Source of the DNA: Pirellulales bacterium
GTDB lineage: Bacteria; Planctomycetota; Planctomycetia; Pirellulales; Thermoguttaceae
Direction: 5' to 3'
Length of the DNA: 64,000 nt
Assembly (NCBI GenBank): GCA_016931995.1
Contig: JAFGDS010000093.1
Coordinates: 1 to 64,000 of the forward strand
Under the pieces are notes generated by a model that searched no databases, was not told the origin of the DNA, and saw only the letters and a list, made by a program, of their open reading frames with translations. Below, in pieces: positions 1-64,000 of the stretch; within the stretch, counting starts at the first letter, position 1, and each line of letters starts with the position of its first letter. Both the position numbers and the translations under genes were made by a program.

Positions 1-86
1 ATTCCATCAACGTAACACCACCAGACAGCCCTACAACTCACTAACTCGCCAACACAAGAATTCCATTTCACGCTGAACCAGGACAA

Positions 87-425
87 TTGCAGGTACTGTA
101 TCTCGACGGCAACCTCGTCACCGACGAATACTTGTTTCACTTGGCCGAGCTTCGGCTTCCTTCGCTCATTACGTTGAGCCTCAAGTACACCAACGTGACT
201 GACGCCGGCATAGAACGGATCTGTTCTGTGTATGAGCTTGAGAATTGGGATCTCTTGCGGTCGGCACGAGTGACGAAAGAATCAGTAAAGTCAATTGCGC
301 GAATGCGGACGCTGCGACGACTCGGCATTGGATTGACCGGCATATGCCCGGACTGCCGCATGAACGCCGCCATAGAGGAACTCCAGCGTCGTCTTCCGCA
401 GACTCGCGTGGACTACGGAGATTAG
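87..425 (+). CDS. Leucine-rich-repeat protein fragment
   Basis: The frame is open from about position 45, just after an in-frame TAA at 42-44. The first usable start is TTG at 87, giving 112 residues. It reads as two or three short LRRs, with motifs LQVLYLDGN near the start and VTDAGIERI around residues 37-45, as in planctomycete LRR proteins. A CPDC pair lies near residue 88. No signal peptide or anchoring domain remains, so this is probably the 3' end of a larger LRR gene whose 5' part is lost. The next sequence is an RHS fragment and then phage debris, which fits a decayed locus. No function can be given. I am fairly sure of the repeat type but not of expression. Confidence 0.5.
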   Translation: MQVLYLDGNLVTDEYLFHLAELRLPSLITLSLKYTNVTDAGIERICSVYELENWDLLRSARVTKESVKSIARMRTLRRLGIGLTGICPDCRMNAAIEELQRRLPQTRVDYGD

Positions 426-445
426 GAGGGAGGACAGTAAACGCG

Positions 446-613
446 TGGAGAGTCTTGGACTGGACCCTCGACGCCCTGGGCAACTGGTCGGAGTTCAACG
501 ACGACGGGGCGTCGCAGACGCGGGTGGTGAACGAGGCGAATGAGATCGAGACGATTGACTCGTCCAGCACGAACGTGGCCTACGACGCCGCGGGCAACAT
601 GATCCGGGTGCCG
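446..613 (+). pseudogene. RHS/YD-repeat protein remnant
   Basis: About 55 codons in frame 2 read as YD-repeat sequence: WTLDALGNWSEF, then TRVVNEANEI and VAYDAAGNMIRVP. This is the alternating 'D.lGN...Y D..GN' pattern of RHS and polymorphic-toxin proteins. There is no start, no core domain and no toxin tip. The match stops abruptly near 613, a few bases before the stop codon of the opposite-strand HTH gene. It is an internal fragment, most likely left by recombination. The family assignment is good; the borders are approximate. Confidence 0.65.
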
Positions 614-631
614 AGCTTGGTGGCCCGCCAT

Positions 632-856
632 TCACTGCGGCCCGTCGTCCTTTGGCCTTGCTTGCCCGCTTGCCGTCCGATCGCCGGCCGCCCGATCATT
701 CGACAGGGCCAGCGTCACCTGCTCGGCGTCCATCCGCCAGTCCTTGAAGAGCTTGAGGCCGGGGATCTTGCCTTCGCGGAGCATCCGGCGGACGGTCTCC
801 TGGGAACAGCCCAGGTACTTGGCCATGTCGGGCACGGTCACCATGCGTTTGCCCAT
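632..856 (-). CDS. Excisionase-family helix-turn-helix protein
   Basis: A 74-residue protein from the ATG at 856, which has a strong Shine-Dalgarno (AAGGAGG) five bases upstream. An in-frame ATG at 871 would add five residues and overlap the upstream stop as ATGA. Residues 1-50 match the MerR-like/excisionase HTH_17 family: VTVPDMAKYLGCS, then QETVRRMLREGKIPG and the WRM..EQV ending. Such proteins bind DNA as phage excisionases or small regulators. The gene lies directly downstream of a Mu F-like head gene fragment on the same strand, so it is probably phage cargo. The 20-residue tail is polar and without known function. Confidence 0.7.
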   Translation of the reverse strand: MGKRMVTVPDMAKYLGCSQETVRRMLREGKIPGLKLFKDWRMDAEQVTLALSNDRAAGDRTASGQARPKDDGPQ

Positions 857-867
857 TGTCTCCTCCT

Positions 868-1150
868 TCATGCTCCCAGGCCCGCGAGCGCGCCGAAGCT
901 CACGGCGAAGCCCGGATCGGTCGAGGGCGGCACGTCCCGGCCGTCCACGTCGACCGTGCGGGGTCGGTTAAGCGTCGCTTCGGCGAACATCGGGATCGTC
1001 GCGCAGCGGCACGCCCAGCCGTTGGGCGGCGTGTTTTCGAGCCAGAACGGATCGTCCTTGGGCAGCGTCACGCCGTCGTAGCCCTCGTGCTCCGGCCGGA
1101 CGCGGTCGTCACCCCAAGTTCTTCCAGCACCGCATTTTACCACATATCCC
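868..1150 (-). pseudogene. Phage head morphogenesis (Mu F-like) gene, 3' end only
   Basis: The last ~93 codons of a minus-strand frame carry the signature C-terminus of the Mu gpF / SPP1 gp7 minor head protein family. They read VRPEHEGYDGVTLPKDD, then PFWLENTPPNGWACRC. The H..dG....dd.fW...PPngw.CRC pattern is the Cys/His core of that domain. The homology disappears upstream of about 1150, where the frame becomes Arg/Ser-rich and runs antisense into the PerR gene. The gene is therefore 5'-truncated and cannot be functional. Its TGA overlaps an ATG of the HTH gene (positions 868-871). This is a prophage scar. Confidence 0.75.
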
Positions 1151-1171
1151 CCGCGCTCGGGTGGATGGGTA

Positions 1172-1219
1172 TTGACATGCCCTTGGCATGCCGATCTACT
1201 GGTTGGTAGTTCGTACCAA
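1172..1219 (+). promoter_or_regulatory. Promoter and operator-like palindromes upstream of the PerR gene
   Basis: TTGACA at 1172-1177 is a perfect -35 hexamer. After a 17-base spacer, TCTACT at 1195-1200 is a 4/6 match to -10. Two palindromes overlap it: ATGCC-CTT-GGCAT at 1177-1189, between the hexamers, and TTGGTA-GTTCG-TACCAA at 1203-1219, across the likely start of transcription. Either could be an autoregulatory site for the Fur/PerR protein encoded 30 bases downstream. Neither is a textbook Fur box, so operator identity is inference. Confidence 0.5.
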
Positions 1220-1249
1220 CTGGTAAAAGAGTTCAACCGAGGGCGGGAG

Positions 1250-1696
1250 ATGCGCGGCGCCGTCGAGGCTCGGTTGCGGCAGCTTGAGGGGCTCCTGCGG
1301 GGGCGAGGGCTGCCGCTGACCATGCAACGGCGGGAGATCCTCAAGGCCGTGGTTGAGCGGAACGATCATCCCACGGCCGATCAGGTCTTCGACGCCGTCA
1401 AGGACCGGCTCCCCAGGCTGTCGCGAACCACCGTGTACCGCGTGTTGGACAGGCTCGTCACCTTGGGCGTCATCCGACGGCTGCACCATCCCGGGGCGGG
1501 CACGCGTTTCGACGGAAAAATTGACCGGCACCACCACCTCTTCTGCCGGTCCTGCGGTTGCGTGATCGACGTGGCGAGTTCGGCCGTGGAGGACGTGTCG
1601 CTGCCGCCGGCCAGCCGGCACGGATTCCACGTCGAGGATTTCTCCGTTCACTTCGTGGGCGTGTGCCCCGACTGCCGGCGAAAAGCGTCTTCTTGA
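1250..1696 (+). CDS. perR: PerR-type Fur family peroxide regulator
   Basis: A 148-residue Fur-family repressor. The ATG at 1250 with GGGAG just upstream is preferred over longer starts that would run into the promoter. The N-terminal winged helix includes HPTADQVFDAV and SRTTVYRVLDRLVTLG. The regulatory metal ligands of PerR are all in register: H40, D88, H94, H96 and D107. The last is Asp, as in PerR, where Fur has Glu. The structural zinc ligands C99, C102, C139 and C142 are also present. PerR proteins sense peroxide by oxidation of Fe-ligating histidines and derepress defence genes. The next gene, 59 bases on, is a cytochrome c peroxidase, which agrees with peroxide control. The family is certain; the PerR subtype rests on these residues and the context. 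Confidence 0.88.
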   Translation: MRGAVEARLRQLEGLLRGRGLPLTMQRREILKAVVERNDHPTADQVFDAVKDRLPRLSRTTVYRVLDRLVTLGVIRRLHHPGAGTRFDGKIDRHHHLFCRSCGCVIDVASSAVEDVSLPPASRHGFHVEDFSVHFVGVCPDCRRKASS

Positions 1697-1755
1697 CCGT
1701 ATCGGACGGAAACACGACACACAGGCAGGCAGGCTTTATCAAAGGAGGCAAGATC

Positions 1756-3102
1756 ATGTATCGCATGAGGACGCGCCGCGGCCGGCTCGCGCTGGGGGCG
1801 GTTGGCTGCGCTGTGCTGGCGGCCCTGGCGCTGGGCGCCGCCACGCCCGACGATCCCGGCGCCGACGTCCCCCGCGACGCGCTCGGCGCGGCCACGCCGG
1901 AGCATCAGGAGCAAGCCCTGGCCAAGCTCCTGCCCGAAGCGGACGTGACCAAACCGCCCGCCGCGTTCGATCCCGTCATTTGGGCGGCGTTCATCCCCGA
2001 GGACAACGCCATGACGCCCGAACGCGTGGCCTTGGGCCACAAGCTCTATTTCGACAAACGGTTGTCGAAGGACGGCACCGTCTCCTGCGCCACGTGCCAC
2101 GACGTCACCCGCGGCTTCACCGACCAATTGCCCACCTCGCTGGGCATCAAGGATCAACTGGGCAAGCGCAACGCGCCGACCACGTTGAACGTCGCGCTGC
2201 TCCAAGTGCTCTTCTGGGACGGCCGTTCGCCCACGCTGGACCACCAGGCAATGATGCCCATCCTCAATCCCGTCGAGATGGGCATGCCCGACGAAGACAC
2301 GGCCATGAAAGCCATCGCCGATGACGCGGAGTATCAAGAGGCGTTCAAAAAGGCCTTCGGGCGAGAAATGAACTACGAGGATCTTGGTCGGGCGATCGGG
2401 GCCTTCGAGCGGACGCTCGTCTTCATGGACTCTCCGTTCCGCCGGTTCCTCGACGGCGACGACGGCGCGATCTCGGCCGAAGCCAAGGCGGGCTGGGAGC
2501 TGTACAACGGCAAGGCCCGCTGCGCCGCCTGCCACCCCATGAATCCCTCCAACCCTCTGGGCACGGACAACCGCTTCCACAACGTCGGCGTCTCCGCCCG
2601 GCATCAGAATTTCGAAGACCTGGCGAGCGAGGCAATGAAGCTCTTGAAGGAGGACCCCTCCGAGCAGAAGCTCGACGAGCTGGCGGTGGGCACCGACCTG
2701 AGCGAGCTGGGGCGGTTCATGGTGACGCACAAGCGGGTGGATATCGGCTCGTTCCGCACGCCGCTGATCCTCAACATCGGCATCACCCAGCCCTACATGC
2801 ACGACGGATCGCTCCCGACGCTGTGGGACGTGATGGATCACTACAACAAGGGCGGCGAGGCCAACCTGTTTCTCGACGGCGGCATCGAGCCGTTGAACCT
2901 CTCGGAAGAGGAAATCGACCAACTCGTGGCCTTCCTCTTCACGCTGACCGACGACCGGTTCGCCGAGGAGAACCAACGCCAAATGGACGAGCAGAAAGCC
3001 GCCGCTCAGGAGAAGCGCGCCATCCGCGACGACGCCATCGCCGGGCGGAAGACGCTTTCGTTCGAGCCGCGGGTGATGCCGGCCGAGAAACCCGAGAAAT
3101 AA
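1756..3102 (+). CDS. Di-heme cytochrome c peroxidase (CcpA/MauG family)
   Basis: A 448-residue exported enzyme. The ATG at 1756 follows AAAGGAGG by eight bases, and residues 4-30 form a signal peptide. The two c-type heme sites are CATCH at 111-115 and CAACH at 256-260. Between them lie the family motifs FTDQ, NAPTTLN and LFWDGR. C-terminal FRTP and YMHDGSLPTLWDV match the family's distal part. The family reduces H2O2 to water in the periplasm with electrons from small cytochromes, though MauG-type members do other oxidations. It is the second gene of the perR operon, and the cytochrome at 4258 is a plausible electron donor. Length is slightly above the usual 320-400 because of the N-terminal extension. 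Confidence 0.9.
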   Translation: MYRMRTRRGRLALGAVGCAVLAALALGAATPDDPGADVPRDALGAATPEHQEQALAKLLPEADVTKPPAAFDPVIWAAFIPEDNAMTPERVALGHKLYFDKRLSKDGTVSCATCHDVTRGFTDQLPTSLGIKDQLGKRNAPTTLNVALLQVLFWDGRSPTLDHQAMMPILNPVEMGMPDEDTAMKAIADDAEYQEAFKKAFGREMNYEDLGRAIGAFERTLVFMDSPFRRFLDGDDGAISAEAKAGWELYNGKARCAACHPMNPSNPLGTDNRFHNVGVSARHQNFEDLASEAMKLLKEDPSEQKLDELAVGTDLSELGRFMVTHKRVDIGSFRTPLILNIGITQPYMHDGSLPTLWDVMDHYNKGGEANLFLDGGIEPLNLSEEEIDQLVAFLFTLTDDRFAEENQRQMDEQKAAAQEKRAIRDDAIAGRKTLSFEPRVMPAEKPEK

Positions 3103-3116
3103 AGGAGCAATCCACG

Positions 3117-4235
<1,119 letters not shown>

Positions 4236-4257
4236 AACGCATACCAGGAGACCAACC

Positions 4258-4944
<687 letters not shown>

Positions 4945-4960
4945 TCGAAAACGCCTCCTC

Positions 4961-4986
4961 CCCTCTCCCGCGCTCGCGGGAGAGGG
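4961..4986. repeat. CCCTCTCCCGC palindrome
   Basis: A perfect hairpin with 12-base arms (CCCTCTCCCGCG and its complement) and a two-base loop, 17 bases after the cytochrome stop. No T-tract follows. The same core occurs at 12171, 12376, 31031 and 46425, so it is a dispersed element. It may still cap the operon transcript. Confidence 0.75.
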
Positions 4987-5024
4987 ACCGGGGGCGAGGG
5001 GATCCGATGCTGCGCGCCGCCCCA

Positions 5025-5099
5025 TCCCTCCGTGCTCCTCCGCGCCCTCCGTGGTAAGATAAACGCGTCCACTCTGTTCACCACGGAGGGCACGGAGGG
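5025..5099. repeat. 75-bp repeat, left copy (flanks LRR gene)
   Basis: This sequence is nearly identical to 6206-6280, with about four differences in the first 70 bases. It contains an inner palindrome, CCCTCCGTGGT and ACCACGGAGGG, around a loop with AAGATAAACGCG. The two copies flank exactly one gene, at 5130-6173. A shorter related stretch is seen near 11268. Confidence 0.85.
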
Positions 5100-5129
5100 A
5101 TCCGCGACGCATCCAGCTAGGCTCCGTTG

Positions 5130-6173
5130 ATGGAACTCGCACTGGCCATCTTGACCGCCGCGCTGGCCGTGGGGTTTCTCGGTTGGATCATCCATGGCCG
5201 GACCGCGCGCCACAAACGCCGGGCCGGGCCGCTCGTCTGGAGGTCCACGGTCTTGAGGTGGTCGTGGGCGCACGTCTTCGCGGGCATCGTCACACCGACA
5301 ATGTTTGTTGTCTTGTTTGGCGTGATGTTCCTCTTGGTCGGCCAGCCGCCCGAGCCGCTGATAACTTTCTTCTGCTTCTTCAATGCGGGCCAACTCCTTC
5401 TCTTTCCCTTGCTGTACGTTAATGCCATCGAACTTCGCGAACAGGGATTGACTCTGCCGAATACTCGTGGGCATCCCGTGCTTTGGAGCGACATCCGCTA
5501 CGTCAAGCGGACCCGCTGGGGCAGCGGACTGCTGGTGTGCTTGGACCGCATGACCGCCACCGCGAAGGTCGCGCCGGCCGAACTCGACGTGCTCATGGGA
5601 TTGCTCGCCCAACGCGTCGAGGTCCGCGATGAAGACGACCGCGTGCTCAACCCGGACCGCGGGCCCACACCGGCCCGCCCCCGCGGGCCGGACCGCGCGT
5701 GGCTGCAATTCTCGCTGCAAGGGCTGCTGTTGTTCACCATTCTGGCCGCGTCGGCGTCGTCGTGGTACGGCGTCCACAAGCGGGCCCAATGGGCCGAAGA
5801 AGCCGCCCTGGCCGAGTTGGAACGTTTTGGCCCGGTCGTGCAGAACTGGCCCTACGGCGGCATCAGGCTCGACTTCTCCCAGTCGGCCACGCGGCCCGAC
5901 GACGCGGCCCTCGAAATCGTGAGCCGTCTCGATCGGCTCTCCCGCCTGGACCTCACCAACTGCCCCATCACCGACGCGGGCCTCGCCCATCTCGAAGGTC
6001 TGGCATCGCTGGAGTTCCTCGCGCTGAACGGCACGAAGATCACCGACGCGGGCTTGGAACACCTGGCGAAGCTGACTCGCCTGAAACACGTCCACCTCGG
6101 CGCCGCCCCCGTCACCCCGGCCGGCGTCGCCCGGCTGCGGAAATCGCTGCCCAACACCGAGATCGTCCGTTGA
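5130..6173 (+). CDS. Membrane protein with C-terminal leucine-rich repeats
   Basis: 347 residues from the ATG at 5130; a TTG at 5127 is also possible. There is one membrane segment at the extreme N-terminus (about 5-22) and two more at about 46-68 and 80-98. A small cytoplasmic region of PH-like appearance follows (LREQGLTLPN, then SDIRYVKRTRWG). A fourth helix is near 190-208. The C-terminal 120 residues hold LRRs with the planctomycete pattern (CPITDAGLAHLEG, then TKITDAGLEHLAK). The last residues, LRKSLPNTEIVR, resemble LQRRLPQTRVDYGD at 403-425, so the two LRR genes are related. The function is unknown; such proteins probably bind a partner at the membrane surface. Confidence 0.8.
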   Translation: MELALAILTAALAVGFLGWIIHGRTARHKRRAGPLVWRSTVLRWSWAHVFAGIVTPTMFVVLFGVMFLLVGQPPEPLITFFCFFNAGQLLLFPLLYVNAIELREQGLTLPNTRGHPVLWSDIRYVKRTRWGSGLLVCLDRMTATAKVAPAELDVLMGLLAQRVEVRDEDDRVLNPDRGPTPARPRGPDRAWLQFSLQGLLLFTILAASASSWYGVHKRAQWAEEAALAELERFGPVVQNWPYGGIRLDFSQSATRPDDAALEIVSRLDRLSRLDLTNCPITDAGLAHLEGLASLEFLALNGTKITDAGLEHLAKLTRLKHVHLGAAPVTPAGVARLRKSLPNTEIVR

Positions 6174-6205
6174 TTCTCCCTGCCGATGCAACGTCCTCGC
6201 CAGCC

Positions 6206-6280
6206 CCCTCCGTGCTCCTCCGCGCCCTCCGTGGTAAGATAAACGCGTCCAATCTATTCACCACGGAGGGCGCGAAGGCA
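6206..6280. repeat. 75-bp repeat, right copy
   Basis: Direct repeat of 5025-5099, beginning 33 bases after the LRR gene's stop. Identity fades after about 6276, where the left copy reads GGCACGGAGGG and this one GGCGCGAAGGC. Confidence 0.85.
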
Positions 6281-6822
6281 CACGGGGGGATTCTGGGGGA
6301 GTGTTTTGTCCCCGACGGACAATCGAGTCTCGCCCCTGGCTGCAGCCCTTTGCGGACCGCGTGACTACGGGTTCCTCTTCTCCATTCCGGTGCAGCTCAC
6401 GCCGCAGGATTTTTAAGGCATAGCTCCGGTGTCCAATGAGCACGCCAAGAGTGCGAGCAATCAGCTTCTCGTCACAAGTCCCATTGGACACCGGAGTCAT
6501 GCCTCGGAAAATCCCGGGGGTGCGGGGGCAGCGCCCCCGCGGATTCTCGTGACGGATGAACCTCTATTCCGAGACCCGCGGTGCCCTGCCGTTCCCCGCA
6601 GTACCGCTCGTCACGCTCGTCGCTGAGCCCCCAATTACCCCACCAAAAGGGACAAGATACCCCTCCGTGCAATCATCTTGGCGACTTCCTTGATCCATTT
6701 CGCCCATTTTCCCCCCCGGCCCGTCAGGAATCCCCGTTCGCCGGCTAAAAACCTGTAGGGAATATGTGCTAATGCGTGGAACGCGCACGGGGCCAGGGTC
6801 CAACACCGCGGAGACTGTTCTG
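6281..6822. other. Non-coding stretch with a 22-bp inverted repeat and a GC hairpin
   Basis: I see no credible gene here. Left arm 6417-6438 and right arm 6482-6503 are inverted copies, 20 of 22 bases, with a perfect 15-base core CTCCGGTGTCCAATG. They enclose 43 bases. A second hairpin, GCGGGGGC / GCCCCCGC with a three-base loop, is at 6522-6540. The arms have no transposase between or beside them. They look like a small non-autonomous or REP-like element. Confidence 0.6.
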
Positions 6823-7479
6823 ATGAAACGGCTGGCTGCTCTTGGGGCCATTATCGTGTTGCTGGCGGCGGGGCCCGCCGTCGCGTCGATCACCGTCGGA
6901 AACTCCTTGGTTGATCGCGGCATCACCGACACCGCCACCGGATATGTCTTCGTGTTGGGAACCCAGCCCTCCGAAGCGGTCGGCAACATCGTCACGAGCT
7001 GGGCGTTCTTCGATGACGAGACCGGCGGGGCCACGGTCGATGGACGGCTGGTCACGCCCTTGATCTTCAACAAGGTCGGCAGCCTCTTCCAGATCGCCGG
7101 CATCGGCACCACCCGGGCGACCGACCGCGGCGGGATCCAAGAGTTCGCGTTCGATCTCGTGTCGGGCAGTGCTCTGATCGGCCCCGATTCGTACCTCGGC
7201 TGGCGCGACGGCAACATCGACGGCACGGTGGTCAACCAAGGCGTCATCGAGTTCGAGTGGGAATCCGACCCATCGACCTACGAGCCCTACACGGGCATTG
7301 TCTACCGGGGCAACCCCGGCGCGCTCCTTGTGCCAGGCGCCGCCTTCGCCGGCACGGCCGACGGCCGCCGCACGTATTCCGTGCAGTTCACCGCCGTGCC
7401 CGAGCCCGCCTCGCTGGCCGTTTGGAGCCTTCTGGCCGCGGCCGGCCTGGTCTGGACCGTCCGGCGCCGCCAGCGGTAG
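6823..7479 (+). CDS. PEP-CTERM secreted protein
   Basis: 218 residues from the ATG at 6823, where the signal peptide begins (MKRLAALGAIIVLLAAG, cleavage after AVA near 25). The body is a beta-rich sequence with no recognised domain. The C-terminus is a PEP-CTERM tag: VPEPASL, a 17-residue hydrophobic helix, and RRRQR. In established models an exosortase cleaves at the PEP motif and the protein goes to the surface or the exopolysaccharide matrix. No exosortase is in this window. Starts further upstream would put charged residues ahead of the signal and are unlikely. Confidence 0.85.
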   Translation: MKRLAALGAIIVLLAAGPAVASITVGNSLVDRGITDTATGYVFVLGTQPSEAVGNIVTSWAFFDDETGGATVDGRLVTPLIFNKVGSLFQIAGIGTTRATDRGGIQEFAFDLVSGSALIGPDSYLGWRDGNIDGTVVNQGVIEFEWESDPSTYEPYTGIVYRGNPGALLVPGAAFAGTADGRRTYSVQFTAVPEPASLAVWSLLAAAGLVWTVRRRQR

Positions 7480-7721
7480 CACAAACGGCGGCAAGTCCGC
7501 CTCCGCCCGAATCACGAAGTTCTCTTCGCCATCGCCCGCTTGTCCGGTGGTGCGCGCCTCCCCGCCCCACGACGGCCCCCCCAAACAAAACGTTTGGGCC
7601 GGATCCATCACCCCGGTAAACATACCCGCCAGGGGGGCCTTGACGAGCCCGGCCCCGATTCGTCATAGATGGGTGAGACTATCGTCGCGTTGAACTCGCA
7701 CTTGCAGGAAAGGCAGGCCTC

Positions 7722-8414
7722 ATGAGCAAGAGCCAAAAGAAGCGTCTCCGGCGACGGATCTGGCGAAGGGGCCTCGAGGCGGGCTGCGTCGCGCTGGGAA
7801 TGGCCACGGCCTGGGGCGGCCAAGCACGTGGCGAAGCCCTGCTATTGGCCAAGGCCGCGCCCGAGACCGCGCTTTCCGACGTGTTCGTCTACTACACCGC
7901 CAACAACTCCTTTTGCGGACTTGAGTCGCTCGGCGACATCCCTGCCGGCGAGACGTCCTTGCTGTATCGGTCCATTATACGCGAAAAGGAAGACTACGCT
8001 CGCGGCGGCTTCGTGGTTGTCGGCTTGTATCAAGAGGGCGCGGAAGAAGGCGTGGCCATCTCGTTTGCGAACGACGACGTGTTGACCTCCCACACACAAT
8101 GGGCCGACCTCTTCGAATCCTCCCCCGCCAGCCATTACAACCACACCGAAGCCGAAGTGATCGACTGCCTGCACCAGGCGGCGGCCGGCAACACGGATCC
8201 GCTGTGGGACGTCCTATACTACGGGCTGAGCTTCCCTACGTGGTCGCCCTACGGCCACGAAGCCACGCTCGTCTGCTTCAGCGATCCGACCTTCGGCGGC
8301 ACGGCCACCGTCCAGGTCATCCCCGAGCCGGCCGCGTGGGTGCTTGTCATTGGGATGGCGGGCGCCTTGCTGTGGTGGCGGCGCGATCTGCTCCACATTG
8401 CCCAGGAGGCGTGA
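7722..8414 (+). CDS. PEP-CTERM secreted protein, tandem copy 1
   Basis: 230 residues. A basic N-terminus (MSKSQKKRLRRRIWRR) precedes the hydrophobic signal GCVALGMATAWGG. The mature part has no known domain. The tag is IPEPAAWVLVIGMAGALLWW followed by RRD. It is paralogous to the next gene: both share the signal (VALGMATAWGGQA), the motifs GVAISF.NDD and ATL.CFS..TFGGT, and an almost identical tag. Spacing to the next gene is only four bases, so they are one operon. Confidence 0.85.
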   Translation: MSKSQKKRLRRRIWRRGLEAGCVALGMATAWGGQARGEALLLAKAAPETALSDVFVYYTANNSFCGLESLGDIPAGETSLLYRSIIREKEDYARGGFVVVGLYQEGAEEGVAISFANDDVLTSHTQWADLFESSPASHYNHTEAEVIDCLHQAAAGNTDPLWDVLYYGLSFPTWSPYGHEATLVCFSDPTFGGTATVQVIPEPAAWVLVIGMAGALLWWRRDLLHIAQEA

Positions 8415-8418
8415 TTCC

Positions 8419-9156
8419 ATGCGGATGAGTAAGAATAAGAAGAAGTCGCGGAAGAGACGAAGCTGGCGATCGGGTCTCAAGGCGGGCTGCGTCGCGTTGG
8501 GTATGGCCACGGCCTGGGGCGGCCAGGCGGACGCCGGCGTCATGTCGCTCGTGTCCATCACGCCCGAGGTCGATCTCACCCACGCGTTCGTCTACTACGG
8601 CAACAATGTCACCAGCGGCATGATCAAGTCGCTCGGCGATCTGCCCGGCGGCCAAACGACGACCGTGTCCCAGACCGGCTTCATCGTCGACTTTCCGCAG
8701 CACTACGACGAAACGAACGGCCACCGGCCCACCTACGCCGTCATCGCCCTCTACGACGAGGGCGGCAGTCCCGGCGTGGCTATTTCGTTCCCCAACGACG
8801 ACCCGATCGCGATGAACCGATCGTGGGACGATATTTTTAGATACAGCTATTACCCTGGCGCGGGTTATGATGAAGAGGAAGTTGTCAATTCCCTGCTCCA
8901 GAGCGAAAACGAAGACCCCTCCGGCGGTCCTCTTGACTGGTTCCTCTGCTTCGCCATGTCCGACAGCACGGCGACCGGCGATCACTGCGCCACCGAATAC
9001 GGCCAGCAGGCCACCTTGATCTGCTTCAGCAACGCCACCTTCGGCGGCACGGTCACCGTGGACGTCGTCCCCATCCCCGAGCCGGCCGCGTGGGTGCTTG
9101 TCATTGGGATGGCGGGCGCCTTGCTGTGGTGGCGGCGGGATCTCCTGGGCGGATAG
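8419..9156 (+). CDS. PEP-CTERM secreted protein, tandem copy 2
   Basis: 245 residues from the ATG at 8419; AGGAGG lies ten bases upstream inside the end of copy 1. It has the same plan as copy 1: Lys/Arg-rich start, signal, acidic beta-rich body and the PEP-CTERM tag. The bodies are only partly alike, but the last ~70 bases of coding sequence (9073-9141) are almost identical to 8319-8387. That points to recent conversion or domain swapping of the tag. The stop is four bases before the glycosyltransferase start. Confidence 0.85.
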   Translation: MRMSKNKKKSRKRRSWRSGLKAGCVALGMATAWGGQADAGVMSLVSITPEVDLTHAFVYYGNNVTSGMIKSLGDLPGGQTTTVSQTGFIVDFPQHYDETNGHRPTYAVIALYDEGGSPGVAISFPNDDPIAMNRSWDDIFRYSYYPGAGYDEEEVVNSLLQSENEDPSGGPLDWFLCFAMSDSTATGDHCATEYGQQATLICFSNATFGGTVTVDVVPIPEPAAWVLVIGMAGALLWWRRDLLGG

Positions 9157-9160
9157 GCCG

Positions 9161-10303
9161 ATGCCCACGTTGAGCGTCTGTCTCATCGCCAAAAACGAAG
9201 AGCGCAACATCGAGCGGGCGCTGCGGTCCGTCGCCGGCGTCGCCGACGAGATCATCGTCACCGACACCGGCTCCACCGATCGGACCGTCGAGATCGCCGC
9301 CCGTTGGGCCACCATCGCCCATTTCCCCTGGGTGGACGACTTCTCGGCCGCGTACAACTACTGCAACGCCCGGGCCCGCGGCGAGTGGATCTTCATGCTC
9401 GACGCCGACGAGGAACTCCTCGCCGAATCGCGCGAGGAGCTCGCGCGTTGCCTCGCGTGCGACCGCGCGCTGGCGTTCACCGTGTTGCGCGAGGACCTCG
9501 TCGATCGGAACCGGCCGGACCAGTACACGCTCATGCTGCACCCGCGGCTCTTCCGCAACCGGCCGGAAATCCACTTCGTCGGCCACATCCACCACCATTT
9601 CACCCCGCCATTGAACGAAATCGCGGCGAAGACCGGTCAGGAGGTTCTTCCTTCGGGCATCCGCATCCGGCATTACGGATACGCCGAGGGCGACAAGCGG
9701 GCGAAGCTCGAGCGCGCGGCGCGCCTCATGGAACTGGACCTGCGTGATCGGCCGGGTGAGTTCTACTATCTCGTCGAATTGGGCCGGACGTACCTTGCCC
9801 TGGGCAACGAGCAAGGCGAGGCCCTGCTGGTCGAAGCGGCCGACATGGTACGCCGACAGCACTCGCAGGCCATCGAAGGCGGCGGGATGCTCGCCGCGCT
9901 CCTGGAGCACGTCCTGGCGTGCGACCGGCTGCCGGCCGGATTCCCGCTGGCGTGGGAAGACGCCCGGCGGCTGGCGCTGACCATGTTCCCCCGCGCGACG
10001 CCGCTGTTGTGGCAGATCGCGCGGCGCGCGTTCCGCCAGAACCGGTTCGACGCCTGCGCCGCGCTTTTGGAGCGGATCGTCGCCCTCGACCGCGAAACGG
10101 CCTACGACCAACTGATGAGCTTCGATCCCCGCATCATGCGCGACGACGCTCTGCTGAACCTGGGCGTCTGCTACACGCATCTGGGCAAGGTGGGTCCCGC
10201 CGCGCATTGTTTCCGGCAACTGCTCGACAGCCCCACGCGGGTCGCCGAGGCCAAGGCGAACCTGAACCGCCTCCGCCGCCGGCGCGACCACCGTGGAAGA
10301 TAA
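9161..10303 (+). CDS. Family 2 glycosyltransferase with TPR-like C-terminus
   Basis: 380 residues. The GT-A core starts at once (LSVCLIAKNEERNIERALRS), followed by VTDTGSTDRT near residue 35 and the metal-binding stretch FMLDADEELL at 79-87. The HIHHHF motif is near 148. Residues 190-375 are helical, TPR-like repeats (FYYLVELGRTYLALG, LLNLGVCYTHLGKVG). This is the architecture of SPBc2/Cps-type GT2 enzymes that add sugars to surface proteins or polysaccharide. Close coupling to PEP-CTERM genes is usual, because such proteins are often glycosylated or embedded in exopolysaccharide. The substrate is unknown. Confidence 0.88.
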   Translation: MPTLSVCLIAKNEERNIERALRSVAGVADEIIVTDTGSTDRTVEIAARWATIAHFPWVDDFSAAYNYCNARARGEWIFMLDADEELLAESREELARCLACDRALAFTVLREDLVDRNRPDQYTLMLHPRLFRNRPEIHFVGHIHHHFTPPLNEIAAKTGQEVLPSGIRIRHYGYAEGDKRAKLERAARLMELDLRDRPGEFYYLVELGRTYLALGNEQGEALLVEAADMVRRQHSQAIEGGGMLAALLEHVLACDRLPAGFPLAWEDARRLALTMFPRATPLLWQIARRAFRQNRFDACAALLERIVALDRETAYDQLMSFDPRIMRDDALLNLGVCYTHLGKVGPAAHCFRQLLDSPTRVAEAKANLNRLRRRRDHRGR

Positions 10304-10349
10304 TCGGAATGAACGTGTTCGTGGATAACCCTTGCTGAGGAGAACTTTG

Positions 10350-11189
10350 ATGCGGGCAACAGCGATTATTGTCGTTGGCTCCCTTTGGGTGTTTCTTCCT
10401 TGTTGCACGGCGTCTCAGGGCGAGAGCCTCGTCTTCTTTGATGAAGACGGCGGCGCCGGCAACCCGCGGGGGTTGTACAATTTTGACACCACAACGGGCG
10501 CTTCCACGCTCCGTTGTGCGATGGGTGGCAACGAGCGGTTTTTCGGCATGGATGTTCGACGCTCCGACCAGAAGGTGTTCGCGGTCGACTTGTGGGGCCG
10601 CGGCTTGTGGACGATCAACGTGAACACGGGCGAGAAGGCGCTTGTTGGAACGATGTCAGCAATCGACCGTCCGGAGGGCATCGCCTTCCACCCGATATCG
10701 GGTGAGTTGTACGTTAGCTCCGTCGTCGGTGATCTCTACAAGGTCAATCCCGATACGGCAGAGACCGACCTCATTGGATCTGCCGGCCAGAGCCTTAACG
10801 GCCATTCCTTCACACCGGACGGCACCAGACTGCTTGCGTTCCATCAAGCGGCCGGCTCCTGCTTCGAGGTCGATATCACAACGGGTTTGGCGACTCGCAT
10901 CAGCGACGGCATTCCCTCCTCCCATGTTCCTGAAGACTCGGCCTTCACCCTGGACGGCGCCCTCTATCTCACCAGTTACAGCGGCTTCATTTTTGAATTG
11001 GATCCGATTTCCGGATTGAGACGCCAATCCTGGAGCACGGGTTTGGGCTCGCGCCTGCTGGGCCTTATCACCGCCCCAATCCCCGAGCCAACCACCGGCG
11101 CCTCGTTGGGCGCGCTGGCCGTCTTGGCTGCTTGCGGCGTTTCATGCCGACGGGCACGGCTCCTGGGCAAAAGCCTCCAGCAGCCATGA
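10350..11189 (+). CDS. PEP-CTERM protein with beta-propeller-like body
   Basis: 279 residues from the ATG at 10350, with GAGGAG about eight bases before it. A signal peptide (residues 1-27, LWVFLPCCTASQG) precedes repeated units such as FAVDLWGRGLWTIN, LYVSSVVGDLYKVN and LLAFHQAAGSCFEVD, which look like propeller blades. The tag is IPEPTTG, a short hydrophobic run and RRARLLG. The hydrophobic part contains two Cys residues. No enzymatic residues are recognised. It is probably a surface-displayed structural or binding protein of the same system as 6823-9156. Confidence 0.8.
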   Translation: MRATAIIVVGSLWVFLPCCTASQGESLVFFDEDGGAGNPRGLYNFDTTTGASTLRCAMGGNERFFGMDVRRSDQKVFAVDLWGRGLWTINVNTGEKALVGTMSAIDRPEGIAFHPISGELYVSSVVGDLYKVNPDTAETDLIGSAGQSLNGHSFTPDGTRLLAFHQAAGSCFEVDITTGLATRISDGIPSSHVPEDSAFTLDGALYLTSYSGFIFELDPISGLRRQSWSTGLGSRLLGLITAPIPEPTTGASLGALAVLAACGVSCRRARLLGKSLQQP

Positions 11190-11354
11190 CCGGCCAGCGC
11201 TCGATGTCTGCAAGTGCTCGCGACGCCGGGAAGTGACGAACGGCCCGCATTTGCCCGACGCCTCCGCGTCCTCCGTGGTGCACCTCCTTCTCGTCTTCCA
11301 CACCCACCACGCACCCCCCTGAAGAATCCACGGGTTTCTCGCCGCGATTCCCTC

Positions 11355-11399
11355 TTGACACCTACGACCGCCGTAGTACAATGCGGCTACGACGTGTGT
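11355..11399 (+). promoter_or_regulatory. Promoter with BlaI-type operator
   Basis: TTGACA (11355-11360) and TACAAT (11377-11382) are separated by 16 bases. The spacer is filled by the palindrome CTACG-ACCGC-CGTAG (11362-11376). A second half-site, CTACGAC, begins at 11388, just after the -10. TAC/GTA dyads over the promoter are what BlaI/MecI repressors bind, and the first gene encodes such a repressor. Autoregulation is therefore likely. Confidence 0.7.
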
Positions 11400-11436
11400 A
11401 ATAGTCGGGGCCGTGACGCAAGGAGAAGGTGTCGAG

Positions 11437-11847
11437 ATGGCCAGGAAACGCAAGGTGCCCCGGCTGTCGGCCGGGGAGATGGAAATGCTCCAAGTGCTGT
11501 GGCGCGAGGGGCCGGTCACGCTGGTCGAGGCGCAGCGGGCGCTGGGCCGGCCGATCGGATACACGACGGTGCAAACGCGGCTCAACCGGCTCGTGGACAA
11601 GGGCGTTGTCGCCCGCAACCCCGAGCGGCCCGCCCGCTACCAGGCGGCCGTCGCCCCCGAGGACGTGAGCGCCGGCCACTTGGAGTTGCTTCTCGAACGG
11701 GTCAGCGGGGGCAACGTGGTGCCGCTGGTGGCCCACCTCGTGCAAGATCGAACGCTCAGCGACGACGAGATCGGGCAGCTTCGTGACCTGGTGAACGAGG
11801 CCCAGCGACGCGCGCAATCCAAACGGTCCGGGAGGGGAAAACGATGA
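11437..11847 (+). CDS. BlaI/MecI/CopY family repressor
   Basis: 136 residues from the ATG at 11437 (MARKRKVPRLSAGEMEML), preceded by AAGGAGAAGG. The winged helix covers residues 8-75: ILs..E.eVL..LW, GYTTVQTRLNRLVDKG and the wing R...PARYQA. The C-terminal dimer part is helical. These repressors are inactivated when a partner M56 protease is activated by a signal. The partner here overlaps by ATGA (11844-11847), so translation is coupled. The inducer is unknown. Planctomycetes carry many such pairs unrelated to beta-lactam resistance. Confidence 0.9.
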   Translation: MARKRKVPRLSAGEMEMLQVLWREGPVTLVEAQRALGRPIGYTTVQTRLNRLVDKGVVARNPERPARYQAAVAPEDVSAGHLELLLERVSGGNVVPLVAHLVQDRTLSDDEIGQLRDLVNEAQRRAQSKRSGRGKR

Positions 11848-14800
11848 ACGGGGCGCTCGAAGTCGTTCTTGTCGCGGTGGCGCGCACGAGCGCGCTGGTG
11901 GCCGCCGCGGCGATCGTGGTTTTCGGGCTGTTGCGACTGGCCCGGGTGTCGTCGCCGGCGGTGCATCGCGCGGCGTGTTGTCTGGTGCTCGCGGTGGGCT
12001 GGTTTTGGGTGCGTCTGCCCGTGACGATTGCGTATTGCCCGGCGGAACCGCGGCCAGTCGAGGCCATTGCAGAGTCGATCGCCCCTCGCCCCTCGTCCCT
12101 CGCCCCTCACAACAGCGTCGAAGGGGACAGTCCCATTTTCGCTGAGACGAGAATTGGGACAGTCCCCTTACCCCCGGCCCCTCTCCCGCAAGCGGGCGAG
12201 GGGAGCGGCGCGATCGACGCTCGTGCCCAAAACAACCCCGGCGATCTCGTTGCGCAACCCGCGGCCCTCGTCCCCCGGCGCCCGTCCCTCGCCCCCTACG
12301 ACAGCACCGAAGGGGACAATCCCCTTTTCGCTGAGACGAGAATGGGGACAGTCCCCAGTGCCGCAGTGCCCTCAACCCCGGCCCCTCTCCCGCAAGCGGG
12401 TGAGGGGAGCGTTGATCTCGCAGCCCCCCGCTTCGCGCCCCTCGTATTTCGCGATTGGGCCGTCGTCGGCGCGCTGGCCATCTGGCTGACCGGCATCCCG
12501 GTCGTGGTGGCCGTGTGGCTTGCGCGCTACGCGCGTTTCGTGCGTCGGCTTCCCGCAGGCCGGCCGGGCGACAAAGCGTGGCAGGACGAGTGGACCGCGC
12601 TTCTCGGCGAACAAGGCGTCCGCCGCGCGATCCCCTTGCGCGTGACCGCGCGGACCGGGCCGCTTCTGTGCCGGTTGCCGCGGGAGTACGTGCTTCTCGT
12701 GCCCGAAGGGCTGTGGCGCACGCTCGCCCCGCCCGAGCGGATGGCCATTCTGCGGCACGATCTGGCCCACTACCAGCGGGCGGACATCTGGAAATCGCTC
12801 GCCGCGCGGATCCTGGCCTTGCCGCACTGGTTCAATCCAATGGCATGGTGGGCGGTCCGCCGGTTTGACGAGGCCGCCGAATGGGCCTGCGACGCCGCGG
12901 CCGTGCGCGACGCGCCGGACGACGCGCCCCGCTTCGCCCAGGCGCTTCTCGGCCTGGCCCAGCCGTCGGGCCATGCCGCCTACAGTCCCGCGGCCGGCGG
13001 CAGCGGCCTGGCCGTGCGGATCCGTCGTCTTCTGGCAACCTATCCCCTGGAGGATTCGATCATGAAACGCCTCGTGATACTCTCCGTCGCGATCCTGCTG
13101 GTGGTCGCGTGCCTCGTCCGCGTGGACCTCGTCGCCCAAGCGCCGGTGAGCGAATCGCCCGCCATCGCAGCGCCCGCCGATGAACCCGCGCCGCCGGCCG
13201 ATGCCCCCGCGCCCATGGCCGAACAGCCGTCGGCGGAAGAACCCACGCCGCCGGCCCCGTCGGTCAATGCCGTTCCAGCGGCGCCTGACGCTCCCGCGTC
13301 GGACGCGCGACCGGCGCGGGCCGAGGCCGCGCTGGCCTCCGCTTCGGAGGACGCGAAATCACAAGCCCGGCTCAAGGCCCTCTACCAGCAGCGCGTCGCC
13401 GTGCTGCGCGAGGCGGAGGAACTCGCCCGCCGGGCGTGTAACGACGGCAACGCGACATCGGACGTGTATTGGTTGGCCAAAGCGGAGCGGCTCCAGGCGG
13501 AACTCGACCTGTGCGACAGCTCGGCGGATCGAATCAGGATCCTCGAGCAACGGTTGGCCGCGCTCCAACAAAGAGAAACGATGATCGCGTCTCGCCGTCA
13601 AGCGGGCGCAGTCGGCGGCGAGGTCGAGACCTTCGAACGGGCAAAGGCCGCGCGGCTCGCCGCGGCGATCACTCTGGAGAAAGAACGCGCTTTGGTCCGC
13701 CAGGAAATTGAAGGCGCGCGGAAGGACCTCCAGGACAAGGCGTCGCGTCTGGAGGCCGAGATCGCCCAGGCCCGACAGGGCGCGGCCGCCGCGGATTCGT
13801 CCCCGGCCGCCCCGCCGGTGGACGACCTGATCGCCACGGCGCGGGCCGCGCAGGAGTCCGCCCAAAAGGCCTACGACACAGGCACTCTCGGTCTCTCCGT
13901 CCTGTTGGACTGCGTGGATCGCCGGTATGAAGCCGAGTTGTTGGCCTGTCCCGGACGGGACCAGCGACTGGCCGTTCACGACCGACGCCTTGCCGATTTG
14001 AAGGCCGTCGTCGCAAAGATCGAGGCGCTCTATTCCGTGGGGGCCCGGGGCGGGGAATCGGAGCGACTCATGACGGCGAAGACGCGGTACCTACTGGCAC
14101 AGCACGATCGCAATGTTGATGCCGCGCGCCAGGCGACACCCGACGAGACGCCCGCGCCCGCCGCGAAGAACCAACCGGCGGCGACCTCCCTGGTGCCAGA
14201 CGTGCCGATGGACTCGACTTGGCCAGCGCCCGCGGAGGCAATCCAACCCCTCGCGGACAACCCGCTTCGCGCGACGACTCCAGCGGTCCCGTCGACTTCC
14301 GTTCCCCTTAGGACTCCAACAACCCCGGCGGCGCCGAATTCTGAGACTCCTGCAGTCTCGGCGGCGCCGGCGGAACCCGCGGCCGCGGACCTACCCGTCT
14401 TGCCTCCGCCGACGGCGCCGGAAACCGCCTCCATGTACGACGGCCTGGCTTTCTTCCAATGGAAAAGCATATGGCGACGGGAACTCAAGCCCGAGCGCCG
14501 GACCGAGGCCGTTCGGGCGATGGCCGCCTTCGCCGGCAGCGGCAAGGGCCCCGAAGCGGTCCGCGAGATCGTCGAGATGATGCGGGAGTACGACGTCTCA
14601 ATGATCGGCGACAACGCGGTGGGGAAGCTCAAGCAGGCCGCGATCAATGCTTTTTCCACCTCGGGCGTGGACGGCTTCCGCGTTCCGCCGGCCACGGCCT
14701 TGCCCGTACTCTGCGAGGAGCTCGAAACCGGCCCCCGCAACGGCCGGCTGTTCGCCGTTTTGGCGCTCGGTGAGTTGGCCGACGAGTCCGCCGACGTTTT

Positions 14801-15620
14801 GCCCGCGCTCGAGCGCGTGCTTCGCGATGAGAAGGACGACGCGGTCCGCAGTCATGCGTTTTCGGCGCTCGTCGCGGGCGGCGCGAAGGGCGATCGGATC
14901 GTGGCCGTCCTGCGTCATTGGGTCGATGCCGGGCGCGAGGACGCCGTGGTCGAGGCAATCGCGGGACTCTACAATACGCGTATCCTTAGTGACAGCGCGT
15001 TGTTGTCCGTAAGTTCTCCCGCGGGCGGCATGGTGTCGTCGCGGGGGCGCGGGGTGGAACTCGCCTCGCGGGCCGGCCCGATCATCAAATTCTTGGTCGA
15101 GCTGGCCCATCACGAGCGGCGCCCGCTGCGGCTGGCGGCGATTCCGGCCCTTGCCCACGTGTCGCCTCTGGACGAGACGGCACGGAAGGCCCTGCTCGCG
15201 GCCCTGGACCACAAGGACCCGGCGACTGCCCAGGCGGCGCTCACGCATTTGGTTTTGTCGTCGGACGGAACCAGTTGGCTGCCGCTGCCGACACTGCTTG
15301 CGGGCACGAAAGACGAAAACCCAAGAATCCGCTGTAGTTGTTTGGCGCGTCTCGCGGCGATGGGTCCCAGACCGAAAGAGGTCCTACCCCGATTCCTCGA
15401 GGCCCTGGAGGAGGAGAAGGACCCAAGCGTGTGGGCGCAGTTGGGCAACACCTTCCTCGCCGAGCTGTCCGCGGAGGCCCCGGCCGCCATTCCGGTCCTC
15501 CGGCGCGTGGTCGAGTCGCACCCGAGTCCCGAAATCCGCGCGAGCGCAGCGGAGTTGCTTCACGCGCTAGAATCGCGTCCGGCCCAATCGGACGCGCTCC
15601 CGGCGGAGCCGAACGGGTAG
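11844..15620 (+). CDS. BlaR1-like M56 membrane protein with coiled coil and HEAT repeats
   Basis: 1258 residues. Membrane helices are at about 10-30, 42-62 and 204-226. Residues 80-195 are two copies of a low-complexity insert (see repeats at 12121 and 12310). The M56 region is 250-352, with LVPEGLWRTLAPPE, then HDLAH at 305-309 and the third ligand E346 in DEAAEWACD. The usual HExxH is HDxxH (GAT at 12759), so catalysis may be weak or lost. A further membrane helix is near 408-425. Then come a Pro/Ala linker, a coiled coil (about 490-750) and HEAT-like repeats (about 870-1250). BlaR1 has a penicillin-binding sensor there; none is seen. It is probably the sensor partner of the BlaI protein. 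Confidence 0.82.
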   Translation: MNGALEVVLVAVARTSALVAAAAIVVFGLLRLARVSSPAVHRAACCLVLAVGWFWVRLPVTIAYCPAEPRPVEAIAESIAPRPSSLAPHNSVEGDSPIFAETRIGTVPLPPAPLPQAGEGSGAIDARAQNNPGDLVAQPAALVPRRPSLAPYDSTEGDNPLFAETRMGTVPSAAVPSTPAPLPQAGEGSVDLAAPRFAPLVFRDWAVVGALAIWLTGIPVVVAVWLARYARFVRRLPAGRPGDKAWQDEWTALLGEQGVRRAIPLRVTARTGPLLCRLPREYVLLVPEGLWRTLAPPERMAILRHDLAHYQRADIWKSLAARILALPHWFNPMAWWAVRRFDEAAEWACDAAAVRDAPDDAPRFAQALLGLAQPSGHAAYSPAAGGSGLAVRIRRLLATYPLEDSIMKRLVILSVAILLVVACLVRVDLVAQAPVSESPAIAAPADEPAPPADAPAPMAEQPSAEEPTPPAPSVNAVPAAPDAPASDARPARAEAALASASEDAKSQARLKALYQQRVAVLREAEELARRACNDGNATSDVYWLAKAERLQAELDLCDSSADRIRILEQRLAALQQRETMIASRRQAGAVGGEVETFERAKAARLAAAITLEKERALVRQEIEGARKDLQDKASRLEAEIAQARQGAAAADSSPAAPPVDDLIATARAAQESAQKAYDTGTLGLSVLLDCVDRRYEAELLACPGRDQRLAVHDRRLADLKAVVAKIEALYSVGARGGESERLMTAKTRYLLAQHDRNVDAARQATPDETPAPAAKNQPAATSLVPDVPMDSTWPAPAEAIQPLADNPLRATTPAVPSTSVPLRTPTTPAAPNSETPAVSAAPAEPAAADLPVLPPPTAPETASMYDGLAFFQWKSIWRRELKPERRTEAVRAMAAFAGSGKGPEAVREIVEMMREYDVSMIGDNAVGKLKQAAINAFSTSGVDGFRVPPATALPVLCEELETGPRNGRLFAVLALGELADESADVLPALERVLRDEKDDAVRSHAFSALVAGGAKGDRIVAVLRHWVDAGREDAVVEAIAGLYNTRILSDSALLSVSSPAGGMVSSRGRGVELASRAGPIIKFLVELAHHERRPLRLAAIPALAHVSPLDETARKALLAALDHKDPATAQAALTHLVLSSDGTSWLPLPTLLAGTKDENPRIRCSCLARLAAMGPRPKEVLPRFLEALEEEKDPSVWAQLGNTFLAELSAEAPAAIPVLRRVVESHPSPEIRASAAELLHALESRPAQSDALPAEPNG
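12121..12169. repeat. In-frame palindromic element, copy A
   Basis: A palindrome lying inside the M56 gene. The left arm starts AAGGGGACAGTCCCA and the right arm ends TGGGACAGTCCCCTT, with a centre of CGCTGAGACGAG. It is translated as EGDSPIFAETRIGTVP, residues 93-108. The CTCTCCCGC palindrome follows at 12171-12205 and also stays in frame (PAPLPQAGEGS). Confidence 0.8.
12310..12356. repeat. In-frame palindromic element, copy B
   Basis: Second copy in the same gene and the same frame, translated as EGDNPLFAETRMGTVP, residues 156-171. It too is followed by the CTCTCCCGC palindrome (12376-12410; PAPLPQAGEGS). The whole unit of about 190 bases is thus tandemly duplicated within the coding sequence. 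Confidence 0.8.
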
Positions 15621-15630
15621 CGGGTAGCCC

Positions 15631-17529
15631 CTATAATCCAAACGGCCATACCTGCGGAATGAGCGCCACGGCCACCACGGCCAGGAGCAGGCCGAGGGGC
15701 CAGCCGACGCGGAAGTAGTCGCGGGGTTTGTAGCCGCCGGGGCCCATCACCATGAGATTCGTTTGGTACCCGACCGGCGTGACGAAGCTCAATGACGCGG
15801 CCAGGGCGACGGCCATGACGAACGGGCGGGGACTGAGCCCGCTGGCCGCCGCCGTGGCCACGGCCAGCGGAAAGAGCATCGCCGCCACGGCCACGTTGGT
15901 AATCAGCTCGGTGAAGACCAGCGCCAAGAGATACATCGCGGCCAAGAGGACGTACGGGTGGCTGCTGCCCACGGCGCCGACCAGCCCTTGGGCGATGGCC
16001 CCGGCCGCGCCGCTTTCGGTCAGGGCGTGTCCCAACCCCAGCGCGCAGGCGATCGTCACGAGCACTTGCAGATCGACGGCCGCGCGGGCTTCGGCCATGG
16101 ACAAACATCGCGAGACGACCATCAGGCCGGCCACCGCGAGGGCGGCCAAGGCCAAACCCGGCATCGATCCGGCGCCCAGAGCCGTCGACGCGCCCAGCCA
16201 CCCGATCAGCCCCGCCACGAGCGCCCCGGCCAACCACGCCCGATCGCTCCGCCGCGGCTCCGAGCCCTCCACGTCGGCCACGAGGAAGAAATCCGCGCTG
16301 TGGCGAAACTGGTCCGGAAAACCGGCGCGGGTTTGCAGCAGCAGCGTATCGCCCACCTCGAGCACCACCTCGCCGACCTTGCTGGGCAGCCGGGCGCCAT
16401 TGCGGTGGACGGCCACGACCGCGGCATTGTAAAGCCGGCGGAAACCCGCCTCGCGCACCGTTCGGCCCACCAGCGGCGACGAGCTGGAAACGACCGCCTC
16501 GGAAAGCCGCCTTGCGCCGCGTTGGGCCGGATGGATCTCGTAGGCGATGTCGCCCGCCGGCACGAGGCCCGGGATCTTCACCAGATCGACGATCGTCGTC
16601 ACGACGCCGGTGAAGACGAGCCGGTCGCCGGCGCGGATGACGTCCTCGGGCGCGACCGGCGTGAGGATTTCCCCGTCGCGGTCGATTTCGATGAGGAACA
16701 GCCCGCGAAGGTGGCGCAGCCCCGCCCGCTCGACCGTCTGGCCAATCAGCCGGCAGTCGTCGCGGACGAGCATCTCGACCAGGTACTCGCGGCGTTGCTC
16801 GTCGAGTCGTTCGATCAGTTCGGTCCGATCGGGCAGGCGCCGCCGACCGATGAGGAGCAGGTAGAGAGCGCCCACGACCGTGCAGGGCAACCCCACCCAG
16901 CCAATCTCGAAAAGGCTCATGCCGCGAAGCTGCCGGCGGAACGCGGGATCGCCGTCGGCGCGGGCGGCGTGCTCGTCCTGCAACAAACCGTTGACCACGA
17001 TGTTCGTGCTCGTCCCCACGAGCGTGCAGGTGCCGCCCAGGATGGCAAGGTAACTCAGCGGGATGAGCAGCCGCGAGGGCGAAACGCCCCGGCGACGGCA
17101 CCAATCGATCACGGTGGGCACGAACATGGCCACCACGGGCGTGTTGTTCACGAAGGCGGAGATGCCAGCCACGGCCACGGAAAGCCGGACCAGGGCCCCC
17201 CGGGCGTCGAGGGCGGTACCCAGGAGGCGGTGACCGATCGCGTCGAGCACGCCCGTGCCACGCAACCCCGCCGCCACAATGAACAGCGCCCCGATCATCA
17301 ACACGGCGGGATTGGCGAAGCCAGCCAGGGCGGATTCGGGTGGAATCACCCCGAGCACCACGACGGCCACCAGACCGCCGGCGAAGAGCAGGTCGGTGCT
17401 GCCGCCTCGGGAAATCTGCAACCCGGCGAAAACCGCCGCCGTGACCAGCAGGCTCAGCCAGCCCTCGGTGGGCATTCCAAGAATCGCAAGCGGAGACATG
17501 CGCTGGCCCGTCCGGATTGGGGGAAACAC
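15631..17529 (-). CDS. SLC13-type transporter with two TrkA-C domains
   Basis: 632 residues from the GTG at 17529; an ATG at 17499 (MSPLAILGMP) is equally good. There are about six membrane helices in each half, with family motifs NNTPVVAMFVPTV near 138 and GTCTLVGTSTNIVVNG near 168, and VTPVGYQTNLMV near 590. Between the halves lie two TrkA-C (RCK_C) domains, roughly 235-310 and 325-410 (LRGLFLIEIDRDGE, AGDRLVFTGV). SLC13/DASS members carry dicarboxylates, sulfate or silicate-like anions with sodium. TrkA-C forms of the CysZ/SlrP type are often sulfate or tungstate importers, but specificity cannot be read here. Its stop lies 11 bases from the convergent M56 gene. Confidence 0.85.
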   Translation of the reverse strand: MFPPIRTGQRMSPLAILGMPTEGWLSLLVTAAVFAGLQISRGGSTDLLFAGGLVAVVVLGVIPPESALAGFANPAVLMIGALFIVAAGLRGTGVLDAIGHRLLGTALDARGALVRLSVAVAGISAFVNNTPVVAMFVPTVIDWCRRRGVSPSRLLIPLSYLAILGGTCTLVGTSTNIVVNGLLQDEHAARADGDPAFRRQLRGMSLFEIGWVGLPCTVVGALYLLLIGRRRLPDRTELIERLDEQRREYLVEMLVRDDCRLIGQTVERAGLRHLRGLFLIEIDRDGEILTPVAPEDVIRAGDRLVFTGVVTTIVDLVKIPGLVPAGDIAYEIHPAQRGARRLSEAVVSSSSPLVGRTVREAGFRRLYNAAVVAVHRNGARLPSKVGEVVLEVGDTLLLQTRAGFPDQFRHSADFFLVADVEGSEPRRSDRAWLAGALVAGLIGWLGASTALGAGSMPGLALAALAVAGLMVVSRCLSMAEARAAVDLQVLVTIACALGLGHALTESGAAGAIAQGLVGAVGSSHPYVLLAAMYLLALVFTELITNVAVAAMLFPLAVATAAASGLSPRPFVMAVALAASLSFVTPVGYQTNLMVMGPGGYKPRDYFRVGWPLGLLLAVVAVALIPQVWPFGL

Positions 17530-17978
17530 GACATTGGCTCAAGTATACCCGATCGGGGCGGGGCGCCGGCGGGGTGGAGACGACGAGCAAGGGCAAGAAA
17601 AACACCGGGATCATTCCGCCTGTAGCGACACCGGCCCGTTTTCCGGCAAGGTTTCGCGCGGCTTCCCAGTTTAATGCCGGCGCGGCCGAGAATCGTTGCA
17701 GGCGATACGAGCCGACGCGCAAGGGTGGCCCGAATTCCCGCAATCCTGCTTGGACCCTCTCAGGCGCGTCATCCGATCAAACTCGCAAACCTCGCCATTT
17801 AGCCGAAAGCCCCTGGCCGACCTAATGGCGATATCTTTTGTGCACCGATACGTGATTCAGCCCGTTGAAAAGCGCGGATTCGACGAACATGGGAGCACGA
17901 TCGCACGGCGGGTTTTGACCATAAACGCGCTCGACCGTCCTGTTGAGTTATGGAGTCTTTCCAGGGAGGACACATGAT
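17530..17978. other. Intergenic region between divergent genes
   Basis: This separates the leftward SLC13 gene from the rightward acidic-protein gene, so it should hold both promoters. I see no clear -35/-10 pair and no coding signal. A strong Shine-Dalgarno (GGGAGGA, 17964-17970) belongs to the next gene. Confidence 0.5.
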
Positions 17979-19043
17979 ATGAGATTCTCGCACGTCTTGC
18001 TGCCGATGCTGGTGGCCGTGTTGGGCGGCTTGGTCTGGGGCGGTTGTCCCACCGACGCCCGAACGGTTTCGGCAGCCGACGTCGGGCCATACACGCCGGC
18101 CCCACTCTCGTCGAACGCGGTCGAGGACTTCGTCGGCGTCCACCATTGGGACGCCGCGCCGTCATCCTCCGACCGTTTCGGCAACCGCGGATACTACCGC
18201 AAATACGGCTATGAGTACGCGTACCCGGAGGAACCGTACGGGTACGAAGCCTCGGCGGAGGCCGACAACGAGGCGAACGAGGAAGCGGATGCCCAGACGC
18301 CCCCGCTGGGCACGACCGACCCGGCGGAGGAAGACGCCGATGGGTCGGGCCGCGACGCTGCCGCGGAGAGCATGGACGATTCGACCGAGGCATCGACCAG
18401 CGACGACCCGACCCAGGGTCACTCGTACCAGTACGAATACTACTACGAAGACGGCTATGCGTCCGACGACTCCGAGGAGGTCGACCAGCCGTCCGCGGTC
18501 GAGGGGAACGACGAGCCCACGTCGGTCGCCCAAGACCCCGATGCGTACGGGTACGCGGTCAGCAAGGAGGAATACCTCCGCTGGCTTTTCGAGTCGGAAT
18601 ACGGTTACGACGAAGAGGAATACCAGTATGCTGGTTTCGACGAGGCGGCCGCCGGGCACGGTAGTGCCGACGACGCCCTTGGACCGTCGACCTTCGACGA
18701 GCCGTATATCTATCCTGCCGACGAGGAGACGTCGGGGCAAAGCGACTCCTCCAGCGGCTACTCGCCCGCCGGCGCATTCGAGTCCTACGGCAGCCAATAC
18801 CTAGAGGGTGGCGCCGAGGCGGATGCCTGGCCGATCGAGCCGCGGGAAGAGGCCTATGACGATGCCCAGGACGACTACAGCGTTCGGCAGGAATACCCCC
18901 TTGAGGGGAACCGCGCCGGTCCCGGAATTGGCACGAGCGGCCCGCGATTGTTGGGCGCCGTGATTTCGGCCGCCGCGGATTCGCTTGACCGACTCAGTTT
19001 GGCGTTGAGGGGGGTATCCCGCCACTTGGAGGGTCTTCGTTAG
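17979..19043 (+). CDS. Secreted Tyr/Asp/Glu-rich protein of unknown function
   Basis: 354 residues from the ATG at 17979, nine bases after GGGAGGA. Residues 1-22 form a signal peptide; a Cys follows (VWGGC), so it may be a lipoprotein, though the lipobox is poor. From residue 60 to 315 the sequence is extremely acidic and Tyr-rich, with units such as YGYEYAYPEEPYGYEA, YQYEYYYEDGYA and YGYDEEEYQYAG. Very few Lys residues occur. The last 30 residues form an ordinary amphipathic helix (AVISAAADSLDRLSLALRG). No family is recognised. Composition suggests a disordered, metal-binding or matrix-templating surface protein. The hairpin at 19173 ends it. Confidence 0.75.
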   Translation: MRFSHVLLPMLVAVLGGLVWGGCPTDARTVSAADVGPYTPAPLSSNAVEDFVGVHHWDAAPSSSDRFGNRGYYRKYGYEYAYPEEPYGYEASAEADNEANEEADAQTPPLGTTDPAEEDADGSGRDAAAESMDDSTEASTSDDPTQGHSYQYEYYYEDGYASDDSEEVDQPSAVEGNDEPTSVAQDPDAYGYAVSKEEYLRWLFESEYGYDEEEYQYAGFDEAAAGHGSADDALGPSTFDEPYIYPADEETSGQSDSSSGYSPAGAFESYGSQYLEGGAEADAWPIEPREEAYDDAQDDYSVRQEYPLEGNRAGPGIGTSGPRLLGAVISAAADSLDRLSLALRGVSRHLEGLR

Positions 19044-19172
19044 GCCACCCAGCCCCATGCGGGTGGACGACTAGAGCCAGGTCCCCGGAGTGGTAATGCG
19101 TTCGGAATTACGGAGTGGTCCAAACACCCCGTCCCCAGGCCCCAGGGCACCCCTTTGCCAGAAGAAGACCTT

Positions 19173-19211
19173 GCGGCCCGAACGCCCGTTGGGGGCGTCC
19201 GGGCCGCTTTT
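19173..19211 (+). terminator. Rho-independent terminator
   Basis: A strong GC stem: GCGGCCCGAACGCCC pairs with GGGCGTCCGGGCCGC (one mismatch) around a short GTTGG-type loop, followed directly by TTTT (19208-19211). It lies 130 bases after the Tyr/acid-rich gene on the same strand. Confidence 0.8.
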
Positions 19212-19599
19212 CATTACAGCATAGTCCCAATGAGGGATGCGCATTATTGAAGATAGGGTTGGCCCCTCCGACGCAAGAACCGACTCCTCGTGGCCCAGGA
19301 TACCGTGCGTTGGCGCGAGGCAGGCGGTTCTCCGGCACGACGGCGGGGGCGGGGGGTGGCTGAAATCGCGGTTTTTCGTTGGAATAAGTCGCGGCAACGG
19401 GATAAAATAGGGGCGACTGGCTGAAGCCGCCCTCTTTATCTGGCTCGCGTTTCAGCCGCTTTTTTGGATGGGGATGCCGCGCAAGGGGCGCGGGATCTCG
19501 ATAATGAAAGAACGGACCCCCAACGGGCGCCTTCCGGGCGGTCGCTTCGGAACACGGCTGGCCCCGCGCTCGGTTTCTCGCGTGCCGGAGACACAAGAC
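19212..19599. other. Leader region before the VWA gene
   Basis: No gene is supported. The frame of the VWA gene is open from 19468, with possible starts at 19468 and 19504, but those would put a 32-44 residue basic stretch ahead of a normal signal peptide. I therefore treat this as untranslated leader. No promoter is evident. Confidence 0.45.
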
Positions 19600-22500
19600 A
19601 TGTCCACACGGTTCTCCATTGGGCTCGGCGTTTTGCCGCTGGCCATCCTCATCGCGTCGGTGTCGGTCGTGGCGGCCCTCGGCGCGCCGGCGAGTCCCGA
19701 GGCGGCTCGCATGGACACCTTCGCGCAGCCGGACGGCGTCCGGCTGTTCGCCTTGAGCCTCAGCCCGACCGCCCAGGTCGCCCCGCCCGAGGCCTGCGAC
19801 GTCGTTGTTCTTATCGACACGTCGGCCAGTCAGACGGGCACGTTTCGGGCCAACTCGATCGCCGCGCTCCGCTCGTTGCTGGCGAGCCTTCGGCCCACCG
19901 ACCGCGTGAAGCTGATCGCGGTCGATCTGAACGCGGTCGATCTGTGCGACGGGCTCGTGGCGCCCGGCGGCGAGGAGGTCAAGGCGGCCATCGCCAAGCT
20001 GGAAGCTCGCGAACCCCTTGGCGCGACGAACATGGACCAGGCCCTCCAGGCGGCCGCGGCGAGCTTCGCCGGCCAGGGGAAGCCCCGGGCCGTGGTGTAC
20101 CTCGGCGACGGCATGAGCGCGGCGAACCTGCTCGGCACGGAGCAGTTCTCGCAATTGGTCGACATGCTGGTGGATTCGCGGATCGCGGTGAGCAGCTACG
20201 TGGTGGGCCCGCGGGTGGACGCGCAATTGCTCGGCTCGCTGGCTGGCAAGACCGGCGGGGTGATGCTCGAGCAGTCGGAGGAGCTACAACCCGACGCGGC
20301 CGGCGCCGCCCTGGGCGGCGCGACCCGCGCGGTCGTGTATTGGCCCACCGCCGCGAGCCTGCCGAAGGATCGTCTGGTCGAGATTTATCCCAGGCAATTG
20401 CCGCCGTTGCGTTCGGATCGGGACAGCGTCGTGGTGGGCGCGATCAACGGCGACGAGCCCGTCGAAATCAAGATGACGGCCCAAACGCCCGCCGGCGCCG
20501 AGGAAATGGCCTGGTCGGTCGCGCCGTCCGCGTCGAACAAGCTGAACGCGTATCTGGTGACGCTTTGCGACCATGCGCGGGCGGACGGGGGCATGAGCCT
20601 GCCGCTCATCGATTCGACCAGTCTGGATCACGCCCGCAACGTGGTCCGCGTGGGCGCCGTGCAATACGCCGATCTGGCCCGCCAGGCCCTGGCCGTGGGC
20701 GACGTCCGCGGCGCCCGGGCGATGGCCGAGGAGGCTCTGCGCCGCAACGCGGACGACGCCGGCGCGGCGAAGTTGCTCGACGAGATCAAGAACCGTCCGG
20801 CCGACGCCGCGACGGGTGGTTTGGAGCTGGTTGGCGATGCGGCCGAGGAAGCGCCCGAGGGCGCGCTGGCCGAGTCCTTCCGGCAAGACCGCGAACTGAT
20901 TACCGCCCAGGTGACCAAGGACGTTCAGGTGGCCGTGAACCGGGCGCGTCAGGACATGTCCGCCTCGCCGGAGCCGGTGATTCAAGACCTCAAGCTCAAG
21001 CTCGAGATGGTCCGGCGGATGGCCGAACTCCATCCCGATGTCCGCGATCAATTGGCCAATCAGCTTCAGTCGGCGATTCAGTTGGCCGTGCAGCGCCAGG
21101 ATCGCGAGGAGATCCGCCGCCAGCGCGACGCGGAGGCGAAGGCCGCCGCCGAGGAACGCGAGGCCATCGTGCAAAACCTCGTCCGCAAGGAGGAAAAAGT
21201 CCGGCAACTGATGCAGCGGTTCGACTCGCTGATGAAGGAAAGCCGGTACCGCGAGGATAACTACCGCCAGGCCGAGGAAGAGGTCATGGTCGAGGCGCAG
21301 GAGCTCGTCGACGAGGGGAACATGCACGCGTCGGAGCCCACCATGGTGGTCGGCACGCTGCACTCGCGCATGAAGCGATACTACTTCGAGGACCAGCAGC
21401 TTCGCGTGCTCCGACAGCGGAAGGTGGTCGAGGCCTTGGCCTCGACCGAGAAATCGCACGTCTGCTTCAACGACCTCGAGCCAATCATATATCCGGACGC
21501 CGAGGTCTGGAGCCAGATGTCCGAGCTGCGCAAGCAACGGTACAGCGCGACGGATCTGGCCGTGCGGAGCGAAGAAGACCAACGGGTGCAAAAGGAGCTG
21601 CGCGAGCCGACGTCGATGGATTTCGACGAAATGCCGCTGGAGCAGGTGATGGCCTACGTGGGCGAGGTGCACAAGATCCCCATCAAGATCCAGAAGAAGG
21701 CGCTCGATACCGTGGGGATCGAGGTGGATGCGCCGGTCACTTTCCACGCGCCGCGGGGGCTGCCTTTGCGCGCGGCGCTCAACGCGATGTTTGACGATCT
21801 CGAGCTGGCCTACTACGTCGAGAACGGGTTTCTCAACATCACCACGCCCGAGGACGCCGAGGAACACCGCAGCACGCGCGTCTACCCCGTGGCCGACCTC
21901 GTCGTGCCGATCCAGAGCAACATGATGGGCGGCATGGGAATGATGGGCGGCATGGGCATGGGTGGCATGGGCATGGGTGGCATGGGTGGCATGGGAATGG
22001 GTGGCATGGGCATGGGTGGCATGGGTGGCATGGGTGGCATGGGTGGCATGGGAATGATGAACTTGCCGCCCCAAAGAGTCCCCCAACAGGTCTTCGACAA
22101 GCTGCCCCCGCAGGTCCAACAGCTCCTGCCGCAACGACGTCCGGACGGACAATTCCAGGCCTTCTCGGTCGAGGACGATCTGAGCCAACCGCCCGCCAAG
22201 CCGGCGGCAAGCCAGAAGCCTCGGCCGGAAAAAATCGAAGTGGAGCTAAGCCCCGGTGTCGATCCTCGCGAAGTCTGGGACGCCTATTTCGCCGCCAACG
22301 CGCCGACCGAAGCGGCCGTCCGCAAGGCGATCCGCCGTTTGATGCACGACAAGCAATACGATCACGTGATCGCGCTTTGTCGGGCCGCGCTGCGGCGCGG
22401 CCAGGCGCAGCCGTGGATGTACGAGGCCACCGCCTTGGCCATGCAGATAACCGGCCGCGGCGCCGACGAAGTGGAACGCGCCGTCATGTCGGCGGTCGAT

Positions 22501-23676
22501 ATGGCCCAAAGCCCCGACGACCTGATGTACGTCGCCGCGTATCTTTCGGACATCGGTTCGTACCGCCGGGCGTTGCAGGTGTTCCGCCAGGCGTCGCGGC
22601 TCGCGCCGGAGCGGCCGGAACCCTATATGCACGGGCTCGAAGCCGCCCAAAAAGCCAACGACCTGGAAGGCATCCAATGGGCCACGGTCGGCATCGTCAG
22701 CCGCGCATGGCCGGAGCAACAAGGCGACGTGTGGATCAAGGGCGTCCGCGTCGCCCAGGCCACCCTGGAACAACTCAAAAAAGAGAACCGCGCGAAGGAA
22801 GCCGCCCAGTACGAAGCCATGCTCGACGAGGCCCTCGTCCGCGACGTCGTCGCCAAGGTCTCCTGGACCGGCAACGCCGACGTGGACCTGATGATTGAAG
22901 AGCCGTCGGGCACGATCTGCTCGTGCCGCAGCCCGCGAACCACCGCGGGCGGCATCATGATGGGCGACAAAAAAACAACGCTCGGCGAACAAACCGACGT
23001 CGGATTCGCCGAGGGCTACGTCTGCCCGCGGGGCTTCCCCGGCGAGTACAAGCTGGCGATCCGGCGCGTTTGGGGCGAGGTGACCGCGGGCACGATCACC
23101 GTCGACGTGTTCGTCAATTGGAACACGAAGAACGCCCAACACATCCGCAAGCGCGTTCGGCTCGACGACGACGCGGCGATGGTCCGATTCGATCTGCCCC
23201 AGGGGCGTCGCACCGAGTCGCTCAAAGCCCAACAGGTGGCCAATACGGCCGCGCAGCAGGTGGCGGTTCGCCGGGAAGTCCTCGCCCAACAGGCGGCCAT
23301 GGATCCCATGTCCATGTTCAATCTCGGCCGTGCCCGCCAAAACGACAACAATGGAAACAATAACAATAACTTTCCCTACAACCAGGGCGCCGTGGGGTAC
23401 GAACCCCAGATCCAAATGCTCTCCGAAGGCGCCATGATGACCGTGACGGCCGTCGTCTCGGCCGACCGGCGCTACGTCCGGGTCTCGCCCACCCCGTTCT
23501 TCTCCGGCATCGGCGAAGTGAACACGTTCAACTTCGTGAGCGGAGAAGGCGGCACCACCGAAGGCGGCACCGGTGGGCAAGGCTACGGCGGCGGCGGCTT
23601 CGGCGGAGGCATGGGCGGCATGGGAGGCATGGGGGGCGGCATGGGTGGCATGGGGGGCGGCATGGGAATGATGTAG
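19600..23676 (+). CDS. Large exported VWA protein with Gly/Met repeats
   Basis: 1358 residues from the ATG at 19600 (MSTRFSIGLGVLPLAILIA, signal to about 28). The VWA domain starts near 65, with MIDAS motif DTSAS at 73-77. Residues 420-560 are helical and charged. A secretin/TonB short N-terminal-like domain is at about 669-755 (MDFDEMPLEQVMAYVG, GLPLRAALNAM). Residues 775-822 are GMGGM repeats. A TPR-like section follows (900-1050). A beta-sandwich resembling DUF2135 is at about 1085-1175 (GNADVDLMIEEPSG). An Asn-rich spacer and a second Gly/Met tail end the protein. The combination looks like a cell-surface scaffold. It ends beside a large palindrome and has no operon partner. Confidence 0.8.
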   Translation: MSTRFSIGLGVLPLAILIASVSVVAALGAPASPEAARMDTFAQPDGVRLFALSLSPTAQVAPPEACDVVVLIDTSASQTGTFRANSIAALRSLLASLRPTDRVKLIAVDLNAVDLCDGLVAPGGEEVKAAIAKLEAREPLGATNMDQALQAAAASFAGQGKPRAVVYLGDGMSAANLLGTEQFSQLVDMLVDSRIAVSSYVVGPRVDAQLLGSLAGKTGGVMLEQSEELQPDAAGAALGGATRAVVYWPTAASLPKDRLVEIYPRQLPPLRSDRDSVVVGAINGDEPVEIKMTAQTPAGAEEMAWSVAPSASNKLNAYLVTLCDHARADGGMSLPLIDSTSLDHARNVVRVGAVQYADLARQALAVGDVRGARAMAEEALRRNADDAGAAKLLDEIKNRPADAATGGLELVGDAAEEAPEGALAESFRQDRELITAQVTKDVQVAVNRARQDMSASPEPVIQDLKLKLEMVRRMAELHPDVRDQLANQLQSAIQLAVQRQDREEIRRQRDAEAKAAAEEREAIVQNLVRKEEKVRQLMQRFDSLMKESRYREDNYRQAEEEVMVEAQELVDEGNMHASEPTMVVGTLHSRMKRYYFEDQQLRVLRQRKVVEALASTEKSHVCFNDLEPIIYPDAEVWSQMSELRKQRYSATDLAVRSEEDQRVQKELREPTSMDFDEMPLEQVMAYVGEVHKIPIKIQKKALDTVGIEVDAPVTFHAPRGLPLRAALNAMFDDLELAYYVENGFLNITTPEDAEEHRSTRVYPVADLVVPIQSNMMGGMGMMGGMGMGGMGMGGMGGMGMGGMGMGGMGGMGGMGGMGMMNLPPQRVPQQVFDKLPPQVQQLLPQRRPDGQFQAFSVEDDLSQPPAKPAASQKPRPEKIEVELSPGVDPREVWDAYFAANAPTEAAVRKAIRRLMHDKQYDHVIALCRAALRRGQAQPWMYEATALAMQITGRGADEVERAVMSAVDMAQSPDDLMYVAAYLSDIGSYRRALQVFRQASRLAPERPEPYMHGLEAAQKANDLEGIQWATVGIVSRAWPEQQGDVWIKGVRVAQATLEQLKKENRAKEAAQYEAMLDEALVRDVVAKVSWTGNADVDLMIEEPSGTICSCRSPRTTAGGIMMGDKKTTLGEQTDVGFAEGYVCPRGFPGEYKLAIRRVWGEVTAGTITVDVFVNWNTKNAQHIRKRVRLDDDAAMVRFDLPQGRRTESLKAQQVANTAAQQVAVRREVLAQQAAMDPMSMFNLGRARQNDNNGNNNNNFPYNQGAVGYEPQIQMLSEGAMMTVTAVVSADRRYVRVSPTPFFSGIGEVNTFNFVSGEGGTTEGGTGGQGYGGGGFGGGMGGMGGMGGGMGGMGGGMGMM

Positions 23677-23684
23677 CCCGCCTC

Positions 23685-23817
23685 AGAACGTGTTTTGAAA
23701 TTGGGTGCCACTGCTGGCTTGTCCAGCAGTGCCGGCGAATCCCGGGGGAGAAACACTGCTGGACAAGCCAGCAGTGGCACCCCCAAAGTGGCTGTAACGC
23801 ATTTCCAAACACGTTCT
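23685..23817. repeat. Large composite palindrome between convergent genes
   Basis: Outer arms 23685-23701 and 23801-23817 match with one mismatch (AGAACGTGTTT...). Inner arms 23704-23731 and 23754-23781 are a perfect 28-base inverted repeat that starts GGTGCCACTGCTGG. Each inner arm is itself a hairpin (CACTGCTGG / CCAGCAGTG). The right outer arm touches the tsaD stop codon. It may act as a two-way terminator. The inner unit belongs to a dispersed family. Confidence 0.85.
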
Positions 23818-24845
23818 CAGAACGCCCCGCGCACCAGGCCAGGCAGCACGTCCAGGTCGAGATCCTCGACCAGCCCGGCGCGGAGCCGCTCCAGGGCAAT
23901 CGCCCCCATCACCGCGTTGTCGGTGCACAATCGGGGGGGAGCAACGTGAAGCGTTGCTCCTTCGCGTCGCGCTGCGTCCTCCAGCCGCTGGCGCAGCCGC
24001 GCGTTGGCCGCCACGCCGCCCCCAACACACAACGTGGACATGCCCGTCTTCCGCAGACAGAGCATCGCCTTTCCCACCAGGCAATCCACCACGGCTTCCT
24101 GGAAGCTGGCGGCCAGATCGGCGACGAGTTTCTCCGGCAGGACGAGCTTGTCGAACTCGGGTTTGCCGGGCCCGACGATCTTGTAGCGGACGGCCGTCTT
24201 CAAACCGCTGAAACTGAAGTCGAGCCGTTCGTCGTCGTCCAGCAGCGCCCGAGGTAGCGCGAAGGCGCGGCGATTGCCGCGCTTCGCGGCCTCTTGGATC
24301 GACGGTCCGCCGGGATAGGGCAACCCCAGCATTGCGGCCACTTTGTCGAACGCCTCGCCGGCCGCGTCGTCGATCGTCGCGCCCAAAAGCTCGAAATCCA
24401 ACGGGTCGCGGCAGCGGTAAAGGCTCGTATGTCCGCCGCTGACGATGAGCCCCACGCACGGAAACACGTCCTCGTCGGCGGCCATGCGGCAGGCGTACAC
24501 GTGGGCTTGAAGGTGGTTCACGGCCACCAACGGAATATCCAGCGCCACGGCCAGCGCCTTGGCGGCGGAGAGCCCTACAAGAAGCGATCCGGCCAGGCCC
24601 GGCGTGTTGACCACCGCCACGGCGTCCAAATCGCCCAAGGCCACGCCCGCGCGGCGCATCGCCTCGTCGATAACCGGCAAGATCCGCTCGACGTGGGCGC
24701 GGGAGGCGATCTCGGGCACCACGCCGCCGAAGCGTCGGTGCAAGTCGTCCTGCGAGGCAACCACCGCGCCGAGCACGTTGCGGCCCTCGTCGATCACGGC
24801 CGCGGCGGTCTCGTCGCACGACGTTTCCAGGGCCAACAGGTACAC
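23817..24845 (-). CDS. tsaD: tRNA N6-adenosine threonylcarbamoyltransferase TsaD
   Basis: 342 residues, the normal length. Start is GTG at 24845, which shares its G with the TAG stop of the upstream protease gene, so the two are coupled. Family motifs are LLALETSCDET at the N-terminus, PEIASRAHVERI near 44, and the metal-binding pair H111/H115 in HLQAH. GGHTSLY and GEAFDKVAAMLGLPYPGG follow, then GGVAANARLR near 272. It transfers the threonylcarbamoyl group to A37 of ANN-decoding tRNAs, together with TsaB and TsaE, which are not in this window. The canonical HMEGH is HLQAH here, as in some other phyla. Confidence 0.95.
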   Translation of the reverse strand: MYLLALETSCDETAAAVIDEGRNVLGAVVASQDDLHRRFGGVVPEIASRAHVERILPVIDEAMRRAGVALGDLDAVAVVNTPGLAGSLLVGLSAAKALAVALDIPLVAVNHLQAHVYACRMAADEDVFPCVGLIVSGGHTSLYRCRDPLDFELLGATIDDAAGEAFDKVAAMLGLPYPGGPSIQEAAKRGNRRAFALPRALLDDDERLDFSFSGLKTAVRYKIVGPGKPEFDKLVLPEKLVADLAASFQEAVVDCLVGKAMLCLRKTGMSTLCVGGGVAANARLRQRLEDAARREGATLHVAPPRLCTDNAVMGAIALERLRAGLVEDLDLDVLPGLVRGAF

Positions 24846-26239
24846 TACTTTGCCCTGGCCAATTCGTGGTCGAGATACTCCACCGCCATCTTCAAGAGCC
24901 GATCCGCGACGATCGGCTTCTTCGGATCCGGATTTGCGCGCGGCGCCGCGCCGCGTTTCGATGCGGCGTCGCGTTGGACAACGGACGCCTTTTCGCCGGG
25001 CTTCGGCGCGGCTGGCTTCGCGGCGATGATGTCCCGCTCTCGTCGCTCCCGCAGCAAGGCCACGAGTTCGAGATCGCTCAGGTCCAACTCGTGGCCCTCA
25101 TCCGGCGTCACGCCCCATTCGTCCTCGTCCGTGGCATCGGGAAACCGGTGGATGTTTTTGCCGCTGGGCCGGCGGTACGCGGCCGTGGTCAGCTTCAAGG
25201 CGCTATGACCGTTCTCCAGGGCGACGACGTTCTGCACGCTGCCCTTGCCCCAGGTCCGCTCGCCCATGACGACCGCCCGCTTGTGGTCCTGAAGACACGC
25301 CGACACGATCTCGGCGGCGCTGGCCGTGTAGCGATTGACGAGAACGACGATGGGGAATCCCTCGAACGTGTCTTTCTTGTGGGCGTCCCAGCTTCGCTCG
25401 ACGGTGTTGCGGCCCGCGGTGCTCACGATGCGGCCGCTGGCGAGAAACAAGTCGCTCACCTCGATTCCGGAGCTCAAGAGCCCGCCGGGATTGAACCGCA
25501 GGTCGAGAACCAGTCCGGCCATTTTCTGTTTGGTAAGCGATTCCAGGGCTTTGCGCAGTTCGCTGGCCGTTTGGCGGCTGAAGGCGGTCACGCGGACGTA
25601 GCCAATCCGCTTGTCCGGATCGAGCATGAACTCCCAGGAGTTATCGGCCTTGCGCCGGTCGCCCAGCACCGTCTCGACGTGGATCCGCCGGCGCTTGATC
25701 GCAATGTCCTTGGGCTCGCTCTGGCCGGGATGAAGCACCGTGAGCGTAACCTTCGAGCCGATCTCGCCCTTGAGCTTGCGAATGGCCTCGTCCATATCGA
25801 GGTCATCCGTCGATTCCCCGTCGATCTTGAGAATCACGTCACCGGCAAGAATCCCGGCCTCGTAGGCGGGCGTGTCCACCAGGGGGCTCAGCACGGTCAG
25901 CCGCCCGTCGTCCAGGGTGATCTGGATCCCAATGCCGCCGAACTCGCTCTCGACGCTGGCGCGGAACAGATCCAACTCGTCGGGGCTGATGTAGGTCGAG
26001 TACGGATCGAGCTTCCGCAGGACGCCTTCAATCGCCGCCTCGACCAGTTCGCGCCGGCTGATTGGCTTGACGTAGTTCCGTTCGACCTGGTCCAGGGCAT
26101 CCACCAGCGCACGCTGCAGCTCGTACTCCTCGTCCGGAGTCACTTCCTTCGGCGGGGTCCCGTCAGGCACAGCCTGCCCTACCAACGCGGCCAACACCAA
26201 CGCAAAGGCCAGCCCAAGTCGGACCATAGGACGCCTCAT
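24845..26239 (-). CDS. C-terminal processing peptidase (S41, CtpA-like)
   Basis: 464 residues from the ATG at 26239, chosen because the promoter at 26291-26319 rules out longer starts. The signal peptide (LGLAFALVLAALVG) runs straight into QAVPDG, encoded by a dispersed repeat. Next come a helical part, a PDZ domain (about 80-165, FGGIGIQITLDDG, GDVILKIDG) and the S41 core. The catalytic Ser is in TASAAEIVSACLQDHKRA, and the Lys in GERTWGKGSVQ. Such proteases trim or degrade periplasmic proteins. The C-terminal 100 residues are charged with a Pro/Lys linker. It is the first gene of an operon with tsaD. Confidence 0.9.
   Translation of the reverse strand: MRRPMVRLGLAFALVLAALVGQAVPDGTPPKEVTPDEEYELQRALVDALDQVERNYVKPISRRELVEAAIEGVLRKLDPYSTYISPDELDLFRASVESEFGGIGIQITLDDGRLTVLSPLVDTPAYEAGILAGDVILKIDGESTDDLDMDEAIRKLKGEIGSKVTLTVLHPGQSEPKDIAIKRRRIHVETVLGDRRKADNSWEFMLDPDKRIGYVRVTAFSRQTASELRKALESLTKQKMAGLVLDLRFNPGGLLSSGIEVSDLFLASGRIVSTAGRNTVERSWDAHKKDTFEGFPIVVLVNRYTASAAEIVSACLQDHKRAVVMGERTWGKGSVQNVVALENGHSALKLTTAAYRRPSGKNIHRFPDATDEDEWGVTPDEGHELDLSDLELVALLRERRERDIIAAKPAAPKPGEKASVVQRDAASKRGAAPRANPDPKKPIVADRLLKMAVEYLDHELARAK
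26159..26183. repeat. VGQAVPDG-encoding dispersed repeat within the CtpA signal region
   Basis: The 25 bases at the signal-peptide end of the S41 gene read on the minus strand as TGGTAGGGCAGG CTGTGCC TGACG-like sequence and encode VGQAVPDG. I recall this octapeptide as a common insertion in planctomycete proteins. It sits at the junction of signal and mature parts, where insertion is harmless. Confidence 0.55.
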
Positions 26240-26290
26240 TCGTTCCGCGAGCCAACGCGCGCAAGTCGCCTGACAAAAACCACTTACGCA

Positions 26291-26319
26291 ATTATACCTG
26301 ACCGCCGCGGGCTGGGCAA
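26291..26319 (-). promoter_or_regulatory. Promoter of the ctpA-tsaD operon
   Basis: On the minus strand TTGCCC (26319-26314), a 17-base spacer and a perfect TATAAT (26296-26291). Transcription would start near 26284, 45 bases before the ATG at 26239. It overlaps the last codons of the upstream methyltransferase gene (stop at 26292). Confidence 0.7.
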
Positions 26320-26963
26320 CCAAGGTCGAATCGGGCATGATGGGCCCAAGCGGGGGGGACGTTGAGCCAAATGGCGTCCCGACGAATCTCGTGGTTCGTC
26401 AACAGGCCGCCCAGCACCCGTTGGATCCCCCGGGCGCGGTCCCTTTCGGCGCGGCTGCCAGCCAGCATCCGCAACCGTCGGACGGCCATGTACTCGAAGA
26501 ACGACAACGTACCCCCCGGCGTAAGCAATTCTCTGAACGCCTGCAAGATCGTCTCGACCACGGCAACGGAGAAATTGTTCAACGGCAACCCGGAAACAAT
26601 CACGTTGTAGCGGTCATGCTGGGGTAGCGACTCGATGGCCGTCTGCAGCACGCGGACCCGGGGCGCCACGGCCGCCAGCTCCGGCTCATGGGCGAAATCG
26701 TCTCGCAACCGGTTGGCAAAACTAGGGTTAAGTTCGACCAGGTCGATCTGGTCCTCGGGTCCCATCGCCCGGACGATGTGCCGGGTGATCGCCCCCGTGC
26801 CAGGCCCGACCTCGAGGATCCGCTGGGGTAAATCCCCCTTGCCCACGTACCGGGCCAGAGCCGCCGCGAGCCGCCGCCCGCTGGGCAACACGGCCCCCGT
26901 TGTGTGGAAATTCCGCCAGAATTCCCGCAGAAACAGCCCGTGTTCGGAGAGGCGCGAAGCCAT
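26292..26963 (-). CDS. Class I SAM-dependent methyltransferase (PmtA/KsgA-like)
   Basis: 223 residues from the ATG at 26963 (MASRLSEHGLFLREFWRN). Upstream in-frame ATGs would overlap the HtrA leader and add nothing recognisable. Motif I is ILEVGPGTGAITRHIV near 47-62, motif II is DLVELNPSF, and motif IV is VIVSGLPLNNF. This pattern is that of bacterial phospholipid N-methyltransferases (PmtA) and of rRNA adenine dimethylases, whose NLPY is replaced by GLPLNNF as in PmtA. Methylation of phosphatidylethanolamine is the best guess. It is divergent from htrA and upstream of ctpA. Confidence 0.75.
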   Translation of the reverse strand: MASRLSEHGLFLREFWRNFHTTGAVLPSGRRLAAALARYVGKGDLPQRILEVGPGTGAITRHIVRAMGPEDQIDLVELNPSFANRLRDDFAHEPELAAVAPRVRVLQTAIESLPQHDRYNVIVSGLPLNNFSVAVVETILQAFRELLTPGGTLSFFEYMAVRRLRMLAGSRAERDRARGIQRVLGGLLTNHEIRRDAIWLNVPPAWAHHARFDLGCPARGGQV

Positions 26964-27130
26964 GGTACAATTCTGGGGGTTGGCTGCCGGGGGGTCCGCG
27001 GCGAACGATGCCGAACGGATTTGCGTAGGATGATAATGTACTGCCAGCCGGCCCATTTGCCCAGGTCGAGGGGCCATGCGCTCTCCCGGGCAGTTGGCAT
27101 GTGTGTCCATCGTTCTGGGGAAAGTCCAAC

Positions 27131-28297
27131 ATGAAAAAGACTCTGATCCTTTGCTTTGTGTCGGTGATGCTCGGCGCCGCCGTCACGGCGACGTGGAGAG
27201 GGCCGATCCAGACGCTTCCGGCGGCCGTGGCCCAGGACGTGGCGGTCCCGGCGGCGCCCAGCCGCGCGGCGGCCACGGCTCAGCCGCTTGGCGAGGACCT
27301 GCTCACGCCCGAGGAGCGGGTGAACGTGGCCGTCTACGAAAACGTCAACCGCAGCGTGGTCAACATCACCACCCGGACCATCCACGAAGGCCGGATGTTC
27401 CTGTTCGATATGCCCGAAGGCCGGGGCGAAGGCAGCGGGATCGTCATCGACCGCAAGGGACGCATCCTGACCAACTTCCACGTGATCGACGGCGCGCGCG
27501 ACGTGCAGGTCACGCTCTTCGACGGCAAGACGCACGAAGCCAAGCTGGTGGGCATCGACCCGCCGACCGACGTGGCCGTTATCCAGATCGACGCCCCGGC
27601 CGAATCGCTCTTTCCGGTGACGTTTGGCAACTCAACGGGCCTGCGCGTGGGCCAGCGGGTGTTCGCGATCGGCAATCCGTTCGGGTTTGAACGGACGCTG
27701 ACCACGGGCATCATCTCGAGCTTGAACCGGTCGATTCCCGCGCGCCGCGGCGATCGTAAAATCAAGTCGCTCATTCAGATCGACGCGGCGATCAATCCGG
27801 GCAATTCGGGCGGGCCGCTCTTGGACAGCCGAGGGCGAATGATCGGCATGAACACGGCGATCGCCAGCCGCACCGGCGAGTCGGCCGGCGTGGGCTTCGC
27901 CATCCCCGTGAACACGATCGGTCGCGTGATGCCGCAACTGATCGAGCACGGCCGCGTGGTCCGGGCGGATATCGGGATCCTGACCGTGTACCAGATGCGG
28001 CAGGGGCTTTTGGTCAAGGATCTCGAGCCCGGCGGCCCGGCGGAGCAAGCCGGCCTGCGCGGCCCACAGGTCGTCCGACGCCGCAAGCAGCAGGGTCCGA
28101 TCGTGTACGAGTATCAGACGCTCGACCGCTCGGCGGCCGACTTGATCGTCGCCATCGACGGCCAGAAAATCGCGGACGCCGACGAGCTTCTCACGCAAGT
28201 GGAGAGCAAGCAGCCCGGCGACGAGGTCGTGCTTACCATCATCCGCGGCGGCCGCGAGATGAAAGTTCCGGTGCGGCTGAGCGCGGACGAGGAGTAG
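27131..28297 (+). CDS. HtrA/DegP-like serine protease with one PDZ domain
   Basis: 388 residues from the ATG at 27131. A signal or anchor covers residues 4-22. The trypsin-like domain has the triad H117 (TNFHVID), D147 (PTDVAVIQ) and S226 (NPGNSGGPL). The PDZ domain (about 280-380) is split by an insertion rich in Arg and Gln (VVRRRKQQGPIVYEYQ) between its first and last strands. Such proteases remove misfolded periplasmic proteins and can act in sigmaE-type signalling. It is close to DegS in size because it has a single PDZ. It faces away from the ctpA operon, so two periplasmic proteases share this region. Confidence 0.92.
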   Translation: MKKTLILCFVSVMLGAAVTATWRGPIQTLPAAVAQDVAVPAAPSRAAATAQPLGEDLLTPEERVNVAVYENVNRSVVNITTRTIHEGRMFLFDMPEGRGEGSGIVIDRKGRILTNFHVIDGARDVQVTLFDGKTHEAKLVGIDPPTDVAVIQIDAPAESLFPVTFGNSTGLRVGQRVFAIGNPFGFERTLTTGIISSLNRSIPARRGDRKIKSLIQIDAAINPGNSGGPLLDSRGRMIGMNTAIASRTGESAGVGFAIPVNTIGRVMPQLIEHGRVVRADIGILTVYQMRQGLLVKDLEPGGPAEQAGLRGPQVVRRRKQQGPIVYEYQTLDRSAADLIVAIDGQKIADADELLTQVESKQPGDEVVLTIIRGGREMKVPVRLSADEE

Positions 28298-28299
28298 CC

Positions 28300-29367
28300 T
28301 CACTTCCGCCGCGCGTCGAGCAGCTCGGCGCGGACTTCTTCCTTGGTCGCCGGGTCGCGGATCTCGTCGGCCACGAGGGTTTTTCGCAGGGAATCGACGT
28401 CCGGGACCAGGGCTAGGTGGGGACGGATCACCTCGAGGAACAGATCGAAATCGCGGCGGCTGTAGGCGTAGTTCACGCCGGCCAACGACACGTAGCGCAC
28501 CCGCTGGCGCATGGCCTTCCGCAAAAACGTCACCGTCTCGTGGAAATAGAGGAACAGGTGCGCCGGTCCGCCCAGCACGGCTTCGCACGGGTTGATTTGC
28601 ACCATCATGTTCCGCGCGCCTATCTCGCGGAACGCCTCGACCTGATCCACGTTCAGGTAGTGGCTGACGATCGTGCCGGGGTATTGGCTTAGAAGCCAGC
28701 GGTGCAGCGGCTGCGGCTGGCGCCACTTGCCGCCGATGGAATCGACGTAGACGAGCACTTGGGGATTGACCTCGCGGCTCGCCTCGAAGAAGGCCTCGAG
28801 TTCGGCGGCGATGTCGGGATTGTTCCCGAACGCGCCGAACCACTCGATGCTCAGCTTGATGATATCCGCCCGGCGGGTCTTGGGCACGCTCGGGCCGATC
28901 CATGTCGCCAGCCACGCGGCGAAATGCTCCTTGTCGCGGGGTTTGGGCAGGCCCACCGGCTCGACGGAAACCATCAGCCCTCGCCGGTGCGCGTACTCGA
29001 CAATCTCGAAGTACGTCCCAGCCAGCTCGGGGTTGAGCCCCGTCGGCGTGAAGAGCCGCCCTTGGGCCGTGCGGGTGTCGTCGCCCAGGCAGAAGACGTT
29101 GAAGGCCCCCAGCGCCACCGCCTCGTCCACCCAGCACTTCATGCGCGCCGCGTCCCAAACGAACATCTCGTAGCGCGGATAAAGCATGAACGAGTGGCAG
29201 CGCCCCTTGGTCAGATAGAGCTTGTTGAACTCCTGGTACACCTCCGGCCCGACCGGATCGGCCCACACCTGGAATTCGGAGAGCACAACGAATTTGTCTG
29301 GCGCGGCGGGATCGGCGGCGGACGAAGCCGCGACCAAGACGAAGGGCAACACAAGGGCGTGGATCAC
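28300..29367 (-). CDS. Secreted protein of unknown function, TIM-barrel-like
   Basis: 355 residues with a clear signal peptide (MIHALVLPFVLVAASSAAD, cleavage near 19). The mature part alternates strands and helices in a way that suggests a (beta/alpha)8 glycosidase-like fold: FVVLSEFQVWADP, GAFNVFCLGDDTRT, GLMVSVEPVG, IIKLSIEWFGAFG and VLVYVDSIGG. IEWFGAFGNN and MVQINPCEAV hold acidic residues that could be catalytic, but I cannot name a family. It is convergent with htrA, with two bases between the stops. Confidence 0.6.
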   Translation of the reverse strand: MIHALVLPFVLVAASSAADPAAPDKFVVLSEFQVWADPVGPEVYQEFNKLYLTKGRCHSFMLYPRYEMFVWDAARMKCWVDEAVALGAFNVFCLGDDTRTAQGRLFTPTGLNPELAGTYFEIVEYAHRRGLMVSVEPVGLPKPRDKEHFAAWLATWIGPSVPKTRRADIIKLSIEWFGAFGNNPDIAAELEAFFEASREVNPQVLVYVDSIGGKWRQPQPLHRWLLSQYPGTIVSHYLNVDQVEAFREIGARNMMVQINPCEAVLGGPAHLFLYFHETVTFLRKAMRQRVRYVSLAGVNYAYSRRDFDLFLEVIRPHLALVPDVDSLRKTLVADEIRDPATKEEVRAELLDARRK

Positions 29368-29461
29368 GGTGGGATGCTCCTGGGAAGAACGTAAGACGTC
29401 AGCCGTTTCGAAGGGCCGCGGCGGAACCTTTAGAGCCCATCACGGATAAGCGTAGTGCCTT

Positions 29462-29542
29462 GGGTGCCATGCCCACGCTTGCCGTGGACATGTTTTCCCG
29501 AGAAACGCCATGCATGGCCACGCGAGCGTGGCCATGGCACCC
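29462..29542. repeat. Imperfect palindrome (GGGTGCCATG family) in a 406-base gap
   Basis: Arms 29462-29491 and 29509-29542 are imperfect inverted copies starting GGGTGCCATG and ending CATGGCACCC, with internal CCACGCTTGCCGTGG and CCACGCGAGCGTGG hairpins. A weaker relative is at 53012-53095. The rest of the gap 29368-29773 shows no gene. Confidence 0.65.
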
Positions 29543-29773
29543 GCCACGATTTCGCGAGACGCGCTCATAACAACAATGTATTATCTCCCTTGGGAACGGC
29601 GCCACGCAAGCCGGCCTTGCGCCCCGTCGGCGCGTTTCACCGACGAGAACGGCCGGACGGCGAGGGCCAAGAAACGATCAAGCGGTCCACCCGCTGGTTG
29701 CTCGGGGGACCGCTTGCTCTTCGCAAAGGAAACGGCGTTGGGCCGTGTTCTCGTTTGGGGAGTGTGTCCCGCG

Positions 29774-30286
29774 TTATTTGCACGCGGCGCAGGCGGGCTC
29801 GCAGCAAGCCGGCTCGCAGCAGCAAGGATCGCAGCAGACCGGGCGGCAGCAACGGAGCTTGGCCAACAGGCCACGCAGCAGACCGCAACGCGGCGGGCAG
29901 CAGCAAGGATCGCAGCACGGCTCGCAGCAAGCGGGCTCGCAGGCCGCCGGCTCGCAGGCCTTCGGGGCTTCGCAAGCAGGCTCGCAAGCCTTGGGCGCTT
30001 CGCAGCAGGCAGGCTCGCAGCAGCAAGGCTCGCAGCAGCACGGCTCGCAGCAGCGGAGCTTCGCGAACAGACCGCGAAGCAGGCCGCATCGCGGCGCGCA
30101 GCAGCAAGGATCGCAGCACGGCTCGCAGCAGGCGGGCTCGCAGCAGGCAGGCTCGCAACAAGCGGGCTCGCAGCAGGCGGGCGCACAGCAGCGATTGCGG
30201 AACAGGCCGGCGTCCGCGGTCGACGCGCCGAGGACAACGACCACCGCCAGGGCAGCCATCACCGGCAGAAGGAAACGACGGTTCAT
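29774..30286 (-). CDS. Secreted Cys-rich CCEP-repeat protein
   Basis: 170 residues, preceded by AAGGAG seven to eight bases from the ATG. The signal peptide is MNRRFLLPVMAALAVVVVLG (cleavage after ADA near 26). The mature part is almost half Cys: tandem CCEPA units, CCDPCC clusters and two copies of the helix CGLLRGLLAKLRCC (or LFAKLRCC) that mark an internal duplication of about 70 residues. An EAPKACEPA stretch separates the halves. This composition is typical of planctomycete proteins seen in many genomes without a known role. The Cys pairs suggest a disulfide-crosslinked wall component or metal binder. I am confident it is real because frame, signal and start agree. Confidence 0.82.
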   Translation of the reverse strand: MNRRFLLPVMAALAVVVVLGASTADAGLFRNRCCAPACCEPACCEPACCEPACCEPCCDPCCCAPRCGLLRGLFAKLRCCEPCCCEPCCCEPACCEAPKACEPACEAPKACEPAACEPACCEPCCDPCCCPPRCGLLRGLLAKLRCCRPVCCDPCCCEPACCEPACAACK

Positions 30287-30680
30287 GGGAGGTACTCCTT
30301 TAGAAGAACCAAAGGGGACACACGAAAGCCGTGTGACTGGGAATTCCTACGTGGACCCTAGGGTCTGCTATCGTCGTCCATACCATGTGCCTTTTAGCCA
30401 GACCGCCCTCGCTCGCCAGAGTTCGCAGAACCCGAATCTGGCTGTATCGTTAATTCCGTTTTTGCCGGCCATGATCGCGAAGAGCGCGCAATTCCCGCCA
30501 ATATCCCTTTTTGTGACATATAGTTGCGCGTCGGCCGGCTTTCGCGGCCGGCTGGGCAAAAAACGGGGCCTTTACGGCCGACGACAATACCGCCCCTCGC
30601 CGGGAAGCCCGCCAACGGGTATTCCCCCAAGGGGCATATCCCCATGCACGGCGGCTCGCGCCGAAGGATGAAGGTCAACG
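30287..30680. other. Intergenic region between divergent genes
   Basis: This lies between the Cys-rich gene (leftward) and the Hpt gene (rightward) and should carry both promoters. AT content is higher near 30440-30530 (TATCGTTAATTCCG, ATATCCCTTTTTG). I see no gene, hairpin or clear promoter pair. Confidence 0.4.
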
Positions 30681-31013
30681 ATGAGCCAGAACTCGATGAC
30701 GCCCGAAGTGCTCTACTCCGATCTCGCCACCGACCCGGATCTGGGCGAGCTGGTCGAGATGTTCGTCGACGAGATGCCCGACCGCGTGGCCAACATCCAA
30801 AACTTGCTCGGCGCGAAGGACTGGGAAGAACTCCGCCGGGCCGCGCACCAGCTCAAGGGCGCCGCCGGCAGCTACGGCTTCGTCCCCATTGGCCCGTCGG
30901 CCGCCGCCCTGGAAGAGTCGCTGCGCAACGCCGAGCCGGAAGAGCGGATCCGCCAAGCCGTGGCCGAGCTGTGCGACCTGTGCAACCGGGTCCGCGCCGG
31001 CGCGCCGGAGTGA
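30681..31013 (+). CDS. Histidine phosphotransfer (Hpt) domain protein
   Basis: 110 residues, the whole of which is one Hpt domain. The phospho-accepting His is H56 in AAHQLKGAAGSYGF, the family signature. Flanking helices are LVEMFVDEMPDRVANIQNLL and QAVAELCDLCNRVRAG. It would relay phosphate between a hybrid kinase and a response regulator, or act as a monodomain relay; neither partner is close. A perfect hairpin follows at 31031. The next gene begins 113 bases downstream. Confidence 0.88.
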   Translation: MSQNSMTPEVLYSDLATDPDLGELVEMFVDEMPDRVANIQNLLGAKDWEELRRAAHQLKGAAGSYGFVPIGPSAAALEESLRNAEPEERIRQAVAELCDLCNRVRAGAPE

Positions 31014-31030
31014 TCGACTCGCATCATCCC

Positions 31031-31055
31031 TCCCCTCTCCCGTTGGGAGAGGGGA
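31031..31055. repeat. CCCCTCTCCC palindrome
   Basis: A perfect 11-base inverted repeat (TCCCCTCTCCC / GGGAGAGGGGA) around GTT, 17 bases after the Hpt stop. It is the same element type as 4961. There is no T-tract. Confidence 0.7.
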
Positions 31056-31125
31056 CTCCGATCGCCCGCTGTCGGCACACGTTCACCCCGTTGCTTCCCG
31101 TCGGTCCGGCGTCAACAATTTCCTG

Positions 31126-32280
31126 ATGGACTCCATCTACCTCGACCACAACGCCACGACGCCGCTTGACCCTGAAGTGGCCCAGGCCATGGCCGAGGCG
31201 GCGCGGCGTTGGCCGGGCAATCCGGCCTCAGGACATCAACCCGGCCGCGAAGCCCGCCGAGCGCTGGAGGAGGCGCGCCGTGGCATCGCCGAACTCCTGG
31301 GGGCCGACCTCGACGCGGCCCGGCCCGACCGACTCGTGCTCACCAGCGGGGGCACCGAGGCCAACAACCTGGCCATCTTCGGCATCGCCCGCGCGACCCA
31401 GCGGCCGGGACACGTCCTCCTCTCCGGCATCGAACATTCCTCCGTTATCCGCCCAGCCGAACGCCTGCTCGATGAAGGCTGGCAGGTGGATTTGCTCGGC
31501 GCGGGGCGCAACGGCGTTGTTCGGGCCGAGCGACTTGGCAAGTTGCTGCGCCACGACACGCGGCTGGTCTGCGTGCTGTTGGCCAATCACGAGACGGGCG
31601 TGATCCAGCCGATCGAGGAACTGGCCGCCGCGTGCAGCGCCGCCGGCGTGCCGCTGTTGGTGGACGCCGTGCAAGCGGTCGGCAAATACCCGGTCCACTT
31701 CCGCCGGCTCGGCGCCGCGACCATGAGCGTGGGCGCGCACAAGTTCCACGGGCCGGCGGGCGCCGGGGCTCTTGTGATCCGCCACGGACTGCGCATCGAG
31801 CCGGCGATCGTCGGTGGACATCAACAGGATGGCTTGCGCGGCGGCACGGAGTCGGTGGTCCTGGCCGTGGGCACGTTCGCGGCGCTACGGCTCGCGCAGG
31901 CGAATCTCGACGCGGCGACCGCGCGGATGAGCCACCTTCGCGATCGATTCGAGCAGGGGCTCTTGGCAGTGCTGAGCGAGGCGCGGATTCACGGGCAGGA
32001 CGCAGCGCGCTTGCCGCAAACGTCGAGCGTGGCCGTGCCGGGCATCGACGCCCCGATCCTCTTCACCGCGCTGGACGTGGCCGGCGTCGCGTGTTCCGTG
32101 GGCTCGGCCTGCGGGAGCGGATCGAGCGAACTGTCGCCGACGCTCCTGGCCATGGGCGTGCCCCGCGAGTTGGCCGCCAGCTCCTTGCGATTCAGCCTGG
32201 GCACAACAACCACCGAAGCCGACGTGGACGAAGCCCTCGCGCGGATCGTCCGCGTCGTTCGGCAGTTGAAGGGAACGTAG
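31126..32280 (+). CDS. Cysteine desulfurase (NifS/IscS family)
   Basis: 384 residues from the ATG at 31126 (MDSIYLDHNATTPLD). This class V PLP enzyme has SGGTEANNLAI near 72, and HE near 155 that contacts PLP. The PLP lysine is K206 in SVGAHKFHGPAGAG. The persulfide Cys is C329 in GSACGSGSSE. It removes sulfur from cysteine for Fe-S clusters or thiolated tRNA. The loop around C329 is of the long NifS/IscS type. No IscU or IscA gene is adjacent, so the acceptor is unclear. Upstream starts would give an Arg-rich extension and are rejected. Confidence 0.93.
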   Translation: MDSIYLDHNATTPLDPEVAQAMAEAARRWPGNPASGHQPGREARRALEEARRGIAELLGADLDAARPDRLVLTSGGTEANNLAIFGIARATQRPGHVLLSGIEHSSVIRPAERLLDEGWQVDLLGAGRNGVVRAERLGKLLRHDTRLVCVLLANHETGVIQPIEELAAACSAAGVPLLVDAVQAVGKYPVHFRRLGAATMSVGAHKFHGPAGAGALVIRHGLRIEPAIVGGHQQDGLRGGTESVVLAVGTFAALRLAQANLDAATARMSHLRDRFEQGLLAVLSEARIHGQDAARLPQTSSVAVPGIDAPILFTALDVAGVACSVGSACGSGSSELSPTLLAMGVPRELAASSLRFSLGTTTTEADVDEALARIVRVVRQLKGT

Positions 32281-32345
32281 CGGTTCCATGGACCTCAATT
32301 GGTTGGTTCAGCCCACCGAAAACCGGCGCGACCTCGACCCATTCT

Positions 32346-32996
32346 TCAAAGCATGTCGGTGTATGGCGAGCGGTCGACGATTATTTCGTCCCTGCCTGGA
32401 TTGTGCTCGACATACCGCTTAAATGGGCGACACCTTTCTTGTGCAATCGCAAACAGGTGACCTAGTGCGATGTCGTCGGCAAACACGTCCATCCACTCAA
32501 TTCCATTGGATGCCGAGAAGCAGAAGGCGGTCGAACCGGCGGCAGCAACAGCCTGGGCATACCGAATCGCCGACATCGGCGTACCTTTTCTCATTTGATG
32601 AAGTGACGACCACACGTGCGGCCCCGAACACCAATAGAAAAGGCTGCCGATGTCCTCCTCCGTCACGGCGGTCGCCAATACAATCGCGCCTCTTTCCCAA
32701 GTGCCGGTGTTCCAGAATCTCTCGTGCCCTTTGACGACTTCACGGGAGAGGTCCGCCTCGATATGCCCCCGCTTACGCTTACCAAGGCTCAGCACCTCAT
32801 CGCACAGCACACTCGTGTTGTCCCAGCCGTATATCCGCATCTCATGCGTTTGCGCGATCAAGGGCTCGATCACCAAACGGTGCGGTGGCAATCGCTTTCG
32901 GGTATCCACTCCGTGCGGGCACTGCGGATACACGCTCACGAAGAACGAACCATTCCTCTTCAGCGTCTCCAGAACGTCGGAATCCACATCTGTCAT
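32346..32996 (-). CDS. Hypothetical protein, 216 residues
   Basis: The ATG at 32996 begins a single open frame of less GC-rich codons than its neighbours. No signal peptide or membrane segment is seen. Motifs include SVYPQCPHG, MRIYGWDNTSVL, GSLFYWCSGPHVWSSL and FSASNGIEWMDVFADD. Trp, Cys and His are frequent, as in compact enzymes or immunity proteins, but I recognise no family. The gene stands alone between two GC-rich genes and may be acquired. The Shine-Dalgarno is weak. Confidence 0.6.
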   Translation of the reverse strand: MTDVDSDVLETLKRNGSFFVSVYPQCPHGVDTRKRLPPHRLVIEPLIAQTHEMRIYGWDNTSVLCDEVLSLGKRKRGHIEADLSREVVKGHERFWNTGTWERGAIVLATAVTEEDIGSLFYWCSGPHVWSSLHQMRKGTPMSAIRYAQAVAAAGSTAFCFSASNGIEWMDVFADDIALGHLFAIAQERCRPFKRYVEHNPGRDEIIVDRSPYTDML

Positions 32997-33477
32997 TTAT
33001 CTCTACCCATGTCGTCGATGGTCGCCGTTGGTCGCTCCGACTCTTCGGAATCCTCGCACACTTCATTCAGGTCCCCCATTTCGTGTCCCCACGGTTAGAT
33101 CGGCCCGACAGAACCGCTCGCGTCTGACCGGGGCAGCAACACGAGTTCATCTCGGCACCGTTGGCGCGGATAGCAACGGGGTTCAGAGTCACGTACGGCG
33201 CCCGCAAAGCGTGCCACCGAGAACAAGAAAATCCTACCGAAAAGAAGGGCCCCCGGCTGGCGCCGTTGCGAGTCGTTGGCGGGATTCGAGATTAGATGGT
33301 GGGAGGAGTTTTTGCGGGAAGGACGCGCCCGACCGCGGGAGGCCGGCACGCCCTAACTTCTTCTTCTACCTTTCCCTCGATCGGCGCCAGCGTTGGGGGG
33401 CCTTCGGCATGAAGCGTCACCTCCTCGGTTTTGGGTCTTGAGGCTGACGAGAAACGGCCGCCGGGATCAAGCGGGTT
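32997..33477. other. Non-coding stretch with no recognised feature
   Basis: Only short frames without family resemblance occur here. The codon pattern is poor on both strands. It may include the promoter of the leftward hypothetical gene and old, decayed coding sequence. Confidence 0.4.
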
Positions 33478-34416
33478 TCACCCGGCCGACCGGAGATACT
33501 CTCCACGGATTTCGCCCACGGGGGGGCATATTAACGATACGAGCACCAGGCGATGCCGGTTCGCGAAATCGACCGCGTCGGGCTGCTCGAGCACGATGGT
33601 TCGCTCGGCCTCGACGGCCAGCACGCGTCCGCCCGCGGCAATCATGGTTTGCAGCGTGCGCATGCCCACCGTGGGCACGTCGAACCGCATGTCCTGACGG
33701 GGTTTGGCCACTTTGATCACGGTGAACCCTCCGCCGCGGCACAGCGCGCCCGCCCGCTGGATGCACTGGTCCGTGCCCTCGACCGCTTCGACGGCGATCA
33801 CCGCTTGATCTTTGACGACGACGCTTTGGCCGATGTCCAGATCGCCCATCCGCTTGGCCACGTCCCAGCCGAATTCGACGTCGCGCCACTGCGCGGCCGA
33901 GGGGCTCAGCCGCGTGAGCAGGCCCTCGCCGACCAGAAGCTCCGGGGCGTAGTCCGTCGCGGGTCCAAAATGGATGCCGTGCGCGGCGAACAATTCCACC
34001 AGCGCGCCCAAGAGCGAATCGTCGCGGCAGTCCTTGCGGCGCGTGACGAAATGGGGCACGAACGCGCGGATGGCGGTCAGGTCGGGCAGGTGCTTGATCC
34101 ACCGCCACGGTTGATACAGGGCCGTCTTGTGGATCTTGCCGGCCATCGTGGCCTCGGTCACGCCGTGCCGCTGGAAGTAGCGGATCGCGCGACCCAGCTT
34201 GCACAGGCCGACCCACTCGAAATGATCGCAAACCGCGTCGAGCCCCGGCTCGGCGTGTCCGCTCACGCCCAGGGCGTACACCTCGGCGCCTTGCCGACGG
34301 AGGCTTTCGGCGACGATCCGCGGATAGCGTCCCCACCCGGCCAGGAGGCCCACGCGCCGCGGCGGCCCCGCGCGGCCGGCGTCCAGGGGCGTCGTGTTGC
34401 GGGGAATGTTGGACAC
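33478..34416 (-). CDS. lpxI: UDP-2,3-diacylglucosamine pyrophosphatase LpxI
   Basis: 312 residues, matching the LpxI (DUF1009) family in length. The N-terminal domain has VGLLAGWGRYPRIVAE and the middle has MAGKIHKTALYQPW. The C-terminal domain shows FGWDVAKRMGDLDIGQSVVV, then EAVEGTDQCIQRAG and GGFTVIKVAKPRQDMRFD, all conserved in LpxI. It hydrolyses UDP-2,3-diacylglucosamine to lipid X in lipid A synthesis. It follows lpxD by one base and so is co-transcribed and probably translationally coupled. Confidence 0.9.
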   Translation of the reverse strand: MSNIPRNTTPLDAGRAGPPRRVGLLAGWGRYPRIVAESLRRQGAEVYALGVSGHAEPGLDAVCDHFEWVGLCKLGRAIRYFQRHGVTEATMAGKIHKTALYQPWRWIKHLPDLTAIRAFVPHFVTRRKDCRDDSLLGALVELFAAHGIHFGPATDYAPELLVGEGLLTRLSPSAAQWRDVEFGWDVAKRMGDLDIGQSVVVKDQAVIAVEAVEGTDQCIQRAGALCRGGGFTVIKVAKPRQDMRFDVPTVGMRTLQTMIAAGGRVLAVEAERTIVLEQPDAVDFANRHRLVLVSLICPPVGEIRGEYLRSAG

Positions 34417-34417
34417 G

Positions 34418-35491
34418 TTACGCGGCCTTCTGATCCGGGGTTTCGTTGGGTGCGTCCGCGTCCTGCTGCCGGACGAGCCGCTCGACCAGGCGTTGAAGCT
34501 GGCGGAGCTCGCGGCGCATCTCGGGCAGCTTGGCGAACGCGGCTTGTTTGACTTTTTGTTCTCGTTCGGGCGTAGCGGGAATGCCGATCATCCGCTGTCC
34601 TTCGGCCACGTCGTTGGTGATGCCGGCCATCGCGCCCAAGACGGCGCCCGTGCCAATGTGGACGTGGTCGCGGACGCCGACCTGGCCCGCCATCACGACG
34701 TAATCGCCCGTGCTTGTGCTGCCGGCAACGCCTACCTGCGAGCAGAGCATGTTGTGGCGTCCGATGCGGCAGTTGTGGGCGATCATCACGAGGTCGTCGA
34801 TTTTGGTGCCTTCGCCGACCATGGTGGGCCCGTAGGTGCCGCGGTCGATCGTCGAGCCGGCGCCCACCTCGACATCGGCGCCGAGGATGACGTTGCCCAA
34901 CTGGGCGGAAAGCACGTGCCGTCCCTCGACCTGGCAGTAGCCGAATCCGTAGGCCCCCAGCACGGCGCCGGCGTGGATGATGCACCGCGCGCCGACGATC
35001 GTGTCTTCGTAGAGCACGGCGTTGGGGAAGATGGTCACGTCGCGGCCGATCTTCGCGCCGGCCATGACGTGCACGCCCGCGTGAATCGTCGAGCCGGCGC
35101 CGATGTACACGTCGTCGCCGATGGTGGCGTACGGATGGATCTCGACGTTGGCCTCGAGCTTGGCGGTGGGGCTGATCGAGGCCAAGGGGCTCACGCCCGA
35201 GCGGGCCCGCTGACGCGGCGGGTTGAAGTGCTTGAGGATCGTGGCGAACGCGCAGTGGACGTCGTCCACCTGGATGGTGGGCACTCCGTCCGGCACGGTC
35301 TCGCGCGAGGCCACCACGGCCGACGCCCGGCTGGCCGACACGCTGTAATGCCGATTGGCGCAGTCGTCCATCAGCGTGATTTGTCCGGGCACGGCGTTGC
35401 ACAAGGGCGCGGCCCCGTAGATCACGAGGTCGCCGTCGCCCACGAGCCGCCCTTCGACCAGCGCGGCCAGTTCAGCGAGAGTCGCTTGCAT
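34418..35491 (-). CDS. lpxD: UDP-3-O-acylglucosamine N-acyltransferase LpxD
   Basis: 357 residues from the ATG at 35491 (MQATLAELAALVEGRLVGDG). A longer frame to 35581 would begin in a repeat and is rejected. The N-terminal UDP-binding domain includes GQITLMDDC. Left-handed helix hexapeptide repeats run from about 100 to 300 (ATIGDDVYIGAGSTI, HAGVHVMAGAKIGRDV). The catalytic His region reads KIDDLVMIAHNCRIGRHN. A coiled C-terminal helix follows. It adds the second acyl chain to the glucosamine precursor of lipid A. With lpxI next to it, this shows an outer membrane with lipid A-like molecules. Confidence 0.93.
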   Translation of the reverse strand: MQATLAELAALVEGRLVGDGDLVIYGAAPLCNAVPGQITLMDDCANRHYSVSASRASAVVASRETVPDGVPTIQVDDVHCAFATILKHFNPPRQRARSGVSPLASISPTAKLEANVEIHPYATIGDDVYIGAGSTIHAGVHVMAGAKIGRDVTIFPNAVLYEDTIVGARCIIHAGAVLGAYGFGYCQVEGRHVLSAQLGNVILGADVEVGAGSTIDRGTYGPTMVGEGTKIDDLVMIAHNCRIGRHNMLCSQVGVAGSTSTGDYVVMAGQVGVRDHVHIGTGAVLGAMAGITNDVAEGQRMIGIPATPEREQKVKQAAFAKLPEMRRELRQLQRLVERLVRQQDADAPNETPDQKAA

Positions 35492-35772
35492 GGGATCGGA
35501 ATCCTTTCCGCGAGAAGAGTCATTCCCTGACCAACCCCAGCCCCCCACCCCCCGCCACGGCGGGAAGGGACTCCGAGGCACCGTAGTCTAGCCCAAGGCG
35601 ACCCGGCGGGACAAGAGCAGAAAAAGGTTTGCCGAGGTGCGGGTACGTTCGTTGTCCATCGGGTTAGGACCTGTTACACTCCCGGGCGGGGTGCCCTCAC
35701 ATCCGTGGCCGAAAGGGTTCCTCCCCGTTGCCGTTGTCCCGCAAACAGGTCGATGCGCAAGGAAACCGCGTC

Positions 35773-36114
35773 ATGAACGTCGCCGTCACAACCACCTTCA
35801 ATTTCGAGGGATATCGCATTACGGAATACAAAGGGGTCGCCCGAGGGATTATCGTGCGGGCGCCCACCATCGCCCAAGGCATTGTTGGCGGGCTGAAGAA
35901 CATCCTGGGCGGGAGAATCGGCGCCTACACCGAGATGTGTGAACAGGCGCGGTCGCAAGCCTATGACCTTCTCGTCCAACACGCCCGCGAGATGGGCGCC
36001 AATGCGATTGTGGGTCTTCGCTACGACGCCTCCGAAGTGGTGAGCAAGGGCTCCGCCACCGAAGTGCTCTGTTACGGAACCGCCGTCGTGATCGAACCCA
36101 TCACCCGCCCGTGA
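35773..36114 (+). CDS. YbjQ/UPF0145 family protein
   Basis: 113 residues from the ATG at 35773. The sequence follows the family closely: TTFNFEGYRITEYKGVARG at the start, then EMCEQARSQAYDLLVQHARE, MGANAIVGLRYDAS and a final VLCYGTAVVIEP. Family members form homopentamers like the heavy-metal-binding YbjQ fold, but their function is not settled. The 3' end overlaps the convergent lipoprotein gene by 14 bases. Confidence 0.85.
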   Translation: MNVAVTTTFNFEGYRITEYKGVARGIIVRAPTIAQGIVGGLKNILGGRIGAYTEMCEQARSQAYDLLVQHAREMGANAIVGLRYDASEVVSKGSATEVLCYGTAVVIEPITRP

Positions 36115-37120
36115 ACTCGTCGCGGAGAAACGCGGCGGCCGTGTCCCATTTCTCGGCGGCGGACTCGAAATCGACCTGCATCGGGCGGACCGTGCGGGGC
36201 GTTTGCGTCCGTGGATCGGGCGGAACCGCGGGATTGAGCGGGATCTGGGCGCTGGGGCCCGCGGCCAGGCGAGCCTCGACCTCGGGACTCAACAAGTAGT
36301 CCACCAGCCGCCGCGCGGCCTCGGGATTCGGACCGCCGCGGACGATCGCCAGCGTGTTCGGGATGAACAGCGTGCCAAGCTGGCCCTCGGCTTGATCGGG
36401 ATACACGATCGCCACGGGCATGCCCTTGCCTTGCTCGATGATGGCGTCGTCCGTGTCGGTCAGGCCGAAGGCCACTTGCCCGGCCGCCACGGCCAGGGCC
36501 ACCTGTTTGTTGCCCGAGAGAATCCGCACGTTGTTTTGCTTGAGCTGGCGGAAGAAGTCTTTCGCCCGATCGTCGCCCCAGGCGGCGAACAGGCAGGCGG
36601 CATGGCTGGCGGTGGTGCCGAAAAGCGGTTTGGCGATGGCCGCCCGGCCGCGCCACTTCGGATCGGCCAGGTCGAGGATCGAGCCGGGCCGGTTGGCCTG
36701 GGGCACCAGATCGGTATTGATTACCAACACCCTTGCCCGGGCGGCAAACCCGTGCCACAGGCCCGTGGGGGAGCGGAATTCGGCGGGGTATTGCTCGGCA
36801 ATGGGGGGGTGATAGGCGTCCAGGAGGCCCTGCCGGGCGAGCCGCAGCGTGTTGAGAATTTCGTTGTTCCAGAACAGATCGCACCGCGGCCGGTCCCGCT
36901 CGGCCAGAATCGCCTCGGTCAGGCCGACCGTTTTGGTCGATTCCGTGTCGAACTTCGGCCGAACGATCGCGCCGGTTTCGGTCTGGTAGTCGTCGAAAAT
37001 CGGCTGGGAGAACTCGGAATCGAGCGCCGTGTAGACGACCACCTCCGACTCGGACGCCGACCAGCAGCCGCCCAGCGGGAGCGAGGCCAAGATCAGAACG
37101 AGCAGGCGGTATATGCCCAT
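36101..37120 (-). CDS. Iron(III)-type ABC substrate-binding lipoprotein
   Basis: 339 residues from the ATG at 37120 (MGIYRLLVLILASLPLGGC, lipobox LGGC with C19). The fold is that of Fe3+-binding AfuA/FbpA-type proteins: VVVYTALDSEFSQPIFDDYQ, CDLFWNNEILNTLRL, VAFGLTDTDDAI and a C-terminal LVDYLLSPEVEARLA. No permease or ATPase gene is near, so it must share a transporter coded elsewhere or act as an orphan receptor. Longer starts would read through the palindrome at 37173. The substrate may be iron or a small anion. Confidence 0.82.
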   Translation of the reverse strand: MGIYRLLVLILASLPLGGCWSASESEVVVYTALDSEFSQPIFDDYQTETGAIVRPKFDTESTKTVGLTEAILAERDRPRCDLFWNNEILNTLRLARQGLLDAYHPPIAEQYPAEFRSPTGLWHGFAARARVLVINTDLVPQANRPGSILDLADPKWRGRAAIAKPLFGTTASHAACLFAAWGDDRAKDFFRQLKQNNVRILSGNKQVALAVAAGQVAFGLTDTDDAIIEQGKGMPVAIVYPDQAEGQLGTLFIPNTLAIVRGGPNPEAARRLVDYLLSPEVEARLAAGPSAQIPLNPAVPPDPRTQTPRTVRPMQVDFESAAEKWDTAAAFLRDEFTGG

Positions 37121-37172
37121 GGTGGGTGTTGGGTACGTCATGTCACACAACTTTCTGGTGGTATGCTCGCGC

Positions 37173-37244
37173 GTGTCATCCCGAGCGAAGCGAAGGATCT
37201 CGTTGGAACGCACGCGAGATCCTTCGCTTCGCTCGGGATGACAC
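37173..37244. repeat. HPERSEGS-type palindrome
   Basis: Perfect 30-base inverted repeats, 37173-37202 and 37215-37244, with a 12-base loop. The arms contain GTCATCCCGAGCGAAGCG and its complement. On the minus strand the arms read HPERSEGS and LRFARDD. This is a widespread bacterial dispersed repeat. A degenerate copy is at 50381-50445. It lies in the 385-base gap between the lipoprotein gene and 37506. Confidence 0.9.
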
Positions 37245-37505
37245 CTGAATGTTGGGTTGATTGGCGTCACCCAACGCGGTTCCCAACCTACCGGCCAATC
37301 GCCCGGGAGACAAGCCGGACACCCCCTGCCGGACGGCCTTTCCCCTCGCGAGACGGGCCATAGGCCGAAAACCTGGGAAAAACGGTGCAACCGTCATAGC
37401 TTGACTGCCGATACGAAAACGTGCACGCGCGTGCCTCCCGGCGCGAGGATTATCTTGCGGCTGGGCAGGGACAGGGCTGTGAGATTCACTTTTGGGAGCC
37501 AGACG

Positions 37506-37838
37506 ATGCAAGTCAAGGTGTACATTCCGAAGATGATCGAGATCCCCAGCGAGTATCTCCCCGCGCTGGCCAAGCGGGCGGCCGATAGCCTGGGTGATCG
37601 GGCGGATGAGGTCTCGGCCACCCGGGGACACCTGGTCCGTCAGGCGGTCCAGGACGGTCTGCTGCGCCAGTTCGACGACCTGGTGAGCGACGACGGGACC
37701 GTGGATCTGGTCTGCGACCCGGGCATGGAAATCCCGTTGGAGCTTGAGAACAAGACCTTGACGCTCAACGAGCTGCTCGAGGCCCTGCAATACAAGCGCT
37801 CGTGGTCCGAGGTCAAGGCGCCGTCCGAAGCGGCCTAA
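37506..37838 (+). CDS. Small protein of unknown function, 110 residues
   Basis: The ATG at 37506 starts MQVKVYIPKMIEIPSEYLPAL. The protein is acidic with two clear helices (PALAKRAADSLGDRADEV and TRGHLVRQAVQDGLLRQFDDL) and a final LTLNELLEALQYKRSWSEV. No domain is recognised. Planctomycete genomes often carry such short proteins upstream of dnaA, but I cannot name a family. The next gene starts 120 bases on, on the same strand. Confidence 0.65.
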   Translation: MQVKVYIPKMIEIPSEYLPALAKRAADSLGDRADEVSATRGHLVRQAVQDGLLRQFDDLVSDDGTVDLVCDPGMEIPLELENKTLTLNELLEALQYKRSWSEVKAPSEAA

Positions 37839-37958
37839 CGCCCGGCAACCCGGCCAAGCCGCCTGGGTCGTTCGGCCTCGCCGCGAGGAAGGTCCCCACC
37901 AACGCACCCGGCGCGGCCGGTCGCGCGTGCGCCCCCACTGCCCGTCAGGAAACACCTC

Positions 37959-38645
37959 ATGGCGGTTTTCCCGAAGAAGCTGGATTTGGAGCGGCTCTTC
38001 CGGCAGCCGTCGGCGCGCGCCGCGGCGTCCGCGTCCAAGCGTCCCGCTTCGGGCAAACCTGGCTCGTGGCGCGTGGTCACCGCCGACGGCTGCACCACCG
38101 TCAGTTCGCTTGCCCGGCGAGCGGGCACGAAGCCGGATGAGTTGCTCCACAACGAGCATGCCGAGGTCGTTCTTCGCCACGATCGGGGCGGACGGCCCAC
38201 GACGATCAAGCTCGTTAGTCCCGCCGGCCGGCAAGTTTCCTTGGCGGAACTCGATTTGGTCGACACCGACGTTCCGGCGGAAGATGCCAAGCCCAGTCCT
38301 CCCGCCCCTCGCCCCGCCGACAATCGCCCGACGGCTTCAAAAACGAACGTGAATTTGGCCATGCCCCGGGCCAGCGCGGTGCTGGCCGACGCCCTGCGCG
38401 ACGACGCGGTGCTCCGGGTGGGCAAGCCCGACCAGAGCCGCGGCCGGTGGTTTACGCGACTGACCTCCCGCAAGAAGAAGGCCGAGCTATTCGACATCCG
38501 TCCCGCGGCTCGCCCGCTCGCGGCTCCACCCGACGTGGATCTCAACGGCATCGATCTGGACCTCGTCCGCGTGATCGAGCTCTGGCCCACCCTTGCGCCG
38601 CGGATCCGCGACGCCATTCTTGCCCTGGTCGACGCCGCCAAGTAA
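37959..38645 (+). CDS. Hypothetical protein, 228 residues
   Basis: The ATG at 37959 begins MAVFPKKLDLERLFRQPS. There is no signal or membrane segment. An N-terminal region of about 50-120 (WRVVTADGCTTVSSLARRAG) is compact. A Pro/Ala linker follows, then a helical basic part (RGRWFTRLTSRKKKAELFD) and an end helix VRVIELWPTLAPRIRDAIL. No family recognised. Because it lies just upstream of dnaA on the same strand, a role near replication is possible but unproven. Confidence 0.6.
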   Translation: MAVFPKKLDLERLFRQPSARAAASASKRPASGKPGSWRVVTADGCTTVSSLARRAGTKPDELLHNEHAEVVLRHDRGGRPTTIKLVSPAGRQVSLAELDLVDTDVPAEDAKPSPPAPRPADNRPTASKTNVNLAMPRASAVLADALRDDAVLRVGKPDQSRGRWFTRLTSRKKKAELFDIRPAARPLAAPPDVDLNGIDLDLVRVIELWPTLAPRIRDAILALVDAAK

Positions 38646-38966
38646 CGGCGCGGTTCCCGCGGGTCAGTTGGGCCTGCCCGTAATGGGGTTTGCTTCCTCC
38701 TCCGAGCGCGTCCGCGATGGGCGTCCTGTCCGCGGTTTGTCGCGGGCATGTCTTTTGGGGCAACGGCGCCGCATAGCCGCACAAGCGTGGCCGCCGCGCC
38801 CACCGCGACCCGACGGCGGCGCGCCGATGTTTGGCGCCTCGGTAATTCGTTTTGCCAGAACAACTTAAGAACGCGAGAAACCACCGGAAATTTCCGCGAC
38901 TCCACTCGTCGTGCGGCCCCAAACCTGCTACAATCACGGTTCGCGTTGTGTTGCACTCTCCAACTA
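38646..38966 (+). promoter_or_regulatory. dnaA upstream region with palindrome and -10 candidate
   Basis: There is no gene in this 321-base stretch. CGGAAATTTCCG at 38885-38896 is a perfect 12-base palindrome. TACAAT at 38929-38934 is a good -10; the matching -35 position (about 38906) is weak. Transcription would begin near 38941, 26 bases before the ATG at 38967. I see no clear ribosome binding site. No DnaA box of consensus quality is visible here. Confidence 0.5.
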
Positions 38967-40088
38967 ATGCCGAGCCAGGCTGGACGGACCCTCGTGGACG
39001 AAAACGTCGTCTGCATTCGGCTACCGCGAGATGCCCCCGACGGGGCATATGGTACCGGCAATTCGCGTCGGGCCAACCCGGTGGACAACCCGTTCTTCGT
39101 GGGACCGGAGAATGACCTGGTCCCGGTGGCTGTTCAGGCGGTGCTCGACGATGCCGCGACGGATCGGCCCTCGCGGAAGTACAACCCGTTGGTGTTTTTT
39201 GGCGCGACGGGCACGGGCAAGTCGCACCTGGTTCGGGGCTTGGCGGCGGCCTATCGGGCTCGTCTGCCCGCGGCGAGCGTCGTGTGCGTTGCGGCGGCGG
39301 ACTTCGCGCGGGAGTATGCCGACGCCATCGAGACGCAGTCGGTCGAGGAATTCCGCCGGCGCCACGGCCGGGCACGGCTGCTGGTGGTTGAAGACGTAAC
39401 GCTTTTGGCGGATCGACCGGCGGCGCAACGCGAGTTGATCCAGGCAGTGGACGCGGCGTTGGCGGCGGGGCGTCGCGTGATTGCCACGGCGGGTCTGCCG
39501 CCTGGTCAATGGCCGCAAATTGCCCCAGCCCTGCAAAGCCGGTTGGCGGCGGGTTTGAGCGTGGGGCTGGCGTCGCCGGAACGCGCGACGCGCCAGGCAA
39601 TCCTGCGCGAGTTGGCCCGGCAACGCGACGTCGTCCTGCCGGAACCCGCGGTAGAGCTTTTGGCCGCCGCGTTGAAAACGTCGGTCCGGCTGCTGATGGG
39701 GGCCGTGGGCACGCTCGCGGCGGACAGTCGCGCGACGGGCCGAACGATCGACGTCGACGCGGTGCGACGATTTCTAGCCCGGAAACAACAACAATCGCAG
39801 GTCGATCTACGGGAAATCGCCGCCGTAACCGCCCGGTGCTTCGGCCTAACTGTCACGCAACTGCGAAGCCGGACGCGGCGCCGCGAGGTGGTCACCGCGC
39901 GGGGGGTGGCCATGTATTTGGCCAGACAACTGACCAATGAGAACCTCGAACGAATCGGTGATTATTTCGGCGGGCGCGACCATACCACGGTATTGCACGG
40001 GTGCCGAAAGACCGAGACGCTGCTGCAAACCGAGCCGTCCGTTCAACAGGCGGTTGTCCACCTGCGATGCAAACTCCACGCCTCCTAA
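38967..40088 (+). CDS. dnaA: Chromosomal replication initiator DnaA, short form
   Basis: 373 residues from the ATG at 38967, against about 450 for typical DnaA. The AAA+ domain starts at once with NPFFVGPENDLVPVAV and NPLVFFGATGTGKSHLV (Walker A 79-87, where DnaA usually has GG.GLGKTH). Walker B is LLVVEDVTLL at 138-147. Domain IV has the DnaA-box-binding signature GRDHTTVLHGCRK near 335. The first 40 residues replace domains I and II, which normally recruit helicase and self-associate. A longer frame upstream (from 38748) reads as Arg-rich junk. Identity is secure; the missing domain I suggests another loading route, and dciA is two genes away. Confidence 0.93.
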   Translation: MPSQAGRTLVDENVVCIRLPRDAPDGAYGTGNSRRANPVDNPFFVGPENDLVPVAVQAVLDDAATDRPSRKYNPLVFFGATGTGKSHLVRGLAAAYRARLPAASVVCVAAADFAREYADAIETQSVEEFRRRHGRARLLVVEDVTLLADRPAAQRELIQAVDAALAAGRRVIATAGLPPGQWPQIAPALQSRLAAGLSVGLASPERATRQAILRELARQRDVVLPEPAVELLAAALKTSVRLLMGAVGTLAADSRATGRTIDVDAVRRFLARKQQQSQVDLREIAAVTARCFGLTVTQLRSRTRRREVVTARGVAMYLARQLTNENLERIGDYFGGRDHTTVLHGCRKTETLLQTEPSVQQAVVHLRCKLHAS

Positions 40089-40499
40089 CGCAACGACGCC
40101 AAGCGAACATCGATGTTGGTTCATTCTGAATGAGAGCAAGTGGGTGGGATGATTTCGCGGCAGGGTGTGTGCAAAACGCGACGGTTGCACGTCAATGAGT
40201 AGGAATAAGCAGGTAGGTTATCGACGGTGAAGCGGATTTGTCCGAATCTCGGCCGTGGACGAACGCCGAACCACCAATCGCCCGACGGGTTTCCAACAGG
40301 ATATCCACGCCGTTTTTTCCGCCGAGCCACTTCGCAACCAATTACCCTAACGAGCGTTAAGCGACCTGCCTTTCCCGAAACCGACCGCGAAAGCCGATCT
40401 ATTACTACTACTCTTATAAGAGAAATATAGAAGGGATGTTTTCCGGGCTGGACCAGCATACGTCCCAGGATTGGGAAACCCAGAAAGAAGGACAGTATT
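40089..40499. other. Putative replication origin (oriC) between dnaA and dnaN
   Basis: No gene lies here. Near-consensus DnaA boxes are TTATCGACG (40218-40226) and ATATCCACG (40301-40309), each 7/9. A TAACG-AG-CGTTA palindrome is at 40348-40359. At 40399-40413 the trinucleotides CTA TTA CTA CTA CTC form a DnaA-trio-like run, directly followed by the palindrome CTCTTATAAGAG (40411-40422) and AT-rich sequence. A GC-rich stretch, CCGACCGCG, precedes the trios, as in the B. subtilis unwinding site. The dnaN ribosome binding site (AAGGAC) is near 40488. Origin assignment rests on gene order plus these motifs. Confidence 0.65.
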
Positions 40500-41615
40500 A
40501 TGAAGATCCGTTGTGATCGGGAGCGTCTTTGGCGCGCGTTTCAGACGGCGGCCAGCGTTGTGCCGGCGCGAAGTCCCAAGCCTATCCTGCGAAACATCAA
40601 ACTGGACGCGACTGCGGACGCCGTTACCCTCACGGCAACCGACCAGGAGGTGGGTATCCGGATCGACGTGGCGGGCATCGACGTCGGCGCTCCGGGAAGC
40701 GTCGTGTTGCCGGTCGATCGGGTGGGCGCCATCCTCCGCGAATCCTCGGACGAGAAGATTTCGATCGAAAGCGACGCTTCGCGGATTCGCGTGGAAACCG
40801 GGACGAGCCAGTTCCAGTTGCCCAGCGAAGACCCGGCCGAATTCCCCGGGGTGGGCGAGTTCGACGAACAGTCGTACCACGAGCTACCCGCGAGATTCTT
40901 CCGCGAGTTGATCCGGCGCACGACCTTCGCCACGGATAACGAGAGCAGCCGGTACGCCTTGGGCGGCGTTTTGTTGGAGCTGGGGGGAGAAGAGGTGTTG
41001 GGCGTGGGGACGGATGGGCGCCGGCTGGCCAAACAGGTTGGCCCGGCCAAGATTGTCGGGTCCGGCGGGGCGGCCGAGGGAAACACCATCGTGCCGACCC
41101 GGGCGATGCACCTGATGGAACGAGCGCTAGCCGACAACGATGAGGCAATTCAAGTAACGGCGCGGGCGAATGAAATCGTCGTGAGGAGCCAGAAGACAAC
41201 GATTCTTTCGAGATTGGTGGAAGGGCGTTTTCCCAATTGGCGCGGCGTGTTTCCCGATGGGGTCGAGATCACGAAGATCGATCTTACGGTGGGGCCGTTC
41301 TTCGCGGCGGTCCGCCAAGCGGCGATCGTCACCAGCGACGAGCGGCGCGGCGTGGAGTTCCGTTTTGGCGATGGCAAGGTCGTTTTGTCGGCTCACGGGG
41401 CCGAGTTGGGCGAATCACACGTCGAGATGCCCACCGCCTACGACGGCGCCGAACTGCACATCAAGCTCGATCCCCGCTTCGTGAGTGAATTCCTGAAGGT
41501 GCTCGAACCAGACACGACCTTCACGCTCGAGCTGGTCGACGCCGATACCGCGGCCGTCTGCCGCACGGCGGACGGCTACTCGTACGTGGTCATGCCGCTA
41601 TCGAGGAATCAGTAG
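40500..41615 (+). CDS. dnaN: DNA polymerase III sliding clamp (beta subunit)
   Basis: 371 residues, normal for the beta clamp. Three clamp folds can be followed: MKIRCDRERLWRAFQTAA at the start, VVLPVDRVGAILRESSDEK near 80, ELPARFFRELIRRTTFATDNE near 130, TDGRRLAK near 177 and the final SYVVMPLSR. It encircles DNA and tethers the polymerase. It is the first gene after the putative origin and is followed 18 bases later by dciA. Operon order dnaA-dnaN-dciA-gyrB is a classic origin cluster. Confidence 0.96.
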   Translation: MKIRCDRERLWRAFQTAASVVPARSPKPILRNIKLDATADAVTLTATDQEVGIRIDVAGIDVGAPGSVVLPVDRVGAILRESSDEKISIESDASRIRVETGTSQFQLPSEDPAEFPGVGEFDEQSYHELPARFFRELIRRTTFATDNESSRYALGGVLLELGGEEVLGVGTDGRRLAKQVGPAKIVGSGGAAEGNTIVPTRAMHLMERALADNDEAIQVTARANEIVVRSQKTTILSRLVEGRFPNWRGVFPDGVEITKIDLTVGPFFAAVRQAAIVTSDERRGVEFRFGDGKVVLSAHGAELGESHVEMPTAYDGAELHIKLDPRFVSEFLKVLEPDTTFTLELVDADTAAVCRTADGYSYVVMPLSRNQ

Positions 41616-41633
41616 GCGCGGGAGGACGCCACG

Positions 41634-42026
41634 ATGGCGAAGGATGGCGATCGGACCCGCCGAAAATGCGCCCTGGGCGCGAAGCCATTGGGAAGAAAGA
41701 CGACGCGTGGGGGCGACAGGACGAAGGGAGGTCCGCGGGCAATCGGCGACGTGCTGGCGGAGTTGATGGCGCAAAAGGGCTTTGGCCGAATTCGCGGCGC
41801 CGAGGCCTTCGAGCAAGCCTGGCGGGACGCGGTCGGCGAAATGGCCGCGGCGCACACGCGCGTTGGCGCGATCCGCCGGGGCAAGCTCGAAATCACCGTG
41901 GCCAACTCGATGCTCGTTCAGGAACTGACGTTTCAGAAACCGGCGCTGGTGCGCACCCTCCGCGAACGGATGCCGCACGACAAGATCAAGGATCTGCATT
42001 TCCGCGTCGGCAATATCGACGATTGA
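41634..42026 (+). CDS. dciA: DciA-type DUF721 protein
   Basis: 130 residues. A basic, disordered N-terminus (about 1-38) precedes the DUF721 domain: IGDVLAELMAQKGFGRI, FEQAWRDAVGEMAAAHT, GKLEITVANSMLVQELTFQK and LRERMPHDKIKDLHFRVG. DciA is the ancestral bacterial loader or helper of the replicative helicase DnaB. Its place between dnaN and gyrB fits that role. It may be more important here because DnaA lacks the helicase-recruiting domain I. Confidence 0.88.
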   Translation: MAKDGDRTRRKCALGAKPLGRKTTRGGDRTKGGPRAIGDVLAELMAQKGFGRIRGAEAFEQAWRDAVGEMAAAHTRVGAIRRGKLEITVANSMLVQELTFQKPALVRTLRERMPHDKIKDLHFRVGNIDD

Positions 42027-42034
42027 AACCGTAG

Positions 42035-44539
<2,505 letters not shown>

Positions 44540-44540
44540 G

Positions 44541-46256
44541 ATGGGCGCCACCTCGAAACGACTCGAACCCAACCGCGTCCACCAGGGCGACTGCGCGCGC
44601 ATGCTCGCCCAGATCGAACCCGGCCGCGTCGATCTTGTTTTCGCCGATCCGCCGTTCAACATCGGCTACGACTACGACCTCTACAACGACCGCCGCTCGC
44701 GCGAGGAGTACCTCGATTGGTCGAAAGCGTGGATGGCGGGCGTCAAGCGGGCACTCAAACCCGACGGGACGTTCTGGCTGGCCATCGGCGACGAATACGC
44801 CGCCGAGCTGAAGCTCATCGCCCAGGACGCGCTTGGCTTCGCGTGCCGCGGTTGGGTCATTTGGTATTACACGTTCGGCGTCAACTGCGTCCGCGCGTTC
44901 AGCCGGTCGCACACGCATCTGTTCCACTTCGTCAAGGATCCGGACAAGTACACGTTCAACGCGGAGAATCCGGCCGTGCGCGTGCCGTCGGCGCGGCAGC
45001 TCGTGTACGCCGATCGCCGGGCGAACGCGAAGTGCCGCTTGCCCGACAACACGTGGATCCTCCGCCCGCAGGACGCGCCAGCCGGCGGCTTCGCCACGAT
45101 GCACGACACGTGGTATTTCGCCCGCGTGGCCGGCACGTTCAAGGAGCGAGAAGGCTTCCACGGCTGCCAGATGCCGGAGCAATTGCTGGGGCGGATCATC
45201 CGCATATCGAGCCGACCGCAGGAGCTGGTGCTCGACCCGTTCGCCGGCAGCGGCACGACGCTGGCCGTGGCCAAGAAGCTCGGCCGGCGTTGGCTGGGCT
45301 TCGAGCTATCGAAGGACTACGTCAAGCGGATCAACGAACGGCTCGCGCAAACGCGGGTGGGCGCGCCGCTGGATGGACCGGCCGATCCCGTCCGCAGCGC
45401 GCCCAAGACGGCCGCCGGCAAGCGGCGCGTCCGCATGCGCAACGGCCGGCCCGTGCCCCACCTGGACGAGCAGACCCAGCGGGGCATCGTGGACGCGTAC
45501 CGCGACGCGTGCATAGGCTGCTCCACCGACTACGTCCTGTGCGATCCGGAGCTTAACGCGGCGTTCGTGGCCGCGTGTCACAAGAAGGACCTGCGAGGCG
45601 ACGCGGAGCTGTGGAACCGTTTGCTCCTGCGGATCCGCAAGGCCGGCAAGCTTCCGCGGATGGAGCAGACGCGCCGGCGGCTCACGTTCGAGGAGATGGA
45701 CCCGTACAGCTTCGCCAGCGAGATTGCCATGCAGATGGTCGGCGTGACCTACGGCTACACGCTGGACGAGATACTCTGCAACCCGCTCGCGGCGGCGGAG
45801 TTCGACGATCTGGCCGCGCAGTTTGCCCCGGGTTTTTCGCCTTTTGAATACCGTTGGGCGGCCCTGTCGATCCGCAAGCGGGCACGGCAATCGCGGCGGC
45901 TTGCCCGCGAGCGATTCGCCGATTGGCTCAAGAAGCGTCTGCCGGCGGCCGTACCGCTGGAGAAGTGCCTGACGTCGAAATACGAAGGGCCGGGGGTGTA
46001 CGTGCTGCTCAATTCCGGCCACGATCTGTACGTGGGCGAGACGCTTGACTTCAAGCGACGCATCGAGCGCGTGGCGGACGCAGAGTGCTGGACGGCCTAT
46101 GCGCCGCGGGCCGTGCGGTTCATCTCCATCAACGACAAATTCAACGAGCAGCACGGTCTGCAATCGTTGTTGGTGGACCGCGTCCGGCCGCTGTTGAATT
46201 CGCCATTGCTCGGGTCGGACGGCGAACGGTCCCCTTCCCATTTGGGAGAGAAATGA
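44541..46256 (+). CDS. DNA methyltransferase fused to a GIY-YIG-like domain
   Basis: 571 residues, starting one base after the gyrB stop. The methyltransferase has DPPFNIGYDYD at 36-46 (motif IV) before DPFAGSGTTLAV at 232-243 (motif I). This order marks the beta class of N6-adenine or N4-cytosine enzymes. HLFHFVKD and WYFARVAGT are in the recognition region. Residues 290-470 are a helical, charged linker of unknown fold, with several Cys in CIGCSTDYVLC. The C-terminus (about 480-560) matches GIY-YIG nucleases: GPGVYVLLNSGHDLYVGETLDFKRRIERV-type spacing and a P..N ending. The usual catalytic Glu appears to be Gln (GLQSLLVD). No separate restriction gene is nearby. Confidence 0.85.
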   Translation: MGATSKRLEPNRVHQGDCARMLAQIEPGRVDLVFADPPFNIGYDYDLYNDRRSREEYLDWSKAWMAGVKRALKPDGTFWLAIGDEYAAELKLIAQDALGFACRGWVIWYYTFGVNCVRAFSRSHTHLFHFVKDPDKYTFNAENPAVRVPSARQLVYADRRANAKCRLPDNTWILRPQDAPAGGFATMHDTWYFARVAGTFKEREGFHGCQMPEQLLGRIIRISSRPQELVLDPFAGSGTTLAVAKKLGRRWLGFELSKDYVKRINERLAQTRVGAPLDGPADPVRSAPKTAAGKRRVRMRNGRPVPHLDEQTQRGIVDAYRDACIGCSTDYVLCDPELNAAFVAACHKKDLRGDAELWNRLLLRIRKAGKLPRMEQTRRRLTFEEMDPYSFASEIAMQMVGVTYGYTLDEILCNPLAAAEFDDLAAQFAPGFSPFEYRWAALSIRKRARQSRRLARERFADWLKKRLPAAVPLEKCLTSKYEGPGVYVLLNSGHDLYVGETLDFKRRIERVADAECWTAYAPRAVRFISINDKFNEQHGLQSLLVDRVRPLLNSPLLGSDGERSPSHLGEK

Positions 46257-46296
46257 AGTCCTGTTTTGGGCAGCGTCGGGAAAGTCAAAACTTCCT

Positions 46297-46369
46297 CTCC
46301 GCGTCTTGGCGTCTCCGCGCGAGATACCCAAAGTCAGTTCTTCTCGCGCGGAGACGCCAAAACGCGGAG
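46297..46369. repeat. Dispersed palindrome (CTCCGCG family)
   Basis: Arms 46297-46324 and 46342-46369 are inverted repeats of 28 bases with one mismatch (CTCCGCGTCTTGGCGTC / GACGCCAAAACGCGGAG). They lie in the gap between the methyltransferase and PBP2 genes. Confidence 0.85.
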
Positions 46370-46424
46370 TTGTGGTGGTGCACGGGGTATTGTGGGGTTA
46401 GACAACCGCGAACCCCCGCGGGAT

Positions 46425-46466
46425 CCCCTCACCCCCGGCCCTTCTCCCGCAAGCGGGCGAGGGGAG
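46425..46466. repeat. CTCTCCCGC palindrome
   Basis: This is another copy of the element at 12171 and 12376 (CCCCGGCCC.TCTCCCGCAAGCGGGCGAGGGGAG). Here it is intergenic, upstream of PBP2. The copies inside the M56 gene therefore are genuine insertions of a mobile or mobile-like repeat. Confidence 0.8.
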
Positions 46467-46515
46467 TGTTGCGGTCCGACCGTCCGCCGGCCACGTTCCA
46501 TGCAGGTTTCCGATC

Positions 46516-48675
46516 GTGCCCAACCAACCCGTTGACTGGAATCGGCTTTGGCGCGACGAGCGGCCCGCCGGCCGGGCAGTGGATCTGCGGGTGCGGCTGC
46601 GGTGGTGTGTTGTGCTGTTCATCGTCTTGTTGGGCGTGGTATTCGGTCGGGCGGTGCGGTTGCAGGTGGTCCACGGCGAGGCGTATCGCCGCGAGGCCGC
46701 CCGGCCAATCCTCGAGCGGGAGAGCTTGCCGGGCGTGCGGGGCCGAATCCTTGCCCGCGACGGCACGGTGCTTGCCCAGGACAAACCCATCCAGTCGATC
46801 GCCCTGCGCTACCGCTATCTGGAATCGCCGCCGGACGCCCGGTGGCTCCGCTCGATGGCCCGGTCGCGGATGTCGCGGCGGGAGCGGGCGGATCCGCGGC
46901 GCGTGGCCGCGGAAGAGACGCGGGTGCGGATCGAGTGCCAGGATTTAGGCCGGCGGCTGGCCGAGTTGTGCGGCGTGCCGTGGACCGAGTGGAGCCGCCG
47001 CGCGGCGGCGATTCAAGCCCGGGTCGAACGGATCGCCGATGACGTCCACCGCCGCCGGCGGACCGCGCTGGCGCCGCGCCAGCGTCGCGGCCTGCGCGCG
47101 TGGATTGACCAGTTGCTTGGCCCCGGCGACGCGCCGGGCGCGCAGGACGACACGATCCGCGAGGAATTGGATTATCACGTGGTTGTCGAGGACGTCGCGC
47201 CCGACGTGGTCGCCCGGATCGAGGATCATCCGGATTATTACCCCGGCGCGCGGATCATCCGCCACGCCCGGCGCGACTACCCCGGCAACACGCTGGCCGC
47301 CCACGTGCTGGGCCACCTGGGGCCCCTCGAAGCGAAGGAACTCGACGGGCCGGGCGGCGATGGATACGAGAAGAGCGACTTATGCGGGCGGATGGGGCTC
47401 GAACGCCAGTACGAACGACTCCTGCACGGACGCCGCGGCGAGCGCTGCGAACGGCTCAACCACAGCGGTCGCATCCTGGCCGTGGATCGCATCCACCCGC
47501 CCGGCGTGGGCCGTGATCTGATCCTCACGCTCGATGTCCGGCTGCAGCGCGAGGCCGAAACGCTCCTGGACCGGGCGCTGGTGCGCCGCAAGATGCTCGG
47601 TCTGGAGCCCGAGGAAGCCGGCGGCGCGATCGTCGTGATGGACGTGAACACCGGCGCGATCCTCGTGGCGGCTAGCGCCCCGCGGTTCGATCCCGGCGCG
47701 TTCGTCGCCGAGGAGCGGGACGAGGCCGCCCGGGCGCTGGCCGATCCGGGCAAACCGCTGTTCGACCGCTGCTGGCGGATGGCGATACCGCCCGGCTCGG
47801 TGTTCAAGACGCTCGCGGCCGTGGCCCTGCTGGAATCCGGCCGCGTCGATCCGGAGGCCCCGTTCGATTGCCAGGGCTACTACAAGACGCCCAACGCGCT
47901 AAGGTGCGAGATTTTCCGCGACACGGGCCGGGGGCACGGGAGGGTGACGCTGGCCGACGCGCTGGGGCAAAGCTGCAATGTGTATTTCTTCCACCACGCC
48001 GCCGTGCTGGGCGCGGGGCCGCTGGTCGATTGGGCGAAGCGGTTCGGATTTGGATCGCCCACGGGCGTGGACCTGCCCGGCGAAGCGGCCGGGACGCTGC
48101 CCGCGCCGGACGACCCAGCGCGCAAGGAACGTTCTTGGGCGACGGTGGACACGCAGATGTTGGCGATTGGCCAGGGCGAGCTAACCGCGACACCGCTCCA
48201 GATCGCCCGCATGATGGCGGCCGTGGCCAACGGCGGCAAGTTGGTCGCGCCGCACGTGGTCGAGCGACTCGGCCCGCCGACCCGCGCGGGTGGTTTGCCG
48301 GCCGCGGCTGACGTGGAGGATTCGGAGGACAAGAGCGCTTTTGTCGCGCCGGCGCCGCCGCGGGCGATTCTCGGGCTCAGCGCGGCGACGCTGGAGGCCG
48401 TGCGGCGGGGGCTCCGCCAGACGGTCGAGTCGCCGTTGGGCACGGCGCACGCGACGGTGTTTTTGGACGTGGTGGGCGTGGCGGGCAAGACGGGCACGGC
48501 CCAGACCGACGGCGGCAAGGCGGATCACGCCTGGTTTGCCGGCTACGTACCCGCCGAACGGCCCCGCTTCGTCCTGGTCGTCGTTCTGGAGCACTCCGGC
48601 GGCGGCGGGGAGATGGCCGGTCCCGTGGCGCGCCGGCTGGTCGAGCGGATGATCGAGCTGGGTTTGATGTGGTAG
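46516..48675 (+). CDS. mrdA: Penicillin-binding protein 2 (class B transpeptidase)
   Basis: 719 residues from a GTG at 46516. One membrane anchor is at about 28-48. The dimerisation region has GVRGRILARDGTVLA and YPGNTLAAHVLGHLG. Transpeptidase motifs are SVFK (PPGSVFKTLAAV), SCN (GQSCNVYFFHH) and KTGT (VAGKTGTAQT). The VAIGQGE-like motif is MLAIGQGELTATPLQIARMM. It crosslinks peptidoglycan during elongation. This is notable because planctomycetes were long thought to lack a wall. Two insertions near 150-210 make it longer than the usual 630 residues. No rodA gene follows. Confidence 0.92.
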   Translation: MPNQPVDWNRLWRDERPAGRAVDLRVRLRWCVVLFIVLLGVVFGRAVRLQVVHGEAYRREAARPILERESLPGVRGRILARDGTVLAQDKPIQSIALRYRYLESPPDARWLRSMARSRMSRRERADPRRVAAEETRVRIECQDLGRRLAELCGVPWTEWSRRAAAIQARVERIADDVHRRRRTALAPRQRRGLRAWIDQLLGPGDAPGAQDDTIREELDYHVVVEDVAPDVVARIEDHPDYYPGARIIRHARRDYPGNTLAAHVLGHLGPLEAKELDGPGGDGYEKSDLCGRMGLERQYERLLHGRRGERCERLNHSGRILAVDRIHPPGVGRDLILTLDVRLQREAETLLDRALVRRKMLGLEPEEAGGAIVVMDVNTGAILVAASAPRFDPGAFVAEERDEAARALADPGKPLFDRCWRMAIPPGSVFKTLAAVALLESGRVDPEAPFDCQGYYKTPNALRCEIFRDTGRGHGRVTLADALGQSCNVYFFHHAAVLGAGPLVDWAKRFGFGSPTGVDLPGEAAGTLPAPDDPARKERSWATVDTQMLAIGQGELTATPLQIARMMAAVANGGKLVAPHVVERLGPPTRAGGLPAAADVEDSEDKSAFVAPAPPRAILGLSAATLEAVRRGLRQTVESPLGTAHATVFLDVVGVAGKTGTAQTDGGKADHAWFAGYVPAERPRFVLVVVLEHSGGGGEMAGPVARRLVERMIELGLMW

Positions 48676-48718
48676 ATTTGGTGGGGCTCGCCGCGCTCGA
48701 CCCACCCTACGGATTTGC
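48676..48718. repeat. VGWVERSEP-type dispersed repeat (half)
   Basis: Sequence TGGTGGGGCTCGCCGCGCTC-type right after the PBP2 stop, which on the minus strand reads GWVERGEPHQ. It is one arm of a repeat that I know from many bacterial genomes. No second arm is seen here. Confidence 0.6.
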
Positions 48719-48740
48719 GGGTACACGTGGAGAGGAAATC

Positions 48741-50342
48741 ATGGACCAGTCGAAATTGAATCAACTGATCGAGACGTTCTTCACGTGCAACCGGCGACAG
48801 ATCGGGTCGATTTTCAACGAGCTGTTGGCCGCCGTGGAGATGGAGCAGCGTTTGCCGCCGGGCGGGTTGATGTCGCGGAATTACGAAACGGCCCAGGCCA
48901 ATCCCGAAATCCACACCCTGCCCGGCAACCTGAAGGACGCCCGCGACGCCATCTTTCCCTATTTTTGGGGCACGGACGGCTGGTCGTCGAAGCTGCACGT
49001 CGAGAACGTCAAGGGCCCGAGCAACTACGCGTCGCTCATCGGCGCGCTGGCGTGCCTTTTGAAAAACCCCAACCTCTGCACGGACACCTACAGCCAGCGG
49101 TCCAACGAGCTCGAGGTGAAGTCGATCACGGCGCTGGCCAATCTCGTTTTCTACCACACGGAGTCGCCCTGGGGCGTGTTCACGATGGGCGGGACCATCT
49201 CGAACATGTACGGCGGGCGGATCGGGATCGAGCGCGTGCTGCCCGGCGCGATGCAGCGGGGGTTGGGCGAGGCCAAGATCTCGGGGATCGTCTCCGAGGC
49301 GGCGCATTATTCGAACGCCACGCTGGCCGGCTGGCTCGGCCTGGGCACCGACAACCTGCGCGCCGTGCCCACCGACGACAAGCTGGCCATGCGGCTGGAC
49401 CTGCTCGAATCGACGCTCGATGCGCTCTACGGCGAGGGCAGGCGCGTGGCGTTTGTCATGGCCACGTTCGGCAGCACGGATGCCTTCGGCGTGGACGACG
49501 TCGAGGCCATCCGAAAAATCATCGACGCGAGGGCCGCCGCGCACAACGCGCCCGTGCCGCAACTGCACGTGGACGCCGCGGTGGGCTGGTTCTTCACGGT
49601 GCTCAACGAATACGACGTGGCGGCCAATCCGTTCGACCTGGACGCCGAGACGCTGCCGGTTCTCGAGGCGGTCAAACGCCATGCGCGGGACCTGCACTAC
49701 GCGGACTCCGTGACGCTCGATTTCCACAAGCTGGGCTGGGGGCATTACCCCGCCAGCGCGTTCATCGTGAACCGGCGCGAGGATCTGAAGTATCTCTACC
49801 GGGCGAAGTCGGACGTGCCGTATTTTGCCGAGGCCGACGCGCAGCGCGACCCGGCGATGTTCACGCTGGAGTGCTCACGCCCCGCGATCGGGCCGTACGC
49901 CGTGATGGCGACGCTCAACGGGTTGGGCTTGATCGGCTGCCAGATGCTCGCCGCGCATGCACTCGAGATGGCCCGGCGGCTCAAGGCGGGCCTGGCCAAG
50001 CTGAAATACTGCAAGGTGCTCAACGCGGAGACGTTCGGCCCCAGCGTCGTGTGGTGGGTGTTGCCCAAGGGACGCGACGCGGAGGACATCTTCAACCGCG
50101 TGCAGTCGGGCGACCTGCCGGCCGAGTCGCGCGAGCGCTATTTCGCGGAGATCAAACGCCTGTTCGACAAGCGCGAGGCGGCGCTCGATCCGGAGGCGGA
50201 CGCGCGGCTGAGCTACACGACGTCGATGGGCTATTGCCCCAACGGCGTCTGCCTGCCCGCCTGGAAGGCCGTGTTCATGAACCCCAAGTCCGACGACGCG
50301 GTCATCGGGCAAATCCTGCGGAGCATCGAGGAGCTGGTCTAA
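48741..50342 (+). CDS. PLP-dependent group II decarboxylase (glutamate/aspartate type)
   Basis: 533 residues from the ATG at 48741, with GAGAGGAAA upstream. The N-terminal helical part contains MSRNYETAQANPE. PLP-binding motifs are GGTISNMYGGRIG near 150 and HVDAAVGWFFTVL near 275. The Schiff-base lysine is K330 in TLDFHKLGWGHYPASAF. The C-terminal domain shows YTTSMGYCPNG. It belongs to the glutamate/aromatic/PanP decarboxylase family; the substrate could be aspartate (for pantothenate) or glutamate. It is not in an operon with pan genes. The start 65 bases after PBP2 may allow read-through expression. Confidence 0.88.
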   Translation: MDQSKLNQLIETFFTCNRRQIGSIFNELLAAVEMEQRLPPGGLMSRNYETAQANPEIHTLPGNLKDARDAIFPYFWGTDGWSSKLHVENVKGPSNYASLIGALACLLKNPNLCTDTYSQRSNELEVKSITALANLVFYHTESPWGVFTMGGTISNMYGGRIGIERVLPGAMQRGLGEAKISGIVSEAAHYSNATLAGWLGLGTDNLRAVPTDDKLAMRLDLLESTLDALYGEGRRVAFVMATFGSTDAFGVDDVEAIRKIIDARAAAHNAPVPQLHVDAAVGWFFTVLNEYDVAANPFDLDAETLPVLEAVKRHARDLHYADSVTLDFHKLGWGHYPASAFIVNRREDLKYLYRAKSDVPYFAEADAQRDPAMFTLECSRPAIGPYAVMATLNGLGLIGCQMLAAHALEMARRLKAGLAKLKYCKVLNAETFGPSVVWWVLPKGRDAEDIFNRVQSGDLPAESRERYFAEIKRLFDKREAALDPEADARLSYTTSMGYCPNGVCLPAWKAVFMNPKSDDAVIGQILRSIEELV

Positions 50343-50380
50343 ATCCAGTAGTTCCAGGTTTTGCCGAAACCGGACACGGT

Positions 50381-50445
50381 CGTTCGGAGCGAAGCGAAGA
50401 ATCTCCCTCGCCACCGAGATCCTTCGCTGCGCTCAGGATGACTTG
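50381..50445. repeat. HPERSEGS-type palindrome, degenerate copy
   Basis: An imperfect inverted repeat of the same family as 37173-37244. Left GGAGCGAAGCGAAGAATCTC and right GAGATCCTTCGCTGCGCTC pair with mismatches. Confidence 0.75.
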
Positions 50446-50490
50446 CGGGGGCAAATTTGGAGCTACTGAAATCGCGTCGCGTCTTCCCCT

Positions 50491-50520
50491 TTGCACGCGC
50501 CGGGGGCCGTGGCCTATAAT
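50491..50520 (+). promoter_or_regulatory. Promoter of the Nif3-like gene
   Basis: TTGCAC at 50491-50496, an 18-base spacer and a perfect TATAAT at 50515-50520. Transcription would start near 50527, about 58 bases before the ATG at 50585. Confidence 0.65.
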
Positions 50521-50584
50521 GGGGTTTTGCGGGGGGGCGCGCCGCCCGCCCGAGATCACGCACTGCATTCCGGGAGACACACGC

Positions 50585-51532
50585 ATGAATCGTCGAGAAT
50601 TCATGGGGCGAAATCTGGCTAGCGCCGCGGGCGCGTCGTTTTTGGCGGCGGGTTTGCCGGGCTTGGCGCGCGCCGACGAGGAACCGCCCGCCGCGCCGCC
50701 CAAGGCCGACGACGTCCGGCGGCATCTGGTCGGCTTGGGCGCCGGGTGGATCAACGCCAAGGGCACCGTCGACACCATCAAGGCCGGCGATCCCGAGACG
50801 GTCGTCGAGGGCATCGCCGTCTGCTGGATGGGCTACGCCAGCGCGATGCGCGAGGCCCATCGGCTCGGCTGCAACCTTTTGGTCGTGCATGAGCCCATCT
50901 ACTACAACCACCGCGACGATCCCATCCCGAACTACTCCGCCGTCCAGGAGAAAAAGAAGTTTCTGGAGGAAAGCGGCCTGGTCGTCGTGCGTTGCCACGA
51001 CGTCTGGGATCGCGTGGCGAAGATCGGCATCCGCGACGCCTGGGCGGAATTCCTCGGGTTGGGCGAGGAGATCGATCGAGACAACAGCGAGGACGCGACC
51101 AACGGGGCGCCGTTTTGCGGCGTGTACGAGATCGAGCCGGTCGCCGCGGCCGAGTTCGCCCGGCGGGTGGCCGGCAAGGTGGCCGCGCTGGGCCAGCGGG
51201 CCGTCGAGCTGGTCGGGCCGGCGGACAAGGTGGTCCGCCGCGTGGCCGTGGGCACGGGCGCGATCACGCCGTTCGAGCAGATGGTCTTCGACCTGAAAGC
51301 GGACCTGGCCGTCTGCAGCGACGACGGATTCTGCTACTGGCGCAGCGGCGCCCTGGCCATCGACATGAACGTCCCGGTCGTCCTCGCCGCCCACGGCGTC
51401 TCCGAGGAGCCTGGCGTCCGGCGCCTGGCGGAGCACCTCGCGAAAACCTACCCCGGCGTGCCCGTGCGGTGCCTGGAGCAACAGTGCATGTTCCGGACAC
51501 TCCGAGGAAGCCAGCGGCGCGACATTCGGTAA
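50585..51532 (+). CDS. Tat-exported Nif3-like (DUF34) protein
   Basis: 315 residues from the ATG at 50585. The first 30 are a twin-arginine signal (MNRREFMGRNLASAAGASF). The rest follows the Nif3/YbgI fold: EGIAVCWMGYASAMREAHRLGCNLLVVHEP near 80-110 with the metal-binding H of VHEP. VVVRCHDVWD and the C-terminal DLAVCSDDGF / VPVVLAAHGVSEEPG complete the site. Nif3 proteins are usually cytoplasmic; a Tat signal is unusual and would place this one in the periplasm. The family is linked to metal insertion or GTP cyclohydrolase-like chemistry without firm function. The next gene, a sulfatase, starts 34 bases on. Confidence 0.82.
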   Translation: MNRREFMGRNLASAAGASFLAAGLPGLARADEEPPAAPPKADDVRRHLVGLGAGWINAKGTVDTIKAGDPETVVEGIAVCWMGYASAMREAHRLGCNLLVVHEPIYYNHRDDPIPNYSAVQEKKKFLEESGLVVVRCHDVWDRVAKIGIRDAWAEFLGLGEEIDRDNSEDATNGAPFCGVYEIEPVAAAEFARRVAGKVAALGQRAVELVGPADKVVRRVAVGTGAITPFEQMVFDLKADLAVCSDDGFCYWRSGALAIDMNVPVVLAAHGVSEEPGVRRLAEHLAKTYPGVPVRCLEQQCMFRTLRGSQRRDIR

Positions 51533-51566
51533 GGAAACAGGAGGAACCTGTGGGGAGGCGCGTCTG

Positions 51567-52949
51567 ATGAATCCAAACCCAAAGGTTGCGATGCTGTTTT
51601 TCGCTGCGCTGTCGCTTTCGGGCTCTGCCGAGGCCGCTGCGCCGCGGCCGAATGTGGTGATTGTCTTCGCGGACGACTTGGGCTATGGCGACCTGGGCTG
51701 CCAGGGGCATCCCTCGATCGCGACGCCCCGGCTGGACCGCATGGCCCAAGAGGGACAGCGTTGGACGGAGTTCTACGTGGCCGCGCCGGTATGCACGCCG
51801 TCGCGGGCGGGGCTGTTGACGGGCCGGCTGCCCGTGCGCAGCGGCATGTGCAGCCTCCGCGATCACGTCCTCTATCCCGACTCGTTGGGCGGACTGCCGG
51901 CAAGCGAAATCACGCTGGCCGAGGCGCTCCGGGCCGCCGGCTACGCCACGGCGTGCGTCGGCAAGTGGCACTTGGGCCACCGGCCGGAGTTCCTGCCCAC
52001 GCGACAAGGATTCGACGCGTACTTCGGCCTGCCGTATTCCAACGACATGCCCAACCGGCGCGCGCCGGCGGCCCAACCGGGCGGTAAGGACATCATCGAG
52101 CGGATCGGCGTGCCGCTCTTGCGCGGCGAGGAGACGATCGAGCAGCCCGTCGAGCAATCGACGCTCACCCAGCGCTACACGGCCGAGGCCGTCCGGTTCA
52201 TCGAGGAGCACCGGGACGGGCCGTTCTTCTTGTACCTCGCCCACACGATGCCGCACGTGCCGCTTGCCCGCTCGGAGCGGTTCGTCGACGCGAGCCGGCG
52301 AGGGCTCTATGGCGACGTGGTCGAGGAGATCGACGACAGCGTGGGCCAGGTGCTCGATGCGCTGGCGCGGCTCGGGCTCGACCGGCGCACGCTCGTGGTT
52401 TTCACGTCGGACAACGGGCCGTGGCTCGTCAAGGGACAAAACGGCGGTTCGGCGGGGCTCTTGCGCGGCGGCAAGGGCAGCACGTGGGAAGGCGGGATGC
52501 GCGAGCCGGCGATCTTCTGGTGGCCCGGCACGATCCGGCCTGGCGTCGTGCGCGAGATGGGCTCGACCCTGGACCTGTTGCCCACGCTGGCCGCCTTGTG
52601 TGGCGGGGACGTGCCGGCGGACCGCGCGATCGACGGGCTGGACCTGAGCCCGGCCCTGATGGGCACGGGACGGAGCCCGCGGGACACGATGTTCTTCTAC
52701 CGCGGCGACCAGCTTTGCGCCGTGCGGCACGGCCCGTTCAAGATGTACTACCATACGCAGCCGAACTACCAGAACCGCAAGGGCGTCGCGCACGACCCGC
52801 CGCTTCTGTTCCATTTGGACCATGACCCCTCGGAGCGGCACAACGTCGCCGCGAAGCATCCGGTGGTGATTGCCGAGTTGAAGGCGATCGTCGAGGCGCA
52901 CAAGAGAACGGTCGAGCCCGTGCCGTCGCAACTGGAGTTGCGGCCGTAA
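51567..52949 (+). CDS. Secreted formylglycine-dependent sulfatase
   Basis: 460 residues from the ATG at 51567. Signal peptide VAMLFFAALSLSGSAEA ends near 26. The metal site starts with VVIVFADDLGYGDLG. The active-site Cys is C76 in APVCTPSRAGLLTGR, the C-x-P-S-R motif converted to formylglycine. Further motifs are GKWHLGHRPEFLPT, and ADNG-type TSDNGPW with KGSTWEGGMREPAI. Such enzymes release sulfate from polysaccharides and are very numerous in planctomycetes. The sulfated substrate cannot be read from sequence. A formylglycine-generating enzyme is not in the window. Confidence 0.92.
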   Translation: MNPNPKVAMLFFAALSLSGSAEAAAPRPNVVIVFADDLGYGDLGCQGHPSIATPRLDRMAQEGQRWTEFYVAAPVCTPSRAGLLTGRLPVRSGMCSLRDHVLYPDSLGGLPASEITLAEALRAAGYATACVGKWHLGHRPEFLPTRQGFDAYFGLPYSNDMPNRRAPAAQPGGKDIIERIGVPLLRGEETIEQPVEQSTLTQRYTAEAVRFIEEHRDGPFFLYLAHTMPHVPLARSERFVDASRRGLYGDVVEEIDDSVGQVLDALARLGLDRRTLVVFTSDNGPWLVKGQNGGSAGLLRGGKGSTWEGGMREPAIFWWPGTIRPGVVREMGSTLDLLPTLAALCGGDVPADRAIDGLDLSPALMGTGRSPRDTMFFYRGDQLCAVRHGPFKMYYHTQPNYQNRKGVAHDPPLLFHLDHDPSERHNVAAKHPVVIAELKAIVEAHKRTVEPVPSQLELRP

Positions 52950-53011
52950 GGGGGCACGGAGAAGGAACCGCGGATGAACGCGGATAAACGCGGATGTCAA
53001 AGAGTTTGATG

Positions 53012-53095
53012 GCCGGGTACCATGGCCACCCTTGTGTGGCCATATATTCTCGTTCTCGGCAAAACATGCCCATGGCGAACACAGGCACGGGGTCC
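53012..53095. repeat. Degenerate GGTGCCATG-family palindrome
   Basis: GGTACCATGGCCACC at the left and GGTCCATG at the right are diverged versions of the arms at 29462. The sequence lies between the sulfatase and DUF2513 genes. Confidence 0.4.
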
Positions 53096-53112
53096 ATGTT
53101 TTGGACAGGTCG

Positions 53113-53484
53113 TCAATCGAGCCCTATCTTCTTTCGAAGGATCCGATCGGCGATTTGTTTGAGCAACTCGACCGACGCCGATGTCAGACCATGCTCTTTC
53201 ATATTCCCGACTACCTCATCCCAGATGAACCGATCGCGGATTCTGTCGAGAAACTCATGCCCATCCCATGTTAGCTCTTGGGGGAGGACGTCGACGACGC
53301 GATCGCTCGTGGATGATTTCGTTACCTCACAGCGGAGGTATCCAGCCTCGTGGAGCAGGAGAAGATGGTACCTGATAAGACCATCATCATAGTCATGGAT
53401 CCTCGGCGTTTTTTTGAACTCTCTGGTTTCCTTCTCCTCGAAGAACAACAGCAACTCCCGAATCAACTCCATATCCCTTTTCAT
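53113..53484 (-). CDS. DUF2513 family protein
   Basis: 123 residues from the ATG at 53484 (MKRDMELIRELLLFFEEK). An ATG four codons upstream is less likely, since the family begins MKRD. The pattern MKRDMELIR, then LLLHEAGYLRCEV and LTWDGHEFLDRIRDRFIWDEV matches DUF2513 end to end. The fold is probably a winged helix. These genes are usually found on phages, plasmids and in genomic islands, and their function is unknown. GC is lower than in neighbours. It marks the beginning of the accessory region. Confidence 0.82.
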   Translation of the reverse strand: MKRDMELIRELLLFFEEKETREFKKTPRIHDYDDGLIRYHLLLLHEAGYLRCEVTKSSTSDRVVDVLPQELTWDGHEFLDRIRDRFIWDEVVGNMKEHGLTSASVELLKQIADRILRKKIGLD

Positions 53485-53518
53485 GATTGAGTCCACTCAG
53501 AAAGGAGGCCATGAGGAG

Positions 53519-54703
53519 TCAATGGTCCGATTCGGATGTTGCGTCCGCCTTCGGCAGCAATCGCTCGAGCACGGGCCCGAGGCAGTCGGCGATGCGGGTC
53601 ATGCCGAGGTCGGTGGGGTGGGAGCCGTCCACGGTGCCTTCACTGTCGGGGCCCAAGAGATCCGCGCCGGGCACGTAGCGCAGATTCGGGACACCGTCGG
53701 CCACGAGCTTCTCGTAAGCCGCCCGCAGGGCCGCGCGGCTCGCGGCGTGGCGGGTGCGGGCGGACTTTTTGAGCGGGGTGTAGTCGTACGTGCGGTCTTC
53801 GACCAGGACGATGGGCGTCTCGGGCCGGGCCGCGCGGAGGCGGCGAACGAACGGCTCCGCCCGCTGGGCGACGGTCTCGCCCGACATGTTCGGCAGGCAG
53901 TCGATCACGTACACCGCCGCGTCCAGCTCGCCCAGGAGGTCCGCCACGGACATGTCCATCTCCCCGTTGCCGGAGAAGCCCAGGTTGATGATCGGCCAAT
54001 CGAGCCGGCGGTCGAGGATGGCCGTGTAGACCATGCCGGGCCGCGAGGCGCATCCACCTTGATTGATGGACGTGCCGTAAAACACGATCGGCGGCTTCGC
54101 CCGGGGCGCGAGCGGGACGAACGTCGCGTTGCGGGGCACGCCGATCGAGAGCTCTTCAACGCCGTTGTACAGCGGCAGATACAGCCGGAACTCGCGCCGG
54201 CCGGGATCGAGATCCTGACAAAGGACCGCGTCGACCCGCTGCGACGTGGGCCGGGCGCCGCCGACGGGGACCCACCGGCCGTCGTGCCGCGCGTACAGGT
54301 CCAGGCCGCTCACGCCGGAAGCCGGCATGTGCGGCAGGGCCAGCGCGCGCGAGAGAAGCCGGTAGCGGACCTGGATCGCGATCGCGTCGGTCTCGAACCG
54401 GACGGACATGCCGGCCGAATTGCGACTGCGATCCCAGACGGGCGGGCGAACGGTTTTCTCAGCCCGCTCGGGCAGCCGGTCGAACCACCGCTTGGTATCG
54501 CTCCAGCCCTTTCCCTCGACGCCCCAGTCGGTGACGTCGTACCACGCCACGTCGCCGTCGACGCGCGGCGCGACCGGCCTGGGCTCGTCGGCGACGGCTG
54601 CGGAGGCGGCCAGCAGCGCGGCGACTCCCCATGTGCCAAAGGTGATTCTGCCGATCGGCCGTTGTGGATTTCTTGGTTGACTCGTTGTGGCAAGTTCTTT
54701 CAT
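53519..54703 (-). CDS. Secreted SGNH/GDSL-type hydrolase
   Basis: 394 residues. A signal or anchor is at about 18-38 (TFGTWGVAALLAASAAVA). Residues 50-190 form a beta-sandwich of the SGNH_hydro_N type that precedes the catalytic domain. The nucleophile is S212 in VFYGTSINQGGCASRPG. Block III is NLGFSGNGEMDMSVA with the oxyanion Gly and Asn. The His/Asp pair is in DGSHPTDLGM near 370. The C-terminus ends soon after. Members are esterases, often of plant or algal polysaccharide acetyl groups. It is ten bases downstream of the small membrane protein on the same strand. Confidence 0.85.
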   Translation of the reverse strand: MKELATTSQPRNPQRPIGRITFGTWGVAALLAASAAVADEPRPVAPRVDGDVAWYDVTDWGVEGKGWSDTKRWFDRLPERAEKTVRPPVWDRSRNSAGMSVRFETDAIAIQVRYRLLSRALALPHMPASGVSGLDLYARHDGRWVPVGGARPTSQRVDAVLCQDLDPGRREFRLYLPLYNGVEELSIGVPRNATFVPLAPRAKPPIVFYGTSINQGGCASRPGMVYTAILDRRLDWPIINLGFSGNGEMDMSVADLLGELDAAVYVIDCLPNMSGETVAQRAEPFVRRLRAARPETPIVLVEDRTYDYTPLKKSARTRHAASRAALRAAYEKLVADGVPNLRYVPGADLLGPDSEGTVDGSHPTDLGMTRIADCLGPVLERLLPKADATSESDH

Positions 54704-54713
54704 TTCGTGTTAC

Positions 54714-55154
54714 TCATTGTTGCTTTGGCGTTTGCCCGCGAGTCCAATCGGATTCTGGCTGGACAAACCATTCGATGCCCCCCTTGCTGCCGTGTATGAA
54801 ACGCCCGATTCCCGCGATGCGGCCATCGGGACGAATAGCCAGCTCCAAGTTGACGCCGTCGAGTCCATAGGAAAGGCGCGTTGCGCGAATCTGTTCTTTT
54901 GCTTGATCTGGCGTCGGGGAAAGCCGTTTGGCAACCGACAAGGAGAAGTCGTTCAGTTTGACGTACGGTTCCAGCTCCGTCAGGATCTCCGCGGGCGTCG
55001 CGTCGCTCAACAAGATGTTTCCAACTTGACGGCGCGCGAGGGAGTTTGGGGCGGGCCATAACCAATAGGTGGCCGCCGCGGCGATCGCGATTAGCAAGGC
55101 AATCGCGAGCATCGTTACAATTATTTGCAATTTCGAGCTTGAGTGGCTCGACAT
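54714..55154 (-). CDS. Small membrane-anchored protein, unknown
   Basis: 146 residues, one N-terminal helix (about 10-33, IIVTMLAIALLIAIAAAATYWLW) and a soluble part with VGNILLSDATPAEILTELEPYV and IRPDGRIAGIGRFIHG. The first Ser-rich residues are basic. No family recognised. The gene precedes the SGNH hydrolase by ten bases on the same strand, so the two are probably co-transcribed. Confidence 0.6.
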   Translation of the reverse strand: MSSHSSSKLQIIVTMLAIALLIAIAAAATYWLWPAPNSLARRQVGNILLSDATPAEILTELEPYVKLNDFSLSVAKRLSPTPDQAKEQIRATRLSYGLDGVNLELAIRPDGRIAGIGRFIHGSKGGIEWFVQPESDWTRGQTPKQQ

Positions 55155-55330
55155 GGCACGCTCCCTTTTCGACCCGATCCAAAAATCATTCTATACGTCC
55201 CCGCGGGGAGGCCGCAATACCCGCCAGCCACCTCGCGTCCAACCGCGCACAAGGGCGCGGCATTTCCGGCAATCCGACTGGACGAGGCAGCCTCCGGCCG
55301 ACGCGGGGCGGACCCGGGACGAAGACGCCG

Positions 55331-56209
55331 TCACACCCGCACGGCGCAGGGTTTCCGCCAGACCCGGTGGCCTTCGCCGAGCACCACGAAGGTGGAGAAG
55401 TAATACTTCCCGGCGTCTGGCTCGGTCGTCGCGCGTGCGCCGACGGTGTGGACGCCGGCCACGCGGCGGTCCTCGGCGACGTGCATGTGGCCGTGCAGGA
55501 CCAGGCGCACCCGATGGGTAATGCACAAAAGCCGCAGCGCGCGGCGTTGGTCCCGTGGGATCTGATGCGTCGCCCGGCCCAGCGGACCCGTCGGCCGCTG
55601 TCCGCGTTGGGCGGCCGTTCGGTCCTCGGGGATATTCGGGCTGTGATGAAGGAGCACGATCTTCACCGGGACGTCGCGATGGACGTGCAGCTTGTTGGCC
55701 AGGTCCTGGAGCTGATAGTAGCCAATCCGGCCCAAGGCATTGTCCGCCGCCGAAAAATTGCCGAGGTTATTGGAGTTCAAGCCGAAGACGGCCACCCTTG
55801 GGTCCGGGCTTCGCGCCCACGGCAGTTTCGTCGGCTGATTACCCAGCCGCAAACCCGCCGCCGCCTTTGCCCAGTCCGCCCGGGCATCGGCGTTCCACGG
55901 AGCGCGAACGCCCAGGCAGCACACGTCGTGATTGCCCGGCACAACGAGCGCGCGGTGCGAGAGGCCAGCCTCGGCCAGGGCGTTCCAGAAGACCTTCCAC
56001 GCGTCGATCTCTCCGCGATCGGCGATATCGCCCGTGAAAACGATCAAGTCGGCCCGCTGGATGGCCGGCGTCCGGACGATCTTGCGAAACGCCGCGTTCA
56101 TTCCCCGCAGCCGGCCAAACAGCCTCGTCTCCGATCGCGCCGCGCGATCGCTCGCGGTCAGATGCAGGTCCGATAGATGCGCGATCCGAAAGGGTCTTGG
56201 TTTGGGCAC
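55331..56209 (-). CDS. Calcineurin-like metallophosphoesterase (CpdA-like)
   Basis: 292 residues from a GTG at 56209 (PKPRPFRIAHLSDLHLTAS), with AGGA upstream. A longer frame to 56431 would translate a palindrome and is rejected. Metal motifs are D14 and H16 in SDLHL, GD in FTGDIADRG, GNHD in VPGNHDV, then HHSP and HGHMH. No signal peptide is seen, so it works in the cytoplasm, unlike the phosphoesterase at 3117. CpdA-like members hydrolyse cyclic nucleotides or other phosphodiesters. Confidence 0.88.
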   Translation of the reverse strand: MPKPRPFRIAHLSDLHLTASDRAARSETRLFGRLRGMNAAFRKIVRTPAIQRADLIVFTGDIADRGEIDAWKVFWNALAEAGLSHRALVVPGNHDVCCLGVRAPWNADARADWAKAAAGLRLGNQPTKLPWARSPDPRVAVFGLNSNNLGNFSAADNALGRIGYYQLQDLANKLHVHRDVPVKIVLLHHSPNIPEDRTAAQRGQRPTGPLGRATHQIPRDQRRALRLLCITHRVRLVLHGHMHVAEDRRVAGVHTVGARATTEPDAGKYYFSTFVVLGEGHRVWRKPCAVRV

Positions 56210-56290
56210 GGGATTATCCTCCGTCCGTCGGTGTCCTTGTCGCGGCGCCGGGCGGCCAAGCTGCAATTCGGGGGTTGTACTGAATTTTGT

Positions 56291-56343
56291 GGCACGGGCT
56301 TCCAGCCCGTGAAGAAACACGGCCAAGATGGCCGTGCCACATT
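56291..56343. repeat. TGGCACGGGC palindrome
   Basis: Two hairpins in a row: CACGGGCTTCCAGCCCGTG and ACGGCCAAGATGGCCGT, with outer TGGCACGG / CCGTGCCA. It lies between the divergent phosphoesterase and HNH-NTPase genes. It is another dispersed repeat. Confidence 0.7.
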
Positions 56344-56496
56344 GGTTGACACAAAATTCCGCACAGCCCCCAATCCGCGCCCCGCCCGGCTCCGCGGATC
56401 CCGTCTCTTGACGCCATCGGGTGGGCGCCATTACAACAAAGGACGGGTGCCGTTTCCATCATAACGACCCCTTCGGCAAGCTGCAAAGGTGGGGCC

Positions 56497-59400
56497 ATGG
56501 CCAAGGCGAACGGACCGACGCGGCCTTCCGAGCGGACGGTGAAGCGGCTCTTCGCCCTCTCCGGGAACCAATGCGCCTTTCCCGGGTGCGACCGTCACCT
56601 GGTCGACCCGACCAGTGGCTCCGTCCTCGGACAGATCTGCCACATCAAGGGCGACAAGGAAGGCGCCGCGCGTTACGACGCCTCCCAGACGAACCGCGAG
56701 CGGCACGGGTTCGACAACCTCATTCTGCTCTGCGGCGTTCACCACAAGATCATCGACGACGACGGGCAAACGTACACGGTCGATCGCTTGAGGGAGATGA
56801 AGGCGACCCACGAGACACAACACCGCGACGCCCCGGTGTCGATGAACCACGCCACCGCGAAACAGTTCATCTTGAACATCTCGAACGTCGTCCAGATCGC
56901 CGACACCATCACCAACGTCTTCTCCGCGCCGTCGCCGGTCGACCTTGCCGAACTGCTGACGCCCAACGCCAGTCCGCTGCCCCCCAACGTCCGCAACCCG
57001 GCCTCGCTCTTGAACGCCCGCCACCAGGTCGTCCCCTTCCTCGACGCGCCGCGCCAGCGCGAGATGGAGGCGATCGAGACGTGGCGCGCGGCGGACGAGC
57101 CGGCCAGCGTCCGGCTCTTCGTCGGGCCCGGGGGAACGGGCAAGACGCGGCTGTTTATCGAGTGGGTCAAGCGGCTCTCGCGGCGCGGCTGGCGGGCTGG
57201 CTTCCTCCGCGAGCGGCGCGCCGCCGCGGAACTGGACGCCCTGGTGGCGTGCCCCGACCCGCTCTTGGTCGTCGTCGACTATGCCGAGGCGCGGCCCGAC
57301 GTGCTGGAGCTGCTGCGGCGGGCGGCGCGCCGGCCGGCCGCGGGGGCCGTGCTCCGCGTGGCCCTCTTGGCGCGGGAGGTCGCCGACTGGTGGCCCGCCC
57401 TCGCCCAGCAAGACGCCGACGTGGCCCCGCTGCTCGCGCGGCACGAGCCGCTGCGGCTTGCGCCCGTGCCGCTGGAAGGCACGCTCCGGCAAGAGGCCTT
57501 CGCGGCGGCGGTCCGGGCTTTCGACGAGACCCGCAAGGACCGGCAAATCGAGAACGGTCGCGAGTCGGAAGGGGACCGTCCCGTTGTCGCCGCGCAAAAA
57601 TCGGGACGGTCCCCCGCTTCTCCGGACCTGTCCGACCGTCGCTTTGGCCAGATGCTCTATTTGCACATGGCCGCGCTGGCGCGCGTGGAAGGGCTGTCCT
57701 TGTCGGCCGACTCGCTCTTGGACGACGTCGTCGCGCACGAAGGGCGGTATTGGTTGCGGCGTTATCCCGAACGGTATCCCGCCGATCCGCTGGACCGCTG
57801 CGCCTTCGCGGCTGGGGCCCGCCGCGTGGTCGCCGCGGCGACGTTGCTGGGCGGCCTGCCGACCGTCGAGGCGGTCAAGCGAACGATTCAGTGTGTCGAC
57901 GGGCCTCTTTTGAAAAACTTCCCCGAGTTTCTGCGGTGGCTCTACCCGGGCCGGGGAGGCCCCCAATCCCAGGATGCCTTCGTGGCACCGCTGGAACCCG
58001 ATCTCTTGGGGCAGGCCCTGGTGGCGCGGGCGCTCTCCGACCGCGCGACGCGCGAGGATTACCTCGATCGGGTCTTTGACGACGCCGACGCGCCGTCGAC
58101 GACCAACGGCTTCCTCGTTCTGGGCCGTCTCGCGGAAGACCGGCCCGAGGCAAGGCCCTGGATCGAGCGGGCGCTGGGCCGCGACGTTCCGGCCCGCGCG
58201 GAGGCCGCCTTCGCCGCCGCGCTCGCGCTGGGCGAGAAAACGGCCGGGTCTCCCCTGGGCCTCGTCCTGGCCTCGGCCCTCCAGCGCGAGGGCACGACCG
58301 AGCTTGCCCGGGCGTTTGAGGACCGTTTGCCCAAAGAAACGGTTTCGCTTCGAGAACTGCGCGTCTGGACGGTGTGGCGACTCTTGGAGCAATTCCCAGA
58401 AGACCAAACCACGGAGGAGGCACTCCCGGAACGCGCACGCCTGCTTAACAATCTGGGCGTCTTCCTCAGCGAGTTGGGACGGCGGGAGGAAGCCCTCGAG
58501 GCGACGCGCGACGCGGTGGAGATCCGCCGCGCGCTGGCTCGGGGACGGCGTGACGCCTTCCTGCCGCACCTGGCTGGGAGCCTTAACAACTTGAGCGCTC
58601 GTCTGAGTGAGTTAGGTCAGCGCGAAGAAGCCTTGGAGGCGGCAAGCGAATCGGTGGAGATTCGCCGCGAGTTGGTCCGCCAAGGGGGTCACGCCTTCCT
58701 GCCGGACCTGGCCAGGAGCCTCAACAACCTGGGCATTCGCCTGAGCGAGTTGGCTCGGCAAGAGGAAGCCCTGCAGGCGACACAGGAAGCTGTCAAGCAC
58801 TACCGCACATTGACGGGCAAGCGGTGCAGTGTCTTCCTGGGGGACTTGGCTAGGAGCCTCAGCAACCTGGGCAACTGCCTTAGCGAACTGGGTCGGTTGG
58901 AGGAAGCATTGAAGGTGACGCGTGAATCCGTGAAGCACTACCGCACGCTGTCCCGCCAGCGTCCGGACGCTTTCCTGCCGGTCCTGATGGGCACCCTCAG
59001 CAACCTGGGCAATCGCCTCGGCGAGCTGGGTCGGTGGGAGGAAGCCCTTGAGGCGGCCCATGAAGCGGTGGAGTGCTACGGCGCGTTGGCCGCAAAGAGG
59101 CCCGACGCCTTCCTGCCCCACCTGGCGATGAGCCTCAACAACCTGGGTGGTGTCCTGAGTGCTCTGGGTCGGTGGGAGGAAGCGCTCGAGGCTACACGCG
59201 AAGCCGTGGAGATTCGCCGCCCGCTGGCCGGGCGGTGGCGCGACGCGTTCTCGCCGGATCTCGCAGGGAGCCTCGACAACCTGGGCCGTTGCCTGGGTGC
59301 CCTGGGGCAGGAGGAGGAAGCGCGGAAAGCGACCGACGAGGCGGCGGAGATCCGCCGCGCTCGTGCAAGCAAGCGGCCCGACGCTGGGGAGCCGCGGTAG
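56497..59400 (+). CDS. HNH nuclease - STAND-like NTPase - TPR protein
   Basis: 967 residues from the ATG at 56497. Residues 15-110 form an HNH domain with zinc ligands C26, C31, C79 and H82 and catalytic H49 (GQICHI), N74 (FDNLILLC) and H83. Residues 125-145 (ISNVVQIADTITNVFS) look like a short coil. The NTPase has Walker A GPGGTGKTR at 210-218 and Walker B PLLVVVDYAEARPD, D261. Residues about 357-373 are encoded by the palindromic element at 57569. Residues 650-967 are seven 46-residue TPRs. Nuclease-NTPase-repeat order is that of STAND antiviral sensors (Avs-like): repeats bind a phage protein, the NTPase assembles, the nuclease degrades DNA. That role is inferred; no partner genes are near. 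Confidence 0.82.
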   Translation: MAKANGPTRPSERTVKRLFALSGNQCAFPGCDRHLVDPTSGSVLGQICHIKGDKEGAARYDASQTNRERHGFDNLILLCGVHHKIIDDDGQTYTVDRLREMKATHETQHRDAPVSMNHATAKQFILNISNVVQIADTITNVFSAPSPVDLAELLTPNASPLPPNVRNPASLLNARHQVVPFLDAPRQREMEAIETWRAADEPASVRLFVGPGGTGKTRLFIEWVKRLSRRGWRAGFLRERRAAAELDALVACPDPLLVVVDYAEARPDVLELLRRAARRPAAGAVLRVALLAREVADWWPALAQQDADVAPLLARHEPLRLAPVPLEGTLRQEAFAAAVRAFDETRKDRQIENGRESEGDRPVVAAQKSGRSPASPDLSDRRFGQMLYLHMAALARVEGLSLSADSLLDDVVAHEGRYWLRRYPERYPADPLDRCAFAAGARRVVAAATLLGGLPTVEAVKRTIQCVDGPLLKNFPEFLRWLYPGRGGPQSQDAFVAPLEPDLLGQALVARALSDRATREDYLDRVFDDADAPSTTNGFLVLGRLAEDRPEARPWIERALGRDVPARAEAAFAAALALGEKTAGSPLGLVLASALQREGTTELARAFEDRLPKETVSLRELRVWTVWRLLEQFPEDQTTEEALPERARLLNNLGVFLSELGRREEALEATRDAVEIRRALARGRRDAFLPHLAGSLNNLSARLSELGQREEALEAASESVEIRRELVRQGGHAFLPDLARSLNNLGIRLSELARQEEALQATQEAVKHYRTLTGKRCSVFLGDLARSLSNLGNCLSELGRLEEALKVTRESVKHYRTLSRQRPDAFLPVLMGTLSNLGNRLGELGRWEEALEAAHEAVECYGALAAKRPDAFLPHLAMSLNNLGGVLSALGRWEEALEATREAVEIRRPLAGRWRDAFSPDLAGSLDNLGRCLGALGQEEEARKATDEAAEIRRARASKRPDAGEPR
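57569..57614. repeat. In-frame palindromic element, copy C
   Basis: This palindrome is AAGGGGACCGTCCCG... with right arm CGGGACGGTCCCC, translated as EGDRPVVAAQKSGRSP within the NTPase domain. It aligns with copies A and B (EGDsPifAetriGtvP), yet sits in an unrelated gene 45 kb away. Confidence 0.75.
58444..59400 (+). repeat. Seven tandem 138-bp TPR-coding repeats
   Basis: Units begin at 58444, 58582, 58720, 58858, 58996, 59134 and 59272. Each is 46 codons and opens with LNNLG or LSNLG. The consensus LNNLG..LSELGR.EEAL then EA..AVEIRR is of the kinesin-light-chain TPR type. The seventh is short. Repeats differ at the surface, as expected of a binding array. Confidence 0.9.
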
Positions 59401-59538
59401 GGGGGCGACCTCGGCGGTTGTCGACGGAGGACATGCCGGGAGTCCGCGGTCGTCCGTCGTGTCTTCCCAGCGCCGCGGGCCGCCTGGGATAATGGACCCA
59501 AACGCCCTCCCACGTTCCCGCCCGATGGAAAGCTCCCG

Positions 59539-61167
59539 ATGACCAACGTCGCTCGGAACCCGAAGGCCGGCTCACGCGGAGTCGCGCCGATCTTTCTCGC
59601 CGCACTGGTCGGACTGCTCGCCCCGGGCCCGGCGCGCGCGGCCGAGCCCATGGCGGCGGACTTGCTGTTGCGCGAGGGGACGATCTTCGACGGGACGGGC
59701 GGGCCCGGCGCCGTGGGCTCGGTGGCCATTGCCGGAGGGCGGATCGTCGCCGTGGGCCGGTTCGAGGTCGGCACGGTCAAACGGACGATCGACTGTCGAG
59801 GCCTCATCATCGCGCCGGGGTTCATCGACCCGCACACGCACTGCGACCGCTCGATCGTCGTGCCCAAGTGGCGGGCGAATCTCAATTACCTTCTCCAGGG
59901 CTGCACCACCGTGGTGACGGGCAATTGCGGCGGAGGCGCGGCCGATACGAAGGCTTTTCTGGCGACGATCGACGCGCGCGGCGCGGGCACGAACGTCGCC
60001 CATCTGATTCCGCACGGCCCCATCCGCCGCGCCGTGATGGACATGTCCACCGGACGGCCCAGCGCGGAGCAGCTCGCGCGGATGGAACGGCTGGTGGACC
60101 AGGGCATGGAGGCCGGGGCGTGGGGGATGTCCACCGGGCTGATCTACGCGCCCGGCGCGTATGCCGACGTGGACGAACTCGCGGCTCTCGCCCGGCGGGT
60201 CGCCCGGCACGGCGGGATCTACGCCAGCCACATCCGCGGCGAGGGCGGGCAATTGCTCGAAGCGGTGGGCGAGGCGATCGAGATCGGCCGCCGCTCGGGC
60301 GCACACGTTCACATCTCACACTTCAAAGCCAACGGCAAGTCGAACTGGGGCCGCATCCGCCAGGCCGTGGCATTGATCGAAAAAGCCCGCGACGAGGGCC
60401 TGGCGGTCACCGCCGACCAATACCCTTACACAGCCAGTTCGACGAGCATTCAGGCTATCCTGCTGCCGATCGGCTCGGTGCCCGGCGGCTTGGACAATCT
60501 TGCCGCACGGATGAAGGCCGATCCCAAGCTGGATCGCCTTGTCCGCGAGGTGATCCACCGCCAACTGGCCGAGTCGGACGGCGTGGTGATGGTCGGCGGC
60601 AAGATCGCCCAGTACCGTGGCCGCAAGGTCCGCGACGTCGCCGAGGAGGAGAAGGTCGATCCGGCCGACGTGGTCCTCCGCGCGCTCCGCTCGGGCGGCT
60701 GCCACGCGATCGACTTCGGCATGTCGGAGAACGACGTCCGCTGGGCGATGAAGCTGCCCTGGGTGGCCACGGCCTCCGACGGGCGGGGCTACACGGCCGA
60801 GCAGGACCTGTTCACCCATCCCCGCAGCTTCGGCACGTTCGCCCGAAAGATCGGTCGCTACGCCCGGCAGGAGCAGGTTGTTTCGATGGCCCAGGCGATA
60901 CGGAGCTGCTCGGGCTTGCCGGCCGACGTGCTGGGCATGACCGATCGCGGCTACCTCCGCGTCGGCGCGGTGGCCGACGTGGTCGTGTTCGATCCGGAGA
61001 CCTATCTGGACGAAGCCACGTACGAACGGCCCGCCGTGTACGCCACGGGCGTGCGCCACGTCGTGCTCGCCGGCGAACTGGCCGTCTCCGATGGCGCGGC
61101 CACGGCGGGCCTCTGTGGGCGGGCTCTGCGGCACGTATCGCGAAGAGTTCGTCACGAAGCCCTTTGA
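59539..61167 (+). CDS. Exported N-acyl-D-amino-acid deacylase
   Basis: 542 residues; signal peptide at about 14-34 (GVAPIFLAALVGLLAPG). Amidohydrolase metal motif is GFIDPHTHCD (H99, H101). The carboxylated or Cys ligand region is TTVVTGNCG near 125. Later His ligands are in YASHIRGEG and VHISHFKA, with D in PWVATASDG near 415. The match to D-aminoacylases runs the full length (GMSTGLIYAPG, RVGAVADVVVFDP). It removes N-acyl groups from D-amino acids, possibly from peptidoglycan breakdown. The last 20 residues are Arg-rich and unusual. It starts 138 bases after the HNH-NTPase gene and need not be functionally linked. Confidence 0.9.
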   Translation: MTNVARNPKAGSRGVAPIFLAALVGLLAPGPARAAEPMAADLLLREGTIFDGTGGPGAVGSVAIAGGRIVAVGRFEVGTVKRTIDCRGLIIAPGFIDPHTHCDRSIVVPKWRANLNYLLQGCTTVVTGNCGGGAADTKAFLATIDARGAGTNVAHLIPHGPIRRAVMDMSTGRPSAEQLARMERLVDQGMEAGAWGMSTGLIYAPGAYADVDELAALARRVARHGGIYASHIRGEGGQLLEAVGEAIEIGRRSGAHVHISHFKANGKSNWGRIRQAVALIEKARDEGLAVTADQYPYTASSTSIQAILLPIGSVPGGLDNLAARMKADPKLDRLVREVIHRQLAESDGVVMVGGKIAQYRGRKVRDVAEEEKVDPADVVLRALRSGGCHAIDFGMSENDVRWAMKLPWVATASDGRGYTAEQDLFTHPRSFGTFARKIGRYARQEQVVSMAQAIRSCSGLPADVLGMTDRGYLRVGAVADVVVFDPETYLDEATYERPAVYATGVRHVVLAGELAVSDGAATAGLCGRALRHVSRRVRHEAL

Positions 61168-61457
61168 CCGGCGCGCCGTCCTGGGCAGACGGCGACGAGG
61201 GGACCCTCGCGCACATCCCGCCCCCGAATCGCCGACGAAAACGCGGCCGTCGGTTCGTCTGGAAGACTCTCGGGGGCTCTCGAAGTCCGCTTTTTTAACT
61301 CGACGCTTTACTCGGAGACTTCGCCCTGTTAGACTGGTGGCACGGCTCCACGGAGGAGGGGGGGTACTCCGCGACCTGACACGACATCTCCCGACGGTAC
61401 CGCGTCACGTGCAATCGTGTGTTGGCTGGGCAGCCTCTTTCCGGAGGGTTCGACGAA

Positions 61458-61796
61458 ATGGGCATATTCGGCAGGCAAAAGGAATACGACAGGCAGCTTG
61501 CGGTGTCCGCTGAGCAGCAAGCCGAAGCCGAACGGCAGCTTGAGCGTTCTCGACAGTAGCGAGACGAAACCGAACGGCAGCTTGAGTGTTCTCGACGGCA
61601 GCAGGCTGAAGTGGACCACCAGTTGGACCTTCAACGGCAACAGCAGGAGATCCGCGACCGGCAGCAGCGCGGTACCGATGAGATGTTGAAGCGATCGCAC
61701 GAGCAGCAGGATCGCTTCGGACGACTGTTGGACGTTTGGGAGGAGCAGTCGCGCCGTTTCGACGCCATTCTCGCGAAGTGGGAACAAATGAGATAG
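61458..61796 (+). pseudogene. Coiled-coil protein interrupted by an in-frame amber codon
   Basis: The ATG at 61458 starts MGIFGRQKEYDRQLAVSAEQ. After 33 codons a TAG (61557-61559) interrupts, and the same frame continues to TGA/TAG at 61794-61796, with Gln/Glu/Arg-rich coiled-coil sequence throughout. The two sides are alike (ERQLERSRQ before, ERQLECSRRQQ after), so the TAG most likely replaces CAG. It is either a nonsense mutation or, less likely, a read-through signal. The remaining 61 residues after an internal start (61611) could still be made. It precedes the kinase-DUF3037 pair and may have been its third member. Confidence 0.65.
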
Positions 61797-61867
61797 ACGA
61801 TTTATCGTGAATCGCGAGCCCTGTTGCCTCGTTGACCGCTCGTTTTTTCTCCGGCGTTTGAAGAACT

Positions 61868-62713
61868 GTGACTGCAGCGCACGGGTCATCCTGGCAACCG
61901 ACGGCCATTCGGCATCATATCAAGAGTCTGCCTACTTCGGCGGGTACGATGCGTGTCCGCACGGATCTTGGCGACGGTTATCTCAAGGCAATGGGGAATC
62001 CGGCCGGCGAACACGCCTTGGCGTGCGAATTGGTGGGAACACAGCTCGCCGCGTGGTTTGGATTGCCCGTATTTGACTTTGCCATCATCGACGTCATCGA
62101 AGCGGACTCGCTCCCGTTTGCCGGAGGCGGATTTGCCCAACCGGGGCCCGCGTTCATCACGCGCGCCGAGAAGGGGGAACCGTGGTCCGGCAAGGTGCGA
62201 GAACTCAAGCGGCTGACGAATCCCGAAGACATCAGCCGTCTGATTGTGTTTGACACGTGGACCCTCAATTGCGACCGGCACGTGTCGGACCGATCCCGAA
62301 GGCCGAACAGGAATAACGTGTTCCTCAGCGAAGAAGCGCCAAGGGGCAAATTCCGCTTGCGAGCCATGGACCACACGCATTGCTTTGACTCTCGTCCCCA
62401 TTTGTCCACTCAGATTGCGAATATCGACCGCATCCGGGATCCACGCGTCTTTGGGTTCTTTCCCGAGTTCCAGCAATTCTTGAACAAGGAAGTGGTTGCC
62501 CGGTGTACCGGTCGGCTCCGGCAAGTAACTCAACAAGCACTTGCCGATATTGCGCAAACGATACCACCAGAATGGGACGTCGACTCGCGTGCTAAAGAAG
62601 CCCTCGTCTCACTCCTGCTGGGGAGGGCCAGTTTTGTCGCGGAGCGTATAATTAAGAGTCTGTGGGAACAGAGGGACTTTGGATTCATGCGGGAGTCGGA
62701 GGACGACCAATGA
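61868..62713 (+). CDS. HipA-like kinase (HipA_2 type)
   Basis: 281 residues from a GTG at 61868. N-terminal lobe: GTMRVRTDLGDGYLKAMGNPAGEHALACELVG. The catalytic segment is VFDTWTLNCDRHVSD with N134 and D136. A metal-binding D168 lies in AMDHTHCFD. This is the short HipA_2 version (about 250 residues) rather than the 430-residue HipA toxin, and lacks the N-terminal extension. Such kinases phosphorylate a translation factor or another protein in toxin-antitoxin-like systems. Its last codon overlaps the next gene by ATGA (62710-62713). GC content is lower than in the core genes. Confidence 0.82.
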   Translation: MTAAHGSSWQPTAIRHHIKSLPTSAGTMRVRTDLGDGYLKAMGNPAGEHALACELVGTQLAAWFGLPVFDFAIIDVIEADSLPFAGGGFAQPGPAFITRAEKGEPWSGKVRELKRLTNPEDISRLIVFDTWTLNCDRHVSDRSRRPNRNNVFLSEEAPRGKFRLRAMDHTHCFDSRPHLSTQIANIDRIRDPRVFGFFPEFQQFLNKEVVARCTGRLRQVTQQALADIAQTIPPEWDVDSRAKEALVSLLLGRASFVAERIIKSLWEQRDFGFMRESEDDQ

Positions 62714-63552
62714 CATTCATGACGGGGTATTACTGTCTGATCCAATACTGTCCTGACCCCACGCGATTGGAGGCCGCGACGATCGGGGTGCTGCTATTCT
62801 GTCCAGAGCAAGGGTTTCTCAAGGCCCGCACGGCGCAGGATAACCGCCGCATTCGACAGTTTTTCGGACGGGAAGGGCATGACTGGTCGCGCATCAACTC
62901 GTTCAAGAAAGCCATCGAAGAACGACTAGAGGTCGAACAACCGGAAATGAGGTCGGTAGCAGACCTCGAAGCCTTCATTGCCCTTCGGGCAAATCAGATC
63001 GTGTTTACGCCTCCACGAGCGATGCGCGTGGCCAAACCAGAGGATGACCTGCAAAGGATTTTTGAAGAAGTGGTCGGTGGCGTTTATCGGAAAGAACCGG
63101 GGCGGAGCTTCAAAAAAGTCGTTGACGAACGCCTTCGCAGGGCTGGCCTTCAGCGCAAACTCCGAAGGGACATCAACGTCGAGGTCCCGGTCTTCAAACG
63201 GCAGGTGTCAATCCCGTACGGCTTTCAGAATGGCCGGTTCAACTTGATCCAACTGGTTCAATTCCTCACCACGAACGCGGACCAAGCCATCTACACGGCG
63301 TGTCGTTATGCGGCCGAAGGGCGATCGCTGTGGAAGAATCCGCATCCAGAATATGGGAAACTGAAGCTCGTGATCGTGGGCGAGTTCCTCCCGGAGCGCC
63401 CGCAAACGAAAGACGAAGTCCGTCTCGTATTCAATGAAATGGATAGTCACGTGGATCTTTTTGCCACGAGTGAACTTGACGGGCTGATTAGTGAGATTCG
63501 AACCACCGGCAAAGACATCCTTGACGATCCGACGAACGCGACGACAGAGTAA
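62710..63552 (+). CDS. DUF3037 family protein
   Basis: 280 residues from the ATG at 62710, overlapping the kinase stop. The family opening YYCLIQYCPDPTRLEAATIGVLLFCP is clear. Further regions are helical with many charged residues, and the end (DLFATSELDGLISEIRTTG) is ordinary. DUF3037 genes are often found next to HipA_2 kinases, so this protein is a likely antitoxin, substrate or partner of the kinase. The mechanism is not established. The codon usage matches the kinase, so the two were probably acquired together. Confidence 0.82.
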   Translation: MTFMTGYYCLIQYCPDPTRLEAATIGVLLFCPEQGFLKARTAQDNRRIRQFFGREGHDWSRINSFKKAIEERLEVEQPEMRSVADLEAFIALRANQIVFTPPRAMRVAKPEDDLQRIFEEVVGGVYRKEPGRSFKKVVDERLRRAGLQRKLRRDINVEVPVFKRQVSIPYGFQNGRFNLIQLVQFLTTNADQAIYTACRYAAEGRSLWKNPHPEYGKLKLVIVGEFLPERPQTKDEVRLVFNEMDSHVDLFATSELDGLISEIRTTGKDILDDPTNATTE

Positions 63553-63719
63553 GTCCCATTGAGTTGGCCTTCACAGATCGGCAAAGACGCCGAATTGCCG
63601 ACGTCGAGTCGGTGCATGTGAGATGACATGTGCCTACCTGCCTGGCGGGGCGGTTGCCTCTGCCGCCCCCCATCGCCTGGCTCTTTCCAGGCTCCTTCCT
63701 CCCACGGGAGACACCATCC

Positions 63720-64000
63720 ATGACGAAGACGCTTTCCCGACGCGACGTGCTCAAGGCCGGGTTGGCCGGCGGAACGGGCTTTGCGCTGGTTGGCTTGGGC
63801 GGACTGGCCAAGGCCCTGGCGGCTCCGTCCGGCGAACGGCTTTGCGTGGCCGTGTGCAGTCATTGGAGCTACATCGGGATCGGCTGGCAGTTGGGCATCG
63901 AATCGAACGTCGTCTCGGTGACCGACGCCATGGAGATCGTCGACCGGCCGCCCACGCCAAGATCTCGATCGTGCCCAACAACAGGGCGATACCGTGCTCG
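63720..64000 (+). CDS. Tat-exported protein, truncated by the window end (possible frameshift)
   Basis: The ATG at 63720 starts MTKTLSRRDVLKAGLAGG, a twin-arginine signal, followed by CVAVCSHWSYIGIGWQLG. The frame then reads DAMEIVDRPP and turns into Pro/Arg/Thr-rich sequence. In the +1-shifted frame from about 63953 the sequence reads HAKISIVPNNRAIPCS, which looks like protein. A missing C near 63948-63956 would restore RPPHAK. The gene runs beyond the window, so neither domain nor length can be judged. Confidence 0.55.
   Translation, partial: MTKTLSRRDVLKAGLAGGTGFALVGLGGLAKALAAPSGERLCVAVCSHWSYIGIGWQLGIESNVVSVTDAMEIVDRPPTPRSRSCPTTGRYRA

Follow-up and report, generated by a model that had tools for sequence, protein, structure and literature searches.

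The window, a stretch of 64,000 nucleotides of a Pirellulales contig, contains an intact open reading frame encoding a protein of 967 amino acids, whose ATG start codon sits after AAAGGTGG. Pfam, PADLOC and AlphaFold together revealed the order of its parts, namely an HNH effector domain followed by an NTPase and a repeat array (Table 1). In the profile searches Pfam recognised the repeats strongly as TPRs and other parts weakly, and PADLOC recognised the N-terminus as HNH. A segment with low confidence in the AlphaFold model, which is probably a flexible linker, connects the HNH domain with the NTPase. The immediate neighbours of the gene, a phosphoesterase and an amidohydrolase, look metabolic. 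The phosphoesterase gene (55331-56428, minus strand) is calcineurin-like and divergently oriented; it matches the NCBIfam model DS9_1_antiphage with E 9e-14, far below the cut-off, and its translation probably begins only ~75 residues into the called reading frame. The divergent promoter region carries an inverted-repeat element which occurs elsewhere in the genome and probably lies outside the system.

Table 1. Position of the HNH-STAND-TPR gene, its domains and motifs, and features nearby (window coordinates).
Feature	Position	Strand	Evidence
HNH-STAND-TPR protein, 967 aa	56497..59400	+	ORF; full-length AlphaFold model pLDDT 88.3, pTM 0.81
Cap5-class HNH nuclease domain, residues 12-110	56530..56826	+	PADLOC, PDB matches, residue conservation
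Linker, probably flexible, residues 111-178	56827..57030	+	Low pLDDT, mostly <55 (AlphaFold)
STAND-type ATPase and helical domains, residues 179-640	57031..58416	+	NTPase-only model, structure alignments
Walker A GPGGTGKT (210-217)	57124..57147	+	K216 in 50/52 aligned rows
Walker B LLVVVDYAE (256-264)	57262..57288	+	D261 in 50/50 aligned ATPase rows
R293, end of LLLAR strand (sensor-1 position)	57373..57375	+	R in 52/52 rows
Seven TPRs of 46 residues (642-959)	58420..59373	+	Periodicity; Pfam TPR_10 2e-30; helix pairs in model
HipA_2 kinase and DUF3037 pair	61868..63552	+	Resembles PADLOC candidate PDC-M66A/B (phage defence); nearest candidate defence neighbour
102-bp inverted-repeat element, divergent promoter region	56270..56371	.	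7 copies or fragments in genome, 86-100% identity

The N-terminus matched the PADLOC models PDC-M68A (1.7e-30), SAVED_HNH (9e-19) and SduA (1e-17), and a phmmer search against solved structures identified the HNH nuclease 9om4 (E 2.8e-18) and Cap5 (7rwm, 8e-10). A preliminary description of this DNA had named H49, N74 and H83 as HNH motif residues and C26, C31, C79 and H82 as further residues, which are likely zinc ligands. An alignment of ten HNH sequences shows no variation at H49, N74, C79, H83, D87, K102 or E106 and very little at C26 and H82. The HNH class and these residues are common to the 967-aa protein, the CBASS effector Cap5, which consists of HNH and SAVED, and 9om4. In Cap5, however, binding of a cyclic nucleotide to SAVED acts as the switch, whereas the HNH domain described here is joined to a putative STAND-TPR sensor. 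Neither a SAVED domain nor a CD-NTase gene was found in the scanned neighbours, and the matches to the PADLOC effector and SAVED_HNH models span only residues 10-135 of the protein. In view of the missing SAVED domain, assignment of the protein to CBASS/Cap5 was rejected. The same HNH class also occurs, with 30% identity, in a 'putative lysogenic conversion protein' of the P2-like phage P2-EC46 (AJ512680.1).

As the TPRs swamped a structure search with the full-length model, the ATPase was modelled alone (pLDDT 91.3, pTM 0.90). Its best structural partners in Foldseek and VIA-align were NLRC4, EfAvs5, MalT, NRC2, NLRP9, NLRP7 and plant NRC proteins, with VIA-align Z values of 14.7 for NLRC4 (rmsd 4.6, 312 residues), 13.8 for EfAvs5, 13.4 for MalT and 13.2 for NRC2. 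The difference in Z between STAND and other AAA+ chains is small, and the argument therefore rests on the domain order and on the aligned length, which reached 270-320 residues for several receptors as compared to ~190 for generic AAA+ proteins. Judged from the model, the assignment of the ATPase to the STAND NTPases of the NLR/Avs superfamily is strongly supported. The Walker A motif and the Walker B aspartate D261 named in the preliminary description were both recovered and are conserved (Table 1). The Pfam family nSTAND_NTPase5 (PF25199) was rejected as a name for the domain because the match, which is probably driven by the Walker motifs, reached just 23-27 bits at a curated cut-off of 34 bits, and matches below the cut-off were present in 14 of 14 control genomes. 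A comparison of the ATPase with viral contigs gave no match.

The C-terminal repeat units start at residues 649, 695, 741, 787, 833, 879 and 925. Compared with itself at a shift of 46 residues, the sequence gives an identity of 0.58, whereas none of 1000 shuffled versions exceeded 0.146, and the AlphaFold model shows helix pairs matching the units at a pLDDT of ~97. Both the number and the length of the repeats were thus read correctly at the outset.

Relatives from Streptomyces are homologous over the ATPase and the TPRs, with ~36% identity across ~820 aa. An alignment of seven rows had diverged too far to be used in a genome scan, but a profile built from four sequences worked; it was scanned against ~85,000 genomes and the best 80 loci were taken. 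Their N-termini, classed by motif and reading and in six cases by Pfam, comprise ~53 trypsins, 6 TIR/SEFIR domains, 3 two-TM proteins, a GT4-conflict glycosyltransferase and others, while in some members nothing was recognised in this slot; an HNH domain was found in none of the 80. As read from these sequences, the ATPase-TPR family is modular and, among the best 80 loci, mostly actinobacterial. A gene for trypco2, a partner of the trypco class described by Kaur et al. 2020 (PMC7159879), lies beside 49 of the 53 trypsin-type loci and beside none of the 27 others, and no trypco2 reading frame was found in the window, which makes the claim of a single-gene system plausible. The trypsin-STAND-TPR proteins of Streptomyces therefore share a homologous ATPase and 46-residue TPRs with the 967-aa protein, but differ by their N-terminal trypsin and the adjacent trypco2 gene. 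Relatives of the ATPase-TPR part were also found on Streptomyces plasmids.

In a quick tree of the ATPases, based on a sample biased to actinobacteria and to patterns of the four sequences, the window protein forms a clade (SH-aLRT 99) with two proteins, one from Phycisphaerales with a Na/Pi cotransporter and the other from a deltaproteobacterium with a SEFIR domain that matches the PADLOC bSEFIR model with E 8e-20. As this closest clade holds three domain sets (HNH, SEFIR, Na/Pi cotransporter), the HNH domain looks like an effector swap, with the N-terminal domain apparently exchanged within the family. In the Phycisphaerales protein (L027, 6599-10180, a reading frame of 1194 aa with the same ATPase and a TPR) the cotransporter and PhoU domains are located C-terminally of the ATPase, which may represent an unusual membrane output or a control of the transporter. 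Together with the fold matches to NLRC4, Avs5, MalT and NRC2, the interchangeable N-terminal effectors strongly support the effector-NTPase-repeat STAND architecture that had been proposed from the start.

The HNH class is present in 22 of 392 planctomycete genomes, the one studied here included. In two planctomycete loci, L130 (48% identity in HNH) and L131, it is fused to a STAND-like ATPase as in the window protein, but these ATPases belong to other clades (AAA_16/nSTAND3-like; nSTAND_NTPase5 above the cut-off) and a 46-residue TPR array was not detected. Most of the HNH proteins obtained in searches of ~300 actinobacterial and ~280 deltaproteobacterial genomes were shorter, and four of the longer reading frames, read by eye, showed no recognisable STAND module. 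The exact combination of HNH with this ATPase and TPRs thus has one example among everything searched, and no orthologue with the same pair of HNH and ATPase was found in the genomes searched. An HNH effector as such is not a new idea, since HNH is already listed among the interchangeable N-terminal effectors of other prokaryotic conflict proteins (PMC8195603) and is paired with STAND-like ATPases in L130 and L131. No paper on the exact HNH-STAND-TPR protein was found in the open-access literature, and no experiment on any member of the ATPase-TPR family in the literature searched. Avs5 and other Avs proteins have the effector-STAND-repeat order in common with the 967-aa protein, and EfAvs5 also resembles its ATPase in fold. 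Avs5, however, carries Sir2 and nSTAND3 (PMC12931631), whereas the window protein carries HNH, and none of its PADLOC matches with E<=1 was to an Avs model. The earlier proposal that an HNH version lies outside the described Avs types is consistent with PADLOC and with the open-access literature searched. We read the protein as a new effector combination within an established type of bacterial immune protein rather than as a type of its own.

The gene had been described as part of an accessory stretch with DUF2513 and a HipA-like kinase. These genes are indeed nearby, DUF2513 3 kb upstream and HipA_2 with DUF3037 2.5 kb downstream, but they are not immediate neighbours, and their GC3 (0.62-0.66) differs from the host-like value of 0.84 of the HNH-STAND-TPR gene. 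They need therefore not have arrived together with this gene, for which recent mobility is not evident. The HipA_2 and DUF3037 pair is probably separate from it and, because of its low GC3, likely a recent arrival. In a set of 100 genomes made up of the nearest relatives and its own, the ATPase matched its own genome solely and has no paralogue there, and we thus regard the gene as accessory. The expectation that homologues would lie beside defence genes was not confirmed, as the flanks of 15 relatives contained almost no known defence genes and generic kinase-type matches in 2 of 68 reading frames, in a PADLOC scan of mechanically called reading frames from GC-rich DNA, judged from the 25 highest-ranking of 54 families and with no control set. 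The scarcity of such genes weakens a role in defence but does not refute it. Three further observations concern this region and related loci: the DUF2513 gene (53113-53496, minus strand) has 50% GC within a region of 65% GC, an HNH relative adjoins a DUF2513 gene on a Novosphingobium plasmid, and positions 44541-46256 of the window encode an N6_N4 DNA methyltransferase whose C-terminus reads GIY-YIG-like (GVYVLLNSGHDLYVGET), a possible methylase-nuclease fusion.

We consider it about 60% probable that the protein acts as an invader-triggered, NLR/Avs-like STAND sensor with an HNH DNase output on a single chain. This reading is favoured by the receptor-like alignments of the ATPase model, by the known conflict effectors which relatives carry in the N-terminal slot (trypsin with trypco2, TIR/SEFIR, GT4-conflict), by the three domain sets of the closest clade, by the intact catalytic residues of an HNH domain closest to the nucleases of PADLOC defence models, by the recurrence of the HNH-STAND pairing in L130 and L131 and by the accessory distribution. 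The metabolic-looking neighbours, the defence-poor flanks, the host-like GC3 and the single example of the exact combination argue against it. The sequences and models show the domain make-up, the conserved motifs, the STAND fold of the model and the modular N-terminal slot; by analogy, we infer a ligand, oligomerisation, DNase activity and an antiphage role. At rest, the STAND ATPase would be closed by the TPR arm and keep the HNH domains separate. The superhelix of seven TPRs would bind a ligand of the invader, in all likelihood a protein of a phage, upon which the ATPase would exchange nucleotide and oligomerise. The oligomer would bring the HNH domains together to form an active DNase, a step suggested by Avs/NLR proteins and by the dimer-to-tetramer transition which activates Cap5 HNH domains (PMC12804361). 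Cleavage of phage DNA, host DNA or both would then lead to abortive infection.

The main rival retains the sensor but assigns it a different trigger, either plasmids and other mobile elements or, in a bacterium that aggregates, programmed cell death or kin discrimination. Multicellular bacteria, with planctomycetes among their number, show an enrichment of related conflict systems (PMC7159879), and both the plasmid-borne relatives and the absence of a phage-defence neighbourhood from the 15 flanks fit such a trigger. The HNH class and the other effectors of the family are nevertheless common to antiphage systems, and we regard a non-phage trigger as unlikely, though worth serious consideration. 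STAND domains are members of the ORC/Cdc6-like ATPases, ORC/RFC chains were among the structure matches, and restriction systems combining HNH with an NTPase exist (GmrSD, SspE). The ATPase might accordingly place the HNH domain directly on foreign DNA, while the TPRs would provide a scaffold for assembly instead of sensing a ligand. Such a restriction-like enzyme seems improbable, as no DNA-reading domain was found in the protein and relatives hold proteases, TIR domains or glycosyltransferases in the N-terminal slot, so that the ATPase-TPR module cannot serve exclusively as a motor for DNA cutting. It is very improbable that the gene is decayed, with an inactive HNH domain, or encodes a MalT-like switch of transcription or signalling: one of the folds nearest to the ATPase is that of MalT and the combination is known from a single example, but the HNH and Walker residues are all intact, the reading frame is undamaged and a DNA-binding output domain is lacking.

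Returning to the invader-triggered sensor, one can tentatively propose a one-gene antiphage system, as yet undescribed, in which an NLR-like STAND-TPR receptor directly controls a Cap5-class HNH nuclease that was formerly governed by a cyclic nucleotide. The family around it would use one switch for exchangeable outputs of the nuclease, protease, NADase-type and membrane kinds. A single chain joins two well-studied immune parts, a Cap5-type HNH nuclease and an NLR-like STAND receptor. It draws attention to STAND-TPR receptors of actinobacteria and planctomycetes, a large and apparently untested family with a visibly interchangeable effector slot. If these proteins are active, the same switch combined with different outputs would allow a direct test of how modular the effectors of NLR-like proteins are.
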